In this document: piece by piece, positions 1 to 64,000 of the stretch | How the letters are laid out: the number at the start of each line of letters is the position of its first letter | Numbering within the stretch: position 1 is the first letter of the stretch | Assembly (NCBI RefSeq): GCF_002487355.1 | Contig: NZ_NTMG01000019.1 | Coordinates: 1 to 64,000 of the forward strand | Source of the DNA: Candidatus Methanoperedens sp. BLZ2 | GTDB lineage: Archaea; Halobacteriota; Methanosarcinia; Methanosarcinales; Methanoperedenaceae | Direction: 5' to 3' | DNA: 64,000 nt | Made by a program: the position numbers and the translations under genes | Notes under the pieces: model-generated | The model's input: the letters and a program-made list of their open reading frames with translations, nothing else | Databases searched by the model: none | Told to the model about the DNA's origin: nothing

Positions 1-38
1 AATGTAGAACTAGTGATTTTTTTTAAAAATAGGAAGTT

Positions 39-335
39 TTGGGACAGCCTGTTATAGTCAATTTACCAAGGGAAAAGGAATTAAAGAATCTATTTGTTAA
101 AAGAAATGAAAAGATAAAATTGTATACAGAAATTTCGGAATTTAGTAATAAATTGACAAATATTAAAGGAAAAATTTTTATTCATAACGATAACAAAAAG
201 TTTGGTAAAAATGATGTGAAACAAGATTTAGTGACCTTTTTAGGAGATATGGGAATAAATGCTAGAATTGTATCTGAAGATAAAAAGATGGACCCTAAAA
301 AACCAATGGGGACATTAGATAGATGGAGTAAGTAA
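39..335 (+). CDS. small hypothetical protein (98 aa, TTG start)
   Basis: I do not recognise this protein. The frame opens after a TAG at 30-32, and the only usable start is a TTG at 39 with an AGGAAG ribosome-binding site just upstream (31-36). The product is charged and lysine-rich, with no membrane segment and no clear motif. The open frame of nearly 100 codons and the ribosome-binding site argue for a real gene. It could also be the 3' part of a broken gene whose start lies left of the window. It stands alone, with about 700 bases of non-coding or remnant DNA to its right. Confidence 0.45.
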   Translation: MGQPVIVNLPREKELKNLFVKRNEKIKLYTEISEFSNKLTNIKGKIFIHNDNKKFGKNDVKQDLVTFLGDMGINARIVSEDKKMDPKKPMGTLDRWSK

Positions 336-596
336 CTTTAAATCAAAATAATATTGTCTATTTCAGTTAATTTTTTTGGTCTCTGTCTATAGCATACTCA
401 AGAGCAATTCTTGAATTTAAACATGCAATTAAGAGGCTCAATTAGCGATTGGCGTCGGTAGCGTATATTATAACTGATCTGTTAGGATTAAAATATTGTA
501 TAAAATATAACCCAACTTTTTGCTGACATAGCGCTGGTTCCTGGTTATAGGTTGACGCAAGATTACGGGAATAATCTTGAAAACTGAAACGATTAA
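336..596. other. intergenic stretch without a gene
   Basis: AT-rich DNA with stops in all frames on both strands. A short minus-strand open stretch near 370-420 is too short to interpret. I see no RNA gene or repeat here. Confidence 0.5.
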
Positions 597-791
597 CACT
601 ATGCTCTAACCCTTGAAGAGATCACCATCGCCAACCCCTACATCCTTGACGAGCAGTACACCGGTGCCGCCGCCACGACTCCCGCGCCGGAAATAACCGA
701 AACAGGCGCTCAGACAAAAGAGACGCCATTCCCTTCAGTGATGTTTACGCTGGCGACCTTGCTTGCCGCCTCGCGCTGGAGGCGCAGATAA
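597..791 (+). pseudogene. C-terminal remnant of a secreted surface protein with a sorting-type tail
   Basis: The open stretch has no start codon; the frame is closed by a TAA at 594. It encodes about 64 residues: a short ordered part (around ALTLEEITIANPYIL), then a Thr/Pro/Ala/Glu linker, then a Pro-Phe-Pro motif, a hydrophobic segment of about 14 residues and a final RWRRR. That architecture (stalk, short proline motif, transmembrane helix, arginine cluster) is typical of archaeosortase-processed C-terminal tails of the PGF/PEF-CTERM kind. The base composition is clearly more GC-rich than its surroundings. I read it as the surviving 3' end of a deleted surface-protein gene. The family assignment is an inference. 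Confidence 0.5.
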
Positions 792-1027
792 GTTGAGCCG
801 ATCCTGAAAATAAACGATTTTTATTTGGAAATGTTAAGCAGGCAAACAGGGATGCTGTAAAGTTCCTATCGCGTGGATTTAAGCTGCCGCTTGCTGTGAG
901 TATGAGGGCATATCATGTGGATGAGAATATGCTGTGTTGAGTAAATTTTCAGTGATCCAGTGTTTTTCTCTACGCTTATACCCCAACGTTATAAAGATCA
1001 TCTGCGGATCGTGAATCCTGCAATGGT
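792..1027. other. intergenic stretch with a short coding-like remnant
   Basis: A start-less open stretch on the plus strand (797-940) encodes 47 residues of protein-like composition, including FLFGNVKQANRDAVKFLSRG. It ends in TGA at 938-940 and may be another gene fragment. The family is not recognised. Nothing else is evident before the convergent protease gene. Confidence 0.3.
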
Positions 1028-1897
1028 TCACTTTCCCTTGCCAGGCGGAGCATGTGGCACATATGGGATGGGAATGAACTCGACAGAAGGCCGGCGCATA
1101 CCCGATTGCTGGTATAGTTCCATAAGTTCGTAGACTTCCATGAGCATCTGGTCATTTACTGGCAAACCCAGTTCCTTTGCCTGCTCAAAATCAATCGGAT
1201 AATCATGCGTCCAACGCCCTTCGCTGAGCATCCTTGCAAGTTCTGACGCTTTTTCAGGAGTATTGTGTTCAAGCAGCAGAAAATATACGGCTTCATATAC
1301 CTGGTCAATAGCCTTTTTTGCCACATCACCAAGAATAAGGGTCTGGTCATCCCTGTGAGGGTTTGGCTGCTCCAGTGCCTTAAGTATGGAGACCGCGGGA
1401 TAGTACCCCTGAGGCCCGCCAAGCTGCGGGTCGACCGGGCCAAGGACTGCGTTTGGGTCCATGACAATCTCATCAGCTGCCATGGCTATTAGCGAACCGC
1501 CGGACATTGCATAATGAGGGATGAAAACAGTTACTTTTCCCTTGTGGCGTTTAAGGGCGCAGGCAATTTGTTCCGCAGCAAGTACAAGTCCGCCTGGCGT
1601 ATGCAGAATAAGGTCGATTTGCATATCAGGCGGTGTCATGCGTATAGCCCGAAGTATGGCCTCCGAATCCTCAATGTCTATGTATCTGGCAAGTGGGAAC
1701 CCGAAGAAACTCATGATTTCCTGCCTGTGTATCATGCTTATTACCCTGCTATTGCGCTTTGTCTCAATTGAACGCATGATCAGCTGGCGCTTTGACAAAA
1801 GTATCCGCTTTTGTATCACAGGTATAAAGAATGAAATAAATACGAGTATCCACAGGATGTCCGTGATATTGATATTGAAATTATCCAGAATCGCCAT
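1028..1897 (-). CDS. membrane-anchored ClpP-fold serine protease, SDH proteinase family (DUF114)
   Basis: The 289-residue protein has one N-terminal membrane segment (about residues 13-32) and a cytoplasmic ClpP/crotonase-fold domain. The LHTPGG segment and the following AMSGGSL motif, with the nucleophilic Ser, match the serine dehydrogenase proteinase family (Pfam SDH_protease, formerly DUF114), a relative of SppA. These archaeal and bacterial enzymes are thought to act in membrane-protein quality control, and some members degrade particular dehydrogenases. The length is normal for the family. The start (ATG at 1897) precedes the membrane helix, as in homologues. The C-terminus is rich in Pro and Ile. 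It is monocistronic, with no co-oriented neighbour. The family call is firm; the substrate is unknown. Confidence 0.85.
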   Translation of the reverse strand: MAILDNFNINITDILWILVFISFFIPVIQKRILLSKRQLIMRSIETKRNSRVISMIHRQEIMSFFGFPLARYIDIEDSEAILRAIRMTPPDMQIDLILHTPGGLVLAAEQIACALKRHKGKVTVFIPHYAMSGGSLIAMAADEIVMDPNAVLGPVDPQLGGPQGYYPAVSILKALEQPNPHRDDQTLILGDVAKKAIDQVYEAVYFLLLEHNTPEKASELARMLSEGRWTHDYPIDFEQAKELGLPVNDQMLMEVYELMELYQQSGMRRPSVEFIPIPYVPHAPPGKGK

Positions 1898-2224
1898 ATA
1901 GTCACCTGTTTATCATTATCATTTTTATGGTTCAAGTTGTCCGGGATTGAGATATCCAGTCAGTACATCATTCCTTTTTCTTTTATTACTACTGCGTCCT
2001 CCAACTCGCATACCGAATTTTTAAGTTAACTGACACCCATGACACCCTTTTTTGCTGACCTGTCAAATATTATATCTCTCATATATTATATGATTTTGAG
2101 AAGTATTAATATTTTCTGGATGCCTTCCCGCAAACTCATAATTCATCATAATCAATCATTTCATTCGTACTTATACGAACCAATATCTTTATTATATTGC
2201 ATATCGTTTACATCAATTGTAAAT
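1898..2224. other. intergenic stretch, AT-rich
   Basis: An upstream region between divergent genes. An open frame extends leftwards from the small gene at 2225 to 2039, but its composition (IIS/LIYY/ILRSI) looks like translated AT-rich spacer. I see no RNA gene or repeat. Confidence 0.4.
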
Positions 2225-2383
2225 ATGACCCGACAAAGCAGGAGAAAAACAACTGACAGGCTGCATTGCACGTTCAGCGCAATTATTGATATATTTGAGA
2301 TGCAAAACCACAGGGAACCCACGAGCCATGAAGTTAATGATTTCATATTGTCCTATGGCAACAGGGGTTACAGGGTAAAGTAA
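2225..2383 (+). CDS. small hypothetical protein (52 aa)
   Basis: The protein is basic and helical, starting MTRQSRRKTTD and ending GYRVK, with the segment REPTSHEVNDFIL near the end. I chose the ATG at 2225 rather than the ATG at 2039, because the extra residues of the longer form look like translated AT-rich DNA. The family is not recognised. It ends just before a set of direct repeats in the leader of the Hdr operon. It may be a small DNA-binding or regulatory protein, but nothing proves this. Confidence 0.4.
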   Translation: MTRQSRRKTTDRLHCTFSAIIDIFEMQNHREPTSHEVNDFILSYGNRGYRVK

Positions 2384-2387
2384 CATG

Positions 2388-2437
2388 ATTAATAATTATG
2401 CTCCATTATTAATAATGATGTTATATTAATAATAATG
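2388..2437 (+). promoter_or_regulatory. three 13-nt direct repeats upstream of the Hdr operon
   Basis: Near-identical units start at 2388, 2408 and 2425. Each reads ATTAATAAT, two variable bases (TA, GA or AA), then TG. The spacing is 20 and 17 nt. They lie roughly 30-75 bases upstream of the probable TATA element at 2461-2474, the right distance for an archaeal activator or repressor site. No regulator is identified. Confidence 0.4.
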
Positions 2438-2460
2438 CATCTACGCATCGCTAAAAAACG

Positions 2461-2474
2461 AAAGATTTAAAAGC
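2461..2474 (+). promoter_or_regulatory. probable TATA/BRE promoter of the Hdr operon
   Basis: The sequence AAAGATTTAAAAGC combines an A-rich BRE-like start with a TTTAAAA core. It lies about 65 bases before the first ATG (2534), which would leave a leader of about 35-40 bases. This is the only promoter-like sequence I see before the run of overlapping genes. Confidence 0.4.
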
Positions 2475-2533
2475 AATCAATCCCTCTAAATATTAAAAAA
2501 CGTTACAAACAAATTAAATCTGATGGGTACAAA

Positions 2534-3562
2534 ATGAGTAACGTACAATCATGTTATCAGTGCGGCAAATGCACATCCATATGCCCCATGCGCCGAGTAT
2601 CAAAAACATCTCCTCGAAGCTCCATTTATAATGCTAATATCTATGGGTTTGAGACTCAGGATATCTGGACATGCCTGACCTGCGGGTTATGCCCCCAGGA
2701 ATGTCCTCAGCAGGTGGATTTCCTGAGCTTTATCAGGGAAGAACGCCAGGGAAAACAGCCTCTGGCTATTGCGCATCTTGGTGTTTTCACAGAGCTTGCT
2801 GAATTGAGTTCCAGGCTCAATGGGAACATTGCTGAAAAGTCCGGCGATTCAAAAATCGGTTTCTTCCCCGGATGCGTGGACTCACTTGACTTATTCCTGC
2901 ATGATGTTAAAACCAATTTTGGGGAAATAACAACCTCATCTGTCAGGCTTCTTGATAAACTGGGTATGAAACCCCAGGTTTTAAATATGAAATGCTGCGG
3001 CCATGATGTCCTCTGGCAGGGAAAAAAGGATGTTTTCAATGGCCTTAAGGAATATAATAAAAAATACATACAGGAAAGCGGTATAGATACCCTTGTAACA
3101 AGCTGTGCCGAATGCTACCGCACTTTTTCAAAGGATTACGATCTGGGGATAAAAGTTATTCATACATCACAGTTATGGGATAAACTGGGCTTGAAAATAA
3201 ATCAGGATGTGACCTACCATGACCCGTGCAGGCTGGGAAGGCACATGGGAGAATATGATGCGCCGCGAAAAGCACTCACTGCGAACGGTGTTACACTAAA
3301 AGAGATGGAGCATTCAAAGGAAAAGGCCCTGTGCTGCGGTGTGAGTAATTTCATGAACTGCAATGAACAGACAAAAGCGCTTCGGATTGCAAGGATGAAT
3401 GAAGCCGAAGCTACAGGCGCAAAGACCCTGATCACCACATGTTCGAAATGCCTTGCTCATTTTAATTGCCTGAAGAATGAAAAAGATGCGGTAAAGAAGT
3501 ATGATTTTGATGTTGTTGACCTTAGCGTATTCCTCGCAAGACAATTGGAGGCGGGAAAATGA
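2534..3562 (+). CDS. HdrD-like iron-sulfur/CCG-domain protein
   Basis: The 342-residue protein looks like a fused HdrC-HdrB (the HdrD/DsrK/GlpC type). Two ferredoxin motifs come first (C7-C10-C13-C17 and C47-C50-C53-C57). Two CCG domains follow, each with an isolated Cys, a CCG and a CxxC (NMKCCGHD with SCAECY; ALCCGVSN with TCSKCL). CCG domains of HdrB/HdrD hold the non-cubane clusters that reduce disulfides such as CoM-S-S-CoB. It is the first gene of the operon and overlaps hdrC by 4 nt (ATGA). HdrB and HdrC follow directly, so this protein may be an additional or alternative disulfide-reducing module. The exact substrate is unknown. It has no membrane segment, so it acts in the cytoplasm. 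Confidence 0.85.
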   Translation: MSNVQSCYQCGKCTSICPMRRVSKTSPRSSIYNANIYGFETQDIWTCLTCGLCPQECPQQVDFLSFIREERQGKQPLAIAHLGVFTELAELSSRLNGNIAEKSGDSKIGFFPGCVDSLDLFLHDVKTNFGEITTSSVRLLDKLGMKPQVLNMKCCGHDVLWQGKKDVFNGLKEYNKKYIQESGIDTLVTSCAECYRTFSKDYDLGIKVIHTSQLWDKLGLKINQDVTYHDPCRLGRHMGEYDAPRKALTANGVTLKEMEHSKEKALCCGVSNFMNCNEQTKALRIARMNEAEATGAKTLITTCSKCLAHFNCLKNEKDAVKKYDFDVVDLSVFLARQLEAGK

Positions 3563-4128
3563 TTAAATCAAGCGATCTTGATCCGAATTTCAAATATGAG
3601 ATATCAAATGAACCCGGCGGTGAAAATATAAAGAAATGCTTTAACTGTACAGGTTGTACGGTTGGCTGCCCGCTTGCGGAAATAGATAAATCCTATAATC
3701 CCAGGATTATACTTCGAAAAGCCCTTCTTGGTATGAGAAAAGAAGTCCTGACTGATGATTCATTATGGCTTTGCGCATCATGTTATATCTGCTATGAGCG
3801 CTGCCCGCAGGATGTTAAAATAACCGAAGTGATAGGGGCAATCCGGGCGATCGCACAGCGCGAGGCAAAAGCCGGGAAAATTAAGATCACAAATGACAAA
3901 CCCCTGTTCGATCATCTTTTCATTGATTCGGTAAAAAGTAATGGCAAATGGTATGAAGCAGGGGTCAGCGGCACGTTCATGCTAAAAACAAAAGGTATCG
4001 GGGGGGCTATTGGCTATGCTCCGATGGGGCTTGAATTATTCAAAAAGGGAAAATTGAGCATTCTGCCTCATAAGATCAAAGGTACAAAAGAAATAAAGCG
4101 CATTTTTGAGGAAGTGGAGAAAAAATGA
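3559..4128 (+). CDS. hdrC: heterodisulfide reductase subunit C
   Basis: The 189-residue protein has two [4Fe-4S] ferredoxin motifs: C27-C30-C33-C37 (CFNCTGCTVGCP) and C72-C75-C78-C82 (CASCYICYERCP). This is the usual HdrC layout, and the length is normal. HdrC passes electrons from HdrA to the HdrB active site in the soluble heterodisulfide reductase. Its start overlaps the previous stop (ATGA), and its own stop overlaps hdrB by 4 nt, so translation is probably coupled. The position between an HdrD-like gene and hdrB supports the call. Confidence 0.92.
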   Translation: MIKSSDLDPNFKYEISNEPGGENIKKCFNCTGCTVGCPLAEIDKSYNPRIILRKALLGMRKEVLTDDSLWLCASCYICYERCPQDVKITEVIGAIRAIAQREAKAGKIKITNDKPLFDHLFIDSVKSNGKWYEAGVSGTFMLKTKGIGGAIGYAPMGLELFKKGKLSILPHKIKGTKEIKRIFEEVEKK

Positions 4129-5057
4129 AGCTTGCTTATTATCCCGGATGCACGCTTCACGGCACAGCTCGCGAATACGATGCTTCCACAAAAGCTGTTT
4201 GTAAGGCAGCAGGCGTTGATCTTGTCGAGATAGATGACTGGAACTGCTGCGGCGCCCTTGAAGCTATATTTGATAAGGAGCTATCGATGGGTTTGTCCGC
4301 ACGCAACAACTTCAAAGCACAAAAAACAGGTCTTGACCTTGTGATCCCGTGCAGCATATGTTCACATAATCTTTCAAGAGCAGACACAGCGATGAAAAAT
4401 GATGAAGCCTTCAGGACAAAGATCGAAAGAGCTCTTGGTGAAAAATACAACGGTGTAAAGATAAAACATCTGCTCGATGTCATGGTAAATGATATCGGAA
4501 CAGATGCGATATCCAGGAAATTCACAAAATCATTAAAAGGCATAAAAGCTGTTGCTTATTATGGCTGCCTTCTTGTGCGGCCTTCTGAGGTTTCAAAATT
4601 CGATAATCCTGAAAATCCCATGTCTCTTGATAACCTGATCAAATCAACAGGCGCAGATTGTCTTCCTTTCACCCAGAAAACAAAATGCTGCGGCGGGAAC
4701 CTCCTTATGAGCAAGCAGGACTACGCATTCCTCCTCACGAAGAAGTTATTCGATGAAGCAAAAGCAGCCGGCGCAAATTGCGTTGTTGTGGCATGTCCTA
4801 TGTGCCACATGCTGCTTGACGGCCAGCAGACAATGATCGAAAAGGCGCATAATACTGTTATTGATATGCCTGTCCTTTATTTTACCCAGCTTATCGGGAT
4901 GGCTCTGGGTATTAGCGAAAAAGAGCTTGAGCTTGATAAGAATATGGTGCCAACCTCAAAACTTATTGGCTCTATCGGCAGGGGAGAAATGAAAGTGGAA
5001 GTAAAAGGCGCAACTACAGAAGTGGCTAAACCAGAAGAAGCGGAGGCTGCAGAATGA
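4125..5057 (+). CDS. hdrB: heterodisulfide reductase subunit B
   Basis: The 310-residue protein has two CCG domains. The first includes C9, the CC at 41-42 and a CSIC motif. The second includes YYGCLL, TKCCGGN and CPMCH. These ligate the two non-cubane [4Fe-4S] clusters that cleave the CoM-S-S-CoB disulfide in the HdrB family. The C-terminus carries about 40 extra residues rich in Glu, Ala and Lys (ending PEEAEAAE), longer than many HdrB proteins. It overlaps hdrC and the HdrA fusion by 4 nt each. Catalysis in this complex is presumably heterodisulfide reduction or, in a methanotroph, its reverse. Confidence 0.92.
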   Translation: MKLAYYPGCTLHGTAREYDASTKAVCKAAGVDLVEIDDWNCCGALEAIFDKELSMGLSARNNFKAQKTGLDLVIPCSICSHNLSRADTAMKNDEAFRTKIERALGEKYNGVKIKHLLDVMVNDIGTDAISRKFTKSLKGIKAVAYYGCLLVRPSEVSKFDNPENPMSLDNLIKSTGADCLPFTQKTKCCGGNLLMSKQDYAFLLTKKLFDEAKAAGANCVVVACPMCHMLLDGQQTMIEKAHNTVIDMPVLYFTQLIGMALGISEKELELDKNMVPTSKLIGSIGRGEMKVEVKGATTEVAKPEEAEAAE

Positions 5058-8000
5058 AAGGCTCGGTAGCTGTAGTGGGCGGGGGCATCGCCGGAATCCA
5101 GGCAGCTCTTGACCTTGCTGACAGTGGTTTTAAGACGTATCTCATAGAATCAAGGCCAAGCATTGGCGGAGTAATGTCACAGCTTGATAAGACGTTCCCC
5201 ACGAACGATTGCGCCATGTGCATCTTATCTCCGAAACTTGTGGAAACAGCAAGGCACCCTAATATTGAATTACTCTCGTATAGCGATGTTAAATCCATCA
5301 GCGGAAAAGCAGGTGATTTCAAAGTTAAAGTAGTAAAGAAAGCGCGCTACGTTGATGAAACAAAATGCACAGGCTGCGGATCATGCACTGAAAAATGCCC
5401 CTCAAAAGTCCAGGACGAATATAATGCAGGGATGAGCAAGCGCAAATCCATCTATATCCCGTTTGCACAGGCGATACCCAGGATTGCAACGATAGATGCT
5501 GCACATTGCTTATATCTGACGAAAGGCAAATGCGGGGTATGCAAGAAAGTTTGCGGCCCAAAAGCTGTGGACTATGAACAAAAAGATAAAGAGATCGAAT
5601 TAGATGTGGGCTCGGTTGTGCTTGCCACAGGTTTTAAACCATTTGACCCCTCCATTCTCAAGAATTATCGGTTTGATCATCCTGATGTGATCACATCATT
5701 ACAGTTCGAGCGCCTGCTCAGCGCAAGCGGTCCGACACAGGGACATGTTACGAAACAATCTGACGGCAAAGTTCCGAAAAATGTTGCTTTCATCCAGTGC
5801 GTGGGTTCACGAAATCCGCATATCGACAGGAAGCACTGCTCTTCAGTGTGCTGCATGTACGCAACCAAAGAATCCATAATAGCAAAAGAGCATGACCCCG
5901 AACTTAATATTACTATTTTCCATATCGATATAAGGGCATATGGCAAGAATTTCGAGGAATTCTACAACAGGGCACAGAGAGAATATGGTATCAAATACAT
6001 CAACTCCCGCCCGCCCGAAGTGATCGTGGGCACAAATAATGCCCTATCCCTGAAATATGAGGATTTCAAGACAGGCGGCCTTGTGACACAGGATTTTGAT
6101 CTTATCGTCCTCTCAATCGGGCTTGATCCTGCTGATTCAACCCGCACACTTGCGCAATCGTCGGGTATCGCGCTTGATGATTTCGGGAATATCGCTACAG
6201 GCATCGAGAGCCCTGTTGAATCAAGCGTCGCAGGCATATATGTATGCGGCGTGGCGCAGGGACCAAAGGATATCCCTGATACCGTGGCACAGGCAAGTGC
6301 AGCCGCATCAAAGGCAGCAGCGCTCCTGTCAGGTGAGCGCGGAACGCTCATCAAAGAGAGAAAATTCCCTGATGAAAAACAGCTTTCACCTCTGCCGCGC
6401 ATAGGTGTATTCGTGTGCCACTGCGGAATAAATATCGGAAGCGTGGTCAATGTCCCCGGTGTTGTGGAATATGCCAGAACCCTGCCTGGTGTAACGCATG
6501 CCAGGGAGATGCTGTATGCATGCTCTTCCGATTCCCAGGCCGCAATAAAAGATGCGATCGCGAAAAATGACCTGAACCGCGTGGTAGTTGCATCATGCAC
6601 GCCGCGCACACATGAGCCTTTATTCCAGAATACATGCCGCGAGGCGGGACTTAATCCATATTTATTCGAACTTGCCAACATCCGCGAACATTGCTCCTGG
6701 GTACACTCGAAGGAAAAAGAGAGAGCTACAGAGAAGGCAAAAGGCATCGTGCAGATGGCAGTCGCAAAAGCTGCTTTATTCCAGCCGCTTTATAAACAGC
6801 AAGTATCGCTTATTAATAAGGCTATAGTTCTTGGCGGCGGTGTTGCTGGCATGACTGCTGCACTTGATATTGCCAATAATGGTTATTTTGTTACAATCAT
6901 TGAAAAAGAAAAAGAACTTGGCGGAATGCTTCGTGAAATGACGGAATTGTATGATGGTAAGAAGCCTGCTGATGTGCTAAAAGAACTTATAGGTAAAGTA
7001 AATGGAAATAAAAATATCAACGTAATAAATGAGGCAAAACTCCTCAAGGTCGAAGGTTATCTTGGCAACTTTAAAGGAGTTGTCCTTGCAAACGGCAAGG
7101 AGCTAACACTTGATTTTGGCGCATCTGTGGTTGCTACCGGAGCCCGGAACCTTGAACCATCGGGATTATTCAATTATGGCAAAGATCCCCATGTGGTTAC
7201 GCAGGCGCAATTTGAAAAAATGCTCGGTAACGGCGTCAGCGCGAATAATATAACAATGATACAGTGTGTCGGAGCCCGCAATAAAGAACGGGAATACTGC
7301 GGTAGAACGTGCTGTGTGGATGCGGTCAAGAACGCAATAAGAATAAAGAAAGCAAATAGCAAAGCAAATGTCTATGTCCTTTATCGGGACATGAGGACGT
7401 ATGGCGTGATGGAAAAACTATATGAAGATGCCAGGGACCTTGGCGTAATATTTATTAAATACGAAGCTGATAATCCGCCGAAAGTACAGGGCGGGTCAGT
7501 TTTAGTACATGACCAGATGCTGAATGAGGATATCGAATTAGCATCAGACCTTGTGGTACTGAGTACGCCGCTTGTGGCCGGGGAAAACGAAGAAATAAAC
7601 CAGCTTTTCAAGATACCGCTTGACAAGAACAAATTCTTCCTTGAAGCACATCCCAAACTGCGGCCGGTAGATTTCGCAACAGATGGCATATTCCTTTGCG
7701 GAAGCGCCCAGGCGCCAAAGCTTATGGATGAAGCCATATCGCAGGCAAGCGCCGCAGCATCCCGCGCTTGCACGATTCTTTCGAGGAAATTCATTGAAAC
7801 AGAAGGTGCGGTATCAGTCGTGAACGAAGCTAAATGTATTGGCTGCGGCACGTGTGTTACAGTTTGTCCCTATAATGCCCCTTCATTGTATGATGCGACT
7901 GTTAAAGCAGAAGAAGTCACATACACCGCAAAGAAGTCAAAAATAAACGCAGCATCCTGCAAAGGTTGCGGTTCATGCGCAGCCGCCTGCCCGGCCGGAG

Positions 8001-8113
8001 CTATCACTGCGCAGCATTTCTCCTCAAAAGAGATTGGCGAAGCGATTGATGCTTTCGATAAGGGCGTTAAGAGCATTTCAATTGAAAAAGGCGTCGTGGA
8101 GGTGACGGTATGA
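5054..8113 (+). CDS. hdrA: tandem HdrA-HdrA fusion protein
   Basis: At 1019 residues this is about 1.5 times a normal HdrA. The first half starts directly with the flavin fold (VVGGGIAG at 6-13), then NDC-AMC (C53, C56) and inserted ferredoxin motifs (C105-C108-C111-C115; cysteines around 152-167). It lacks the usual N-terminal Cys domain. The second half starts near residue 450 with that N-terminal domain (VFVCHCGINIG). A second flavin fold follows (LGGGVAGM, about 592), without inserted ferredoxins, and then two C-terminal ferredoxins (CIGCGTCVTVCP about 927; CKGCGSCAAACP about 969). HdrA flavin is the site of electron bifurcation in HdrABC-MvhAGD. The two flavins here are therefore probably not equivalent. 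It overlaps hdrB and mvhD by 4 nt. The HdrA family call is sure; the division of labour is inference. Confidence 0.92.
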   Translation: MKGSVAVVGGGIAGIQAALDLADSGFKTYLIESRPSIGGVMSQLDKTFPTNDCAMCILSPKLVETARHPNIELLSYSDVKSISGKAGDFKVKVVKKARYVDETKCTGCGSCTEKCPSKVQDEYNAGMSKRKSIYIPFAQAIPRIATIDAAHCLYLTKGKCGVCKKVCGPKAVDYEQKDKEIELDVGSVVLATGFKPFDPSILKNYRFDHPDVITSLQFERLLSASGPTQGHVTKQSDGKVPKNVAFIQCVGSRNPHIDRKHCSSVCCMYATKESIIAKEHDPELNITIFHIDIRAYGKNFEEFYNRAQREYGIKYINSRPPEVIVGTNNALSLKYEDFKTGGLVTQDFDLIVLSIGLDPADSTRTLAQSSGIALDDFGNIATGIESPVESSVAGIYVCGVAQGPKDIPDTVAQASAAASKAAALLSGERGTLIKERKFPDEKQLSPLPRIGVFVCHCGINIGSVVNVPGVVEYARTLPGVTHAREMLYACSSDSQAAIKDAIAKNDLNRVVVASCTPRTHEPLFQNTCREAGLNPYLFELANIREHCSWVHSKEKERATEKAKGIVQMAVAKAALFQPLYKQQVSLINKAIVLGGGVAGMTAALDIANNGYFVTIIEKEKELGGMLREMTELYDGKKPADVLKELIGKVNGNKNINVINEAKLLKVEGYLGNFKGVVLANGKELTLDFGASVVATGARNLEPSGLFNYGKDPHVVTQAQFEKMLGNGVSANNITMIQCVGARNKEREYCGRTCCVDAVKNAIRIKKANSKANVYVLYRDMRTYGVMEKLYEDARDLGVIFIKYEADNPPKVQGGSVLVHDQMLNEDIELASDLVVLSTPLVAGENEEINQLFKIPLDKNKFFLEAHPKLRPVDFATDGIFLCGSAQAPKLMDEAISQASAAASRACTILSRKFIETEGAVSVVNEAKCIGCGTCVTVCPYNAPSLYDATVKAEEVTYTAKKSKINAASCKGCGSCAAACPAGAITAQHFSSKEIGEAIDAFDKGVKSISIEKGVVEVTV

Positions 8114-8643
8114 GCACGGAAGCGGCAGCAGGAACACCAAAATCAGAGGGTTGGGAACCAAATATCCTTGCTTTTTGCTGTAACTGGTGTTCATACGCAG
8201 GCGCAGATCTGGCAGGCGTGAGCAGGTTCCAGTATCCGCCAACTGTTAAAGTCCTGCGTGTTATGTGTTCGAGCAGGGTTGAACCGGCATTCATTTTAAA
8301 AGCATTGAAAGACGGAGCTGACGGCGTTCTTGTGGCTGGATGCCATATCGGGGACTGCCATTATATTGATGGAAATAAGAATGCAGAGGTCAGGATAAAT
8401 AATACAAAAAAAGCGCTGGAAAAACTCGGATTCGATAAGAGGCTGCGGCTTGAGTGGATATCTGCCAGCGAAGGATTGCGATTCTCAGAAGTTATTCGAA
8501 ATTTTACAGAAGAAATAAAGAAACTGGGACAAAATCCAGTGAAAAAACCGCAGATAAACGCAGATGAACGCAGATTGGATACATCGGATATCAGCGTTAA
8601 TATGCGTTCTATTGCTAATGTTCAAGGAAGTGAAGTTAAATGA
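8110..8643 (+). CDS. mvhD: MvhD-like [2Fe-2S] electron-transfer subunit, copy 1, with a repeat-derived C-terminal tail
   Basis: The 177-residue protein belongs to the methyl-viologen-reducing hydrogenase delta family, which brings electrons to HdrA. Conserved cysteines sit at C23, C24, C27 ([12 protein letters not shown]), C53, C78 and C83 (GCHIGDCHY). The body matches the second copy at 10646, which ends at residue 150 with [12 protein letters not shown]. Copy 1 continues for about 30 residues beginning KPQINADERR. Those are encoded by a dispersed hairpin repeat (see 8547-8607). The added tail is hydrophilic and probably tolerated. It overlaps its neighbours by 4 nt on both sides. No hydrogenase large subunit is present in the window, so the electron donor is more likely the FrhB/FdhB-like protein downstream. 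Confidence 0.92.
   Translation: MSTEAAAGTPKSEGWEPNILAFCCNWCSYAGADLAGVSRFQYPPTVKVLRVMCSSRVEPAFILKALKDGADGVLVAGCHIGDCHYIDGNKNAEVRINNTKKALEKLGFDKRLRLEWISASEGLRFSEVIRNFTEEIKKLGQNPVKKPQINADERRLDTSDISVNMRSIANVQGSEVK
8547..8607 (+). repeat. dispersed hairpin repeat inserted in frame in mvhD
   Basis: The left arm is built of units like CGCAGATAAA and CGCAGATGAA. The right arm (about 8588-8607) is a degraded complement (ATCAGCGTTAATATGCGTTC). The same unit occurs at 19634-19666 in the opposite orientation. In the reading frame it gives the peptide PQINADERR, often seen where this repeat family has landed inside genes. The reading frame of mvhD is kept. Confidence 0.7.
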
Positions 8644-10649
8644 GTGATAATAAAGGCGATGAGAAACCTGTTGAATCAAAGGTTGATCAGGAAGAAAAAC
8701 GGGTTGGAGTGTTCGTATGTGAATGCGGTGTAAATATCGGAGGTGTTGTAAATACTAAAGCAGTAGCCGAATATATCGGAACACTGCCTGGCGTAAAAGT
8801 AACATCCGTTAACAAGTTCACATGTTCTGACTCAGGCCAGGCTGATATCCAGTCGAAGATAAAAGAACACAACCTTAATCGTGTTGTTGTGGCTGCGTGC
8901 TCTCCAAAAACACATGAGCCAACATTCCGTGCCTGTATTGAAGAGATGGGCTTGAACCAGTATTTCCTTGAATTCGTAAATATCAGAGATCATTGCTCAT
9001 GGATCCACATGTGGGAGAAGGAGAAAGCCACTGAGAAGGCAAAAGACCTTATCCGCATGGGAACTGAACGTGCCAAGCTTCTTGAACCCCTTCAGGCAAG
9101 CGAGGTACCTGTAACTGATAAGGCTCTTGTCATCGGCGCAGGTGTTGCGGGAATGCAATCAGCTCTTGACCTTGCTGATATGGGTTTCCAGGTATATCTT
9201 GTGGAGAAGGAGCCTTCAATAGGCGGAAGGATGGCTCGCTTTGACAAAGTATTCCCAACGAATGATTGTTCAATATGTATCCTTGGTCCCAAGATGGTAG
9301 AAGTCGCGCGTAATAAGAATATCAAGATAATGAGCTATTCAGAAGTGAAAGCAGTAGATGGGTATGTAGGTAATTTCAATGTAAAGATCGAGCATAAACC
9401 CAGGTATCTCGATGTCGCGAAATGTACAGGATGCGCCAAATGCAGCGAAGTATGCCCTGTTGAAGTGCCTTATGATTTCAATGAAGGCTTCGGCACACGC
9501 AAAGCGATATACGTCCCATTCCCGCAGGCTGTACCCCTTCGCGCCCTTATTGACAAAGATAATTGCATCAACTGCAAGGCATGCGCAAAAGCATGCCAGA
9601 GCGGGGCAATAAACTATGATATGCAGACTTCATATACTGACCTTAATGTTGGTGTAATAATTGGAGCAGTGGGTTTCAAGACATACGACCCGGAGCCAAG
9701 GCATGATTTCGGATACGGGTTGTATGATAATATTATTACTGCTATGGAATTTGAGAGGCTTCTTAATGCAGCCGGGCCGACCGGGGGTCATGTTGTGCGC
9801 CCATCGGACTGCAAAGAGCCAATACGGGTTGGATTTGTGAACTGCGTGGGTTCGCGTGATAAGGCTACCAATATTTACTGCTCAGGTGTGTGCTGTATGT
9901 ACACAATAAAGAACGCGCAGCTCCTTAAAGAGAAGCGCCCTGAGACAGACCATACTGTAATGTATATCGATATCAGGACACCCTTCAGGGCATATGAGGA
10001 ATCATACAACAGGTCACGCAATCTTGGTGTTAAATTCCTGCGCGGAAGACCTGTGGAAGTAAAGGAAGACCCCGTCACCAAAAATATCAAGGTGCGGGTC
10101 GAGGATACACTTGCCGGTGAAATGAGGAATCTTGAATTTGATCTTCTTGTACTTGCGACTGGCATTGTCCCGAACGAAGGAATAGGCCAGATACAGCAAT
10201 TATTGAAATTATCAAAAGCAGCAGACGGCCTTCTGATGGAAGCACATCCGAAATTAAAACCCGTTGATACCACTATCGATGGCGTATTCCTTGCTGGCTG
10301 CGCTTCAGGACCCAAGGATATTCCATATGCAGTATCCCAGGGCAGCGCATGCGCAGGCCGCGCCACTATTCTTCTCAAGAACAAGAAAGCCATAACAGAA
10401 GGCATAACCGCGGTTGTGAACCCGGATGTATGCGTGGGTTGTAATGTGTGCATTCCGATGTGCCCATTCCAGGCTATCAAGTTTGATGAAAAAGCCGGAA
10501 AGGCAAATGTTGTTAAAGCGCTCTGTAAAGGGTGCGGAACATGTGTGGCAGCATGCCCGACAGGTGCGCTTGAGCAGAGCCACTTCAAGAATAACCAGAT
10601 ACTGGCCCAGGTAAAGAATGTATTCAAGTTCCAGGAGGTAGCGGTATGA
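8640..10649 (+). CDS. hdrA: heterodisulfide reductase subunit A, full-length
   Basis: The 669 residues follow the canonical HdrA plan. The N-terminal Cys domain ([12 protein letters not shown]) is followed by a thioredoxin-reductase-like flavin fold (VIGAGVAGM, about 162). Inserted ferredoxin motifs come next ([12 protein letters not shown] about 262; [12 protein letters not shown] about 308), then two C-terminal ferredoxins ([24 protein letters not shown]). The length is normal. It sits between two mvhD copies, so the operon holds three HdrA flavin modules and two MvhD proteins. Its stop overlaps the next ATG (ATGA). HdrA bifurcates or confurcates electrons between ferredoxin, heterodisulfide and a hydride donor. 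The donor here is presumably F420H2 or NAD(P)H through the FrhB-like subunit. Confidence 0.95.
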
Positions 10650-11098
10650 GCGCAGAAGCTGCCACAACTACAAAGACCGATGGCTGGGAACCCAAAATCG
10701 TGGCCTTCTGCTGCAACTGGTGTTCATACGGAGGCGCGGACAGCGCAGGGATGGGAAGATTCCAGCAGCCGGCTTCAGCAAGGATCATACGCGTCATGTG
10801 TTCAGGCAGGATCGACCCGCTGCATGTGTTCAATGCATTCCTGGAAGGCGCTGACGCTGTACTTGTGACAGGATGCCACATCGGCGATTGCCATTATGTT
10901 AACGGTAATGATAAAACAAAAATAAAATACAAATATCTTGAAAACGTGGCGCATGAGCTTGGTATTGAAAAAGAGAGACTCCAGCTTAACTGGATATCGG
11001 CAAGCGAAGGCGAAAAGTTCGCAAATTTTATCCGTGATGTTACTGCCCAGATAAAGAAGCTTGGGCCCAGTCCCTTAAAACCTGAGGGGGTGGCGTAA
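10646..11098 (+). CDS. mvhD: MvhD-like [2Fe-2S] electron-transfer subunit, copy 2
   Basis: The 150-residue protein shows the family cysteine pattern ([28 protein letters not shown]). It is clearly paralogous to the product at 8110 over its whole length, but without the repeat-derived tail. It probably links the full-length HdrA upstream to the FrhB/FdhB-like protein downstream. Its TAA shares one base with the next ATG (TAATG). Two MvhD copies in one operon suggest a complex with two HdrA entry points, or two alternative assemblies. Confidence 0.93.
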
Positions 11099-12252
11099 TG
11101 CAAAAAGGTGAAATGTATGTTGGATGGTCAACAAAAGAGGATGTGAGAAAATGCGGAGGCTCAGGCGGTCTTGTAACCTCAATGCTGGCAGCTGCGCTTG
11201 AAAAGAAGCTTGTTGATGCTGTTGTTGTATTAAAGAAAATAAATGAGTTCGAGGCTGTTCCTATCATCACTTCTGACGTGAATGAAGTACTGAATTCAGC
11301 GGGTTCACTGCATTCAGTCCCGAGCAACTTTGCAAAGCTGATCGCTAACAGGAACCTGAAAGTTGCACTCCCGGCAAAAGGATGCGATGTGAGGGGGATA
11401 ATCGAGCAGGGAAAGCGCAACGCTATTAACCCTGATAATACTTTTATCGTAGGATTGAACTGCGGTGGATCAATGCATCCGGTTGTTACCCGCGAGATGC
11501 TTGAAGTAATGTACAAGATAAAGCCGGAAGATGTCCATGGCGAAGAGATCGAGAAAGGAAAATTAATTTTTGAGACAAAAGACGGGAAAGAGAACGCCAT
11601 TACCATTGACGAACTTGAAGAAAAAGGGTATGGAAGACGCGAAAACTGCCGATACTGCACGATAAAGATCCCAAATAATTCTGATATTGCATGCGGCAAC
11701 TGGGGTGTTATCGGAGACCTTGCAGGAAAAGCCACATTTGTTGAGATTAACTCGGAAAAAGGCGCCACACTCTTGCAGAATGCGGTTGATGCCGGATATG
11801 TGCAGGTGCAGAAGCCGGATGAGAAAGGTGTTGCTATGCGCGCCAAGATAAAAGGCGTGATGGAAGGCCTTGGCCAGAAATGGAAAGATAAAATATTCGT
11901 TCCGATCGAAAATAACAGGTTGGAGTATTTCAGGAAAGAACTTGAAAACTGCATTGACTGCGGCGCATGCAAGGCCGTATGCCCAACATGTTCCTGCGGT
12001 GATGCTTCAAAGTGTACCGAATACCATTCCCGTGGCGATGCTTATAAGATGTCGATGTATCACCTCGTTCGCTTTTTGCACCTTGCAGATGCATGCATCG
12101 GGTGCGGCCAGTGCAGTGACGTATGCCCGGTTGATATTCCGCTTACAAGATTATACAGGAGGTTTGCAAATCCTGTGCAGGAGCAGTTAAAGTATGAGCC
12201 GGGGATGGATATGAGAAAGCCCCCCTATTTCGAGGTGAAGTTAAATGAGTGA
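11098..12252 (+). CDS. F420-reducing hydrogenase/formate dehydrogenase beta-subunit family protein (FrhB/FdhB-like)
   Basis: The 384-residue protein starts with the FrhB domain (KCGGSGGLVTSML, PAKGCDVRG, RRENCRYC), a flavoprotein fold that exchanges hydride with coenzyme F420 in FrhB, FdhB and FpoF. The C-terminus carries two ferredoxin motifs (CIDCGACKAVCP and CIGCGQCSDVCP), as in FdhB fusions that feed Hdr complexes. In this operon it is the likely hydride port (F420 or NAD(P)) for the HdrA/MvhD modules. It overlaps the next gene by 8 nt. The family is certain. The cofactor is inferred from the relatives and the methanogen-like setting. Confidence 0.9.
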   Translation: MQKGEMYVGWSTKEDVRKCGGSGGLVTSMLAAALEKKLVDAVVVLKKINEFEAVPIITSDVNEVLNSAGSLHSVPSNFAKLIANRNLKVALPAKGCDVRGIIEQGKRNAINPDNTFIVGLNCGGSMHPVVTREMLEVMYKIKPEDVHGEEIEKGKLIFETKDGKENAITIDELEEKGYGRRENCRYCTIKIPNNSDIACGNWGVIGDLAGKATFVEINSEKGATLLQNAVDAGYVQVQKPDEKGVAMRAKIKGVMEGLGQKWKDKIFVPIENNRLEYFRKELENCIDCGACKAVCPTCSCGDASKCTEYHSRGDAYKMSMYHLVRFLHLADACIGCGQCSDVCPVDIPLTRLYRRFANPVQEQLKYEPGMDMRKPPYFEVKLNE

Positions 12253-12730
12253 ATATAATCAATTTATTGAATACAAGCCACAAATAAAACCTGATAAATA
12301 TAGATGTGGACTGGATTCACGATCGGGAGAAGGAATGTTGAGTACAGAGGCTATAAAAAATGCTCCAGGATTAAATCCCCTGAGATTTGTTAATGAAATT
12401 CTTTTTGATGAAATTCAGGATGAGATTATTAATCAGGATGAACATATTAAAAATGATTTTGCTGATAAAGAAATTAAAGAAATTCCAGCCGTAGATGGAA
12501 GCAAGGAACAAAAAAGCTTTTCAGAAATTTCTGTGCCTCTCACTGGCGAGATATTGAAAAATTCGCCAGGATTAAACACTTTACATCCATTTGAAATTCA
12601 TGATATGAATCCGGATCGTGATTTTGCGCGCCGTGGATTTCCGTCCGCAGAAAGGGCATGGAGAACTTCTTCAGGATTGATTCCATTGCGTCCTGGAAGC
12701 AAGATAAATAGAATACGGGTGATTGAATGA
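12245..12730 (+). CDS. unrecognised protein with three GLxPL peptide repeats
   Basis: The 161-residue protein matches no family I know. It holds three copies of a roughly 17-residue motif, at 33-48 (TEAIKNAPGLNPLRF), 100-116 (GEILKNSPGLNTLHPF) and 134-150 (AERAWRTSSGLIPLRP). The shared core is a short helix followed by GL-N/I-x-L. Between repeats 1 and 2 lies an acidic stretch (about 50-90). There are no membrane segments and only one Cys (C21), so it is not a redox carrier. The ATG overlaps the FrhB-like stop, and the next gene overlaps by 4 nt, so it is embedded in the operon. The repeats suggest a scaffold that binds three equivalent sites on a partner. That is inference only. Confidence 0.8.
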   Translation: MSEYNQFIEYKPQIKPDKYRCGLDSRSGEGMLSTEAIKNAPGLNPLRFVNEILFDEIQDEIINQDEHIKNDFADKEIKEIPAVDGSKEQKSFSEISVPLTGEILKNSPGLNTLHPFEIHDMNPDRDFARRGFPSAERAWRTSSGLIPLRPGSKINRIRVIE

Positions 12731-14142
12731 GCGATAATGTTTATTCAACAATATGCACAGGATGCAATTTCGGATGCGGATTATATATTAGGGAAAATGA
12801 CGCCCTGAAAGTTGATTTCAGGAAATCATCACCTGCTAATGCTGGAAAACTATGCAGGTTCGGGATGAGTCTTCCGCGGTTCTATAAGCCGGTAAAGTCA
12901 ATCGTGGACGGCAAGGAAACAACGCTTGATGAGGCTGCAAAGGAAGCTGCAAAGAGAATTTCAGGAAGTAAGGGTTCTGTTGCATTTCTCTCAACTGGCA
13001 ATACCACAGGTGAAGAGATTCTTGCATTCCAGAAGATAGCTGAATCATATTTATGCACAGGTGCGAATTTTGAGGCGCTTCCGAAAGATACTTATCAAAC
13101 TGTTAGCGTGGGAATTCCTTACAGCGAAATCGAGGCTGCAAAGCACATCATGCTGTTCATTGACCCATATGAGCAGTACCCCCTGATCGTACGGCGCCTG
13201 CTTCTTGCAAAAAATAAAGGCGCAAAAATAACAGCAGTCTGGTGGAAAGACCTGCCTCTTGCAGATGAAAACATCAGGCCGAACGATGTCTCAAAATTGC
13301 AGCTAACAAAAGATTCAGTGATTATTGCTGATTTCCATCCTCTCTCTGATATTGAACAGGTTAAAAGTGTCCTTTCACTTGCCAGGAATGCAGAAGCAAA
13401 GGTTACGTTCCTCAAACCATTTGCGAATTCAACTGGCGCGTATATCCTTTCAAAGGATGCAAAACAGAAATCCCTTGCACAGCTTATTGATGATATCAAT
13501 AAAGGAACGATCAAGACGCTTTTTGCCCTTGAATCCGATCCATCAGTGTTGATGCCGCCTGAGACCCTTTCAAAGCTCACGAACCTGATAATCCAGACAG
13601 GACAGGAGGTTTCTGCAAAAGCGAACGTAATTCTGGCCCACGAGCCCCTGTATAAGAAAAAAGGTACGCTTATTAACAACGAGGGAAGGGCTCAGGCACT
13701 GGGCGGCGCAGGGACGAACGGGCTTGATGCGCTCGGGATCATTGCGGGTGCCAAATTTGATTTTAATGTACTCCATGAATCAGTGAAAAAGGCTATTGGC
13801 ATTACGGCAGTCGATGAATTTACGATACCGAAATACGATAGACCCGCATATGGCACGATACAGGCAGCACCAAAACCACTGGAGGCAAAACCTGTGCTTA
13901 TTGATGTGTATAATCCTTTCATGTGGAATAGTTTAGCAGATGACAATGATTTTGTGGAACTGAATTTGAACACTGTGAGGGCGCTTAAGCTCTTTAAGGG
14001 CGGGACGCTAAAGATAAAATCAAATGGCAGCGCTATTGAAAAGAAATTTAGAGTGGCGCCAGTGCAGGATAATGTTTTGCTCACAGGGAAAAGGTTCGGG
14101 ATAGAAAAGGGAATTATTACGCCAGTTGAGATATCGAGGTGA
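12727..14142 (+). CDS. FdhA/NuoG-like molybdopterin-oxidoreductase-family protein, short form
   Basis: The 471-residue protein begins with the [4Fe-4S] motif of the family (C10-C13-C17 and C43 in KLCRFG). It continues with the typical middle domains (the INNEGRAQALGG segment about residue 317) and a small C-terminal beta domain. It is shorter than formate dehydrogenase alpha (about 680). Where FdhA and FwdB carry the metal-binding Cys or Sec in a CHGPS-like motif, this protein reads KDTYQTVSVG, with no Cys or stop codon. It may thus be an electron-relay or structural subunit, like NuoG, rather than an active formate dehydrogenase. It overlaps its neighbours by 4 nt. The family is sure; the loss of catalysis is inferred by eye. 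Confidence 0.82.
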   Translation: MSDNVYSTICTGCNFGCGLYIRENDALKVDFRKSSPANAGKLCRFGMSLPRFYKPVKSIVDGKETTLDEAAKEAAKRISGSKGSVAFLSTGNTTGEEILAFQKIAESYLCTGANFEALPKDTYQTVSVGIPYSEIEAAKHIMLFIDPYEQYPLIVRRLLLAKNKGAKITAVWWKDLPLADENIRPNDVSKLQLTKDSVIIADFHPLSDIEQVKSVLSLARNAEAKVTFLKPFANSTGAYILSKDAKQKSLAQLIDDINKGTIKTLFALESDPSVLMPPETLSKLTNLIIQTGQEVSAKANVILAHEPLYKKKGTLINNEGRAQALGGAGTNGLDALGIIAGAKFDFNVLHESVKKAIGITAVDEFTIPKYDRPAYGTIQAAPKPLEAKPVLIDVYNPFMWNSLADDNDFVELNLNTVRALKLFKGGTLKIKSNGSAIEKKFRVAPVQDNVLLTGKRFGIEKGIITPVEISR

Positions 14143-14147
14143 TGGGA

Positions 14148-14738
14148 ATGGCAGAAGCAGTAAAGAAAGCAGTTAAAAAGGAAAAGCCAAAGATCGATGA
14201 CAAGGCAGCAAAAGAAGCCGCAAAGGCCACATTGCAGGCGCTTGCTCAAACTGATGCTCAGAAGGCAGCGGCAGTCAAGGCGCCGTCAGCAGTCCAGCCC
14301 GTGCAAAAAGCAGAGGAAAAGGCTGTCAAAGCAATTCCAAAACCTGATGCTGCAAAGGCAGAACCTGTAAAAACAACTGCACCAGAAGCTAAACTTGCGA
14401 CGCCTGAATCTGAAGTTGTAAAGGTTGAACCAACAAAACCGACCCCAGCAGAAACAGAAAAATCAGCGATTCCAAAAGCAGAAGCTGTAAAGGCAGAACC
14501 TGAAGTAAAAACAGAAGCATCAAAAGCAGAAGTAAAGAAGGAAGCTGACCCCAGCAAGGAATTCGTGGATGGCATCATGACAGAGATGGGCTTGAAGGGC
14601 GGATCAAAGAAGAGGCTCATAAAGATGCTGGCCGAGCAGTTCAATTTCGATAAGCAGAGGGTGATTTTCAAGCTCAAGCGGGCGCTGATAAGTGAGAGGT
14701 ATGCGGCGCTGCACGCTGAGGGTGGGGCGGGGCATTGA
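14148..14738 (+). CDS. Lys/Ala/Pro-rich linker protein with a conserved-looking C-terminal helical domain
   Basis: The protein has about 196 residues. I chose the ATG at 14148 because GAGGTGA lies six bases upstream; a GTG at 14139 would add three residues and overlap the previous stop. Residues 1-135 are low-complexity Ala, Lys, Pro and Glu, like a flexible linker. The last 60 residues (from about FVDGIMTEMG to ERYAALHAEG) form an ordered, basic, helical domain. No family is recognised. It is the last gene of the Hdr operon and may tether the complex to a partner or to nucleic acid. It is not a redox protein, since it has no Cys. Confidence 0.75.
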   Translation: MAEAVKKAVKKEKPKIDDKAAKEAAKATLQALAQTDAQKAAAVKAPSAVQPVQKAEEKAVKAIPKPDAAKAEPVKTTAPEAKLATPESEVVKVEPTKPTPAETEKSAIPKAEAVKAEPEVKTEASKAEVKKEADPSKEFVDGIMTEMGLKGGSKKRLIKMLAEQFNFDKQRVIFKLKRALISERYAALHAEGGAGH

Positions 14739-14803
14739 AGTTCTTGTGCTCATTAAAAGATTAAATATTTTTAATAAAAATCATCTTAAAAAGAGGAAAA
14801 ACA

Positions 14804-15361
14804 TTGGATATTTCTAAAATTATAGAAGTAGCAAAAAAAGAATTATTTGAATACTTCTCGATTCAACCAAATGTAATTTGGAAAGAAGAAGATTTGCAAT
14901 CTTTCTTATACCATCGATTATTAGTTCTTGAGCCAAATCTCAAGAACAGATTGCATAGAGAGTTTCCGGTTATTGTTTCTCACTCTCCACGCAATTGGGT
15001 TGGAATGTTAGATTTAGCAATAACTGATGAATGCTCAAATAATTTCTCTCTTCTAGATGTGAAAATTGATTATGCCATTGAACTAAAATTTGTTAGAGAC
15101 TGGAAAACTGGTTTAAGTCCAAAAAGTCTGGCAAAATTTGAATCTGAATGCCGAAAAGATTGTAATAAACTATTAACCCATGCAATAAACTTCAAAGATG
15201 AAACGAAAAAGTACTTTTATTCATTTAGATTGCCTCAATCCGCACAAATAGAGGATGTAAAGAATATCTTTGATACGATAGCATGGAATGGAATAGAATC
15301 TCATTATGTTGAATGTTATCCAGAATATAGGGGTTTTATGGGATACATTCATTCAAAGTAA
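14804..15361 (+). CDS. PD-(D/E)XK-type nuclease-like protein
   Basis: The 185-residue protein starts with TTG at 14804, with AAGAGG about ten bases upstream. Residues 65-100 show a candidate PD-(D/E)XK core: GMLDLA (D70), then YAIELKF (E93, K95), with acidic residues at 28-30 on a preceding helix. This arrangement is seen in restriction-type and Holliday-junction-type nucleases. The specific family is not recognised. The base composition is more AT-rich than the Hdr operon before it. It opens an island of restriction and toxin-antitoxin remnants, which fits a defence-related role, but no partner is adjacent. Confidence 0.6.
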   Translation: MDISKIIEVAKKELFEYFSIQPNVIWKEEDLQSFLYHRLLVLEPNLKNRLHREFPVIVSHSPRNWVGMLDLAITDECSNNFSLLDVKIDYAIELKFVRDWKTGLSPKSLAKFESECRKDCNKLLTHAINFKDETKKYFYSFRLPQSAQIEDVKNIFDTIAWNGIESHYVECYPEYRGFMGYIHSK

Positions 15362-15399
15362 CTTAAAAAGATACAAGTTAAGTTCTTTCTGCTTTCCAG

Positions 15400-15450
15400 C
15401 CCGCCCCTTTCCTCAATCCCATGCGCTATCCCTGATATGCAGCGCCTTCT
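15400..15450. repeat. GC-rich dispersed repeat, copy 1 (partial)
   Basis: Read on the minus strand, the core GCGCTGCATATCAGGGA, then GCGCATGGGATTGAGG and AAGGGGCGGG, matches copies at 24853-24938 and 25552-25637. This copy lacks the left part (AATCCCAGCCCGCGCC). It forms the 3' end of the hsdM stump. All three copies lie within the restriction/toxin island. Confidence 0.6.
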
Positions 15451-15601
15451 TCTGCTCCATAGCATCCATATCCTCAAAGCGCTTCATGAAAATCAGGTAT
15501 GACATCTGTTCGATGGATGAGAGGGGATTCGATAAGCCGCCGCTCCAGAATTTGTCCCAGAGGGCGTCTATTTTGGATTTGATTTCGGGGGCAAGTCGCA
15601 T
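15413..15601 (-). pseudogene. hsdM: 5' stump of hsdM (type I restriction methyltransferase)
   Basis: The 62 residues match the N-terminal helical domain of HsdM: LWDKFWSGGLSNPL, then an EQMSYLIFMKRFEDMD segment. Homology stops near residue 50. The rest (KALHIRDSAWD) comes from the GC-rich dispersed repeat. The ATG at 15601 has a good AGGAG ribosome-binding site. An intact HsdM has about 500 residues and carries the SAM-binding and NPPF motifs, which are absent here. This is the only trace of hsdM in the window, so the type I system on this island lacks its methyltransferase. Confidence 0.75.
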
Positions 15602-15711
15602 TGTGTTTTTTCTCCTGATTCTGTTTCAGCAATATACCTGACATCAAAACCCTCATGACGGAGCCGCTCAACGATCTGTCGATCCACATTCTCGTCTGCG
15701 AGTAAATTCAA
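15568..15711 (-). pseudogene. truncated DUF5615 (PIN-like) toxin
   Basis: The TTG at 15711 overlaps the stop of the DUF433 gene (TTGA). The first 33 codons encode the typical DUF5615 start (LLADENVDRQIVERL, then GFDVRYIAETESG). The frame then runs into the hsdM leader and ends in TAG after 47 residues. A complete toxin of this family has about 115 residues. The break falls just before the hsdM ribosome-binding site, so a deletion or insertion joined hsdM DNA to the toxin gene. It is probably non-functional. Confidence 0.7.
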
Positions 15712-15944
15712 GAAAACGCCTCAGCAATCGGATAAACTACGTCAGCGCGCAAAGCCTGAGCAGCAAATGCAAGTGACGCCCTTATTGCTTCGTTAGTTAG
15801 GCGGGGATGAGCTTCAAGTATCTGTTCCACGGTTTCACCAGCGGAAAGTTTTTCAAGAATCATCTCAACCGTGATGCGTGTTCCTGCTATGACAGGTTTT
15901 CCCATCATTATTTTGGGATCGGATATGATCAATTTTTTCTGCAT
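15708..15944 (-). CDS. DUF433 family antitoxin
   Basis: The 78-residue protein shows the DUF433 signature (PKIMMGKPVIAGTRITVEMIL, then LEAHPRLTNEAIRASL), a winged-helix-like antitoxin that usually sits upstream of a DUF5615 PIN-like toxin. The length is normal and the gene looks intact. Its partner toxin is broken directly downstream, so the antitoxin is now an orphan. A TATA-like ATATTTATAT on the minus strand near 15980-15990 could be its promoter. Confidence 0.88.
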   Translation of the reverse strand: MQKKLIISDPKIMMGKPVIAGTRITVEMILEKLSAGETVEQILEAHPRLTNEAIRASLAFAAQALRADVVYPIAEAFS

Positions 15945-16013
15945 TTTGAAACTCCATGACTGAATAGTATGATACAGACGATATAAATATTATTCCAGCA
16001 TATCAGATATGGT

Positions 16014-16263
16014 AGATTAACATTTATATTCTATGCTTATCTTATCGCAACTACTTTCATTTCTGCGCCAGGTACCGCTCCCCCGGCCCTCATGCTATAT
16101 CGCCATTTTTTGAAACAAAGTTTGCACGTCTTGAATATGCAGGGAATGGTCTTTTTAATCTCTCGTACATGAGACACACAGGGCAATGGCTTGAAATTTA
16201 TTCTGGCTTGTCTGTGGATGAATGTTTGGCAGCTATCAAAGATGACTCGCATTTCCTGCCATA
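16014..16263 (+). pseudogene. C-terminal fragment of an unidentified conserved protein
   Basis: This start-less frame ends in TAA at 16261-16263. It reads as genuine protein: GPHAISPFFETKFARLEYAG, then FNLSYMRHTGQW and LSVDECLAAIKDD. No ATG occurs before the YMRHTG methionine, and a TAG closes the frame at the left. I read it as the 3' part of a broken gene; the family name is not known to me. The minus-strand frame over the same bases is its shadow. Confidence 0.5.
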
Positions 16264-16375
16264 AATGGAACCTGGCGTCGGTATCCGATAAACTAAATAT
16301 AAACTCATATGCAGCGACACTATTATTATAATAGGGTGTATACACTTTTATTCTATAGAAACCTAATAACCTTCA

Positions 16376-17293
16376 ATGAGAAAAGGCAACTACAGATTCA
16401 GGCGACCTCGCTGCTGCGGCTCTATGATGGTCTCAGCTTATATCAGGCATGGAAGATCGGCGCCGGGTATAGAAAAGGTAGGACTGTACTGCACACGATG
16501 CAGGCGGTTTGAGATAGAAAGACTTATGCACCCAGCCTTTACTGATTTTGTCAGGAAATTTCCAATTTTAAAGCATGTGGAAATCGCATTGAAGCCTTAC
16601 ATGGATACAGTCAGGGGACTATATTTTCATGGAAGCAGGGCAAGAGGAGACCACAGGGAGGACTCCGATTACGACCTTGTGCTTATTACCGGTAAAAAAA
16701 TAGATGATAAATTAAAGTCCGAGCTGAAGGAACATAATATCCAGGTGGAAGTTTTTACTTTGAGTCAGTTAAAAAAACAGCTTGATCTGACCCCATCGTA
16801 TCTGCTGACAGTTCTAAGGGAAAGCGTGCCCTTGATCGGAGCCGAATTGAGGGAAAAACTGGTAAGAAAGAAGATGAATGATATCGCTCTTCAGGTTGAA
16901 CTCAAGGACTGCATAAGACAGCTTGACTATCTTAAAATGATGCTGAAGAATGAACCTGATGATTTTATTAAAGCCCGTGTCATTCATTCTGCCATCCTGC
17001 GCCTGAGGCAGGCATATTCGATCAAGCGGCTGTATCATAGCGATGTGCCTGAGCTTTCCATGGAATTCAGAAAGTATTTTAATCATAATTTTGAGGAGCT
17101 CTATGAGTTATACAGGATTGTGAGGGACATGGTTCATGGCGATGGATTGAATGAAGAAGAATTACCTGAAAAAGTGAGAACTATGGCAAAAAGCAGGCTT
17201 AATAAACTTGTCAATTCAGTGGACTCTTATGCAAAAAATGTCCTTGACAGGATAATGATATCCGAAAAAATTGCCCCATTAAATCCTAAATAG
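16376..17293 (+). CDS. nucleotidyltransferase (MNT) with C-terminal HEPN-like domain
   Basis: The 305-residue protein has three parts. Residues 1-50 look like a zinc ribbon with a degenerate first knuckle (RCCGSMM instead of CxxCG) and a normal second one (YCTRC). Residues 60-160 hold the minimal nucleotidyltransferase signature HGSRARGDHREDSDYDL. The C-terminal 140 residues are helical, with the HEPN-like ARVIHSAILRLRQAY. MNT and HEPN proteins normally form two-gene toxin-antitoxin pairs in which MNT modifies and silences the HEPN RNase. Here both lie in one chain. The usual HEPN RxxxxxH catalytic motif is not obvious. It stands alone between pseudogenes and a PIN pair. Confidence 0.75.
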   Translation: MRKGNYRFRRPRCCGSMMVSAYIRHGRSAPGIEKVGLYCTRCRRFEIERLMHPAFTDFVRKFPILKHVEIALKPYMDTVRGLYFHGSRARGDHREDSDYDLVLITGKKIDDKLKSELKEHNIQVEVFTLSQLKKQLDLTPSYLLTVLRESVPLIGAELREKLVRKKMNDIALQVELKDCIRQLDYLKMMLKNEPDDFIKARVIHSAILRLRQAYSIKRLYHSDVPELSMEFRKYFNHNFEELYELYRIVRDMVHGDGLNEEELPEKVRTMAKSRLNKLVNSVDSYAKNVLDRIMISEKIAPLNPK

Positions 17294-17329
17294 CTCTTAG
17301 CATAGCGATTAGCAAACATCTTCAAATCC

Positions 17330-17800
17330 TCATTTTAACAGTAGTCTTCTTTGTTCCTGGCTGAATTCCATATAATCATATTTATTTAATGAAGCCAATA
17401 TGTTTTTAATATCGTCCACGCTAATTAAATCTATTTCCTTACAAAGAAGTAAAAACGAAACAATGTCAAGAACTTTAACTCCTAAATCCTCAGCGAATTC
17501 ACCCGTTTTTTTATCGTTTGTAAGAATAACTGAATTCGTTTCCAAAGCATATGAAATCGATTCGAGTTCTCCTTTTCCCAATTTTGATGAGTGAACTTTT
17601 TTATGTAAATTATCTATACTAATGAGCTCAATTTTTTCCATAAGTTCAGCTAAACGATTGAAAAACGGAGCTTTTGTGAGTTCTTCAAAAACAGCTTGAG
17701 TGACGCATAATTTATCTGTTTCCAGAGCTTTGTAAATAAGTTCAACACGATTGATCTTGAAAAAAGCACTTAAAAAGTCGGTATCAACGACAGTTTGCAT
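17330..17800 (-). CDS. PIN-domain toxin (VapC-like, DUF3368/COG2405 type)
   Basis: The 156-residue protein has the acidic residues expected of a PIN RNase: D6 (VVDTDFL), a central Glu in GKGELES, and LTNDKK near the third acid. The length is normal. Its ATG overlaps the stop of the UPF0175 gene by one base (TAATG), the usual pairing for this antitoxin family. The probable role is a sequence-specific RNase held inactive by the upstream protein. Confidence 0.85.
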   Translation of the reverse strand: MQTVVDTDFLSAFFKINRVELIYKALETDKLCVTQAVFEELTKAPFFNRLAELMEKIELISIDNLHKKVHSSKLGKGELESISYALETNSVILTNDKKTGEFAEDLGVKVLDIVSFLLLCKEIDLISVDDIKNILASLNKYDYMEFSQEQRRLLLK

Positions 17801-18135
17801 TAATTGCCCCGAAGTATTTTGAGCACAGCCTTTGTACGACCTTTTGTTTTTGGAATTGATGCGCCAGCCTTACGTTTTATCCCGTGATCAGATAGGATTT
17901 TTTTCATCTCTTCAATACTTGTATCAACGATCTCTGCGGCTTTTCCAAGTGAAATCTCTTCTTTTTCATATAGTTTGCAGGCTATTGCAATTCGCAAATT
18001 CCTGTTCGCAGAAAGCATTGTATTTATTGCGTCAAGTATGAAGTCTTTCTTGTCTTTGTACAATCCAAGTTCATCGATTACATCTAATTCCTTCGCAATA
18101 TGAGGCGGTGGTGTAAAACGTATGGCTTCTGACAT
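17800..18135 (-). CDS. UPF0175 family antitoxin
   Basis: The 111-residue protein contains a ribbon/helix dimerisation part, then the UPF0175 helix-turn-helix core (AIACKLYEKEEISLGKAAEI), followed by VDTSIEEMKKILSDHGI. UPF0175 (COG2886) proteins act as antitoxins and transcriptional autoregulators for PIN toxins such as the one directly downstream. The C-terminal basic tail (KAGASIPKTKGRTKAVLK) could contact the toxin. The gene appears intact. Confidence 0.88.
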   Translation of the reverse strand: MSEAIRFTPPPHIAKELDVIDELGLYKDKKDFILDAINTMLSANRNLRIAIACKLYEKEEISLGKAAEIVDTSIEEMKKILSDHGIKRKAGASIPKTKGRTKAVLKILRGN

Positions 18136-18300
18136 ATATTTAAATATAAAATATGATTACTGGTTTATTAAGTTATTTGGAACATTAGCCATGATAATCT
18201 CGTCTGTGGTAGGTATGTCTGGCGACTATCGAAGATTATCCGCACTTATTGCCATGAATAGAACAACAGAATACGTGATTAAAATTTCCTTCCCAATGTC

Positions 18301-19509
18301 TTATAATTCCCCCCTGAACGCCTTCTGCATCAGGGCGCTGAACAAGTCATCTATCTGCTGCTTTGATTGGTTCTGGGATTGGCGCGTGGCTTCGATTTTC
18401 TCAACAATGCGGGCGAATTTTTGCTGGAGAAAAATAGGTGGAGTAATTATAGATAAATTCATTAGATTTTCTTGAGAAATTTTCACCATACTCCCGCTAC
18501 TTCCATGTGCCAAAGTATGCAGAATTTTTTTTATACTATTTGTTTGTAAATATTTTTCAAAAAATACTGGATTTAAAATTGATCTATTTACACGGATTCT
18601 GATTAATAAATCTGGATAAATCACTTTTTCTGGAACTCCTTTATACATTCCAGCTCTTCCGACTAATTCTCTTGTATTAGACCTTGAAATCAAAATATCT
18701 CCTATTTCTAAATCAATGCCTTTAGAAGGTTTATCCCCCTGGTAATATTTAGTAATCACATTAGAAAGTCCATTATCTCTTAAATTTGCCAACGATAAGA
18801 CTGGAAATCCCCTAGTTTCATCTGTACATATGGGAGACAAACCTGAATTTAATGGTATCTCAAGACATTCTCCAAGTGCTTTTTTATCCCATCCTTTTGC
18901 ATTAATTCCAAGGACCCCGAACATCTCCCGAAAAACGCTTTGCAGCAGCCTGTCCGTAAGCTCATCCGCCTGCGCCCTGAGCTTCTTTGTTTCCTCGGCT
19001 TTTTCAAGGATCGACACGATGCGGCGCTGGGTTGGGAGAGGGGGGAGGGGGATTTTGGTACTTTTCAAAATTGTTAGATTGATATTATTTTGTGCTACTC
19101 CTCTGCCTATGCTCTCAAAATAGCTCTTAAGCATTTTTAAATAATAATAGAGAAAATCAGGATTTAAATTGTTATTAGTCATTTGTATGCCAGCTAATGC
19201 TTGATTGCATGCTGCATCTATTTTCAATATTCCAACATCCCCGAGAGTCGCAAAAATTGAGATAAGAATGGTTCCTTTTGGAAATATCTTTGCAGATGAA
19301 TTTTCAAGACCTTCATTTGTAATTTTCTCAGAGGTTTCTGAGATATATTTGTCAGAAATATCTGATATTTTGACCCATGGAATAGTCCCCGCTTCCCAAT
19401 ATTCTTTCTTTCCTCTGCTCGGTGTTCCTCCTGAACCAATTGCTACAATTTCCCCCAGCTTCTTCCATTCCCACCCCTCCGGTAGCGTGCGCCGCTCATG
19501 AGCCTCCAT
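18301..19509 (-). CDS. hsdS: type I restriction enzyme specificity subunit
   Basis: The 402-residue protein has two target-recognition domains, each followed by a conserved helix. The first TRD starts LPEGWEWKKLGEI and ends PLPPLPTQRRIVSILEKAE. The second ends PPIFLQQKFARIVEKIEATR and QSKQQIDDLFSALMQKAF. It determines DNA sequence specificity for HsdM and HsdR. The length is normal and the frame is intact. hsdM is missing from its expected place upstream, and hsdR is damaged. The 5' end (19476-19498) is duplicated at 21580-21602, on the far side of the TcmP/DUF5131 pair. Unless an HsdM is encoded elsewhere, the protein has no partner. Confidence 0.93.
   Translation of the reverse strand: MEAHERRTLPEGWEWKKLGEIVAIGSGGTPSRGKKEYWEAGTIPWVKISDISDKYISETSEKITNEGLENSSAKIFPKGTILISIFATLGDVGILKIDAACNQALAGIQMTNNNLNPDFLYYYLKMLKSYFESIGRGVAQNNINLTILKSTKIPLPPLPTQRRIVSILEKAEETKKLRAQADELTDRLLQSVFREMFGVLGINAKGWDKKALGECLEIPLNSGLSPICTDETRGFPVLSLANLRDNGLSNVITKYYQGDKPSKGIDLEIGDILISRSNTRELVGRAGMYKGVPEKVIYPDLLIRIRVNRSILNPVFFEKYLQTNSIKKILHTLAHGSSGSMVKISQENLMNLSIITPPIFLQQKFARIVEKIEATRQSQNQSKQQIDDLFSALMQKAFRGEL
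19476..19498. repeat. direct repeat, hsdS 5' end (copy A)
   Basis: The 23-nt segment within the start of hsdS, containing AGCGTGCGCCGCTCA, is repeated with one mismatch at 21580-21602. The two copies bracket the TcmP/DUF5131 genes and the hairpin repeats. Confidence 0.7.
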
Positions 19510-19520
19510 TTATTGCTCCT

Positions 19521-19591
19521 TCTTTTGCGTTCTTCGCGCTCTTTGCGGTGCATATTTTAATCTCACCGCAAAGTACGCAGAGGGCGCAAAG
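19521..19591. repeat. hairpin repeat of GCAAAG units
   Basis: The left arm (19521-19550, ending CTCTTTGCGGTG) and right arm (19564-19591, starting CACCGCAAAG) are complementary over the CACCGCAAAG block and imperfectly beyond. A 13-base loop separates them. The unit period is nine bases (GCAAAG, GCAGAG, GCAAAG). Palindromes of this kind are dispersed in many prokaryotic genomes. It lies between hsdS and tcmP. Confidence 0.65.
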
Positions 19592-19633
19592 ACTGATTTT
19601 AAGGCGTGGACGAACGATGAGACCCGATTATTA

Positions 19634-19666
19634 AATCTGCGTTCATCTGCGTTTATCTGCGGTTCG
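19634..19666. repeat. single arm of the CGCAGATAAA repeat
   Basis: On the minus strand it reads CCGCAGATAAACGCAGATGA plus a further CGCAGAT, the same unit as in mvhD at 8547-8576. Only one arm is present, about 45 bases from the neighbouring GCAAAG hairpin. Confidence 0.65.
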
Positions 19667-19731
19667 TTTTTCTTAATGAAAACAGGCAACCCCCACATCT
19701 CAGATAATCCATTCATTATACATTTCCTCTT

Positions 19732-20718
19732 TTATTCCCAGAATAATTGTTTATGTCCTGACTTTTCAGCTTTGTTTTGAATTTTGGTTTTAGCCGAAAT
19801 AGTTTCAGCACTATTTTCCCATTCTATCTTTCTCCATTTTTGATATTGTGGGAGCTTTTGCAGCTTCATGACATAGTAACCGGCCTTATGATCAGTACAT
19901 AAGAATATAGTGTAAACAATAGCTCCATCGTTTGAAGGAACTTCCAAGATTATTGGCGGTTTTTTATAGAATTTTGATATTTTTTCAGCATACAGAAGAA
20001 TTAAAGCTTCTCGTGTGTTTTTCCCCATTCCAATATAGTTTTTCATTTTGGATTCCCATTCCTCTTTTTTCATACCCAAAGAAATACCCACCCAATCATC
20101 TTTTAAATAATCGATACCGGTCTCCCTTTGCAAGGTGCTGGTCATTAAATTGATAAATAATTCCGGTCTTCTAATCTCAGTATACTTTCCTTTTTTATAA
20201 GAGCCTTCCAATTTACATATTTTTTCTACAATACTCCAAGGAAGATCTTGGGGTTTGTATGGATCAAGAATCCACAGGTTTGGAAAGTTGGGATTTACAT
20301 TTTTTATTGCTTCATCTACTGCGAAATCAATTGGAAGAGTCTTGATCAAATAGTTGATTCTTTTGGGCAATTGTAAATTGATTAAACTTGTTTCCAGAGC
20401 TAATTTTTGAGATGTTGTTTCTTCCTGATCCTGGCCAAATGTATTCAAAAATAATAATCTACCACTTTGATATTTCTTAAGACATTCAGCAGCTAGCAAA
20501 GAGGACCCCTTCCAAGTATTTTTCTCTTCTGGACAATAGCACAATCCAGATGAAGCATATAAATCAAATATATCTAAAGTGGGCAGTTTCGATTTTCCAT
20601 CCTTTCCAACCTGGTTAGACCAGATATCCAGGTACGCTTCCAAAAAGGCATGTTTTTGTCTCGAATGCCATTTTGTTTGTTCACATACCCTGCCTTCTTG
20701 ATCTATTATTTGGCCCAT
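19732..20718 (-). CDS. tcmP: three-Cys-motif partner protein (TcmP)
   Basis: The 328-residue protein resembles the TIGR04474 family. A Rossmann-like start (DIFDLYASSGLCYC, then KGSSLLAAECL) corresponds to the DGFAGPG and GSPLIAL blocks usual in the family. ILDPYKPQDLPWSIVEKI and later LFINLMTSTL follow. Family members occur next to a Gp37/Gp68 (DUF5131) protein with a radical-SAM-like three-Cys motif, exactly as here, three bases apart. The biochemical role is not established. A methyltransferase-like fold and defence association are reasonable guesses. It lies inside an hsd locus. Confidence 0.85.
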   Translation of the reverse strand: MGQIIDQEGRVCEQTKWHSRQKHAFLEAYLDIWSNQVGKDGKSKLPTLDIFDLYASSGLCYCPEEKNTWKGSSLLAAECLKKYQSGRLLFLNTFGQDQEETTSQKLALETSLINLQLPKRINYLIKTLPIDFAVDEAIKNVNPNFPNLWILDPYKPQDLPWSIVEKICKLEGSYKKGKYTEIRRPELFINLMTSTLQRETGIDYLKDDWVGISLGMKKEEWESKMKNYIGMGKNTREALILLYAEKISKFYKKPPIILEVPSNDGAIVYTIFLCTDHKAGYYVMKLQKLPQYQKWRKIEWENSAETISAKTKIQNKAEKSGHKQLFWE

Positions 20719-20721
20719 TTA

Positions 20722-21447
20722 CTAAGCCTCAATAATTTTTCTTGCTCTATAAAATGACTGGGGGAATTCTTCTCTTAAAACCCATTCTGAACCCGGGTTT
20801 TTTGGGATTTGCCCTCGAATATTGGGCTTGACAAAGAGCGGTATGTCATAAGAGGATATCAAATCAACAACTCTTTTTACTATTTTTTGGTCTACGCTTT
20901 TAGCGCCAACGCCCGATTGTGCGCCAATTATAGCCCAATCAATGCCAGTGAGGTCATCTGGCAAAAAATTTCCCAATAAAGGTTCAAATGAAATGAATTT
21001 CATTATTGCGGATGATTTTTTGAGTGTCTCAAGCGGCTCTTCCCAATATCTCGATGTTCCATCAATCGAAACTCCAAGCCACACATTTTTTGGAAATTTG
21101 TCTCTAAATTCTGGCTCAATTATTTTTTGCTTTGTCAAAATCTGATAAGCATGCCATTTTGCCTTATCCATAACATTGTAAATATCTTCACGCCAGCTGC
21201 TTTTTACCTCAATATCAAAAAAATCCCCCATCGAACATGTAAATATCATTGACTGTTTTGTTTTTGTAAGAGGCTGTCCCAATCTTTGTGGATGGAAAGT
21301 GGGTTTAAAAGGAGCTTCTTTATCATATCCAGAGCGTCCTTTAAGGCGAGTTGCCATCTTTTTTGCATAACAATATAGACATCCATTATTACAGCCTGTT
21401 ATCGGATTCCAGCTATAGTCAGTCCATTCGATTTTCGTGATATTCAT
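20722..21447 (-). CDS. DUF5131 / phage Gp37-Gp68 family three-Cys-motif protein
   Basis: The 241-residue protein opens IEWTDYSWNPITGC and carries C19-x3-C23-x2-C26 (CNNGCLYCYA), a radical-SAM-like [4Fe-4S] motif. Other family landmarks include SMGDFFD, WHAYQILTKQ, NVWLGVSI and WAIIGAQSG. The family occurs in phages and in mobile or defence loci and pairs with TcmP, which follows directly. The substrate is unknown. The gene is intact and AT-rich, like its partner. Confidence 0.9.
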   Translation of the reverse strand: MNITKIEWTDYSWNPITGCNNGCLYCYAKKMATRLKGRSGYDKEAPFKPTFHPQRLGQPLTKTKQSMIFTCSMGDFFDIEVKSSWREDIYNVMDKAKWHAYQILTKQKIIEPEFRDKFPKNVWLGVSIDGTSRYWEEPLETLKKSSAIMKFISFEPLLGNFLPDDLTGIDWAIIGAQSGVGAKSVDQKIVKRVVDLISSYDIPLFVKPNIRGQIPKNPGSEWVLREEFPQSFYRARKIIEA

Positions 21448-21562
21448 TTTATATCCAATATTTTTTTATATTTCATATTTATTTTCAAACACGGTTTAAT
21501 ATCTGATTTAAGATAATATATATTATTGCCAAGCGGTGTGAAAGTATTATTTTGTATCTGTA

Positions 21563-21610
21563 TCAATAATGTTTCTCTTCCTCCGGCAGCGTGCGCCGCT
21601 CAACATTCAT
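21563..21610 (-). pseudogene. 16-codon remnant of an hsdS 5' end
   Basis: It reads MNVERRTLPEEEKHY and stops. ERRTLPE equals residues 5-11 of the intact HsdS at 19509. The matching DNA (21580-21602) shares 22 of 23 bases with the hsdS start. It marks where a second or original hsdS gene began before the TcmP/DUF5131 cassette. Confidence 0.65.
21580..21602. repeat. direct repeat, hsdS 5' end (copy B)
   Basis: Second copy of the 23-nt segment at 19476-19498, with one mismatch and in the same orientation. The two copies are about 2.1 kb apart. Confidence 0.7.
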
Positions 21611-21611
21611 G

Positions 21612-21815
21612 TCAATATGATAAACTTTTCTTTGACCATACTTCTTTTAATCTGTGTTGTAATTCGACTGAATCAATGTCAATATCTCCCAGAAGACCCG
21701 CAAGCGTGTCCACTTTAGATTTTCGTATTTCTATAATAACCTCTTCCCCTTCGGTGGGGGCCAATTTCTTCTTTGGTTTCAATATCTTCTCCCGGTAAAT
21801 TGCTCTTACTCTTAT
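21612..21815 (-). pseudogene. DUF104-type antitoxin remnant
   Basis: The frame encodes about 67 residues that look like a DUF104/VapB-type antitoxin: AIYREKILKPKKKL, then EGEEVIIEI and, near the end, DIDIDSVELQHRLKEVW. It lacks a proper start. The frame begins after a TAA at 21816-21818, and only a TTG at 21782 is available, which would remove the N-terminal strand. The PIN toxin that normally follows is absent; hsdS remnant DNA follows instead. I treat it as a broken antitoxin. Confidence 0.55.
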
Positions 21816-21845
21816 TTATATCAGTAATTGGTTTTGATATAATCC

Positions 21846-22013
21846 TCAAGCCTCCGCGAATATTTCCTTCTCTAATACACCGCAGATGTTAATAAAATCA
21901 TTCAATTCATTCTCGGTGAACATAGGCATTGGCGCATTAATACCAAAATTCGTGAACGGCGCATCATATAGCTCTGAATACTCTATGTGTTTTTTCTTCG
22001 AAAAGACCGTCTA
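21846..22013 (-). pseudogene. hsdR: detached C-terminal tail of HsdR behind an in-frame TAG
   Basis: The main hsdR frame stops at a TAG (22011-22013) directly after NFIRTV. The same frame then continues for 54 sense codons (TVFSKKKHIEYSELYDAPFT, then FGINAPMPMFTENEL) to a TGA at 21846. That sequence looks like the normal C-terminus of type I R subunits, which end with a PPFT- or APFT-containing helical bundle. The gene therefore has a premature stop. Read-through would restore the natural end. Confidence 0.65.
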
Positions 22014-24227
22014 CACAGTTCTGATAAAATTAAGCTGGTCGGCGTTGTAGTGCCTGCTATTCTCGATTATATAGGTATCGAAGGCATCCTTGATCCTCAC
22101 AGCCGGGTCAGGGAATTTATATAATCCCAGGATATTCTTGACGAACTGCACCAGCGTGCCTTTATTTTGAGCATAAACCTTCTGCAATACATCCTCAGTA
22201 ATATACAATTCAGGATTATTAAGCGTCAATTCAAGGTCGTGAAGATCAGACTCGGTCAGAGCCTCATCATTCTTGATCTTCAATATAGCAGGATGCTCAT
22301 CAGCCAGCTTCTTTATCCTGTCTTCTACCTTCTCTTTATACACCTTCACATATTCCTGCTTCGCATCAGGTCCGAATTCAATAAGTTTCCTCTGCTGTAT
22401 CATATCATCCATGTCAAGAACAATAGTCTTTCGAGGCTCTGACGCCATATATTTCATCAGTTTTGCAAGTTCCGATATCAGCATCTGCGAATCCCCAAAA
22501 GAAATGTTCTCCCAGAACCTGTTTGAAAGCACTTTTTCTTTAAATGCAAGCTTTGGTTTGATTACATTCAGCTCTTCAGGCAGGCAGTCCACCATCTCCC
22601 CTATCATTGGTTTTAACCGTTCCACCTCTTCCCTGTTCCCATGCAGGATTGCCACACCCAGTTTTTCGCATTTAAGGGTAAAAAAAGCCTCATTCAGGTT
22701 CACGTCCTGCTTGAATCTCATAAGCGGAGTGATTTTCTTCTTCAGGAATTCAACAGGGTCAAGTCCCACATTATCCCAGAGTTTCGGGGAAAGTGCTTTC
22801 TCTACATCCCTCAGGCTCTCCCGAACGCTCACCGAATCCTTTGGCAGCGATGCAATATCTTCAAGGAGTTTCTTTTTAATACCTTCCGCTTTCTCCACAT
22901 CGCCAGTATTCAGGCAATGCTCAAGCTGCCTGAGCCTGATAAGGAATATCCTGTTCGTAATCGCTTCCCCGGATTCTTTCTGATCGCCCTCGGGATGCAT
23001 ATCCCAGTACTCGAAATTATCCCAGAAATCAAATACCTTGAAGTAAACTTTTTTCCCATCCGGTAGCCAATCCTTATGCCTGCAGGCATCATCAGACCGT
23101 GTGCCTCTTCCAAGCATCTGCCAGAACTTGATCCTTGAAAAAACAGGCTTGGCAAAAACAAGATTACATACCTCCGGGACATCAATGCCGGTGTCCAGCA
23201 TATCCACAGAAATCGCAACTCTTGGCAGCGATTCTTCTTTAAACTCTTTGATCGAAGCCTGAGCCCTTGGGTCTTCCGATACTATCACACGGGTAAGACG
23301 GCCTTTATGTTCTGGATATAATCTCTCAAATGCTTCCCACAGTCTCTTTGCATGCATTTTTGAAATAGCAAATACAATTGTTTTTGCAGGAAGATTTCCC
23401 GATTGGTCAACAAGGCAATTATCCATGAATTCCCTGGCAATAGCTTCACTTGTTCCTTTTACAGCCACTTTTTTCTCAAGGTCAGTCCCTTCAAAATTGA
23501 TCTCATACGGATCAATACCCTCTCCGGATAACCTGTTTATCTCACCAACAGGCAGATCCGGTGTTTTTATACCTTCGATCTGGAAATGAGTCCGGGCGCC
23601 TGATATGTTCTTTCTGAAATCACAAAGCACGCCATCCCTTACAGCTTCCTCATAATCATAAAGCGCTGTCGCAACTTTATTTTCACAACCAAAGAACCTG
23701 AAGGTATCCCTTTCGATAAAATCAGCAGGTGTTGCAGTAAGACCAATTTGTATCCCGTCAAGATACGTGAATACATCTTTCCATTTGTTGTATATGGAAC
23801 GGTGAGCTTCATCAGAGATAATAACATCAAATTCCCCAGGCGATATCATATATTTTCCTGAACTATCCTTTTGATTGTAGATCTCCATAAATGTCTGGAT
23901 CGTTGATGCATAAAGCCTCGAATTCCTGTTAAAAACACCGGAGTGGATCATGGATTTTGCTTCTTCAGGGAAAAATCGCTTAAATCCATCATCGCACGCC
24001 TGTTTTCGAAGCGCCCTTCTATCAGCCAGGAAAAGTATCTTCTGCGCCCAGTTCGCTTTTAAAAGCACATCGATTATCGCCATAGCAACTCTTGTCTTTC
24101 CTGTCCCGGTTGCCATTACGATAAGCGCTTTGCGGTTTCCTTTCTGAATATGTTCCAGAACCCTTTTTGCGGATTCGGTACTTTTAGAGCGGTCAATAAT
24201 TCTCCTATCAATCGCAAAATCAGTCAA
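22011..24227 (-). CDS. hsdR: type I restriction enzyme R subunit, helicase part (split gene)
   Basis: The 738 residues cover the SF2 translocase of HsdR: Walker A MATGTGKT, DEAH box (ISDEAHRS), LTATP, and motif VI QMLGRGTRSD, followed by the helical C-terminal region. The nuclease domain is encoded separately just upstream and overlaps by 8 nt. The frame begins at a TTG inside the overlap (TTGA). Removing one A from the A8 tract at 24228-24235 would fuse both parts into one standard reading frame (ERKKLTDFAIDRRIID). The frame ends in a premature TAG. The gene is therefore a pseudogene, a phase-variable gene or affected by a sequencing error; hsdM is also missing. Confidence 0.88.
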   Translation of the reverse strand: MTDFAIDRRIIDRSKSTESAKRVLEHIQKGNRKALIVMATGTGKTRVAMAIIDVLLKANWAQKILFLADRRALRKQACDDGFKRFFPEEAKSMIHSGVFNRNSRLYASTIQTFMEIYNQKDSSGKYMISPGEFDVIISDEAHRSIYNKWKDVFTYLDGIQIGLTATPADFIERDTFRFFGCENKVATALYDYEEAVRDGVLCDFRKNISGARTHFQIEGIKTPDLPVGEINRLSGEGIDPYEINFEGTDLEKKVAVKGTSEAIAREFMDNCLVDQSGNLPAKTIVFAISKMHAKRLWEAFERLYPEHKGRLTRVIVSEDPRAQASIKEFKEESLPRVAISVDMLDTGIDVPEVCNLVFAKPVFSRIKFWQMLGRGTRSDDACRHKDWLPDGKKVYFKVFDFWDNFEYWDMHPEGDQKESGEAITNRIFLIRLRQLEHCLNTGDVEKAEGIKKKLLEDIASLPKDSVSVRESLRDVEKALSPKLWDNVGLDPVEFLKKKITPLMRFKQDVNLNEAFFTLKCEKLGVAILHGNREEVERLKPMIGEMVDCLPEELNVIKPKLAFKEKVLSNRFWENISFGDSQMLISELAKLMKYMASEPRKTIVLDMDDMIQQRKLIEFGPDAKQEYVKVYKEKVEDRIKKLADEHPAILKIKNDEALTESDLHDLELTLNNPELYITEDVLQKVYAQNKGTLVQFVKNILGLYKFPDPAVRIKDAFDTYIIENSRHYNADQLNFIRTV

Positions 24228-24693
24228 TTTTTTTTCTTTCTATACCCTGGAATTTTAGCCTCTCAAGATCACTCTGTGAAAAAAATCCTTTAACCTGTCT
24301 TGGCCCATAATGATCCCTGTCCCAGAACCATATCTCGTATCCATTTGATAAGAAGATGAAAACATCCCTTCCAGTCTGCGCTTTAATATCATTCGCATAC
24401 TCTTGTGCCTGTTTTTGTGCTGCGAGAATCGGGTCTCTTGATGTACGTTTTGCTTCAATGATAGCTATGGGTGCACCGAACCTGTCAAGAAGCAGATAAT
24501 CGACATATTTACTCTCCATGTCGTTTTTCATGGTCTCAGAGACTGTTTTATAGTTCTGTGCGCGAAAATCCGATTGTTTTGTATCGACCTCTACAATTAT
24601 TTTCCCCCTATCTCCTACGATCCATCCTTGCTCTTTGAGTATGACATCGATCCTTTGTTTTCTAGTTAAAAATTCATTAAGATCTTTGCTCAA
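24220..24693 (-). CDS. hsdR: type I restriction enzyme R subunit, N-terminal nuclease part (split gene)
   Basis: The 157 residues form the PD-(D/E)XK nuclease domain of HsdR. The catalytic core is VDYLLLDRFGAPIAIIEAKR, with the metal-binding Asp and the E-x-K pair. The domain ends with GFFSQSDLERLKFQ, which in intact HsdR leads straight into the translocase. The stop falls just after the A8 tract. As a separate protein it could in principle associate with the helicase part, but a frameshift is the simpler reading. Confidence 0.85.
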   Translation of the reverse strand: MSKDLNEFLTRKQRIDVILKEQGWIVGDRGKIIVEVDTKQSDFRAQNYKTVSETMKNDMESKYVDYLLLDRFGAPIAIIEAKRTSRDPILAAQKQAQEYANDIKAQTGRDVFIFLSNGYEIWFWDRDHYGPRQVKGFFSQSDLERLKFQGIERKKID

Positions 24694-24723
24694 ATTCTCC
24701 TCAGCATTACTTTTTAATAGATT

Positions 24724-24747
24724 TATAAGTATTCAGTCATACTTATA
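24724..24747. promoter_or_regulatory. perfect inverted repeat upstream of hsdR
   Basis: Nine-base arms TATAAGTAT and ATACTTATA are separated by TCAGTC. It lies 31 bases before the hsdR start on the minus strand. The TATAAGT part may double as a TATA element, so a bound dimer could block transcription. No regulator is identified. Confidence 0.5.
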
Positions 24748-24852
24748 TTTTTTTAGAGTGACTGGATAATTCTTATAGGCTTCGGCCTATGCCACAATAA
24801 TAAAAATATGTTAATTAAGTAATTAAAGTCTCTGCTCACCCTGCCCTCCAGT

Positions 24853-24938
24853 TCACTCCCCTTCCCTCAATCCCCATGCGCCCTCCTTGATCTGCATCGG
24901 CGCCTTCATCTGCACGCGAAGGCGCGGGCTGGGATTGA
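24853..24938. repeat. GC-rich dispersed repeat, copy 2
   Basis: On the minus strand it starts AATCCCAGCCCGCGCCT, continues CAGATGAAGGCGC, then GGAGGGCGCATGGGGATTGA and GGGAAGGGG. It matches the copy at 25552-25637 over its whole length and the copy at 15400-15450 in part. It lies directly before the RelE-like gene. It could encode a short peptide (MQIKEGAWGLREGE) but has no sign of being a gene. Confidence 0.65.
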
Positions 24939-24968
24939 TTAAATATATCCTGAAACAATGTAGGAAAC

Positions 24969-25229
24969 ATGCCTTATGAGATCATTATCCCTGAGAAGAT
25001 TCAAAGGATAATCGATAAGAAGTGCGATAATCACCTAAAAAAGCGGTTGTATACAAAATTACTGAAACTCGAAAACGCCCCACAATCATACGCTAAACCA
25101 TTGCGCGTCCCTCTCGCCGGCATCTGGGAAATCTATTTTGAAAAAAGATGGCGCGTGCTTTTTGAAATAAATGAAAATGAAAAGATGATCATTATTGTTG
25201 GATTCAAGCATAAAGATGAAATGGCTTGA
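24969..25229 (+). CDS. RelE/ParE-family toxin
   Basis: The 86-residue protein has the compact RelE fold order: two N-terminal helices (residues about 8-35), then strands with LRVPLAGIWEIYF and WRVLFEI, ending IIIVGFKHKDEMA. These match mRNA-interferase/ParE-type proteins; the length is normal. An antitoxin-like gene lies 4 bases downstream on the opposite strand, an unusual convergent arrangement for this pair. No antitoxin precedes it on the plus strand; the GC-rich repeat lies there instead. Confidence 0.8.
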   Translation: MPYEIIIPEKIQRIIDKKCDNHLKKRLYTKLLKLENAPQSYAKPLRVPLAGIWEIYFEKRWRVLFEINENEKMIIIVGFKHKDEMA

Positions 25230-25233
25230 GGAG

Positions 25234-25425
25234 CTATTCTTTCATTAAATCACGGAGCTTCTTGAATTTACCAGAATTGTAATCCTCTCTACTCTCTTTG
25301 ATCTGGTCGATGAGTTCGGAATCCGAAAGAACTTCCAGAGTAGATTTCATAGATTCATATTCATCACTGGAAATGGTTACCCAGTGTGCTTTATGTTCTG
25401 TAAAAGCTTCAATTTCACTGCTCAT
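25234..25425 (-). CDS. RelB/Phd-like antitoxin
   Basis: The 63-residue protein reads HWVTISSDEYESMKSTLEVL, followed by SELIDQIKESREDY and KKLRDLMKE. This is the typical C-terminal toxin-wrapping half of Phd/YefM or RelB antitoxins, with a shortened DNA-binding N-terminus. It converges tail to tail with the RelE-like gene. A TATA-like TTAAATATA lies just upstream on the minus strand (about 25447-25457). It is probably the partner of the RelE protein. Confidence 0.65.
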   Translation of the reverse strand: MSSEIEAFTEHKAHWVTISSDEYESMKSTLEVLSDSELIDQIKESREDYNSGKFKKLRDLMKE

Positions 25426-25551
25426 TTAATAGTCATTATTACCTTAATCTATATTTAAGCATTGTTTCGTAAGTATGAGATCCCATAGTTGCATTGTTTT
25501 AATCCGGTTCGCTCCAAACGGCCTAATAAGTTAAATTAACCATGCTTATTA

Positions 25552-25637
25552 TCCCGCCCCCTTTCCGCAATTCCCATGCGCCCTTCCTGACATGTGCAGC
25601 GCCCTCATCTATACACGCAGGCGCGGGCTGGGATTGA
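25552..25637. repeat. GC-rich dispersed repeat, copy 3
   Basis: On the minus strand it starts AATCCCAGCCCGCGCCTGCG and ends GCGGAAAGGGGGCGG, with the core GGGCGCATGGGAATTG. It differs from copy 2 by scattered substitutions and small gaps. It lies in the 315-base gap between the antitoxin gene and hemB, at the right border of the island. A short GTTTG/CAAAC inverted repeat (25679-25697) follows before hemB. Confidence 0.65.
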
Positions 25638-25741
25638 GCCGAGAGAGGTTTTTTGAAATCGATTAACTCCGAATAAATGTTTGTCAAATAAACAAACCGA
25701 ATCGGTAATAATTAAGTACTTCCCATCCAATTATAACACGT

Positions 25742-26719
25742 ATGTTCCCCACGATGCGCATGAGAAGATTGCGCTCATCAAAATTCAGGCCCATGGTCCG
25801 TGAAGCGACTCTTGATGTCAGGGATTTGATATGTCCCATATTTGTCGATGAAACAATATCAAAACCTCTTGAAATTAATTCAATGCCAGGCGTTTTTCGG
25901 CAGTCTCTTAAAACTGCTGCCGATGAAGCCGCAAGTATTTCAAAGCTCGGTATCCCCGCAATAATTATTTTTGGTATCCCGGCTGAAAAAGACGAAACAG
26001 GAACCCACGCATATGGTGACGATGATGTTGTCCAGAAAGCTGTGAGAGCTATCAAAAAGAAGGTGGGAGATGACCTTATCGTGATCACTGATCTTTGCCT
26101 TTGCGAATACACATCCCACGGCCATTGCGGCATGGTAAACGAGAAACATGAAATACTCAACGACCCCACGCTTGATATCCTGGGAAAGACAGCAGTAAGC
26201 CATGCCAGGGCTGGCGCAGATATCGTTGCGCCTTCGGGAATGATGGACGGCATGGTGGGAGCGATCCGCAGCGCGCTTGATGAGAATAATTTCAAGGACG
26301 TTCCAATTATGTCCTATGCTGCAAAATATTGCTCAGTTTTCTATGGCCCGTTCCGTGAAGCTGCAAGCTCGGGCTTTTCTTTTGGCGACAGGGCTTCATA
26401 CCAGATGGACCCCGGTAATTCCGATGAGGCGCTTCGCGAAGTTGCACTTGATATCGAAGAAGGCGCAGACATAATTATGGTCAAACCTGCGATGACTTAT
26501 CTTGACATCATTTACAGGGTAAAGAAAAAATTCAAGATGCCAACTGCTGCATACCATGTCAGCGGCGAATATTCGATGATAAAAGCGGCAGCACAGAATG
26601 GCTGGATCGATGAAAAAAGGGCTATATATGAATCACTGATATCGATAAAGCGGGCAGGCGCAGACATGATATTGACATATTTTGCAAAAGATGTAGCTAT
26701 TGACCTGAATTCAAAGTAA
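25742..26719 (+). CDS. hemB: porphobilinogen synthase (5-aminolevulinate dehydratase)
   Basis: The 325-residue HemB condenses two 5-aminolevulinates to porphobilinogen, early in the tetrapyrrole pathway (haem, F430, corrinoids). The zinc-binding loop [14 protein letters not shown] is present. Both active-site lysines are visible in their usual settings: [18 protein letters not shown] and [14 protein letters not shown]. The start [11 protein letters not shown] fits family members. It stands apart from other hem genes and overlaps the next ATG by one base (TAATG). Confidence 0.97.
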
Positions 26720-27153
26720 TGCCGGGATATAATAAACACAGGATATTCAATTACATTGTTTTTATTGTTATTGCCCTTATCCTTTATTTTGAAAATATCT
26801 TTAGTTTCAGTCCGGGGATGTTGTTTGCGATATGCCTGGGATTTTACATTGGCACTGAATTTGTAACTCCTGACCTTGATGTCGATAGCGCAGCGTATAA
26901 GCGATGGGGGAGGCTAAAAATCCTTATGCTTCCCTACAAATGGTTATTCAAGCACAGGCAAAGTTCACATAATATTTTTTATGGGGCGATCGTGAGGATA
27001 TTGTATATCAGCGTAATAATCCTGGGATTTTATTATCTCATATTCAAATCGCTTCCACAGGAATTTACTTTTTCATATATTTATGTGATTATATTCTTAA
27101 TAGGAATAATATTAGCTAATACCCTGCATGTGATCCTGGATAAAATCTTTTGA
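26719..27153 (+). CDS. DUF2227-type small integral membrane protein
   Basis: The 144-residue protein has about four transmembrane segments. It carries the family's metal-ligand-like motifs, including GFYIGTEFVTPDLDVDS near residues 42-58 and RQSSHN about residues 80-85. A final TLHVILDK follows. These Asp/His motifs resemble the YdjM/DUF457 metal-dependent membrane hydrolases. Its ATG shares one base with the hemB stop, so the two are likely co-transcribed. The function is unknown. Confidence 0.7.
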   Translation: MPGYNKHRIFNYIVFIVIALILYFENIFSFSPGMLFAICLGFYIGTEFVTPDLDVDSAAYKRWGRLKILMLPYKWLFKHRQSSHNIFYGAIVRILYISVIILGFYYLIFKSLPQEFTFSYIYVIIFLIGIILANTLHVILDKIF

Positions 27154-27226
27154 AGATCAACCAAATTAGGCACAATCAATTAATTTTATCAGCTTACACA
27201 TGATAGGATAGGTTGAGTGATTATAT

Positions 27227-28168
27227 ATGGTTTTAAAAGCTTGCAGAAGCTATGTCTATAGAATAGCTGGAATAACTGCGCTGGTGGCCCTATTGCTTGC
27301 AGGCAGTGTGAGTGGAAAAACATGGACCGTAGACGACAGCGGCAGCGCTGATTTTATGAAGATTCAGGATGCGATAAATAATGCGAGTTCAAGAGATACC
27401 ATTCTCGTTTATAGCGGCACATATTACGAGAATGTTTTTGTTAATAAGCAGCTTATTCTGCGGGGTATTGATAACGGTGGAGGGCAGCCAGTGGTAGATG
27501 CCCGGAGAAACGGGAGCGCCATATTCCTTACTCCTCTAAGCAATGGATGGAACGAGCTTGAAGGGTTTATTGTGAGGAACAGCACAGCGTCGATATTCTG
27601 GACAAACGCGGGAATAAGAGTTTCTTCAAGTAACAATATTATCAGGAACAATCACGCTACGAACAACAGCATCGGCATCTATGTGGGATATTCCAGAAAC
27701 AATACGCTGGTCAACAATAATGCCGTGAACGGCAGCATCTTCCCCTACTATGCAGGCTTTGGCATCATTCTTATATCTTCGAGCAATAACAGGCTTATTG
27801 CCAACAACGCCTCGAACAACGGCAATGGTATCGATCTAACGCAATCCAGCAACAACATACTGAGCAGCAACACTGTCAACTCGAACCTGATTTATGGCAT
27901 GATTCTGCAATATTCCAGAAATAATACCATCTACGATAACAACTTCAACAATGTACATAATGCCTGGGCTAATGAAAATAATTATTGGAATATTCCAAAA
28001 CAGGCAGGCACGAATATTATCGGTGGACCCTATCTTGGTGGGAATCACTGGTCAGACTATGCAGGTCATGATACTGATGGGGATGGTCTGGGAGATACTT
28101 TGATCCCCTATAATAGCTCTGGAAACATCACATACGGCGGAGATTATTTACCGTTGATTAATCCATAA
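27227..28168 (+). CDS. secreted right-handed beta-helix protein, NosD-like
   Basis: The 313-residue protein has a signal peptide (hydrophobic core about 12-28, then SVSGKTWTVDD). It continues with a NosD/parallel-beta-helix repeat region rich in SSNN, NNT and SRNNT turns (about residues 60-245). The end holds HWSDYAGHDTDGDGLGDT, a calcium-binding-like Asp loop, and IPYNSSGNITYGGDYLPL. Such CASH-domain proteins are common on the surface of Methanosarcinales. The name NosD comes from the copper-processing protein, but nothing indicates copper here. It is probably a secreted surface protein or glycan-binding protein. Confidence 0.85.
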   Translation: MVLKACRSYVYRIAGITALVALLLAGSVSGKTWTVDDSGSADFMKIQDAINNASSRDTILVYSGTYYENVFVNKQLILRGIDNGGGQPVVDARRNGSAIFLTPLSNGWNELEGFIVRNSTASIFWTNAGIRVSSSNNIIRNNHATNNSIGIYVGYSRNNTLVNNNAVNGSIFPYYAGFGIILISSSNNRLIANNASNNGNGIDLTQSSNNILSSNTVNSNLIYGMILQYSRNNTIYDNNFNNVHNAWANENNYWNIPKQAGTNIIGGPYLGGNHWSDYAGHDTDGDGLGDTLIPYNSSGNITYGGDYLPLINP

Positions 28169-28197
28169 CCCGCCTGAATTCGAAAGTTTTACAATTT

Positions 28198-29136
28198 TTA
28201 CTTTCCCGAATCCAGAACACCCTTAAAGTATTGTATCGTATTTCTTAATCCTTGCTCAAGAGAAACTTTTGGTTCCCACTTCAGGATTTTTCTTGCTTTT
28301 GTGATATTGGGCCTTCTTTGTTTCGGATCATCCTCTGGCAATTCCTTGAAAATGATCTTTGAATCTGTCCCGGTTAACTTTATTATATATTTTGCAAACT
28401 CAAGTATAGTATGCTCTTCCGGGTTCCCGACATTCATAGGATTGGTATAATCTGACATCATCAGGCGATATATTCCCTCAATTTCATCGCTTACATAGCA
28501 AAAGCTTCTGGTCTGGGAGCCGTCCCCGTATACGGTGATGTCCTCTCCATTGAGAGCCTGCCCGATGAAGTTTGGCACTACCCGGCCGTCATTTAAACGC
28601 ATGCGTGGGCCATATGTATTGAAAATGCGTACTATCCGCGTTTGCGTCCCATGATACCTGTGATATGCCATAGTAATGGCTTCAGCAAATCTTTTTGCCT
28701 CATCATAAACTCCGCGCGGGCCTATAGGGTTTACATTCCCCCAATATTCCTCAGATTGCGGATTCACAAGAGGGTCACCGTAAACCTCGGATGTTGAAGC
28801 CAGTAAAAACCTCGCATTTTTCTCCCTGGCAAGACCCAGCATGTTATGAGTTCCAAGAGCGCCAACTTTGAGTGTCTGGATCGGCAGCTCCAGGTAATCT
28901 ATGGGACTGGCCGGACTTGCAAGATGAAATATATAATCGATCTTTTCTTCAAGATAAAGAGGTTTTGTGACATTATGTTCAATAAATGAGAATTTTTCAT
29001 TTTCAATATGAATAATGTTATTTTTATTTCCTGTGACAAGGTTATCCACACAAATAACTTCATGTCCTTTTGCAAGCAAAAGATCGCATAGATGCGACCC
29101 GATAAATCCTGCCCCGCCTGTAATTAATGCTTTCAT
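28198..29136 (-). CDS. NAD-dependent epimerase/dehydratase, UDP-glucuronate decarboxylase-like
   Basis: The 312-residue extended short-chain dehydrogenase has [10 protein letters not shown] at the NAD site, [11 protein letters not shown], and the catalytic triad region STSEVYG plus YDEAKRFAE. It also has the sugar-binding [10 protein letters not shown]. The SPASP motif and general layout are those of UDP-xylose synthase (UDP-glucuronate decarboxylase). The neighbouring UDP-glucose dehydrogenase would supply its substrate. It is the last of three same-strand nucleotide-sugar genes. A UDP-sugar epimerase is the alternative. Confidence 0.85.
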
Positions 29137-29164
29137 CTGTACCTCAAAGATTACTCTTCAAACT

Positions 29165-30193
29165 TTAGAATTCAATTGATGATGAATCACCTATATTAAG
29201 GGAATTATGCTTACCGTGTACGCTGGCGTCATCTCCTACTATAGACCTCTGAAGATTAACTTTTGATATATGAGAGCGCGAACCTATAACGCTATCTGAG
29301 ATTATGCTGTTCTCAATATAAGAATCACTTGCAATAGAAGCATGCGGCCCAACAACCGAATTAATGATCGTAACATTATCCCCGATTGCGACAGGTTGAA
29401 TAACCACGGAATCTTTTATTTGATGTATATGATCTATATTCTCTTTTTCATCAAGCAGCACACGGTTTGTTTCCAGGAGAGATTCAGAATGCCCGCAATC
29501 GTACCAGCTTGATACAGGGAATGTCTTGAGACGGTAACCCCTTATTATCATTTCCTGTAATGCATCTGTGAGCTGGTATTCACCCCGCGTCCTGGTATCT
29601 TTCATTATCATTTCTTCTATGATAGCTATAAGAATTCTGATCTCTTTAATAAAATATATACCTGCTATGCCAAGATTGGATTTCGGATGAGCCGGCTTTT
29701 CTTCCATGCTTTTAATGCAATGTCCGTCAAGTTCAACTATTCCGTATTTTGTGGGATCTTCTACTTCCCGTACTCCGATTGAGCCTGATGTATTACCGTT
29801 TTTCATGTGATGATTATAAAATTCAATATATCCTGCCTTGAATATCATATCGCCAAGAGCGATCATTATATCAGAATCGCCAATTTCTTCCCTTGCCACA
29901 TAAATAGAATGAGCAAGACCTAACTGCTCATCCTGGTCAATATAACATATATTGAATTGATTTGAATAATTTGCATCTACATAAGATATGATCTGTTCTT
30001 TCTTGTAACCTACAATAATTATTACTTCATCAGGTTTGACATCCTTCATCCTGTCAAGTATATGGCCGATGATGGGTTTCCCCGCAATATACACCATCGG
30101 CTTTGGTTTTGTGTAAGTATGGGGAAAAAGTCTTTTTCCCGCTCCTGCCGCAGGAATAATAACTTTGATTTTATTTGTCATCAGTTTCTTCAT
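29165..30193 (-). CDS. sugar nucleotidyltransferase (GlmU/RmlA-like)
   Basis: The 342-residue protein opens with the nucleotidyltransferase signature (PAAGAGKRLFPHTYTKPKPM). Further landmarks are ALGDMIF (metal Asp), EEKP and GEYQLTDAL. A left-handed beta-helix tail (IGDNVTIINSVVGPHASIAS onward) ends the protein. It would make an NDP-sugar from a sugar-1-phosphate; UDP-glucose is the likely product given the UDP-glucose dehydrogenase next door. The true start may be the internal Met of MTNKIKV, five codons in. It is one base from ugd. Confidence 0.88.
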   Translation of the reverse strand: MKKLMTNKIKVIIPAAGAGKRLFPHTYTKPKPMVYIAGKPIIGHILDRMKDVKPDEVIIIVGYKKEQIISYVDANYSNQFNICYIDQDEQLGLAHSIYVAREEIGDSDIMIALGDMIFKAGYIEFYNHHMKNGNTSGSIGVREVEDPTKYGIVELDGHCIKSMEEKPAHPKSNLGIAGIYFIKEIRILIAIIEEMIMKDTRTRGEYQLTDALQEMIIRGYRLKTFPVSSWYDCGHSESLLETNRVLLDEKENIDHIHQIKDSVVIQPVAIGDNVTIINSVVGPHASIASDSYIENSIISDSVIGSRSHISKVNLQRSIVGDDASVHGKHNSLNIGDSSSIEF

Positions 30194-30194
30194 T

Positions 30195-31478
30195 TTACCA
30201 GCAAAGTCCTACATATTTAGTATCTTTTCGCGGGGTAAGCATATGGCGTCCATCGATAATAAGTTTGTTTTCCATCATGTCAAATTCCTTATTAAGCTTT
30301 TTGAACTCATCCCATTCTGTCATTACAAGGCAAGCATCTGCTTCTTTCAGGGCATCAGCAGCGCTTGAATTATACTTAATATTCCCGAAAATCCGGCTCA
30401 TATTCTCGTTTGCCATCGGGTCATAAGCGCTAACTTCTGCGCCATTATCAAGAAGCTCATTTATCACCGGTATTGCTCTTGATTCCCTTATATCATCGGT
30501 ATCATTCTTGAAAGCCAATCCCAGGACCGCAATTTTTTTGCATTTAAGATCCCCAAGTTCTTTCTTAAGCAATAGCACCATCCGTCCGGGCTGCTTTTCG
30601 TTCACCTTGATAACCGATTCAAGAATCAAAGGTTCATATCCTATGGATTTTGCCTTCCCGATAAGCGCTTTTACATCTTTCGGGAAGCATGAACCCCCAA
30701 AACCCGCGCCAGAGTTAAGGAAATGCGGCCCGATCCTGAAATCCTTTCCTACAGCTTTCATTACTTCGTAGGTATTGATGTCCAGTTGTTTACAAATGTT
30801 TCCTATTTCATTTGAAAAGGATATTTTCGTTGCCAGGAATGCATTATTAACATATTTGATCATTTCAGCGGTTCTCGGATTCGTCCTTGTTATCTCGCAA
30901 TCAAGACCGCTGTAAAGGGATGCTACGAGATCGCCTGCTTTTTTATCCAGTGATCCGATGACTATTTTATCAGGATGCATGAAGTCATAAATTGCTTTTC
31001 CTTCCCTGAGAAATTCAGGGTTCATGGCTATACCGAAATCCCCGGAACGTTTCTTTGAATATTTTTCAATTATTGGCAATACCACTTTTTCTGTTGTCTC
31101 AGGCACTACTGTGCTTTTTACGACGATAACATGATAATCTTTTTTATCCTTTAGCGCATCGCCAAGGCTCGCACTTGCCGCTTTAACGATACCAAGTTCG
31201 ATATTTCCTGATGGACCCGATGGTGTCCCCACACATATGAATGAAACATCGGAATTCATTACCGCATACCTGTAATCAGAAGTCCCGCTCAATTTTTTCC
31301 CGGCATGCTTTTCCAGAAGTTCGGCCAGCCCTTCTTCATATATAGGAGGAATACCTGCATTTATCATATCAATTTTTGATTTATCAATATCCACACAAAT
31401 AACTTCATGCCCAAGTTGCGCAAAACATGCTGCGCTTACAGTTCCGACATAACCTGTACCTATCACTGAAATTCTCAT
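30195..31478 (-). CDS. ugd: UDP-glucose 6-dehydrogenase
   Basis: The 427-residue protein has the NAD fold start (VIGTGYVGTVSA), KSTVVPETTE and MNPEFLREG. The catalytic-cysteine loop is GFGGSCFPKD, and the C-terminal domain contains LGLAFKNDTDDIRESRA. It oxidises UDP-glucose twice to UDP-glucuronate for surface glycans. The length is typical. It is first in a three-gene minus-strand set with the nucleotidyltransferase and the UXS-like enzyme. The promoter region contains a tandem 15-base duplication (31553-31582). Confidence 0.95.
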   Translation of the reverse strand: MRISVIGTGYVGTVSAACFAQLGHEVICVDIDKSKIDMINAGIPPIYEEGLAELLEKHAGKKLSGTSDYRYAVMNSDVSFICVGTPSGPSGNIELGIVKAASASLGDALKDKKDYHVIVVKSTVVPETTEKVVLPIIEKYSKKRSGDFGIAMNPEFLREGKAIYDFMHPDKIVIGSLDKKAGDLVASLYSGLDCEITRTNPRTAEMIKYVNNAFLATKISFSNEIGNICKQLDINTYEVMKAVGKDFRIGPHFLNSGAGFGGSCFPKDVKALIGKAKSIGYEPLILESVIKVNEKQPGRMVLLLKKELGDLKCKKIAVLGLAFKNDTDDIRESRAIPVINELLDNGAEVSAYDPMANENMSRIFGNIKYNSSAADALKEADACLVMTEWDEFKKLNKEFDMMENKLIIDGRHMLTPRKDTKYVGLCW

Positions 31479-31552
31479 AATTTGGTCCTTTTCTTAATCT
31501 GGCTATTTTTCAAGATTAATCCTATTACATATTATTTTTATTTTAATCTTTT

Positions 31553-31582
31553 CTTTATTTATCAAATCTTTATTTATCAAAT
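31553..31582. repeat. exact tandem 15-bp duplication upstream of ugd
   Basis: CTTTATTTATCAAAT occurs twice back to back. On the minus strand it reads ATTTGATAAATAAAG twice, about 75 bases before the ugd start. It could duplicate an A/T-rich promoter element. Confidence 0.6.
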
Positions 31583-31600
31583 TTAAATCAATCGTATCCC

Positions 31601-32206
31601 TTAAATCCATTTACTCAAATAAATATATACTATGAAATAAACGATTAACAATGTAAAAGTAAGAAACAGGCTCTCCTTCCACTTCTGGTTCCATTTTGCT
31701 CCGAAAAACATTCCTATAATAAACCCGAATATGTGTGAAAAATACGCAACATTCCCGCCCGTAGCATTTTTAACAGCCATTATATTAAATATAAAATACA
31801 AAAGCGCAAGTGGCCCGATTGGCGAAAGAAATTGGAATGAATATCCAGGGTGCCGGACAAGCAAAAGTGCGGCCATCACTGAAAATATGGCGGCAGATGC
31901 CCCCAGCATGTTCGCTCCGGGATAAAATGGTATACTGACTATGAAAGATAATATGCCTCCTGTAAAAAAAACAAGGGCAGTATTGAAGGCTCCTACTTCA
32001 TCCTCAAGGCTGTTCCCGAAAACATAAAGGAAAATCATGTTCCCGGAAAGATGGATAAGATTTGCATGAACAAAAAGCCCGGTCAATAAAGTATAAAATG
32101 CTCCATGAAAAAGGGCATATTCACTGAATGCAAGATTCTCTGTTGAGCCCCAATAATAAAGGCTTAAAAATATGCACAATATTATCAGGAAATTCGTGAA
32201 CTTCAT
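31601..32206 (-). CDS. rhomboid-family intramembrane protease
   Basis: The 201-residue protein has six or so transmembrane helices with rhomboid landmarks: HANLIHLSGNMIFL in helix 2, the catalytic Ser in MLGASAAIFS, and the His in AYFSHIFGFIIG. It would cleave membrane proteins within the bilayer. It overlaps the end of purM by 4 nt, so it may be co-transcribed with it, although the functions are unrelated. The length is normal for a minimal archaeal rhomboid. Confidence 0.88.
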   Translation of the reverse strand: MKFTNFLIILCIFLSLYYWGSTENLAFSEYALFHGAFYTLLTGLFVHANLIHLSGNMIFLYVFGNSLEDEVGAFNTALVFFTGGILSFIVSIPFYPGANMLGASAAIFSVMAALLLVRHPGYSFQFLSPIGPLALLYFIFNIMAVKNATGGNVAYFSHIFGFIIGMFFGAKWNQKWKESLFLTFTLLIVYFIVYIYLSKWI

Positions 32207-33195
32207 TTAATTTCTAACCCTTTCACATATATCCCTTCATCCACAATTTCCCCTACTACCTTTCCACCTAACATCTTTGCCACATTTTTTGCATTTTTTC
32301 TGGGAATTACAACAACAAAACCCATACCCATGTTGAATGTTTTATACATTTCAAGGTCTTCCACTTTTCCTTCTTCCTGCAAGAACCTGAATATCGGCTG
32401 GGGTTCCAATGGGTCATTGATGTCAAATCCGTATTTTGTGATACGATGAAGTTTCATAAGCCCGCTTCCTGTAATATGGGCAAGACCGTGAATATCGAAC
32501 TCTTTTGCTGCATCCAGTATTTCCATGTAGATCCTGGTAGGCACCAGTAATTCATCCCCTATGGTCGTCTCTTCATTGTATGGAAACGGGTCATGATATG
32601 AATGGCCTGCCTCTTTTATGATCCTTCGTACAAGAGAATATCCATTACTGTGCACGCCACTTGATGGTATCCCGACAATGGCATCACCTGTTTCGATTTT
32701 CTCTCCTGTGATCACCCTGTCTTTTTTGACCATCCCCAGACATGTTCCTGCCAGGTCAAAACCATTAATAATGTCCGGCAGGGTCGCAGTTTCCCCTCCT
32801 ACGATGGTCATCCTTGATATCCCGGCGCCTTTTGCAAGTCCTTCCCCGATTTGTCCCATGATCTCCGGACTGGGTTCATGTATGGCGATATAATCCACAA
32901 ATGCAAGAGGCTCTATCCCCATGGCCAGAAGGTCGTTCACATTCATGGCAATGCAGTCAATCCCAATTGTGTTCCATCTTTTCATTTCATTTGCGATCAG
33001 GACCTTTGAACCCACACCGTCTGTAGTCAGCGCAAGAGCATGTTCCCCAAAATCGATAAGACCTGCATAGTGGCCAACATCTGTTATTGGGGCGCCAATG
33101 CCTTTGCGTTTATAGGTAAGATGTTTTGCAAGGGCAGCTATTGCCCGGTTTTCCGTATCGATATCAACGCCTGCTTTTGCATAAGTTAACGCCAT
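32203..33195 (-). CDS. purM: phosphoribosylformylglycinamidine cyclo-ligase
   Basis: The 330-residue AIR synthase performs the fifth step of purine synthesis (FGAM to AIR, ATP-dependent). Family landmarks are YAKAGVDID at the N-terminus, LTTDGVGSK, GIDCIAMNVNDL, VGGETATLPD, GIPSSGVHSNGYSL and HITGSGLMKL. The length is normal. A TATA-like TACTTATATAG lies about 120 bases upstream on the minus strand (33308-33318), next to a small CTTATGATAAG palindrome (33298-33308). Confidence 0.96.
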   Translation of the reverse strand: MALTYAKAGVDIDTENRAIAALAKHLTYKRKGIGAPITDVGHYAGLIDFGEHALALTTDGVGSKVLIANEMKRWNTIGIDCIAMNVNDLLAMGIEPLAFVDYIAIHEPSPEIMGQIGEGLAKGAGISRMTIVGGETATLPDIINGFDLAGTCLGMVKKDRVITGEKIETGDAIVGIPSSGVHSNGYSLVRRIIKEAGHSYHDPFPYNEETTIGDELLVPTRIYMEILDAAKEFDIHGLAHITGSGLMKLHRITKYGFDINDPLEPQPIFRFLQEEGKVEDLEMYKTFNMGMGFVVVIPRKNAKNVAKMLGGKVVGEIVDEGIYVKGLEIK

Positions 33196-33425
33196 ACAGG
33201 CTTCAATAAAAGTGATTGCATAAAGATTTTATGATTGGATAGAGCAGGCGTTGGATAGGTGTGTGTGGGAGTGACATAAAAAATATGCCTGCTCATACTT
33301 ATGATAAGCATAATACTATATAAGTATTTTGGTTGTTAATTATTAATACATCAGGTTTGTATTTAAGAAAGAATAGCAAAGCTATAGTATTGAGACAATT
33401 TACAAAAACGGAAAAATTATTAAAC

Positions 33426-34085
33426 CTACTGGAATCCCAGTGTATCTTCTATACGGCTTATCTCAGGGCTGGTGGTTTCTTCGCCCACAACATAGCCTTT
33501 AACATTGGCAAGAAGCCCGGAACCAACAAGAGGTGAGCCAAAATTAACAGTCCCGATATTAACTGGTAATTTGAACAGTTCTTCAACTACCGATATCTCA
33601 GCAGGGCTGGATTTAGGATGCACGAGTACACCTTTGTTCGTAGCTATACCTGCCATTCCAACGGTCTTTAAACCGCCAAGAGTGCCTCTTTGGACCTCGA
33701 CCCCAAGAGTTCTCTGAATTATCTTAATGGACTTTTCAGAGAGATCCGGATGAACAAGGGCAGCTGTATCATTGGCTAAAATAAGGTTTCCTGCTGCGTT
33801 GTGCTCTTCGGTTAACCTTGCTGCCTTGATATGTTTCCTTATAGCCCTGATTTCTCTTTCCAGGACAAAACCTGCTACCACCATCCCGTTATTGTTTCCC
33901 CGCATCAGCGAACCTATAATCGAACTTCCGCTTACAGCAGTGTGGCAGGCTGCAACACCAAGTGATTCTTCCAATTCCCCTATTGTTTCAGCAGATGCAT
34001 CATAAGGTACGAAAACAAATTCATCTGTACACGTTGCAAAGACGCCCAGTACGGGGCTCCCTGAAATATTCAATTTACGTTTCAA
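33426..34085 (-). CDS. eif6: translation initiation factor 6 (aIF6)
   Basis: The 219-residue anti-association factor binds the 50S subunit and prevents premature joining with 30S. It has the pentein five-fold repeat layout, with blocks such as VGVFATCTDEFVFVP-like (here LGVFATCTDEFVFV), NNNGMVV, ANDTAALVHPDLS, TNKGVLVHPKSSP and GSPLVGSGLLANVKGYVVG. It lies downstream of L31e and L39e, a conserved archaeal gene order. Confidence 0.96.
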   Translation of the reverse strand: MKRKLNISGSPVLGVFATCTDEFVFVPYDASAETIGELEESLGVAACHTAVSGSSIIGSLMRGNNNGMVVAGFVLEREIRAIRKHIKAARLTEEHNAAGNLILANDTAALVHPDLSEKSIKIIQRTLGVEVQRGTLGGLKTVGMAGIATNKGVLVHPKSSPAEISVVEELFKLPVNIGTVNFGSPLVGSGLLANVKGYVVGEETTSPEISRIEDTLGFQ

Positions 34086-34102
34086 TTAGGCCCCAAAAAA
34101 AG

Positions 34103-34375
34103 TTATTCCGGGGCGAGTTCAGCCTGAACGCCGCCGGCTTCGAACTTGACCGCCCTTACTCTTAATTTCAATGGCGGTTTCATTGAGCCTCTCTCCCAGA
34201 GTTTCTCGTTGATGGTCTTATCGATCTTGACCTCGTCAAGGTCGGTCTTCAGGTGTTTTCCAAGATATGCTCTTACTTTCCTGACTGCGCATTCTGCTCT
34301 TTTCCAGCGCGGAACTTTCCGTGCATCCGAAAGGGGAATAGTATAAATTCTTTCAATATCTGCCATAATAATCAC
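34103..34375 (-). CDS. rpl31e: 50S ribosomal protein L31e
   Basis: The 90-residue protein is a typical archaeal L31e: [20 protein letters not shown], then [14 protein letters not shown] and [20 protein letters not shown]. The true start is probably the Met just before ADIERIY (MIIMADIE gives two in-frame choices). It lies one base after L39e and just before aIF6. Confidence 0.96.
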
Positions 34376-34376
34376 T

Positions 34377-34529
34377 TTAAACCTTGAGTGTGCTTCTTCT
34401 CCAGTTGCGTCTCTTCGGATGGGTCATTACATTTCTCTTGGTCTTTACGATAACCCATGCCGGAAGGCGCTGGTTCTGATTCTGGTGTTTTGCCAGTCTT
34501 TTCTTCTTTGCTTTTGTCCTTTGAGTCAT
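34377..34529 (-). CDS. rpl39e: 50S ribosomal protein L39e
   Basis: The 50-codon gene encodes a very basic protein starting [20 protein letters not shown] and containing [14 protein letters not shown] and [15 protein letters not shown]. This is the classic L39e, which lines the ribosomal exit tunnel. It is too short for ordinary ORF calling; a longer frame in another phase (34372-34581) is its shadow. It is first in the L39e-L31e-aIF6 set. Confidence 0.96.
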
Positions 34530-34602
34530 AAGAATTCACCGAATGATCTAGAATTGGAATACCCTGTACGTCTTGATACATTGATAAAGCTTTTGGATAC
34601 CT

Positions 34603-34615
34603 ATTTATACCCTCC
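34603..34615 (-). promoter_or_regulatory. probable TATA element of the L39e-L31e-aIF6 operon
   Basis: On the minus strand GGGTATAAATAGG lies about 75 bases before the L39e start and within 35-45 bases of the HMG-CoA reductase start on the other strand. It is therefore in a shared divergent promoter region. Confidence 0.4.
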
Positions 34616-34647
34616 TGCCATCTAAAATCCTCTTGCGGGTAATATAA

Positions 34648-35922
34648 ATGGCAAAAACATCAAAGATATCAGGTTTTTATAAGCAAAGCCCAAAAGAAAG
34701 GCTCAAAATCGTATCCGAATTCTCAGGTCTCTCTGAAGAAGAAGCATCATGCATAGGCGCAACTGGCGCGCTTTCACTTGATGCCGCTGACCGGATGGTG
34801 GAAAACCTCATTGGAATAATGGAAGTGCCGATGGGCATTGCCGTGAATTTCCAGATCAACGGCAGGGATTATCTTATTCCCATGGCTATCGAAGAACCAT
34901 CAGTAATAGCCGCAGCGAGCAATGCAGCGAAGATGGCGCGGGAAGGCGGAGGTTTCACAACGAGCAGCACAGGTCCTGTAATGATGGGCCAGATACAGGC
35001 TGTCGGGATAAAAGACCCGAACGGTGCGAGATTGAACATCCTTGAGAAAAAAGATGAAATAATCAGGCGCGCAAATGAAGTTGACCCGATACTTGTAAAG
35101 TTCGGCGGCGGCGCAAAGGATGTGGAAGTCAGGGTAATTGATACTCCTTCCGGGAAAATGCTCATCACGCACCTTGTAGTGGATTGCAGGGATGCCATGG
35201 GCGCAAATGCCGTGAATACGATGGCTGAAACTGTGGCGCCTTATATTGAGGAACTTACCGGGGGGCGCGTGTACCTAAGGATTATTTCAAATTTTGCAGA
35301 TAAACGCTTGATGAGGGCAAAAGCGGTTTTCCCAAAAGAAACTATCGGAGGAGAAGAAGTTGTAGACGGTATTCTTGCAGCATATCATTTTGCGGCAGGC
35401 GACCCTTACAGGGCGGCAACCCACAACAAAGGTATAATGAACGGGGTTTCAGCAGCAGTGCTTGCTACAGGCAACGATACAAGGGCAATAGAAGCCGGAG
35501 CACATGTTTATGCATCACGAAGCGGAATTTACCGCCCCCTTTCATGCTATGAGAAAAACGCAAACGGCGATCTTGTTGCAACAATAGAGATGCCAATGGC
35601 CGTAGGTCTTGTAGGCGGGGCGACGAAGACAAACCCTATAGCGCGCGCAGCTGTAAAGATCCTTGGAGTAAAGTCAGCTACAGAAATGGGTGAAGTATTT
35701 GCAGCCCTTGGTCTTGCCCAGAATTTCGCAGCAATGCGTGCACTTGCTACGGAAGGCATCCAGAGGGGTCATATGGGGCTTCATTCAAGGAATGTAGCCA
35801 TCCAGGCAGGCGCCACAGGTGATCTGGTTGATAAAATTGCCGATATTATGGTCAGGGAAAAGAAAGTAAGGGCTGACAGGGCAAAGGAACTGCTGGATGA
35901 GATGATGGAAAAAAGGAAATAA
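34648..35922 (+). CDS. hydroxymethylglutaryl-CoA reductase, class II type
   Basis: The 424-residue enzyme makes mevalonate from HMG-CoA for isoprenoid lipids. The start [15 protein letters not shown] and the order of blocks are those of class II (Pseudomonas mevalonii type) rather than the class I enzyme common in archaea. Catalytic residues are all visible: Glu in [15 protein letters not shown] (E83), DAMGAN, Lys in THNKGIMNG, Asp in [10 protein letters not shown], and His in [10 protein letters not shown]. It lacks any membrane anchor. It is separated by 5 kb from the HMG-CoA synthase genes. Class II enzymes of this kind are also known in Archaeoglobus. Confidence 0.93.
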
Positions 35923-36021
35923 CCCCCACGATTTAGAATTGCTTGAATGTAGATATTATTGCTTTATCCTTAAGATTCGGGGCAATTACCTATTTATTTC
36001 TTAAAAACCTATTATCGACAA

Positions 36022-37275
36022 ATGCCTACCATAAGTGAAAAGATACTCTCCCGCGCTTCGGGTAAACCCGCAAATGCCGGTGATTTTGTTTTAGCAAAAG
36101 TAGATTATGCGATGGCTCATGACGGGACAAGCATCCTGGCTGTGAGGGCCTTTAAGGAAATGGGTGTAAAGAGAGTATGGGACCCTGACAGGATCATTAT
36201 TCCATTTGACCACATAGCTCCAGCTAATAATGAAACTGCGGCAAAACTTCACAAAAGCACAAGGCAGTGGATAAAAGAGCAGGGGATCATAAATTTCTTC
36301 GATGTAGGCGAAGGCATCTGTCATCAGGTCCTGCCTGAGCAGGGTTTTGCCATGCCCGGAAAACTTATAATCGGGGCAGATTCGCATTCATGCACTTACG
36401 GCGCTTTCGGGGCTTTTGCCACGGGGGTCGGGGCTACTGATATGGCTGAAATCTTCGCAAGCGGCAAGTTGTGGCTGCGCGTCCCGCAAACAATAAAGAT
36501 CACGGTGGAAGGGAAACTCGCAAAAGGCGTGTCAGCAAAGGACATGACACTATTCATAATCAAGAATGTAGGCGCTGACGGCGCTAATTATAAAGCTCTC
36601 GAATATTACGGCAGTGCCATCAGTGAATTATCAATGGCCGAACGTATGACCTTTTGCAACATGTCAATAGAGATGGGGGCAAAAACAGGTATCGTTCCGG
36701 CTGATGCAAAAACTCTCGAATATCTTAAAGGGCGGGCGCGTGATAAATTCGAGCCTGTTTATGCTGATAAGGATGCTAAATATTGCGAGGAATATAATTT
36801 TGATGCAGGAGACATTGAACCGCAAATTGCTAAACCGCACGAGGTAGATAATGTATCAGGGGTCGGAACACTTCTTGGCACGCCTCTTGACCAGGTTTTC
36901 ATAGGCTCATGCACGAACGGAAGATTTGAGGATCTGGAAATTGTGGCAAAGATCCTTGCAGGCAAAAAAGTAAAAGTCAGGACAATTGTGCTTCCTGCTT
37001 CACGTTCTGTCCTGATAAAAGCAACAGAATCCGGTATAATTTCAACGCTTCTTAAAGCCGGCGCCATTATTGCGCCACCCGGATGCGGACCGTGTCTTGG
37101 CGCCCATATGGGTGTAATATGTGAGGGTGAAACATGCCTCTCCACATCCAACCGCAATTTCAAGGGCAGGATGGGGGCCGGAGGGCTGATATACCTCTCA
37201 TCACCGGAAACAGCGGCGGCAAGCGCGCTGAAAGGGGAGATTGCTGATCCGAGAGAATTACATTTATTTTCATGA
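36022..37275 (+). CDS. aconitase-family dehydratase large subunit (LeuC/HacA)
   Basis: The 417-residue protein has the three Fe-S cysteines of the family (GSCTNGR and [12 protein letters not shown]), plus [29 protein letters not shown] and FDHIAP. Archaeal members serve either as 3-isopropylmalate isomerase (leucine) or homoaconitase (coenzyme B, lysine). In a methanogen-like organism both exist as paralogues, and sequence alone at this level does not separate them. The small subunit is not adjacent. The stop overlaps the convergent gene by a few bases. Confidence 0.9.
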
Positions 37276-37554
37276 TTTTACTTCTCTCCTGCCCTCACGG
37301 TACTTCTCAAGCAACAGAATCCCATACCCGTAAAGGAAAATCAACATGCCTGCTGTTCTCAGTATTATAGTCTGCCCGCCGCGCTCAAAAGGCATGAGGA
37401 AATCCAGGAGGTAAAGGATTGCCCCTATGACCATGAGGTCAAGAATGCGCCGCGATTGGGATATTTCAAGGGTGCGTAGTTGTTTTATGGTGGTATAAGT
37501 GGTATAGATGATTGTGAGGGCTAAAATGACGAACAGGATGGTGGTTTGTATCAT
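37270..37554 (-). CDS. small membrane protein (94 aa)
   Basis: Three hydrophobic segments (about 4-24, 38-56 and 65-83) and a basic tail ([12 protein letters not shown]). No family is recognised. It is the last gene of a minus-strand set with two other small membrane proteins and an ArsR-type regulator, 12 bases after the preceding gene. It could be a sensor or channel-like component, but nothing decides this. Confidence 0.6.
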
Positions 37555-37566
37555 TTGGCCACCCAG

Positions 37567-37848
37567 CTACTCGGAGACTTTTTCAAGTATACTCTCTATT
37601 TTTTCAACTTTTTTCTCAATTCTACCCATAGATTCTTTTAACAAGACTATTTTGGTAGTCAAATCTGTAGAAATTTTTGACTGTGATTCCTTTGCATCCA
37701 CGTAGCGTTTTGTCAGAATTAACAGATACACGATAGGTACAACGATAATTGCATAATACAATATTATCACAATATTAATTCCAATACTGCTTAATACCAC
37801 CATTGCAAGAACAAGAGTTACAGCCGCAGTTATCCTGTTTATTTCCAT
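37567..37848 (-). CDS. membrane protein with C-terminal coiled coil (93 aa)
   Basis: Two hydrophobic helices (about 7-26 and 28-46) are followed by a charged coiled coil (KESQSKISTDL to MGRIEKKVEKIESILEKVSE). The C-terminal pattern resembles that of the next gene upstream, which ends IENKIDKIDEILRKVSD. The two are probably diverged relatives that may pair through their coiled coils. The family is unrecognised. Confidence 0.6.
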   Translation of the reverse strand: MEINRITAAVTLVLAMVVLSSIGINIVIILYYAIIVVPIVYLLILTKRYVDAKESQSKISTDLTTKIVLLKESMGRIEKKVEKIESILEKVSE

Positions 37849-37862
37849 TTCCGATTCCTCCT

Positions 37863-38237
37863 CTAATCCGATACTTTTCTGAGTATTTCGTCTATTTTGT
37901 CTATCTTGTTTTCGATTATTCTGCTTCGATCATTTAATAACTCTATCTGAGCTTTTACTTCATCTCCTCTTAATGGCTGTTGTTTAACCTTTTGCTCTGC
38001 TATACGGCTAACCCATTGCAATCCACTCAATAAATAATCTATTATTATTGCTAATGCGGATACTATAAGCACCAAAATTAAAACGTAAAACCAAAACGCG
38101 TTTATTTTAAATCCAAGCGGGATTATCACAAATTCATTTGTATTTCCATATATAATTCCTAAATTAAATGCCATGATTATTGCAAGAATAAGGGATGCAA
38201 CAATGAGTGGTACCCAGGTATTGTATCTAATTTTCAT
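37863..38237 (-). CDS. membrane protein with C-terminal coiled coil (124 aa)
   Basis: Two hydrophobic helices (about 8-28 and 46-68) flank a short outside loop, followed by a coiled coil ending ENKIDKIDEILRKVSD. It shares layout and C-terminal ending with the 93-residue protein downstream. It lies four bases after the ArsR-type regulator gene, so it is probably expressed with it. The function is unknown. Confidence 0.6.
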   Translation of the reverse strand: MKIRYNTWVPLIVASLILAIIMAFNLGIIYGNTNEFVIIPLGFKINAFWFYVLILVLIVSALAIIIDYLLSGLQWVSRIAEQKVKQQPLRGDEVKAQIELLNDRSRIIENKIDKIDEILRKVSD

Positions 38238-38240
38238 TTT

Positions 38241-38549
38241 TCATTCCTCCTTAAGATTCTGGATCATGTCCAGGCTCACAACCGTCTCGAATGGCACTGA
38301 TTTATAATATCTCCTGAAATATGGCGATTCTTCCGAGACATCGCTTCTGCCTTTTACAAGTCCAAGCTTTTCGAACTGCTTCAGGTATATGTTCACGAGA
38401 GGCCGTGAGATACCGAGTTCCTCTGAAATTTCCCTTGCATACTTCTCCTGTACTGAAATTGCTTTGAGTATGCAAAGGCGCTGCTCGTTTCCGAGGAATC
38501 CGAGAAGTTTTGAAAGCTCTGAGATAGAGTTGGTTGTGAGCTTTAACAT
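38241..38549 (-). CDS. ArsR-type winged-helix transcriptional regulator
   Basis: The 102-residue protein has the winged-helix order LGNEQRLCILKAISVQEKYA, then the recognition helix (REISEELGISRPLVNIYLKQ) and FEKLGLVKG, with a wing segment ending in RYYKSVPF. It has no metal-binding Cys pair. The adjacent membrane proteins are probable targets or co-regulated partners, and autoregulation is likely. The exact ligand is unknown. Confidence 0.85.
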   Translation of the reverse strand: MLKLTTNSISELSKLLGFLGNEQRLCILKAISVQEKYAREISEELGISRPLVNIYLKQFEKLGLVKGRSDVSEESPYFRRYYKSVPFETVVSLDMIQNLKEE

Positions 38550-38621
38550 GTGTTTGTTATTATTTACATATGTAAAGATAAGCTTTTCGACTCATAACCT
38601 GCAATAGAGACATTTTGTTTT

Positions 38622-38972
38622 TTATTTCAACAAAACGATGTTTCCCATTCCTCTCCTTCTTCTCTCAACAAGACCCTTGCTTTCCAGTAAATCCTGAACC
38701 CTGCTATCGTTCCTGGCGATATTAATCGATTTATTAAGCTCTGTTTCACGTTCAGCTTGACTTCTTCCATTCAATTTACCATCACCAACACCCCTACCAA
38801 TACCACCACTAATGTATACTCCACCATTTGAAGTATTCCAGGTGTATTCTTCTCCCTCAGGCAGGGTGAAGTTTTGTATCACTTTACCGCCTTCGTATAT
38901 TGTTACCTGGTTGCCAGCAACCAGAATTACTGCTGTAGCTGCCATATCCATCGATATTGTACCATTATCCAT
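38622..38972 (-). CDS. hypothetical protein with a PepSY-like C-terminal segment
   Basis: The 116-residue protein reads VILVAGNQVTIYEGGKVIQN near the start and has a Gly-rich middle (ISGGIGRGVGDGKLNG). The C-terminal segment, ELNKSINIARNDSRVQDLLE, resembles the short helix-strand unit of PepSY-like surface proteins. There is no clear signal peptide. Its ATG overlaps the end of the membrane-bound regulator gene by 8 nt, so the two are coupled. The family is uncertain. Confidence 0.5.
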   Translation of the reverse strand: MDNGTISMDMAATAVILVAGNQVTIYEGGKVIQNFTLPEGEEYTWNTSNGGVYISGGIGRGVGDGKLNGRSQAERETELNKSINIARNDSRVQDLLESKGLVERRRRGMGNIVLLK

Positions 38973-39753
38973 TTTTCCTATTTTTCCTGTAATCCATAAT
39001 TACGAGTATTGCAACTACAAACAGGCATCCGAGAAGAAATACAAGTCCGGGGTGTGCATTGATCGCGTTCGCCAGGTTTGTGAATATATCAGGCGCAGCC
39101 TTGCTTATTGCACCATTATCCACCGCTTGCGGCTGCACAGGGATCGCAGCAGTTGCATTTGCATCCCAGGCATTTATTGATGTAGCTGGAACTACTCTAC
39201 CGACCTCGTCACTTTTTACTGTCTCATTAATTATACTGGCAGGCATGGATGTGTTCGATAAATCCTGAATGGCTGGTGAGGGAACAGGTGATGATTTTAA
39301 ATCATTTGTTATAAGCAAATCATTTGAGTTCCTTCCAGTGCTTCTCATGAAAAATTCAATTATGCTTGAAGCAAATACTGCTGTTAATATTACTCCCAGG
39401 TACTTCCTGAGTATATCACCAACAGAATTCCTGTCTGTCTTTTCCGGCACCAGAATGATGAGTTTTCTCACAGGGGCATAGATCCTGACCTCCCGCCCTT
39501 TCTCGCTATATTTTATCTTATCAACCTTGATCAGTCCCACGCTCTCCAGATTCTCAAGGTTGTAAGCAACGGTGGTAAGGGGCGCATGCAGACTCTGTGC
39601 AATATCCGAAGCAGAAAGCGGGGCATCAGCCAGAAGCTCGATTATCTGCCTTGCTGTGTCATTTGAGATTACCTGCGTTATCTTCTTTGATTCGTCCCCC
39701 AGCGGCAGTATGATGAGCTTCTCTTCACCCGGATATTTTTCATTTTCTGGCAT
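38965..39753 (-). CDS. membrane-anchored winged-helix regulator
   Basis: The 262-residue protein has an ArsR/MarR-type winged helix at residues about 22-95 (NDTARQIIELL, then APLSASDIAQSLHAPLTTVA and LENLESVGLIKV). A membrane helix (about 122-140) follows, then an outside region rich in Ser, Pro, Asn and Ala, and a second membrane helix near the C-terminus (about 236-254). This cytoplasmic wHTH plus transmembrane plan is common in Methanosarcinales and suggests direct membrane-to-DNA signalling. It heads the minus-strand set. No ligand is known. Confidence 0.8.
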   Translation of the reverse strand: MPENEKYPGEEKLIILPLGDESKKITQVISNDTARQIIELLADAPLSASDIAQSLHAPLTTVAYNLENLESVGLIKVDKIKYSEKGREVRIYAPVRKLIILVPEKTDRNSVGDILRKYLGVILTAVFASSIIEFFMRSTGRNSNDLLITNDLKSSPVPSPAIQDLSNTSMPASIINETVKSDEVGRVVPATSINAWDANATAAIPVQPQAVDNGAISKAAPDIFTNLANAINAHPGLVFLLGCLFVVAILVIMDYRKNRKNG

Positions 39754-39890
39754 TGTTATTATTAATAGACAAGGATATTAAAAGAGATTGCTATAACTAC
39801 GAATGGAGTTGTAATTATAACCCACTTCGTTATTTGACGATGGCCGTTTCGTTAGTTTTATATCCCATCAAATCTATACCTCGCTCTCAT

Positions 39891-40694
39891 ATGACTGAAA
39901 AAGCAGATATTGCTTCGACTCCTGCCTCTACTACTTCTGGTATTGTTAATCCTCCTGTAATGAACGGCTCTTATCATGACCTGAAGAACAAACTCGCTGA
40001 GAAAATGGCGGGTGAGATCACCCTGTCTGATAATCCGGGAGAAACATTAAAGAAGTGGCGGGTAGCCTTTGAGATACCCCAATCCGACCTGGCCTTTTTT
40101 CTTAAAGTTTCACCATCAGTAATAAGTGATTATGAAAGCGGAAGGAGAAAATCCCCCGGGATTTTCATTGTCAGTAAGATCGTGGAAGCAATACTTGAAA
40201 TGGATACTGCACGCGGTGGCGCCAAAATACGTTCTTATGAAGGAATGCTCAGGGGTGGTTTTAACGCTGACGCTATATATGATATTCATGAGTATCTTTC
40301 CCCGATGTCCATAGAAGAACTCATAAAGCTCGTGAATGGGGAAGTGGTTTACAGCCCACCATCCGAACAAATAAAACCGTTATACGGTTATACAATTGTG
40401 GATAGCCTGAGAGCGATCCTCGAATTATCTTACAATGAATTCCAGAAATTATATGGGTGGAGCTCTGAAAGAGCCATGATCTTCACCCAGGTATCAACAG
40501 GCAGGTCGCCTATGGTTGCCCTGAGGGTAACAAACCTGAAACCTGCACTGGTGGTAATTCATGGAATCCCGGCATCACAGGTGGACAAAATAGCAGCAAA
40601 GATAGCAGAGATCGAACATGTTCCGCTTATTGCGACGGTTATGCCAATGCCAGACCTGATCCGCGCTCTTGCGTCCCATGATCTTAAACATTAA
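39891..40694 (+). CDS. HTH transcriptional regulator (COG1709 type) beside the mevalonate genes
   Basis: From the ATG at 39891 the protein has 267 residues; upstream ATGs at 39840 and 39753 are possible but less likely. Residues about 55-95 form an XRE-like helix-turn-helix (WRVAFEIPQSDLAFFLKVSP, then VISDYESGRRKSPG). The C-terminal part includes LYGWSSERAMIFTQVSTGRS and LVVIHGIPASQVDKI. Proteins of this kind (COG1709) lie directly upstream of HMG-CoA synthase and thiolase genes in many euryarchaea and probably control them. Here HMG-CoA synthase follows after 53 bases. Confidence 0.8.
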   Translation: MTEKADIASTPASTTSGIVNPPVMNGSYHDLKNKLAEKMAGEITLSDNPGETLKKWRVAFEIPQSDLAFFLKVSPSVISDYESGRRKSPGIFIVSKIVEAILEMDTARGGAKIRSYEGMLRGGFNADAIYDIHEYLSPMSIEELIKLVNGEVVYSPPSEQIKPLYGYTIVDSLRAILELSYNEFQKLYGWSSERAMIFTQVSTGRSPMVALRVTNLKPALVVIHGIPASQVDKIAAKIAEIEHVPLIATVMPMPDLIRALASHDLKH

Positions 40695-40747
40695 TATTAT
40701 CACTATTATCAATATAATTTAATATTTAACAAAAAAGAGGTACAAAC

Positions 40748-41788
40748 ATGAATGTTGGAATCGTTTCATATGGTGCTTACATACCCAGATACAGGATACG
40801 GGTTGAAGAGATAGCAAAGGTATGGGGCGCAAATGCAAATAGCATAATTGATGGGCTGATGGTTTTTGAAAAATCAGTGCCTGATCTTGATGAGGACACA
40901 ATAACAATTGCAGTAGAAGCTGCACGTTATGCAATTAACCGGGCAAATATAAATCCGGAAAAAATCGGAGCGGTATATACAGGCTCGGAAAGCCATCCTT
41001 ATGCGGTCAAGCCTTCAAGCACCGTTATAGCTGAAGCTATCGGGGCTACACCTGACCTCACTGTCGCGGATTTTGAATTCGCATGCAAGGCAGGAACTGC
41101 TGCTATCCAGACATGCATGGGCATGGTAGAAACAGGAATGATCGAGCTTGGTATGGCAATTGGTTCAGATGTTTCCCAGGGCGCGCCAGGGGATGCACTG
41201 GAATATACTGCTGCTGCAGGCGGAGTAGCCTATATAATCGGAAAGAAAGACCAGGTTGCAAATATCGAATCCACATATTCATACACTACAGATACACCGG
41301 ACTTCTGGAGAAGGGAAGGAATGCCTTATCCGGAGCACGGGGGAAGATTCACGGGAGAACCGGGATACTTCAAACATGTTTCATCTGCTGCGGAGGGCCT
41401 TATGAAAAGAATGGGCACAAAACCTTCAGATTACAATTATGCGATATTCCACCAGCCAAACGGCAAGTTCCCAACCCGCGTGGCAAAAATGCTTGGTTTT
41501 ACCAGTGAGCAGATAAAACCCGGGCTTGTTGTTCCGCGTCTTGGAAATACATATTCGGGCTCATGCATGATGGGACTTGCAGCAACTCTTGACATTGCAA
41601 AAGCAGGAGACCGGATATTCATGACTTCATTCGGTTCAGGCGCCGGAAGCGATGCATTCAGCTTTACGGTGACAGACAGGATCGATGAAATACGAAATGG
41701 GGCGCCAGGCGTTGAAACATTGCTGGCAAATCCTGTATATATCAATTATGCGACTTATGCGAGACATAAAGGTAAGATCAAATTATAA
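40748..41788 (+). CDS. hydroxymethylglutaryl-CoA synthase, archaeal type
   Basis: The 346-residue thiolase-fold enzyme condenses acetyl-CoA and acetoacetyl-CoA to HMG-CoA. Landmarks: [14 protein letters not shown], the catalytic Cys in [11 protein letters not shown] (about residue 112), the His in [10 protein letters not shown], and [11 protein letters not shown]. The ribosome-binding site AGAGGT lies 6 bases upstream. It is followed closely by thiolase and DUF35. In archaea these three form one complex that channels acetoacetyl-CoA. Confidence 0.95.
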
Positions 41789-41808
41789 AATCAAATAAAG
41801 GTGAAAAA

Positions 41809-42978
41809 ATGAGAGATGTGGCAATTATCGGAGTCGGATGCACTGAATTCGGCGAATTATGGGATAAATCCTTCAGGGAGTTATTTGTGGAAGCTGGAGT
41901 GAGCGCGATAGAAGATGCCAATGTCCAGGGCGGAAAGATCGATGCACTTTATGTGGGAAATATGAGCGGCGGGCGGTTTATTGAACAGGAGCATCTCGGG
42001 GCGCTTATTGCGGATTACTCCGGTCTTGCAAGCCTTAACGTCCCTTCAACGCGCGTGGAAGCAGCATGCGCATCTGGCGGGCTTGCATTGCGCCAGGGTA
42101 TCCTTGCGGTAGCATCGGGTTACCATGATATTGTGGTAGCAGGAGGGGCTGAAAAAATGACCGATGTGGGTGTTGAGACAACAACGGATGCTCTTGCAGC
42201 GGCTGCTGACAGGGAATGGGAAGGTATTATGGGCGCAACATTTCCGGGCCTGTACGCTATGATCGCAAAGCTTCACATGCATAAATATGGTACAACACAG
42301 GAACAGCTGGCAGCAGTGGCTGTGAAAAACCACCACAACGGCACAATGAATCCAAAAGCGCAGTTCCAGAATGAAATTTCAATTGAAACTGTAATTAATT
42401 CCCTGATGGTCGCAGACCCCTTGCGGGTCTTTGACTGTTCCCCGATCACAGATGGCGCATCGGCTGTGGTCATTGCCCCGGCTGAAATTGCCCGGAAATA
42501 TTCTGATACTCCGATCTATGTAAAGGCATCTGCCCAGGCAAGCGGCACAATTTCGCTTCATGACAGGCCTGATATTACAACTGTTGATGCCACCGTCGCA
42601 GCAGCGAAATGGGCATATAAGATGGCAAAACTCAAACCAAAGGATATAGGCTTTGCAGAAGTTCATGATTGTTTCACAATTGCAGAGATATGTGCTATCG
42701 AGGACCTTGGATTTGTTAAGAAAGGGGAAGGCGGGCCTGCAACTGAATCAGGCATGACAGCCCTTGGGGGTAAAATCCCTATAAATCCTTCCGGAGGATT
42801 AAAAGCTTGCGGCCATCCTGTTGGCGCTACGGGTGTAAAACAGGCTGTTGAAATAACACTTCAACTGCGTGGTGAAGCCGGGAAGCGGCAGATAAATGGT
42901 GCCGAGATCGGTCTCACGCATAATGTCGGAGGTTCAGGCGGAACTGCTGTCGTTCATATTTTCGGGAGGGAGAAATAA
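41809..42978 (+). CDS. acetyl-CoA C-acetyltransferase (thiolase)
   Basis: The 389-residue thiolase has the nucleophilic Cys in [14 protein letters not shown], the [12 protein letters not shown] segment, the [10 protein letters not shown] loop and the second active Cys region [15 protein letters not shown]. It forms acetoacetyl-CoA and passes it to HMG-CoA synthase. The DUF35 gene follows 2 bases after its stop. Archaeal thiolases of this group need the DUF35 partner for the channelling complex. Confidence 0.95.
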
Positions 42979-42980
42979 GT

Positions 42981-43382
42981 ATGTCAGTCCCAAGATTTTG
43001 GAGAAGATTAAAGAATCTTTATAATCTCATAGGAACGCATTGTGAAAAATGCGGTGGTTTTTTCTATCCGCCCAGGAACATGTGCCCCAAATGCAGAAGG
43101 AACGGTATAATAAACCCGTTCAAATTCAAAGGCGCGGGTGTTGTTGTAACATATACGATCGTGCATACTGCTGCGAAAGATTATTCCAAGCTTACGCCTT
43201 ATATTCTTGCTATAATAAAACTGGATGAAGGTCCAAGTCTTACGTCCCAGGTAATATGCGACCATTCACAAATCCATATTGGCATGAGGGTCAAGTCAGC
43301 TTTCAGGAAACTTGGTGAGGAAAGCGATAAAGGAATGATATATTACGGGACAAAATTTGTCCCGATGGAAGAAAAAGCCTGA
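42981..43382 (+). CDS. DUF35 OB-fold/zinc-ribbon protein of the HMG-CoA synthase-thiolase complex
   Basis: The 133-residue protein has an N-terminal zinc ribbon (CEKCGGFFYPPRNMCPKCR) followed by an OB fold (VVTYTIVHTAAKDYS and FVPMEEKA at the end). In archaea DUF35 bridges thiolase and HMG-CoA synthase. It is the third gene of the set, with the usual order and spacing. Confidence 0.94.
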   Translation: MSVPRFWRRLKNLYNLIGTHCEKCGGFFYPPRNMCPKCRRNGIINPFKFKGAGVVVTYTIVHTAAKDYSKLTPYILAIIKLDEGPSLTSQVICDHSQIHIGMRVKSAFRKLGEESDKGMIYYGTKFVPMEEKA

Positions 43383-43412
43383 TTTTCATTTTATTTATTT
43401 AAATTACTCGTT

Positions 43413-43448
43413 ACATTTATTATATAGAATACATTTATTATATAGAAT
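43413..43448. repeat. exact tandem 18-bp duplication in the promoter of the site-2 protease
   Basis: ACATTTATTATATAGAAT occurs twice without a gap, followed by AGAGTATATAAG just before the ATG at 43466. Each unit contains a TATA-like TTATATAG, so two alternative promoter elements may exist. The leader would be very short. Confidence 0.65.
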
Positions 43449-43465
43449 AGAGTATATAAGTACAA

Positions 43466-44548
43466 ATGAATAATCCGGAAAATGCATCCATAACAGAACA
43501 GGAGCTTAGAGAGAAAATAAACCAGGTTTTTTCTATCTATGATATCCAGCATGCGGATGGTAATATTTATTTTTTTGGAACTCCAAAGGAAGATATAAAG
43601 ATTATCTTCCAGAAGCTATGGCCGCTCCTTTCTGAAAAAGGTTTCCAGTTCACAATAAAATATGATCTTGGTGAACATATTCTCGTAGCATCGCCACTCT
43701 TACCTGCAAAAGAGCGCCTCTGGATAAATTATGTTCTTGCAATTGCTACTATTTTCACTACGATGATAGTGGGCTCTCTTCTTTTTGGCGGTCATCCGGA
43801 CATATCCGCTGCTGATATCATGAAAGGATTACCTTTTACTATCGCGATCATGGCAGTGCTTGGCTCACATGAGGCAGGACATTACATAGTCGCAAAAAAG
43901 CATGGTATGCAAACGTCATTACCATATTTTATCCCATTCCCGAACATGATAGGCACAATGGGAGCCGTGATAAAACATCGAGGACCCATACCTAACCGGA
44001 AAGCCCTGTTTGATGTAGGTATTTCAGGCCCTCTTATCGGGCTTATTGTATCTGTGATTGTAACAATAATCGGACTTCTCCAGCCCCAATTGCCACAGGC
44101 GACCCAGGGATTAAAAATTGAACTCGGCACTCCTTTGCTATTTGAACTGATAAACCGCATTATACCTACCGGAGATGGAATGATGATGCATCCGATAGCG
44201 TTTGCAGGCTGGGTAGGGATGCTTGTAACAGCTCTTAACCTGATCCCGGCAGGACAACTTGATGGTGGTCATGTTCTTCGAGCAATGATTGGTGAGAAAG
44301 CAAAAGAAGCATCAAGAGTAATTCCATTTATCCTTATTTCTCTTGGTTTCTATGTCACATATGTACTGGACCGCGATGGTTTTATATGGGTTTTATGGGG
44401 TATCTTCCTTTCATTTTTTGCAGCGGCAGGTCATCCCAAGCCTCTTGATGATGATATACCGCTCGGGAAGGGAAGGATGGCATTAGGTGTAATTACTTTT
44501 ATCCTGGGATTGCTGAGTTTTACTCTGGTGCCTTTCCAGATGGGGTAA
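43466..44548 (+). CDS. site-2-type intramembrane zinc metalloprotease (M50)
   Basis: The 360-residue protein has a soluble N-terminus (about 1-80) and six or more membrane helices. The zinc motif is HEAGH (135-139), and the third ligand motif is NLIPAGQLDGGHVL (about 255-270). The family cleaves membrane-bound regulators within the bilayer. The next gene encodes a CPBP-type intramembrane protease. The substrate is unknown, but the membrane-anchored regulator encoded at 38965 is the kind of protein these enzymes process (speculative). Confidence 0.92.
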   Translation: MNNPENASITEQELREKINQVFSIYDIQHADGNIYFFGTPKEDIKIIFQKLWPLLSEKGFQFTIKYDLGEHILVASPLLPAKERLWINYVLAIATIFTTMIVGSLLFGGHPDISAADIMKGLPFTIAIMAVLGSHEAGHYIVAKKHGMQTSLPYFIPFPNMIGTMGAVIKHRGPIPNRKALFDVGISGPLIGLIVSVIVTIIGLLQPQLPQATQGLKIELGTPLLFELINRIIPTGDGMMMHPIAFAGWVGMLVTALNLIPAGQLDGGHVLRAMIGEKAKEASRVIPFILISLGFYVTYVLDRDGFIWVLWGIFLSFFAAAGHPKPLDDDIPLGKGRMALGVITFILGLLSFTLVPFQMG

Positions 44549-44584
44549 AAAATAATTTTGAAACACCCCCTTGTGGTTTGTTTT

Positions 44585-45334
44585 ATGGATAAATATAACT
44601 TAAAAAAATATGAGATCATATCTATACTTTTGATTATATTAGCGGAAATCTTATTTTTCTCAGAACAAAGACTCCTCACCATAGTAGTGCATTCATTTAA
44701 CATTATTTTAATATTAATATTATTACTTTCAAAAAAGAAACATCAAATCATTCAATCGCTTTCCCTGATTTCACTTTTTCGCATTCTTAATTTATCGTTG
44801 CCTGTCTTTGTTTCCTTTACTATTTACTGGCTTGCATCTTTATATTTAATAATGTTTATTCCTATAATTTTATTAATAAAAAAACAGGGATTAAGCAATC
44901 GTCATATCGGATTAACGTACAAAAATCTTTATCTATTGCCAGTTTCCATTCTCCTGGGAATCGGACTGGCCTTATTCGAATACAATATTCTTGTCCCGGA
45001 TCCTCTGATCCCGGAACCGGATTTACTTAATTTATTTATATTGGCGATTATAGTGATTTTTTTCTCAGCCCTTTGTGAAGAAATAATATTCAGGTCCTTT
45101 CTCCAGCAAAGCATAGAAGAAAATTCAGGGCCAATAGTTGGATTACTTATAGCAAGTGTTATATCCGGTTTCATGAGTTCAGGATATTCCAGTTATTATG
45201 AGATCTTTTTTGCATCTTTTGCAGGTTTAATACTGGGATTTAGCTTTCAAAAAACAAGAAGTCTTCCATTTGTTGTAATGGCGCATGGAGTAAATAATAT
45301 ATTTTTGTTCGGTATATTACCTTTTGTTACATAA
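44585..45334 (+). CDS. CPBP family intramembrane metalloprotease (CAAX-like)
   Basis: From the ATG at 44585 the protein has 249 residues; a TTG nine codons earlier is less likely. It has about seven membrane segments. The CPBP motif CEEIIFRSFLQQ lies about residues 164-175, and the second motif with FVVMAHGVNNIFL is near the C-terminus. It would cleave membrane-embedded substrates. It lies 36 bases downstream of the site-2 protease gene, and its end overlaps a convergent gene by 8 nt. Confidence 0.85.
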   Translation: MDKYNLKKYEIISILLIILAEILFFSEQRLLTIVVHSFNIILILILLLSKKKHQIIQSLSLISLFRILNLSLPVFVSFTIYWLASLYLIMFIPIILLIKKQGLSNRHIGLTYKNLYLLPVSILLGIGLALFEYNILVPDPLIPEPDLLNLFILAIIVIFFSALCEEIIFRSFLQQSIEENSGPIVGLLIASVISGFMSSGYSSYYEIFFASFAGLILGFSFQKTRSLPFVVMAHGVNNIFLFGILPFVT

Positions 45335-45620
45335 TCTCAATAATCTTAAAGATCACAATAGAAGTAAAAACAATAAGTAAAGGCAATATCATTATATTTA
45401 AAAAATCCGCATTTGTATCATCCTTGTACTTGCTTGATAAAATAATGTCTTTTGAAGATATCAGTAAAATCAATAAAATTATTGCAGGGACACCACCTAT
45501 TGCCAGTCCTGTGACCATACTCATCGGGATAGCATTTGATAGTGAGCTGCCAGCAGGATAAGCCCATAGTACAATTGACACTATTAATAAATGAAAAAAT
45601 AAACGCATATACTTATTCAT
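45327..45620 (-). CDS. small membrane protein (97 aa)
   Basis: Three hydrophobic segments: about 7-24, 36-55 and 73-92. A charged loop (SSKYKDDTNAD) lies between the second and third. No family is recognised. It converges with the CPBP protease gene and has no co-oriented neighbour. The AT-rich sequence upstream (45620-45700) could hold its promoter and that of the divergent glycosyltransferase. Confidence 0.55.
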   Translation of the reverse strand: MNKYMRLFFHLLIVSIVLWAYPAGSSLSNAIPMSMVTGLAIGGVPAIILLILLISSKDIILSSKYKDDTNADFLNIMILPLLIVFTSIVIFKIIEIM

Positions 45621-45728
45621 TCAAAATTCAAATAAATGATTATGATTATAATTAGTATAATTATTTTTTTATATAAAGCCTTATATGCATTTAGTCAGAT
45701 TTAACATATTCTCATAAATAGAGCTGAT

Positions 45729-47255
45729 ATGTTGGAAAATAATAACCATAACAATACCAGGGCAATAACGATTATTTTTCATACATTTAACATAGAAGCG
45801 ACTATTGGCAGTATAATTATTAAAGGTCACAAGTATGCTGATCGCATCATCGTTATCGATAATGGCAGCATTGATAGCACAGTAGAAATAGCAGAGCTTG
45901 CAGGTGCTGAGATTTATCAGCATCCAATGAAAAATGGCGAAAGAAGAGTGAACGATCTTAAAATTGCCAGTCAGAAAGATGCAAAAATCATAGTCATGAT
46001 GAGTACTGATGAAGAACCCGATATTATACCAGAAATTATCGAGCCAATCAGGAATGAAGGTTATGATATTGTTGTAAATTCAAAAGAAAAAACCAATATT
46101 TCATATTCCCGGCTACATGTCCATTTAAATAAAAGAGATGAAAAGAAAGTATGTATTGGTTTCTCAACAAAATGTTTGAATAGTATTGTTTTGAAAGATT
46201 TGAATGGATCAACAACAAAAGATATCATATATCAAGCCGAGAAAAATAATCTGAAAATAAAATATATTGGCCAGGATGATCAATCCAGCTTTCATCAGTT
46301 CAAAGGTTACAATATCAGTGTAGTTGTTCCTGCATATAATGAAGAACTTTTGATAGAGGAAACACTTAAAGGCATACCGGATTATGTTAAAAGGATATAT
46401 GTTATTGATGATTGCAGCAATGACAGAACTCCTGAAATTTTAATGGGCATTACTGATAAAAGGATAGTTGCCGTATGTCACAAGACTAATAAAGGAGTAG
46501 GCGCAGCAATAGTTACGGGGTATAAACTGGCTCTTGAAGATGGAATGGATATTGTTGCTGTAATGGCAGGAGATAACCAGATGGACCCGAATCAGCTTCC
46601 CCGCCTGGTTATCCCTATAATTGAAGGAAGGGCGGATTATACTAAAGGGAACAGATTGATCAGCAAAGATTTCCGTAAGGGAATGAGCAGATGGAGATTC
46701 CTGGGGAATGCAATGCTTACTATAATCACAAAGATCGGCAGCGGATACTGGCATATAATGGATCCGCAAAATGGATATACGGCTATATCCAGGCAGGCGC
46801 TTGAAGTGTTGAATCTGGATGAAATCTTCCCATATTATGGATACTGTAATGATATGCTTATAAAATTGAATGCCTTTGGTATCAGGGTTGAAGATGTTGT
46901 GATGCCAGCGCGTTACGGTTGTGAGAAATCAAAGATCAAATACATCAATTATATCATGAAGGTTGCTCCAATGAATTTCAGAGGATTTTTATGGAGATTG
47001 AAAACAAAGTATGTTGTGCTTGATTTCCATCCGCTTGTCTTTTTCTACATAGCAGGCATTGTGCTTGTGCCGTCCGGAGTATTTTTTGGCTTCTGGATAT
47101 TCATGCAGAAATGGCGTCAGATCCCTGTCTCTCAAAATTTTCCGTTACTTTCGGCTTTTATAACACTTATGGGGATCCAGTTCCTGTTATTTGCAATGCA
47201 CTTTGACATGCAGGCTGATAAGAGCAGGAGCGGAAATGTTGGATTTTTGAAATAA
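45729..47255 (+). CDS. glycosyltransferase with two GT2-like domains and C-terminal membrane helices
   Basis: The 508-residue protein has a degenerate GT2-like N-terminal domain (residues about 10-190: RIIVIDNGSIDSTVEIAELA). A complete GT2 domain follows (about 197-420: VVVPAYNEELLIEETLKGIP, YVIDDCSNDRTPE, then MDPQNGYTAISR). Two hydrophobic helices close it (about 438-460 and 475-495). The second domain resembles dolichyl-phosphate-sugar synthases, which load sugars onto the lipid carrier. It opens the AT-rich glycan locus. Confidence 0.85.
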   Translation: MLENNNHNNTRAITIIFHTFNIEATIGSIIIKGHKYADRIIVIDNGSIDSTVEIAELAGAEIYQHPMKNGERRVNDLKIASQKDAKIIVMMSTDEEPDIIPEIIEPIRNEGYDIVVNSKEKTNISYSRLHVHLNKRDEKKVCIGFSTKCLNSIVLKDLNGSTTKDIIYQAEKNNLKIKYIGQDDQSSFHQFKGYNISVVVPAYNEELLIEETLKGIPDYVKRIYVIDDCSNDRTPEILMGITDKRIVAVCHKTNKGVGAAIVTGYKLALEDGMDIVAVMAGDNQMDPNQLPRLVIPIIEGRADYTKGNRLISKDFRKGMSRWRFLGNAMLTIITKIGSGYWHIMDPQNGYTAISRQALEVLNLDEIFPYYGYCNDMLIKLNAFGIRVEDVVMPARYGCEKSKIKYINYIMKVAPMNFRGFLWRLKTKYVVLDFHPLVFFYIAGIVLVPSGVFFGFWIFMQKWRQIPVSQNFPLLSAFITLMGIQFLLFAMHFDMQADKSRSGNVGFLK

Positions 47256-47269
47256 ATATAGGAATATAT

Positions 47270-49381
47270 ATGTGTGGCATTTTCGGAATAGCGGTAAGAA
47301 ATGATTCAAATATTGATAGCAAGCAATTAAAATCAATAGTAACTGACTTATTCAAACTTTCCGAATCAAGAGGTAAAGAAGCAGCAGGAGTTGCAATAAA
47401 TTCTGATAAAGATATAAAGGTTTACAAAGGCCCTGTTCCGGCATCTGTTTTAATAAACAGTAAAGAATTTAATGAAATTCTCGATTCTGCATTAAATATT
47501 TCAAATAAAAAACTTAAATATGCTCAACCTGTTACTATAATCGGGCATTCCAGATTAGTGACAAATGGCGCCAGACAGGTTATCGAAAATAATCAACCGG
47601 TCATAAAAGATGGAATAGTGGGAATTCATAATGGTATAATTGTAAATAATGAAGAAATCTGGAATAAATTTCCATTTTTAGACAAAAAATATGAAGTGGA
47701 TACTGAAATCTTATTAAGTTTAATTCGTTATTTCTATAACCACCAGAATTCGCTGGTAAATGCCATTAAAGAAAGTTTCAGACTCATAAAAGGCACTGCA
47801 TCAATAGCGTTATTATTCAATGATATTAATCATTTGTTACTGGCTACAAATAATGGTTCTTTATATTTATGTAAGAACTCAGAAGGTAATATCTATATTT
47901 TTGCATCTGAACGTTATATATTAAATAGACTGATAAAACAACAAAAATTGCAGAAAATTTTAGGAGATTATGAAATATTACAGGTCAGGCCGGGAACCGG
48001 TTATTTCATAAATATTCATAATCCGGATTTAGTAAAAATAGAATTAAATAAGAAAGAATTTGTTAATTATTCAATTGAAAAATGTAACTCTTTGAAAAAT
48101 ATTAATATCTTATTTCCCAATATCCGAAATGTGGAATTAGAAAAAAATACGATCAATCAAATACAGAATATATTAAATAACAACGGTAATACTAGTAAAA
48201 ATAATAATGGTAATACTAATAAAAATAATAACAATTTCCCTCAGGTAAGATCGTTTAAAACCTCTATAAAACGCTGTACAAAGTGTCTTCTGCCTGAAAC
48301 AATGCCGTTTATAGAATATGATGTTAAAGGCGTCTGCAATTATTGTAGAAATCATAAAAAAATTGAAGTAATGGGTAAGGATGCCCTGGAAAAAATAGCT
48401 GCAAAATACCGGAGTAAAACAAAAGATCCGGATTGCATCGTTGCTTTTAGTGGTGGGAGGGACAGCAGCTATGGATTACACTATGTTAAAAATGTTTTAA
48501 ACATGAATCCCATCACTTATACATATGACTGGGGTATGGTAACAGATCTTGCACGAAGAAATATTGCCAGGATGTGTGGTAAATTGGGTGTTGAGAATAT
48601 ACTGGTGTCTGCCGATATAAATAAAAAAAGAGAAAACATCCGGAAAAATGTAAATGCATGGCTTAAAAAACCGGATCTGGGAATGATCCCTTTATTCATG
48701 GCCGGAGATAAGCAATATTTCTATTATGCCAACAAGCTAATGGAAGAAACCGGTATCGAATTAGTTATTTTATGTGAGAATATGCTGGAGAACACCTTTT
48801 TCAAATCCGGATATTGCGGGATCAAACCCGGATTTGGAGGTGAACACACATATTCCCTTGCAGGTATTAACAAAATAAAGTTAGCCGCGTATTATTTGAA
48901 CCAGTATATAAGAAATCCCTCATATATTAATTCTTCAATATTTGATACAATGAGCGCCTATTTTTCGTATTATATGATGCCCCATGAATATCTGAATTTA
49001 TATCGATATATTGAATGGAATGAATTGGAGATAGAATCGACATTAATAAGAGAATATGAGTGGGAACTGGCTCCAGATACACGCACCACATGGAGGATCG
49101 GAGATGGCACAGCCGCTTTTTATAATTATATATATAGAGCAATTACAGGCTTTACCGAGAACGATACATTTCGCAGTAATCAAATAAGGGAAGGCATGAT
49201 AACAAGAGAGAAAGCTTTAGAATTAGTTGAAGATGAAAATAAACCAAGATATGAATCGATAAAATGGTATTGCGATACTATTGGCATTAATTTCGATGAA
49301 ACGTTAGAAATTATAAACTCAATACCCGGGATATACGAAAACAGACCCGGTTTCAAAGTAGGAAATGGGGGAAATAAATGA
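47270..49381 (+). CDS. class II glutaminase fused to an N-acetyl sugar amidotransferase (WbpG-like)
   Basis: The 703-residue protein begins MCGIFGIA, with Cys2 as the N-terminal nucleophile of class II glutamine amidotransferases (HSRLVTNGA, HNGIIVNN). Residues about 302-323 are an Asn-rich linker. The second half is WbpG-like: a zinc-type CTKC and CNYC pair, then the PP-loop FSGGRDSSYGLHYV and ENMLENTFFKSGYC. WbpG enzymes turn an acetamido-sugar into an amidino-sugar using ammonia normally delivered by separate HisH/HisF-like partners. Here the glutaminase is built in, and no HisH/HisF-like gene is nearby. The next gene overlaps by 4 nt. Confidence 0.88.
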   Translation: MCGIFGIAVRNDSNIDSKQLKSIVTDLFKLSESRGKEAAGVAINSDKDIKVYKGPVPASVLINSKEFNEILDSALNISNKKLKYAQPVTIIGHSRLVTNGARQVIENNQPVIKDGIVGIHNGIIVNNEEIWNKFPFLDKKYEVDTEILLSLIRYFYNHQNSLVNAIKESFRLIKGTASIALLFNDINHLLLATNNGSLYLCKNSEGNIYIFASERYILNRLIKQQKLQKILGDYEILQVRPGTGYFINIHNPDLVKIELNKKEFVNYSIEKCNSLKNINILFPNIRNVELEKNTINQIQNILNNNGNTSKNNNGNTNKNNNNFPQVRSFKTSIKRCTKCLLPETMPFIEYDVKGVCNYCRNHKKIEVMGKDALEKIAAKYRSKTKDPDCIVAFSGGRDSSYGLHYVKNVLNMNPITYTYDWGMVTDLARRNIARMCGKLGVENILVSADINKKRENIRKNVNAWLKKPDLGMIPLFMAGDKQYFYYANKLMEETGIELVILCENMLENTFFKSGYCGIKPGFGGEHTYSLAGINKIKLAAYYLNQYIRNPSYINSSIFDTMSAYFSYYMMPHEYLNLYRYIEWNELEIESTLIREYEWELAPDTRTTWRIGDGTAAFYNYIYRAITGFTENDTFRSNQIREGMITREKALELVEDENKPRYESIKWYCDTIGINFDETLEIINSIPGIYENRPGFKVGNGGNK
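48175..48236 (+). repeat. AAT/AAC-rich simple repeat encoding the Asn linker
   Basis: Two diverged units (GGTAATACTAGTAAAAATAA and GGTAATACTAATAAAAATAA) give NNNGNTSK and NNNGNTNK. The tract is exactly where the glutaminase and synthetase domains meet, so it is a linker that arose by simple repeat expansion. Confidence 0.7.
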
Positions 49382-50448
49382 AATTTTTATTATCTATTGA
49401 ACATCCTTCCTGGGTACATCAATTCAAATACATGATCCGGGAGCTTGAAAAGAAAGGTCATAATGTAAAGGTTGTTGCGATAAATAAAGACAGGGATCTG
49501 GAATTGCTGGATATTTTCAATATTGATTATGAAATTATCTCAGATACTTCAGGAAAAACCATAATTGATAAAGGGATTATTTTCTTAAAGACATTGATCA
49601 GGATTTTTCAGATCAGTAAAAAGTTCAAACCTGATATATATATAGGCAGAGCTTCTCCAATGATGGCAATAAATAGTTTTTTATTTAGAAAAGAGCATAT
49701 TATTTTTGAAGATACGGAACATTCCACATTTTGTCTATTTATAGCAAAGCTTTTTACAGATGTTATCATTACTCCAAATTGTTTTAAAAACGATCTTGGA
49801 AGAAAACAGTTAAGATTTAACGCTTATAAAGAAAATTTTTATCTTCATCCGGATTATTTCACCCCGAATCCGATGGTATTATCTGAATTAAATCTTTCAC
49901 CAGGAGACAAATTCTTTATTTTACGTTTTGTTGCATGGGATGCACACCATGATATTGGACAAAGCGGGCTTTCAATGGATGCAAAACGAAAAGCTGTGGA
50001 AGAATTCAGTAAATACGGGCGGGTGCTTATTTCCTCTGAAAGTCCGTTGCCCTATGAATTTGAGAGATATCGCATAACGATTTCTCCGGAAAAAATACAT
50101 GATCTATTATTTTTTGCCACGTTATATTTAGGTGAAGGAGGAACCATGGCAACTGAAAGCGCAATATTAGGGACCCCCTCGATATATGTTTCAACACTTG
50201 CCGGAACAATGGGCAATTTCATTGAACTTGAACAAAAATATGGTTTGATGTTAAGCTATAAAGACCAGGATAAAGCGATTAAAAAAGGAATCGAGCTTAT
50301 CAAAAAATCTGATATAAAAAATGAATGGAAAAATAAACAGGAGATCTTAATGAAAGATAAAATTGATCCAACTGGGTTCATGATCGGGTTTATAGAGAAT
50401 TATCCTGAAAGTTTCCATGAATTAAAAAACATGCTTGATAAGGAATGA
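49378..50448 (+). CDS. DUF354 family protein (glycosyltransferase/epimerase-like fold)
   Basis: The 356-residue protein opens with EHPSWVHQFKYMIRELEKKG and continues IYIGRASPMMAINSFLF and LRFVAWDAHHDIGQSGLS, which are DUF354 hallmarks. The C-terminal half has LYLGEGGTMATESAILGTPS, like the UDP-GlcNAc 2-epimerase/GT-B fold. DUF354 genes are frequent in archaeal surface-glycan loci. It overlaps the preceding gene by 4 nt. The exact donor and acceptor are unknown. Confidence 0.85.
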   Translation: MKFLLSIEHPSWVHQFKYMIRELEKKGHNVKVVAINKDRDLELLDIFNIDYEIISDTSGKTIIDKGIIFLKTLIRIFQISKKFKPDIYIGRASPMMAINSFLFRKEHIIFEDTEHSTFCLFIAKLFTDVIITPNCFKNDLGRKQLRFNAYKENFYLHPDYFTPNPMVLSELNLSPGDKFFILRFVAWDAHHDIGQSGLSMDAKRKAVEEFSKYGRVLISSESPLPYEFERYRITISPEKIHDLLFFATLYLGEGGTMATESAILGTPSIYVSTLAGTMGNFIELEQKYGLMLSYKDQDKAIKKGIELIKKSDIKNEWKNKQEILMKDKIDPTGFMIGFIENYPESFHELKNMLDKE

Positions 50449-50452
50449 AAAC

Positions 50453-51787
50453 ATGTTTAATAGAGAATTATTCATATTAGCACATCAGGCTGCAGATAGA
50501 AATTTTTATTCGATCTACAAAAAATTGATCCAAAATCAATGGAAATCCTATGATGAATTAAAAGAGGAACAAGAGAAGCAATTAAGGCATATGGTCAATT
50601 TTGCCTATGAAAATGTTCCTTATTATCATAAACTTTTTAATGATTTGAGATTGGTTCCAGGGGATATAAAAAAAATTGAAGATTTGCAGAAACTTCCTGT
50701 ACTTACGAAAGAAAATATAAAATCAAATTGGGAGGATTTTCAACCTGTTAATCTGAATAAACTACATTATTATGAAGGGGTTACGGGAGGTTCAACAGGT
50801 AATCCCTTAAAATACAGGTTAAGCAAGTTTGATAGATTCCTGAGTGGCGCTTTGCTATATAGAGGATGGGGATATGGTGGTTATGGGCTCGGGGATAAGA
50901 TGGTATTCTTAGCAGGTTCTTCGTTAGATATCGGAACAAAATCGTACCTGGCTAAAAGAGTTCATGAAATTGCCAGAAATATTATGAAACTCTCCTCATT
51001 TGATATGGGAGAAAAGGAAATGCGGAAATATGTTAATATCATAAATTCATTCAAGCCTAAATTTTTGAGGGGATATGCATCTTCAATTTACTTCTTTGCT
51101 AACTGGATTGAGAAAAATAATCTGAAAATAGATTACCCTTTATTGATATTCACAACTTCTGAGAAGCTGTATCCCCACATGAAGGAACAGATTGGAAAAA
51201 TATTTCATTGTGAGGTACTGGATACTTACGGATTAAATGATGGCGGCATCAGTGCCTATGAATGCCAGGAACATGCCGGACTGCATATTGATACTGAGAG
51301 AGGAATTATGGAAATTGCAGATCCGGAAGGAAATCAGTTAGAGACTGGTTCCGGAAAAATATTGGCAACCAGTCTTTATAATTATTCGATGCCTTTTATA
51401 AGATATGATACAAATGATCTGGGAAATCTTACTGATGATATTTGCAGTTGCGGTCGAGGGTATAAGTTATTAAAAGAAGTAATTGGAAGGAGCGTAGATT
51501 TCCTTCTGACCCCGGAAGGAAAGAATGTCAATGGATGGTTCTTTATATATATATTCTGGAAATTTTGCCAGGGAATAAAAGAATACCAGATCATCCAGGA
51601 AAAATTAGATAAGATCATTATTAAGATAGTTACAGATGAATACTTTGATGAAAAGCAGTTAAATAAGATATTACAGGAAGTAAGATTGAAAAGTGAAGGA
51701 TGGAATGTGGAATTTAAGTTTGTTGATAAAATAGATAAGACAAAGGCTGGTAAATATAAATATGTAATAAATGAGATACAAGAATGA
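50453..51787 (+). CDS. CapK/phenylacetate-CoA-ligase-like AMP-forming enzyme
   Basis: From the ATG at 50453 (AGGA about 8 bases upstream) the product has 444 residues. The family blocks are VTGGSTGNPLKYRLSK (the Gly/Ser/Thr phosphate loop), DTYGLNDGGISAYEC and YDTNDLG. CapK-type proteins occur in capsule and surface polysaccharide loci and probably activate or attach an acyl group. It lies between DUF354 and a GT4 gene with 4-nt coupling downstream. The substrate is unknown. Confidence 0.85.
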   Translation: MFNRELFILAHQAADRNFYSIYKKLIQNQWKSYDELKEEQEKQLRHMVNFAYENVPYYHKLFNDLRLVPGDIKKIEDLQKLPVLTKENIKSNWEDFQPVNLNKLHYYEGVTGGSTGNPLKYRLSKFDRFLSGALLYRGWGYGGYGLGDKMVFLAGSSLDIGTKSYLAKRVHEIARNIMKLSSFDMGEKEMRKYVNIINSFKPKFLRGYASSIYFFANWIEKNNLKIDYPLLIFTTSEKLYPHMKEQIGKIFHCEVLDTYGLNDGGISAYECQEHAGLHIDTERGIMEIADPEGNQLETGSGKILATSLYNYSMPFIRYDTNDLGNLTDDICSCGRGYKLLKEVIGRSVDFLLTPEGKNVNGWFFIYIFWKFCQGIKEYQIIQEKLDKIIIKIVTDEYFDEKQLNKILQEVRLKSEGWNVEFKFVDKIDKTKAGKYKYVINEIQE

Positions 51788-52968
51788 CAAAGAATTTACT
51801 TGTAATATGCAATAATTTTCCGGACAGGGAGAACATCTATATTGGTGGCATTTTCATTAAAGAACAGGTAAAGCATTTAAGATCTTTTTTTGACAACATC
51901 TATGTGATCTCTCCTGTTCCTTATGGAATTGAATATGTCAGGAAAATAAAGCAAGAAGATTATATATTTGAAAATATCCATGTTTATTTTTTAAAATATT
52001 TGAATTTTCCTGTATTCTATTCATATGGACGAAAGAACTGGATATACCTGGAAAAAAGGGCGATAATAAAAAAAATCCAGAAAGAAGGATTGAAATTTGA
52101 TTTGATCCATGCTCATTATACCTGGCCATCCGGGGCAGTCTCAATTGAATTAAAGAAAAAATTTAATGTTCCTGTAACAATTACGGAACATACTTCAGTT
52201 ACTTTTAAAAAAGCTATTGAAAATAAAGATCCGATATTCATTAAATCCTGGAAATCATGTGATGCTATTATCCGGATACGAAAAGGTGATATTAAATTTT
52301 TTGACAGTGTTGGTATTTCTTTAAATAAAGTGCATTATATACCTAATGGATTTGATCACAATAAATTTATGGCGCTTGATGGACCCCGGTGTAAGGAAAA
52401 ATTAAATTTACCAATTAACAATAAAAAAATTTTATTGAATGTTGGGAATATGTATGATGAAATAAAAGGACATAAGTATCTTATTGAAGCCATTAATGAG
52501 GTTAAAAAGCATAGAAAAGACGTTCTGTGTATTATAATAGGAACTGGAAAATTAAGAAAGAATCTGGAAAAACAAATTCGTACAATGGGATTGGAAAATG
52601 AAATGAAACTGGTCGGCAGGAAAACGCATGAAGAAATTCCAATCTGGATGAATGCCTGCGACATATTTATTTTACCAAGTTTGAAAGAAGGCAATCCCAC
52701 AGTATTGCCGGAATGTCTGGCTTGCGGAAAGCCTTTTATTGGAACACGGGTTGGGGGAATTCCCGAAATAATTACATCTGAAGAATATGGTTTATTGTGT
52801 GAGCCAGCGAATTCAAGATATTTATCTGAAAACATATTAACTGCTCTGGATAGAGTATGGAATGAAGAAAAAATCAGGAGTTATGCAGAAAACTTTAGCT
52901 GGCAGAATATTGCCAGTGACATCCTTAAAGTTTATGAGATTGCTAAAAGAGATTTTAATGAAAAATGA
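51784..52968 (+). CDS. GT4 family glycosyltransferase
   Basis: The 394-residue protein has the GT-B fold order. The N-terminal domain includes IYIGGIFIKEQVKHLRSF and LIHAHYTWPSGAVS. The C-terminal half carries LLNVGNMYDEIKGHKYLIEA and then PSLKEGNPTVLPECLACGKP, with the conserved E-x7-E pair. It is probably retaining and acts on a lipid-linked glycan. It is coupled to genes on both sides by ATGA overlaps. Confidence 0.92.
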   Translation: MTKNLLVICNNFPDRENIYIGGIFIKEQVKHLRSFFDNIYVISPVPYGIEYVRKIKQEDYIFENIHVYFLKYLNFPVFYSYGRKNWIYLEKRAIIKKIQKEGLKFDLIHAHYTWPSGAVSIELKKKFNVPVTITEHTSVTFKKAIENKDPIFIKSWKSCDAIIRIRKGDIKFFDSVGISLNKVHYIPNGFDHNKFMALDGPRCKEKLNLPINNKKILLNVGNMYDEIKGHKYLIEAINEVKKHRKDVLCIIIGTGKLRKNLEKQIRTMGLENEMKLVGRKTHEEIPIWMNACDIFILPSLKEGNPTVLPECLACGKPFIGTRVGGIPEIITSEEYGLLCEPANSRYLSENILTALDRVWNEEKIRSYAENFSWQNIASDILKVYEIAKRDFNEK

Positions 52969-54494
52969 GATACGAAAACAAAATAAGTTTAATAATCCTA
53001 TCTATGGCTTTTATTGTGCCATTGATAATTTTTAATGGCACATTAGATGGTTTTGCACCAAAACATATGCTGGTAATGTCCGAAACCGTTCAACATGGAC
53101 ATCTATTTTCTCAAGAAGCCGAACAAATTGCACCGGGATTTTATATAACTGGTGCTATAATAAATATTCTTACTGAAATTCCTACAAAAGAATTTGTTTT
53201 TTTACCGATTCAATTTGTCCCGTATCTAATTGTTTTTTATGTTTTTATATATAAAATATCCGGGAGTTATTTACTGTCAAGTTCAATTACTTTAATAGAA
53301 CTCATCTCAAGCACAAATGGTACTGATAAAGTTTTTTTTTGGCCCCATGCTTTAGGATGGATCATATTTTACACGATGCTTTTTATTGTTTTCAAAGTCG
53401 CAGAGAGAAAAAATGAAGAAGAGTGGGAATTTCGAATTCTTTTAATACTCCTTGGTATGTCATTGGCTATCATTTCCTATGATATATTTGCCGTATCTTT
53501 GTTATTTTTGGTTATTATATCATTGTTACTTTTTCTTTTGAAGTTAATATCAAAGATCAGAAAAGAAAACATCAGGAGAAATTATCTAAATATATTAATT
53601 ATACTGATAGTGTTTGATTTTGGATTATTAAAATTCGTTTATGATGTTTTTATCCCAACAATTATGGATAAACAATTACGGGATGTAACTGCTATTGATA
53701 AATTTTTATTATCATACGTTTCTACCGAAAGCGTACAAACTCCTTTAAGTGAATTATATATAAGTTATCCCGGAATTATCTCTATAATTAGTTTAATAAA
53801 ATATTCGGCATTATTAATTTCAATATTAGCTTTTTCAATAATAACGTTCAGAAAATTAAGAACAAAGAATCCTATTAATTTTTATGATACTATCGTATGT
53901 TCAATTATTCTTGTTGCAATTTCATATGCTTCAATAAGGTTTTTTTTAGCTCAATTTGCAATTACCCAGATTTATCTTCCCGGGATAATTTGCACTATCT
54001 GGTTATATAGATTCTCAAATAAATTAAAAAACTGGGCAATTTTTGTTTTTTTGCTATTAATGGTCGTGGTGCCGGTTTATTATTATGAAAATTATAGCAA
54101 TAACTTAATTGATATGGATGAGAATAAATATGAATATATTGAATATCCTACATACTGGTATTTAGAAAATACCATCCAGTCATCAATATCAGTATCTGAT
54201 GAGTTAACAAAAAATTTCTTTATTATGCATCATGAAAAACAGGTAGAAGATATTAATTATACCAATATACGTGAGCATATGAAAGTTTTATCTATAGATG
54301 ATGTGGCATTTCTACTTCAAAAATCAAATAATTCAGAAAGTAAATATTTCATTGTAAATTATGATTTAAGTAGAATGAGTCTTCAGAATTGGAAAATCAT
54401 CAAAACATGGAAATTTTCTGAAGATAAAATCAATAGTAATCCGGGAATAAAAAAAATATATTATTCTGGAAATATAGAAATGTATTTATCTTAA
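52965..54494 (+). CDS. polytopic membrane protein of the glycan locus
   Basis: The 509-residue protein has about eleven hydrophobic segments between residues 7 and 370, followed by a soluble C-terminal part (about 375-509) that is probably outside the cell. The opening loop reads DGFAPKHMLVMSETV. This plan (many helices plus a soluble end) suggests a GT-C glycosyltransferase or an oligosaccharide polymerase, but no motif proves it. It overlaps the GT4 gene by 4 nt and the convergent flippase gene by 4 nt. Confidence 0.65.
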   Translation: MRYENKISLIILSMAFIVPLIIFNGTLDGFAPKHMLVMSETVQHGHLFSQEAEQIAPGFYITGAIINILTEIPTKEFVFLPIQFVPYLIVFYVFIYKISGSYLLSSSITLIELISSTNGTDKVFFWPHALGWIIFYTMLFIVFKVAERKNEEEWEFRILLILLGMSLAIISYDIFAVSLLFLVIISLLLFLLKLISKIRKENIRRNYLNILIILIVFDFGLLKFVYDVFIPTIMDKQLRDVTAIDKFLLSYVSTESVQTPLSELYISYPGIISIISLIKYSALLISILAFSIITFRKLRTKNPINFYDTIVCSIILVAISYASIRFFLAQFAITQIYLPGIICTIWLYRFSNKLKNWAIFVFLLLMVVVPVYYYENYSNNLIDMDENKYEYIEYPTYWYLENTIQSSISVSDELTKNFFIMHHEKQVEDINYTNIREHMKVLSIDDVAFLLQKSNNSESKYFIVNYDLSRMSLQNWKIIKTWKFSEDKINSNPGIKKIYYSGNIEMYLS

Positions 54495-55717
54495 ATCCAC
54501 TCATTCTTTTTTACCAATAGATAAATCAATATCCCCAAAACTATGTGTGTTAACATCCAGGCATACCCTGCCCCTACGATTCCAAATATTGAAATAAAAG
54601 CATAACTCAATCCCAGCAGGAGCAGGAACCTTAACAAATTCAGTTTCACAATGCTTTCAATTTTCATCCTTACTTTCTGGATAGGAACAAATAATGAATA
54701 TGCAACAACGAAAAAGCTTGATAGTGCAAAATATCTCAAAAGCTCAAAAGCTTCTATGTAATTCTTTCCGAAAAAACCAAGAAGAATATCTCCAAAAAAA
54801 TAAAGAAATATTACAGAGGGAATAAGGAAAGAATAAACTGCTATTAGTGACTTTTTTATGTTTTTCTTAAGACTTTCGCCGTGGCTTCCTTCCACGAACA
54901 GTGACGTACCCAGCGAATCCGGGATAATTAAAACAAGATTCCCGATAGCATATGCGATATAATATTTGGCGGTTTCGATCTCTCCGGATAAATTTAAGAT
55001 CAATATTGGCAATATTAATGTGGGAGATACCATTAGAACATGTGATATGTAATTGCCTGATGAATATGACAAAGATTCTTTGATAAATGCTTTATCTATC
55101 TTGAAATTTAACCCTATATGCTTTTTTATGATTAAAAATGAAAACAAAGTGGCAATCAAATATGATATGCCTACAGATCCAAATATACCAAAACTTCCAA
55201 GAAAGACAAGTGGAATTAAAAGGAGCACTCTTACACCCTGCAAAACATTTTGAAAGAAAAAAAGACCTCCGCTTCTCATAGCTACAAAAGCGTTTCCCAT
55301 TATTGAAGTTATTGAGCTCATAACTGCAAATAACAGAAAAATCATCATAAATTTAAAATCTTGTATAAAAGATAGACTTGATGAAAAATAATTTATACTT
55401 GATATATAAATAAATCCTACAATAATAGTGGAAATCACAGTTATGATCAAACATGAGTTGAAAACCTTGTCTTTATCATTAATAGGAAGATAGCGAATAA
55501 TAGAGTGATCAAAACCAAAATTTGAAAAAAGCATTACGAGGCCCAATGAAGACATAAGTGCTGTTGCCACGCCCACGTCTTCAATAGAGTAAAATCTTGC
55601 TGCGATAATCCAGAAAAAAAAACCAGATGCTACATTAAAGTAACTGCCAATGAGAAGGAAAAAAGAATTTTTCAAGAGAGGATTCCCCAGGTATTTCTTG
55701 ATAAAATTATAAATCAT
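54491..55717 (-). CDS. polysaccharide flippase, Wzx/MATE-like
   Basis: The 408-residue protein has about 12 transmembrane helices. The family start is SYFNVASGFFFWIIAARFYS, followed by EDVGVATALMSSLGLVMLFS and YLPINDKD. Wzx-type proteins flip lipid-linked oligosaccharides across the membrane. It is the only minus-strand gene of the locus and converges with the polytopic protein gene. The length is slightly short of average (about 420-480). Confidence 0.9.
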   Translation of the reverse strand: MIYNFIKKYLGNPLLKNSFFLLIGSYFNVASGFFFWIIAARFYSIEDVGVATALMSSLGLVMLFSNFGFDHSIIRYLPINDKDKVFNSCLIITVISTIIVGFIYISSINYFSSSLSFIQDFKFMMIFLLFAVMSSITSIMGNAFVAMRSGGLFFFQNVLQGVRVLLLIPLVFLGSFGIFGSVGISYLIATLFSFLIIKKHIGLNFKIDKAFIKESLSYSSGNYISHVLMVSPTLILPILILNLSGEIETAKYYIAYAIGNLVLIIPDSLGTSLFVEGSHGESLKKNIKKSLIAVYSFLIPSVIFLYFFGDILLGFFGKNYIEAFELLRYFALSSFFVVAYSLFVPIQKVRMKIESIVKLNLLRFLLLLGLSYAFISIFGIVGAGYAWMLTHIVLGILIYLLVKKNEWI

Positions 55718-55782
55718 GTTTAGGTGGAATATGATAGAAGTTGCCTTAAAGATACAGGCTGTCTGTTTATTTAGTTGTCATC

Positions 55783-56727
55783 ATGCAAAGTGTGATCAAG
55801 CTATATAAGGATAGAAAATTTAATGGATTTATATTCCGGATGATAAAAAATATGAATGATAAAAAAGCAATAAAATGGAATGGCTATGATATAATGCAAA
55901 ATGAGATCTTTATGGAATCATATTGCAAAAATAAGAACTTTGAACTTTTCAAAATTGATACCACAATTGCTTATCTGCACAAACTTCCTGTTTTTGGATA
56001 TACATTCATGAAAATTCATTCACCCGATTTAGAAGATATTTTATCTATTATCCAAAAAACAAAAAAGATATCTGCGCAAAAGAATGTGGCCTTTCTGGAA
56101 ATAGTAACACCATATAAAGATGATGCAATTGAAAGATATATGATAAAATCAGATGGCACATATATAATAAATTATAATAATATTAAAAATTATGAAGCTA
56201 TATGGAAAAATTTTCATCGAAATGTCAGGCAAAAAATTAATCAAGCGAACCAGAATGGTGTATTTATTGAGAAAGCAAAAAATGAAAATGATTTTAATGA
56301 ATGGTGGAAATTATACGAAGTTGCCGCAAGAACTAAAGAATTTCAGGCACAAAAATATGGCCTGGTACATGATTTATTCAACAATTCTGATATATCTCGT
56401 TTAATTTTGGCAAAATGTGAGGATAAAATATTATCCGGGATGTTTCTGTTACTTAATAAAGGGATTCTCAGCTGGTTATCCGCTATGGATTCAAATGCTG
56501 GCAGATATCGTCCGAATAATCTTCTGGAATGGGAAATTATAAAATGGGGAAAAGATCAGGGATACGCTTACTATGATATGGGAGGCGCGATCATAAATAA
56601 AAACCATGGACCAACCGAGTTCAAAAAGAGCTTTGGCGGGGAATACAGGGAATTATATACTTATAGAATTCCGATCGTATATATTAAAAATATAATTACG
56701 GAACTTGCTCTTAAATTCTATAAATAA
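55783..56727 (+). CDS. FemAB/GNAT-like acyl or aminoacyl transferase
   Basis: The 314-residue protein has the double-GNAT layout of FemAB or BioF2-like proteins: WKNFHRNVRQKINQANQNGV at the N-terminal half boundary. Later come LLLNKGILSWLSAMD, LLEWEIIKWGKDQGYAYYDM and GPTEFKKSFGGEY. Such enzymes attach acyl or aminoacyl groups to glycans. The neighbours are a flippase and a deacetylase-like protein. The donor is unknown. Confidence 0.85.
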   Translation: MQSVIKLYKDRKFNGFIFRMIKNMNDKKAIKWNGYDIMQNEIFMESYCKNKNFELFKIDTTIAYLHKLPVFGYTFMKIHSPDLEDILSIIQKTKKISAQKNVAFLEIVTPYKDDAIERYMIKSDGTYIINYNNIKNYEAIWKNFHRNVRQKINQANQNGVFIEKAKNENDFNEWWKLYEVAARTKEFQAQKYGLVHDLFNNSDISRLILAKCEDKILSGMFLLLNKGILSWLSAMDSNAGRYRPNNLLEWEIIKWGKDQGYAYYDMGGAIINKNHGPTEFKKSFGGEYRELYTYRIPIVYIKNIITELALKFYK

Positions 56728-56735
56728 TAAATAGT

Positions 56736-57707
56736 ATGACAAAAAAGTTATTTGTAGTAATCGGATGCGATACCGATCCTCTAATTGAGATAAATGAACC
56801 GAACGCATTTATTAAAGAAAATGTATGGGACGAGACTATCCAGTCTATTGTCAGATTAAAAGAAAAAATAGGAATATTTGAAGATAAACAGGGACTTTCT
56901 CCTAAAATTACCTGGTTCCTGAGGTCGGATCAGCAGATCAATATACAATGGAATGACTGGTGCTATCCTGTCAGAGAATATATATCATTATGGAATGAGC
57001 AAATAAAATCAGGTGATGAAATTGGATGGCATCCTCATCTATGGCGATATGATGAACTAAAAAATATATGGTATCAAGAAATCAACGATAATGATTGGAT
57101 ATCCTCATGCCTTGAAAATGGCTATCATGAAATTTCAAAACTTTTTAGAATAAATAGTGTAAAAATGGGCTGGTGCTTCCATAAAAATTATACAATGAAT
57201 TTAGTAGATTCCTTTGGCATCAAATATGATCTGTCAGCCATTCCCGGCCTTATGAACAGCGGGAATACCTGTAATATTTATGATTGGAAGAATACATCAG
57301 CAGACCCTTATTTCCCCTCAAAAAAGGATTACAGGATCAGGGACGATAATCCTTCTAACAATCATAACATCATGGAAATTCCAATAACAAATTACACAGT
57401 GCCATTTTTTTGGCGGATCTTTATAAGTAAAAGAAATATGGCTGCAAATATCGCAAAACATCCGATATTTTTTAGAAATATTTTTAATAATATCATTTGG
57501 AATCAGGAATCTTTATTAAACACATATTTCCATCCCTGTGATATCGGAGAAAAAGACAGGCTATTTTCTTTGAATAATTTTGAGCGAAATCTAAACAATA
57601 TTATAGAAATTGCAAGAAAAAAGAAATTAGAAGTTGTATTTATAACTCCCCAGGAATTTGGGGAAAAATATTGTGTTGTCGGCAACAGAAAGATAATAAT
57701 GGTTTAA
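56736..57707 (+). CDS. polysaccharide deacetylase-like protein (CE4/NodB-related)
   Basis: The 323-residue protein has VVIGCDTDP at the first strand, with Asp in the position of the first NodB motif. SGDEIGWHPHLWRYDEL carries the second (His-x-His) motif, and HPCDIGEKDRLFS is towards the end. This fits a metal-dependent deacetylase fold with unusual motif detail. It probably removes an acetyl group from a glycan sugar. It lies 8 bases after the FemAB-like gene. Confidence 0.75.
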   Translation: MTKKLFVVIGCDTDPLIEINEPNAFIKENVWDETIQSIVRLKEKIGIFEDKQGLSPKITWFLRSDQQINIQWNDWCYPVREYISLWNEQIKSGDEIGWHPHLWRYDELKNIWYQEINDNDWISSCLENGYHEISKLFRINSVKMGWCFHKNYTMNLVDSFGIKYDLSAIPGLMNSGNTCNIYDWKNTSADPYFPSKKDYRIRDDNPSNNHNIMEIPITNYTVPFFWRIFISKRNMAANIAKHPIFFRNIFNNIIWNQESLLNTYFHPCDIGEKDRLFSLNNFERNLNNIIEIARKKKLEVVFITPQEFGEKYCVVGNRKIIMV

Positions 57708-57723
57708 AGTCCTATTAGCGGAC

Positions 57724-58572
57724 ATGATAAGATTTGGTGATCTTAAGATAGTTGTATTTTTGCTGATCATGACAGTTTTGTTCGTGCTGCTTCCCCCTCT
57801 GAATACGACCCCTATCAGAACAATACTTGGAATTCCGGTGGTCTTGTTTCTTCCAGGTTATGCCCTGATCGCTGCTCTTTTTCCAGGAAAGAAGGATATT
57901 GACGGCATAGAAAGGATCGCCTTAAGTTTTGGCCTGAGTATTGCCGTAGTGCCGCTAATAGGTCTGGTATTGAATTTTACTCCTTTCGGAATACGACTAT
58001 TTCCTGTTCTTATCAGTATCTCTGTTTTTACCCTGATAATGTGCTTGATCGCTTATTACAGGCGGTCGAGATTACCTGAGGACGAAGTTTATGGATTAAA
58101 CATAACGAGTATTTACCCCAGGGCTAAAGCGATGTTTAATGGAGATACAAAGCTGGATAAAATTCTCTCGGTAATACTTGTTCTTTCAATCATTTTTTCG
58201 GTAATTGTATTGGTGTATGTGATCGTTTCCCCCATACAGGGAGAAAAATTTACTGAATTTTATATTCTTGGAAATGAAGGAAAGGCTGACAATTATCCCA
58301 CTACCATTGAATCAGGAAATAACAGTAGTCTGATAGTTGGCATAGTAAATCATGAATATAGTCCTGTGAATTATACTCTTTTGATCTCACTTGAAAATAA
58401 TACTTTAAGTAGAAAAAATGTACAACTTAAGCATAATTCTACATGGGAAGAAAGAACATATTTTACACCGGAAATAATAGGCAATAACCTGAAACTTGAT
58501 TTTTTGCTTTATAAAGAGAATAATTTAACAGCACCATATAGGGATTTGCATCTATGGGTGAATGTGACATGA
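57724..58572 (+). CDS. DUF1616 membrane protein
   Basis: The 282-residue protein starts with four hydrophobic helices containing the family signature (RTILGIPVVLFLPGYALIAA, ALSFGLSIAVVPLIG). A fifth helix lies about residues 145-168, followed by an outside domain with N-x-S/T sites (NNSSLIVGIVNHEYSPVNYT). DUF1616 proteins are common in euryarchaeal surface-glycan loci; the function is unknown. It is the last gene of the locus. Confidence 0.88.
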   Translation: MIRFGDLKIVVFLLIMTVLFVLLPPLNTTPIRTILGIPVVLFLPGYALIAALFPGKKDIDGIERIALSFGLSIAVVPLIGLVLNFTPFGIRLFPVLISISVFTLIMCLIAYYRRSRLPEDEVYGLNITSIYPRAKAMFNGDTKLDKILSVILVLSIIFSVIVLVYVIVSPIQGEKFTEFYILGNEGKADNYPTTIESGNNSSLIVGIVNHEYSPVNYTLLISLENNTLSRKNVQLKHNSTWEERTYFTPEIIGNNLKLDFLLYKENNLTAPYRDLHLWVNVT

Positions 58573-58930
58573 AATATTTGAGGTCATATCCTTAAATATT
58601 CACATTCCACACTCTGCAATCTTGTCCCAAGAATGATTTTTGATAACATTGCCAAACACCGCATCTGCGACGATATCAAAAGCGGATGCTTATGCGCGTG
58701 ATGATACAGGAGTAGTCGCAGCCTGTGCGCTTTTTGGTTGTTTTGGGCTGTGGGGAAGCGCCGAAACTGTAATTATAAGTTTCAGTGTAATCAATCTGCG
58801 TGCGTCTACGTTTTGTGTTTTCCACTTTAAGGATGTGCATCAGCTTCTAAGAAGTCTGAAACTCAAAAACAATAATATAAATATTATTCGATTAATCCCA
58901 TAAGTTCGCATATTTTTTGTTTTATATGTT
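58573..58930. other. gap with possible gene remnants
   Basis: A plus-strand frame (58640-58903, 87 codons) has an unconvincing composition. On the minus strand (about 58590-58735) a start-less, once-interrupted frame reads IVADAVFGNVIKNHSWDKIA, which looks more like real protein. Both could be debris of a decayed gene. I cannot name either. Confidence 0.35.
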
Positions 58931-59128
58931 TTAATTTGGAAGACGATATTTTGCCTCGTTTATTTTTAATCCTCTTTTTGCTTTAATCTTTGAAGTAAGA
59001 GGTATTACTAAAACAGTTGGAAGTTTTTCTATATCACTTGATTGAATTATAATAGCAGGTCTGAATCCTGCTTGTTCATGCCCATTCGAAGCAGGAATCT
59101 CCACTAAATAAATATCTCCTTCTTGCAT
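58931..59128 (-). pseudogene. truncated MazF-family toxin
   Basis: The 65 residues match the N-terminal half of MazF/PemK: GDIYLVEIP, GFRPAIIIQS and TVLVIPLTS. They then stop at KYRLPN. A full MazF has about 110 residues with a conserved C-terminal strand and helix, which are missing. The ATG overlaps the stop of an upstream antitoxin-like frame (TAATG). It is probably inactive. Confidence 0.7.
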
Positions 59129-59271
59129 TATAAATTACTCTCGAAATTAATCAGAGCTTCATCACTTAGAGAATCCCACTCTTTAAATTCGGATTTAATT
59201 TCAAAATCATATTCTTTTTGCCGATTAATGGATTCTTTTATTAATTTGATGACTTCAAGTATATGAATAGA
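59128..59271 (-). pseudogene. antitoxin remnant upstream of mazF
   Basis: The frame encodes 47 residues of charged antitoxin-like sequence (LEVIKLIKESINRQKEYDFE, then EWDSLSDEALINFE) but has no ATG, GTG or TTG. It begins after TAA at 59272-59274. Its stop overlaps the mazF ATG. Its 5' part has been lost, probably with the deletion that placed it against the NTPase gene. Confidence 0.5.
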
Positions 59272-59280
59272 TTAACATTA

Positions 59281-60399
59281 TTAGATAAATAACATCTCTT
59301 CTAACTCCTTTTTCCTCTTCTTACTTGAGGATTCCACAATTCCATCTGGCCTGATCACAGAAACCATTATGTCAAACCTTTCCGAAGCTGCAATATCAGC
59401 CGAGGACAATACCGGAATTTCAATACTTAAAGGAGGATTCCAGGGATTTGCATTGTACTCAAATTCCTGAAGCATTGGTGTGTATGAATGAATGACTTCA
59501 AGTTTTCCTTCCTTTGCATGTTTATAGGCGCGATAAAGAGACCTGTTCTGGCGAAAACCCACATATATTTCAAGAAGCGTTACCCCAATTATGGAATTTG
59601 CACCTTTTCCCACAATAAGATCGCTTATTATCCTTTCGCCTTCATCCGAGTGTTCGACAAGAAAACCACTCTCTTTATTTTCATTATTTGATATTTCGAT
59701 CATCTTTTGCAGGCAATCCTCAAGGGTCATATCTTTCGTTGGGATTACCCTGTCAAAATCCTTGATAGTCCTTGATATCTGGTCTTCATCATAATCCGTC
59801 ACACCTTCACGATTAATGACATCTGTGATTTTTGCTCCCTGGATACCCCATAGGTTTGATTCAATACCATACTTTTTCTCTTTTTCGATCAGGGCCGAAA
59901 GACGTTCCTTTGCATCAAGATGCCTTGCAAGCCTTCTTTTAACAAGCTCTTCGTCACTTGCCACAAGTTCGATCGCCTTTGGAACAACACCCATTTTTTT
60001 AGTTAGCAGGGTGATCTCCTTGATAAGTTCAGGCTCCCCAAGTTCCATTACATCAAAAATATTTTCAACTAATAATTTTATCTGGTCATAAACGGAGACA
60101 TCAACGTAAACAGGCTCATCGCCTTCAAATATAGGCAGCTTTCTTTTTTCATAAAGCTCACTTTTCATTTTTTCCACAAAATCTTTTCTTATAAGAACAA
60201 CAGGCTGGGCCGCCCGACCTCTTCCTTCAAGATAAGCCCCGACATTCTCCGAAAGTAGTTTTATAGCAAGAGTGGTCTTTCCTCCTCCCTGGGGACCTGT
60301 TAACATTAAAATAGGATTTTTTTCAAGTTCTCTGGAGAGAATCCTGACTGATTCTTCCTTTGAATGTGCAGAAGTATCAAGAATATCCATAAGAACCAC
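59281..60399 (-). CDS. unrecognised P-loop NTPase downstream of the thermosome gene
   Basis: The 372-residue protein has a Walker A motif (LTGPQGGGKTTLAIKLL, about residues 33-49). A helical middle contains MGVVPKAIELVASDEELVKR and a C-terminal domain contains IGVTLLEIYVGFRQ. It resembles no P-loop family that I can name. The gene starts 29 bases after the thermosome stop on the same strand, so it may be co-transcribed. A client-specific or regulatory role with the chaperonin is possible but unproven. Confidence 0.75.
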   Translation of the reverse strand: MVLMDILDTSAHSKEESVRILSRELEKNPILMLTGPQGGGKTTLAIKLLSENVGAYLEGRGRAAQPVVLIRKDFVEKMKSELYEKRKLPIFEGDEPVYVDVSVYDQIKLLVENIFDVMELGEPELIKEITLLTKKMGVVPKAIELVASDEELVKRRLARHLDAKERLSALIEKEKKYGIESNLWGIQGAKITDVINREGVTDYDEDQISRTIKDFDRVIPTKDMTLEDCLQKMIEISNNENKESGFLVEHSDEGERIISDLIVGKGANSIIGVTLLEIYVGFRQNRSLYRAYKHAKEGKLEVIHSYTPMLQEFEYNANPWNPPLSIEIPVLSSADIAASERFDIMVSVIRPDGIVESSSKKRKKELEEMLFI

Positions 60400-60428
60400 T
60401 AAAAAAAGAAAGCGGGAAATACCCGCTT

Positions 60429-62084
60429 TTAATCCATTCCACCCATACCGCCCATATCACCCATGCCGCCCATTCCGCCTGGTGGCATGCCGCCTCCCGG
60501 CGCAGATTTGCTGGACAGCACGTCATCGATGCGAAGTATCATTGTGGCTGCTTCAGTGCCAGAGCTGATGGCCTGGGTCTTTACTCTGAGTGGCTCTACA
60601 ACGCCTTCTTTCCACATATCCACGACTTTACCTGTGAACACATTAAGACCTGCTGTCTTGTTGCCCTTCTCATGCTGGCTTCTCATTTCAACGAGCATGT
60701 TTATGGGGTCAAGACCTGCATTCTCTGCAAGTGTTCTCGGGATAACCTCCAAGGCTTCAGCGAACTTGGCAACTGCTAACTGTTCCCTGCCTTTTAAGGT
60801 GCTTGCGTATTCACGCAGGCGCAATGCAAGCTCAATTTCCGGAGAGCCGCCGCCTGCTACAAGTGTCTCATCTTCTATTGCAACGCCCACAACGCGAAGT
60901 GCATCGTGTAACGCGCGTTCTGCTTCATCGGCTACGTGTTCTGTTCCGCCGCGAAGTATTATTGAGACTGCTTTCGGATTATGACATTCTGTTACGTATG
61001 TCATTGCTTCGTCACCGATCTTCTTTTCCTCGACAAGGCCTGCTTTTCCAAGATCGGAATCAGTTATCTCTTTGAGGCTTGTCAGGATCTTGGCGCCTGT
61101 TGCGCGTGCAAGTTTATCCATATCGCTTTTCTTTACGCGCCTTGCTGCATATATTCCGGCTTTTGCGAGATAATGCTGGGCAATATCATCAATTCCTTTT
61201 TGCACGAACAAGACGTTAGCGCCTGAGTTAATTACTTTTGTCACCATGTCATGTATCATCTGCTCTTCCTGGTCAAGGAATAACTGGAGCTGGTCGGGTG
61301 ATTTTATTGAGATCTCTGCGTCAACTTCGGTCTTCTTGATCTCAAGTGCTTCGTTTATAAGCAGTATTCTGGCATCAGTGATTTTCTTTGGCATGTTGGT
61401 ATGGACTCTTTCCTTATCAATTACCATGCCCTCGATCAACTGTGAATCTTCAACACTTCCGCCTACTTTCTTCTCGACTTTTATATCATCGACATCAACG
61501 ACTTTTTTGCCGTTTTCAATATCAACTACAGCAAGGATAGCATTTACTGTAAGGTTTGCGAAAACATCCTTTGATGCTTCTGCGCCCTTTCCGGTTATTG
61601 CAGTTGCTGCGATCTTTAATAATAGGTCTTTATCATCACTTGTCACTTTTTTTGCAAGTGTCTGAAGGATCTCCTTTGCCTTTATTGAAGCAAGCCTGTA
61701 TCCGCTTGCGATAACTGTTGGATGTACTCCCATTTCCAATAGTTCCTCTGCATTCTTTAAGAATTCGCCTGCAAGAACTGCTGCCGTGGTTGTGCCGTCT
61801 CCGACCTCGTCATCCTGGGTCTTTGCGACCTCAACGATCATCTTGGCTGCCGGATGTTCGATATCCATTTCCTTAAGAATGGTTGCACCGTCGTTTGTGA
61901 TTACGATATCTCCCATTGAGTCAACGAGCATTTTATCCATTCCCTTTGGTCCAAGGGTGGTCCTTACTGCTGCTGCTACGGCCTTAGCTGCCATTATGTT
62001 ATTATTCTGTGCTTCTCTTCCTTTTGTTCTTTGACTGCCTTCTCTTAAAATAAAGATCGGCTGTCCTCCTAATTGTCCTGCCAT
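60429..62084 (-). CDS. thermosome subunit (group II chaperonin)
   Basis: The 551-residue protein folds other proteins in an ATP-driven double ring. Landmarks: [39 protein letters not shown] (ATP site) and [19 protein letters not shown]. It ends in a Gly-Met-rich tail ([14 protein letters not shown]), as usual. The GGAGG ribosome-binding site lies 6 bases before the ATG. A TATA element (62165-62173) and an inverted repeat (62119-62140) lie upstream. Confidence 0.97.
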
Positions 62085-62118
62085 AATAAGCCTCCGTTAA
62101 AATTTTATCTGATAATCT

Positions 62119-62173
62119 GTACAAATTCAAGTGATTGTACGAGTGATTCTCGTTGTTTGTAATTCTATATAAG
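62119..62173 (-). promoter_or_regulatory. promoter region of the thermosome gene
   Basis: On the minus strand a TATA element (CTTATATAG, 62165-62173) preceded by A-rich DNA lies about 80 bases before the ATG. Between them is an inverted repeat, GTACAA and TTGTAC with a 10-base spacer (62119-62140), placed where a heat-shock repressor could block elongation or initiation. The regulator is unknown. Confidence 0.45.
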
Positions 62174-62309
62174 CGTTTTGTTTAATAATATTATATTATT
62201 TATAAAATAAAATTTTGCTATTTTCACAAGACCATGTAATCAGTTTTCTCTTTATGCCAAAGCACCCTATTCAATAACTATAAACTGATAGAAAGAAATC
62301 AATAGTCAT

Positions 62310-63332
62310 ATGATACTTTTTGATGATATCGGAAGCTTCCCGCTGCCAAAAGGCATAAACAGGGAATGGGTAGAACAGGCAAAGAAAAGCAATGACCCGA
62401 AATTGCCAGACCTTCTTAAAGGTGCGATGCAGCAGAAAATCGATGCCGGCGTGGATGTGCCTACATATCCCCAGTTCCGGGACATGAACCAGATGTTCCT
62501 TGAAATCATAAATGATGAATCTGCCCAGGAAGAGCCGCTCATTGTCCGCAAGGACAGGGCAAGGATAATGGAACTTTCGGCAATGGAAGACGTAGGCGCC
62601 CAATATTTAAAAAAAACCGGAAAGAAATTAAATATAAGGCTTTGCGTTACAGGTCCAATAGAATTGTATATGAAGCAATTCGGCGGGACTGCCTATAAAG
62701 ATGTCCTGAATGCATTTGCGGCAAGCATTGACCGCTTTGTCAGTAATTCCATTGATAATGCAAAACAATTCCGGATTGCGGTTATCTCGATAGATGAGCC
62801 AAGTATAGGGATAAACCCGCAGATCATGTTCAGTGATAACGATATGATAGAGGCACTTACCCTTGCCACAAAAACATCCGGTTCAAATAAAATTGATACG
62901 GAGATACATCTTCATTCACCGCTTCATTATAAACTCATATGCAGGGTGCCATCAATCGGGATAATCGGCGTTGAATCCGCTGCCAATCCATCATATCTTG
63001 ACCTTATTGATAAAAAAGACCTTGAAGATTACGACAAATTCTTAAGGATAGGGGTCTCGCGTACTGATATTTTCGGAATGGCCGCGGTCCTTAATGAAAA
63101 ATACAACACAAATGTCTGGAAAGAACCTGCAAAATTAGACGAAATTACAACACAGATGGAAACGCCTCAGATTATCGCAAAAAGGCTTCAAAAGGCATAT
63201 TCGATATTTGGGGACAGGATCAAATATGCAGGTCCTGACTGCGGGCTTGGTTCATGGTCATCCCAGGAATTAGCATCAAACCTTTTGAAAAACACAGGCG
63301 CAGGTATAAAAGAATTCCAGAAGAATCAATAA
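62310..63332 (+). CDS. MetE-like core methionine synthase
   Basis: The 340-residue TIM-barrel protein corresponds to the C-terminal catalytic half of MetE: FDDIGSFPLP, CVTGPIELYMKQF, SIDEPSIGINPQI, HLHSPLHYK, and KYAGPDCGLGSWSS with the zinc Cys. Archaeal stand-alone versions take the methyl group from a corrinoid protein or methyl-pterin rather than from methylfolate. The length is typical for that core form. It is divergent from the thermosome and followed by an AAA ATPase after 41 bases. Confidence 0.9.
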   Translation: MILFDDIGSFPLPKGINREWVEQAKKSNDPKLPDLLKGAMQQKIDAGVDVPTYPQFRDMNQMFLEIINDESAQEEPLIVRKDRARIMELSAMEDVGAQYLKKTGKKLNIRLCVTGPIELYMKQFGGTAYKDVLNAFAASIDRFVSNSIDNAKQFRIAVISIDEPSIGINPQIMFSDNDMIEALTLATKTSGSNKIDTEIHLHSPLHYKLICRVPSIGIIGVESAANPSYLDLIDKKDLEDYDKFLRIGVSRTDIFGMAAVLNEKYNTNVWKEPAKLDEITTQMETPQIIAKRLQKAYSIFGDRIKYAGPDCGLGSWSSQELASNLLKNTGAGIKEFQKNQ

Positions 63333-63373
63333 ACAGGGTAACCGTTTAATAGATGAGTGACAATAATTGAATT

Positions 63374-64000
63374 ATGCGAGCAAAACAACGGGTAAATAGT
63401 AAAAAAGGCGCAAAATACGAGCCCGGCATTAAATGCAAAGGAGCAAAAACAGTAACAGTAAAACCGGCCGGTTACCCCTTGAAAGGAATGTTCCATGAAT
63501 ATCCTGAAACCTCGGAGCTTGATGTATTTGAATTCTATGCAAGAGAGCAGTGGAATGGATTCATAATAAAAAAAGGAGACTTCCTGTTTGACAGGAGAAT
63601 GTTCCCGGATTTTGCTTTTAAAGTAATTGAAGTTGAACCTGATAACTCTGAGATAGGAGAAAATACAAAATTCACAGTTGAAGATTATGAGATTGATTTC
63701 TTCGTCCCTGAAATGAAAAAAGAAGTTACTTTCAAGAATATCATAGGACAGGAGAAAGCAAAACAAAAATGTAAGCTTATTGAGAGTTATCTTAAAAACC
63801 CTGAGAAATTCGGGACATGGGTACCCAGGAATGTTCTGTTCCATGGACCTGCAGGAACAGGAAAAACCATGATGGCAAAGGCATTAGCAACTGCCACCGA
63901 TGTCACTTTCCTGCCAGTACGAGCCACAAAACTCATAGGGGAATATGTCGGCGACGGGGCGCGACAGATCCACCAGTTATATGAAAAAGCTGACGAAATG
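63374..64000 (+). CDS. AAA ATPase, partial at the right edge
   Basis: The frame is open from ATG at 63374 to the window end (209 codons). Residues 1-110 form a non-AAA N-terminal domain. From about residue 115 an AAA module follows: VTFKNIIGQEKAKQK, the Walker A motif FHGPAGTGKTMMAKAL and VRATKLIGEYVGDGARQIHQ. It resembles archaeal CDC48/PAN-related or proteasome-regulatory ATPases. The rest of the gene, including Walker B and the arginine finger, lies beyond the window. Confidence 0.9.
   Translation, partial: MRAKQRVNSKKGAKYEPGIKCKGAKTVTVKPAGYPLKGMFHEYPETSELDVFEFYAREQWNGFIIKKGDFLFDRRMFPDFAFKVIEVEPDNSEIGENTKFTVEDYEIDFFVPEMKKEVTFKNIIGQEKAKQKCKLIESYLKNPEKFGTWVPRNVLFHGPAGTGKTMMAKALATATDVTFLPVRATKLIGEYVGDGARQIHQLYEKADEM

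Follow-up and report, generated by a model that had tools for sequence, protein, structure and literature searches.

Genes other than those for restriction and modification have been described at type I restriction–modification (R-M) loci, and Miller et al. 2005 reportedly surveyed the rlo genes linked to hsd loci. The genes studied here resemble PrrC (EcoprrI) and the rlo genes in being embedded in, or linked to, a type I hsd locus, but PrrC and RloC both belong to the anticodon nucleases and carry ABC-type ATPases, whereas our pair, DUF5131 and TcmP, is predicted to combine a radical-SAM enzyme with a methyltransferase. Furthermore, unlike the PrrC and rlo cases, the DUF5131/TcmP pair persists while its R-M genes are broken. 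More generally, type I hsd loci carry strain-variable extra genes among hsdR, hsdS and hsdM, with known or suspected defence roles (PMC2610378). Also close are PDC-M30 and PDC-M41 among the phage-defence candidates (PDCs) of PADLOC, proposed through guilt-by-embedding, which likewise join DUF5131 to a TcmP-like partner. As the preprint of Payne et al. 2024 is cited in PMC12988326, the criterion for a PDC is embedding inside a known defence locus, and PDCs are mostly without experimental validation (PMC12988326). Embedding in type I loci and the PADLOC listing of such pairs are already known, and the pair does not represent a new class; what is new is a repeat-flanked exchangeable slot, together with discrete alleles of tcmP. 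We know of no PDC definition that includes repeat-flanked exchange at hsdS, and no description of allele exchange inside tcmP or of an hsdS-flanked slot was found in the literature searched.

We analysed a 64,000-nt stretch of the methane-consuming archaeon Candidatus Methanoperedens sp. BLZ2 (the window), in which DUF5131 and tcmP, both intact, lie between two copies of an hsdS segment (R1 and R2; Table 1). The type I R-M set at this locus is incomplete, as hsdM is down to 53 codons and hsdR carries a frameshift and an in-frame TAG. In relatives, hsdR is a single ORF of 946–948 aa with CAG (Gln) aligned to this TAG, and hsdM is intact (501–502 aa; L032, L033, L034, L035 and L039). Pyrrolysine at the TAG is not favoured, given the CAG in relatives and the frameshift upstream. 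The vapB-like ORF begins with ATA where the alignment has ATG in relatives, and a PIN domain was detected in the vapC of L032. With hsdM deleted and hsdR interrupted by frameshift and stop, the R-M system of the window is dead and the pair intact; the pair has outlived the restriction system that surrounds it. One option in the original prediction was that the incoming cassette had displaced hsdM, which the relatives contradict: in every intact one, hsdM follows downstream of hsdS, on the side away from the cassette, where the window still keeps its stump. Loss of hsdM in the window is a deletion at the end opposite the cassette.

Table 1. Features of the type I R-M locus and its DUF5131/TcmP cassette in the window.
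Feature	Coordinates	Strand	Evidence or remark
hsdR N-terminal fragment (HSDR_N)	24220..24693	(-)	PF04313 3.4e-13; frame differs from remaining hsdR
hsdR main part	22011..24227	(-)	stops at in-frame TAG; C-terminal remainder continues to 21846
vapB-like antitoxin ORF	21612..21815	(-)	79-88% protein identity to L032, L033, L034
vapC start, truncated at codon ~15	21602..21660	(-)	alignment with intact vapC of L032, L033, L034
R1 remnant (left hsdS 5'-end direct repeat), hsdS codons ~4-11	21580..21601	(-)	
DUF5131 gene, 241 aa	20722..21447	(-)	PF07505 1.6e-52; predicted radical-SAM, CxxxCxxC
tcmP, 328 aa, predicted RlmJ-like SAM methyltransferase	19732..20718	(-)	TIGR04474
tcmP-internal allele-exchange segment	20000..20520	(-)	two discrete classes
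R2 (right repeat), non-coding part 5' of hsdS	19510..19716	(-)	includes dispersed genomic repeat
hsdS, 402 aa; first ~12 codons complete R2	18301..19509	(-)	PF01420 1.1e-46
hsdM N-terminal stump, 53 codons	15442..15601	(-)	PF12161 2.1e-8; remaining hsdM absent

The recurrence of a 22–23-nt segment of the hsdS start on both sides of the pair, on which the original prediction was built, is real (left copy at 21580–21602, with 0 expected in shuffles). A pattern search with GAGCGGCGCACGCTGCCGGAGG gave an exact match at 21580–21601(-) and a one-mismatch match at 19476–19497(-), where shuffles expect 0.00. The '16-codon hsdS-like stump' reported at the left copy, MNVERRTLPEEEKHY, turned out to have no hsdS start; it is truncated vapC fused to hsdS codons ~4–11, and its MN(V) corresponds to the PIN-domain 'IDTN' of the truncated gene when aligned with intact vapC. 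We reject an independent hsdS gene of 16 codons with a start of its own, as the sequence is a vapC–hsdS junction. In G001, the hsdS 5' end stands on both sides of the same DUF5131/TcmP cassette, with a left copy of 174 bp at 88% identity (L032:5898–6071) and a second one on the right, and the junction between R1 and the cassette is common to this genome and the window. The full left repeat is no longer present in the window and in G002. The 22-nt copy in the window is what remains of a direct repeat (R) that was once longer. That the match reflects chance or ordinary conserved HsdS coding is hardly credible: the 23-nt segment does encode ERRTLPEG, with which these HsdS proteins conservedly begin, but shuffles expect no second copy and the left copy lies outside any hsdS gene. 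Conserved coding as the sole source of the identity, which the original prediction had named as its own refutation, fails on the loci of G001 and G021, where the left copy is longer and takes in non-coding sequence upstream. R includes a repeat that is scattered through the genome, so some copies could come from other recombination.

Among Methanoperedens genomes, the contents of the slot (hsdR–cassette–hsdS) vary: it is empty, holds DUF5131–TcmP, holds PDC-M11 (a PIN-type protein and an ASCH-like protein), or holds DUF5131–TcmP and PDC-M11 in tandem. The empty site is that of G022 (vapBC–R–hsdS), while G001 has the order vapBC–R1–DUF5131–TcmP–R2–hsdS and G002 the order MNT/HEPN–pair–R2–hsdS. 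In G021, G019 and G008, PDC-M11A/B (1.2e-159 and 7.2e-50, computed on the G021 proteins) follow a decayed R, here too derived from the hsdS 5' end. The order hsdR–pair–hsdS recurs in L149, and FeB_1 L138 shows ASCH–pair–hsdS–hsdM. Cassettes that have kept their left end are preceded by the hsdS upstream region plus ~6–13 hsdS codons, and the second R copy begins the real hsdS, which therefore remains intact. This anatomy could also arise if the R copies were relics of tandem hsdS genes, the first of which lost its body and left a gap that cassettes filled by chance. Indeed, every copy is an hsdS 5' end in the right orientation, and target-recognition parts vary among the hsdS genes of relatives, making the 5' end the conserved recombination point. 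We nevertheless regard tandem genes as an unlikely origin, because two hsdS genes in the slot were seen in no relative examined, G022 carries a single hsdS without a cassette, and the cassette–R junction is shared between the window and G001 and between G021 and G019, in keeping with R moving together with the cassette.

Arrival of the pair as a cassette had been proposed from the window, and it is upheld by the empty site in G022, the alternative cassettes in the slot and the stronger conservation of cassette than of core DNA. Compared with G002, G001 and G008, the window has 82, 77 and 75% identity in hemB versus 95, 92 and 90% in the DUF5131 region. Between genomes, cassette DNA is 90–97% identical and the core gene 75–82%, from which it follows that the cassette moves. 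G021 is a near relative, 91–93% identical in hemB and in the flanks, yet its hsdR reaches only 79% and its cassette is a different one.

We consider it probable that a mobile two-gene cassette sits at the type I hsdS 5' end, between R copies, and that its pair is a nucleic-acid-modifying anti-viral module. Recombination through R is suggested by the anatomy of the locus: a cassette–R unit, circular or linear, would use R as its homology to recombine with the 5' end of any hsdS, integration of this unit in the Campbell manner would restore hsdS, and recombination of R with R would empty the slot. Later, in the window, hsdM would have been deleted and hsdR broken by the frameshift and the TAG, and deletion of vapC and most of R1 would have left the 22-nt remnant and the pair unharmed. 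The empty site and the alternative and tandem occupants show how defence genes come and go in a type I locus, and they would enter and leave it through the conserved 5' end of hsdS, which is left whole. DUF5131 (radical SAM) and TcmP (RlmJ-like, with an exchangeable central part) would jointly modify nucleic acid and act against viruses with no need for the R-M enzyme; candidate roles of the modification are self-marking, attack on invader RNA or DNA, and repair of viral damage.

DUF5131 scores 178.8 bits against PF07505 (gathering cut-off 28.9 bits) and carries CxxxCxxC at C19/C23/C26, with cysteines invariant in 19 sequences. The radical SAM superfamily combines such a cluster motif with a partial TIM-barrel fold, and DUF5131 fits this: Foldseek matched its AlphaFold2 model (pLDDT 86) to SuiB and spore photoproduct lyase (prob 0.99–1.00, E-values >0.001). 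DUF5131 models as a radical-SAM enzyme, its activity being predicted. Against PADLOC, it matched PDC-M41B (3.4e-57) and PDC-M30B (2.2e-54); TcmP gave a weak partial match to PDC-M30A (3.2e-4, residues 146–285) and none to the PDC-M41 partner model at E 0.01.

TcmP scores 76.8 bits against TIGR04474 (curated cut-off 53, residues 18–285) and adjoins the three-Cys (CxxxCxxC) protein DUF5131, which places it in the same family as the TcmP of the radical-SAM mobile pair with Gp37/Gp68. TIGR04474 also gave a match in the E. coli control. For the AlphaFold2 model (pLDDT 86), the best-matching fold with an RNA-methylating function was RlmJ, the 23S rRNA m6A2030 methyltransferase (Foldseek, prob 1.00). 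Both proteins share the order of a helix with an invariant Lys, motif I and the motif IV Asp; K22, D52, G58, D152 and P153 of TcmP are invariant, K22 and D152 in 24 sequences, and K18 and D164 are catalytic in RlmJ (PMC3814359). RlmJ-like m6A methyltransferases combine a Rossmann methyltransferase fold with a motif X lysine and DPPY as motif IV. TcmP differs in having DPY, DPF or DPC at this motif, which leaves N6-adenine methylation uncertain, and in its very low sequence similarity to RlmJ: the profile match was weak (10.6% probability, motif I region only). Searches of PDB sequences gave nothing decisive. TcmP models as an RlmJ-like methyltransferase of predicted activity. For the DNA/RNA-modifying role originally suggested, the two folds and the invariant catalytic residues speak in favour, and the activity itself stays predicted. 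The exchange segment, which forms the centre of tcmP (residues ~67–239), is 64–66% identical between its classes and 88–96% within them. A PDC-M30/M41-like candidate pair can now be put as a testable biochemical proposal, namely a radical-SAM enzyme joined by an RlmJ-like methyltransferase that has a swappable centre and K22 and D152 as its predicted catalytic residues.

An immediate neighbour with a radical-SAM-type Cys motif was found for 31 of 37 archaeal TcmP genes, versus 4 of 289 background ORFs. Outside Methanoperedens, hsdS lies ≤10 kb from TcmP at 4 of 36 loci (0.45 expected, P=9e-4); the remaining 32 have no hsdS within 10 kb. When matched neighbour sets were compared, those of TcmP hit models for type I MTase, for specificity and for IIG, and those of the controls hit no R-M model. 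Defence-type neighbours of the pairs include Hma, DISARM drmC, Abi and type IIG genes; on plasmids, a Tn7-like element is nearby as well as drmC and Abi genes, and in Gordonia prophages the pair lies in the integrase-immunity region. Plasmids with mesophilic relatives of the pair include those of Acetobacter and Leisingera. No member of this TcmP subfamily was found in viral contigs, and a search with the TcmP protein gave no match in plasmids and three weak matches in Gordonia phages. The survey of neighbours suggested by the original prediction thus revealed enrichment near restriction and defence genes, and the proposed defence association is supported by R-M linkage above expectation, by the Hma, DISARM drmC, Abi and type IIG neighbours and by the PADLOC candidates, making the pair a predicted virus-defence system. 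Tentatively, and with more doubt than confidence, radical-SAM/TcmP pairs may form a broad family of two-enzyme defence systems that modify nucleic acids, in which an RlmJ-like methyltransferase has a target-choosing centre swapped between strains like the target-recognition domains of hsdS, and its radical-SAM partners (DUF5131 and three or more further subfamilies) can stand in for one another. In Methanoperedens, such pairs would move by homologous recombination via the hsdS 5' end, and the type I R-M locus would hold other defence genes as exchangeable cartridges.

The pair could instead be a module for nucleic-acid repair or housekeeping modification that owes its place in R-M loci to their being hot spots of recombination. 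Spore photoproduct lyase is among the closest folds of DUF5131, most TcmP loci are away from hsdS, and purifying selection is strong (dN/dS of 0.07–0.09 for DUF5131 and 0.14–0.25 for TcmP). We find such a role somewhat unlikely, since the patchy presence (38 of 394 Halobacteriota genomes), the allele exchange in tcmP, the Hma, DISARM, Abi and type IIG neighbours and the prophage immunity regions are all typical of defence genes. Highly improbable is a toxin–antitoxin or addiction unit that stabilises the locus, like the slot-mates VapBC, MNT/HEPN and PIN-ASCH: the neighbours in the slot of relatives are toxin–antitoxin-like, but both proteins of the pair resemble SAM-chemistry enzymes and show neither a nuclease fold nor a known toxin fold, and the two genes are large and subject to purifying selection.

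The window (G000:C51:1-64000, from an archaeal genome of 3.74 Mb) carries on its minus strand the order hsdR - vapB/vapC remnant - hsdS 5′ remnant - DUF5131 - tcmP - repeat - hsdS - UPF0175/PIN - DUF433 - hsdM stump; in our genome collection, the relatives that share this locus go under the names Candidatus Methanoperedens or Methanoperedenaceae, so that the window almost certainly comes from a member of this genus. As originally noted, a recurring hsdS start encloses TcmP (TIGR04474, 76.8 bits) and DUF5131 (PF07505, 1.6e-52): two copies of a 22-nt segment flank the pair, with zero in shuffled sequences. The 16-codon hsdS-like stump also proposed there did not hold up. In an alignment with intact vapC genes from three relatives, the window matches vapC up to ...YHIDMNV and continues with hsdS ERRTLPE, which identifies the 'stump' as a deletion junction between the two genes. 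The vapB start codon is ATA in the window versus ATG in relatives.

Features of the hsd locus in the window and of related loci
Feature	Position	Strand	Remark
185-aa ORF	14804-15361	+	after hsdM stump; unrelated; no Pfam match
hsdM stump	15442-15601 (in region 15413-15601)	-	first 53 codons; 501-502 aa in relatives
Nucleotidyltransferase gene	16376-17293	+	divergent, inside hsd locus; weak match to anti-phage HalB and MntA antitoxin models; conserved in G002, G011, G016
hsdS-start segment	19476-19497		one mismatch
Match to R1 of G001	19665-19492
Dispersed short sequence	within 19510-19665		multicopy in Methanoperedens genomes, with a maximum of 29 matches per genome
tcmP centre	20000-20520	-	codons ~67-239
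hsdS-start segment	21580-21601		exact
hsdR	22011-24693	-	TAG at 22011-22013, CAG in relatives
R1 of G001	L032:5898-6071
ISAZ013-type transposase	L039:2484-3689		within hsdS of another Methanoperedens hsd locus
Another Methanoperedens TcmP, then DNA methylase	L139:1447-3461		N6_N4_Mtase, type III-like, in place of hsdS

The direct repeat (R) is real and is longer in relatives than in the window. In G001, the order is hsdR - vapBC - R1 - DUF5131 - tcmP - R2 - hsdS - HEPN-type gene (PF18735) - ... - hsdM, and the left copy, R1, matches the window at 88.5% along non-coding DNA upstream of hsdS and the first ∼6 hsdS codons. Because the sole hsdS start of G022 (vapBC - hsdS, without cassette) has the same left flank as R1, and the right copy, R2, shares its flank with the window, G002, G017 and G011, sequence comparison shows G022 as the empty site and G001 as the filled one.

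Other genes also occupy this hsdR-hsdS slot. In G021 and G019, R1 with ∼12-13 hsdS codons is directly followed by 498-aa and 139-aa proteins, which in G021 scored as the PADLOC phage-defence candidates (PDCs) PDC-M11A (1.2e-159) and PDC-M11B (7.2e-50). G008 has DUF5131 - tcmP - decayed R - PDC-M11-like pair - hsdS, FeB_1 has ASCH - DUF5131 - tcmP - hsdS - hsdM, and G002 has a nucleotidyltransferase/HEPN-like pair ahead of DUF5131 - tcmP. Every type of cassette has retained a junction to R of its own, so R probably moves together with the cassette.

G021 is the nearest relative with the locus (hemB 93%); its slot differs from that of the window, and its hsdR is only 79% identical. Compared with G002, G001 and G008, the window is 82, 77 and 75% identical in hemB but 95, 92 and 90% in the DUF5131 region, a contrast that points to a mobile cassette. 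Among five Methanoperedens genomes, the tcmP centre falls into two discrete classes (window and G002 versus G001, FeB_1 and G008), 88-96% identical within and 64-66% between classes, although all five share 88-95% identity in the tcmP start and in DUF5131, which lacks the two classes. This pattern reflects allele exchange rather than gradual drift.

In DUF5131, a CxxxCxxC motif is invariant across 19 sequences, and the AlphaFold2 model of the protein (pLDDT 86) matched SuiB and spore photoproduct lyase at a probability of 0.99-1.00, but with E-values >0.001. The TcmP model (pLDDT 86) has a SAM-methyltransferase fold with RlmJ among the top matches (TM-score 0.50-0.55 by target length, probability 1.00); the profile match to RlmJ covers motif I only. 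Catalysis by RlmJ requires K18 and D164 (PMC3814359). The invariant K22 and D152 of TcmP probably correspond to these, as inferred from fold and from the order helix-K, motif I, motif IV. DUF5131 and TcmP-like proteins already have candidate entries in PADLOC-DB (PDC-M30/M41); PDCs stem from a guilt-by-embedding approach, and most still await testing (PMC12988326). The classical example of an embedded gene is PrrC, which lies in a type I locus (PMC2610378). This analysis adds an exchangeable slot flanked by repeats at the start of hsdS, allele exchange within tcmP, and the proposal that the pair combines an RlmJ-like with a radical-SAM enzyme.

TcmP was present in 38 of 394 Halobacteriota genomes. 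An immediate neighbour carried a radical-SAM-type motif at 31/37 loci (4/289 background ORFs), and these partners comprise at least four subfamilies. A survey for restriction genes supported the predicted defence linkage: outside Methanoperedens, 4/36 TcmP loci lay <10 kb from hsdS versus 0.45 expected (P = 9e-4), an estimate that is conservative due to short contigs. Three to four of 132 TcmP neighbours matched type I methyltransferase, specificity or IIG models, compared to 0/133 control proteins from the same genomes; family totals (239 and 14) are inflated by overlapping models. The pair adjoins HmaA/HmaB on a Hydrothermarchaeota contig, lies between hsdR and hsdS on a Methanomicrobiales contig, and is near drmC, two Abi genes or a Tn7-like element on plasmids. 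In Gordonia phage Bosnia, DUF5131 and a TcmP-like gene sit between integrase and immunity repressor. A 645-aa ORF (L109, G320:C5), one part matching TcmP and another weakly DUF5131, is a possible natural fusion. L140 and L141, from a Hydrothermarchaeota and a Nitrospirae MAG, share a nearly identical DUF5131-TcmP-helicase arrangement, reflecting either horizontal transfer or misbinning.

The host R-M locus has decayed. Besides the truncated hsdM, hsdR, one ORF of 946-948 aa in relatives, carries an in-frame TAG and is split by a frameshift at ∼24230, within an A-run; the frameshift may be a sequencing error. dN/dS values of 0.07-0.09 for DUF5131 and 0.14-0.25 for TcmP, which cover mainly history shared with relatives and are matched by a low score for the broken hsdR, indicate probable purifying selection on both genes. 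Both are also intact, so the pair may well be independent of this R-M enzyme.
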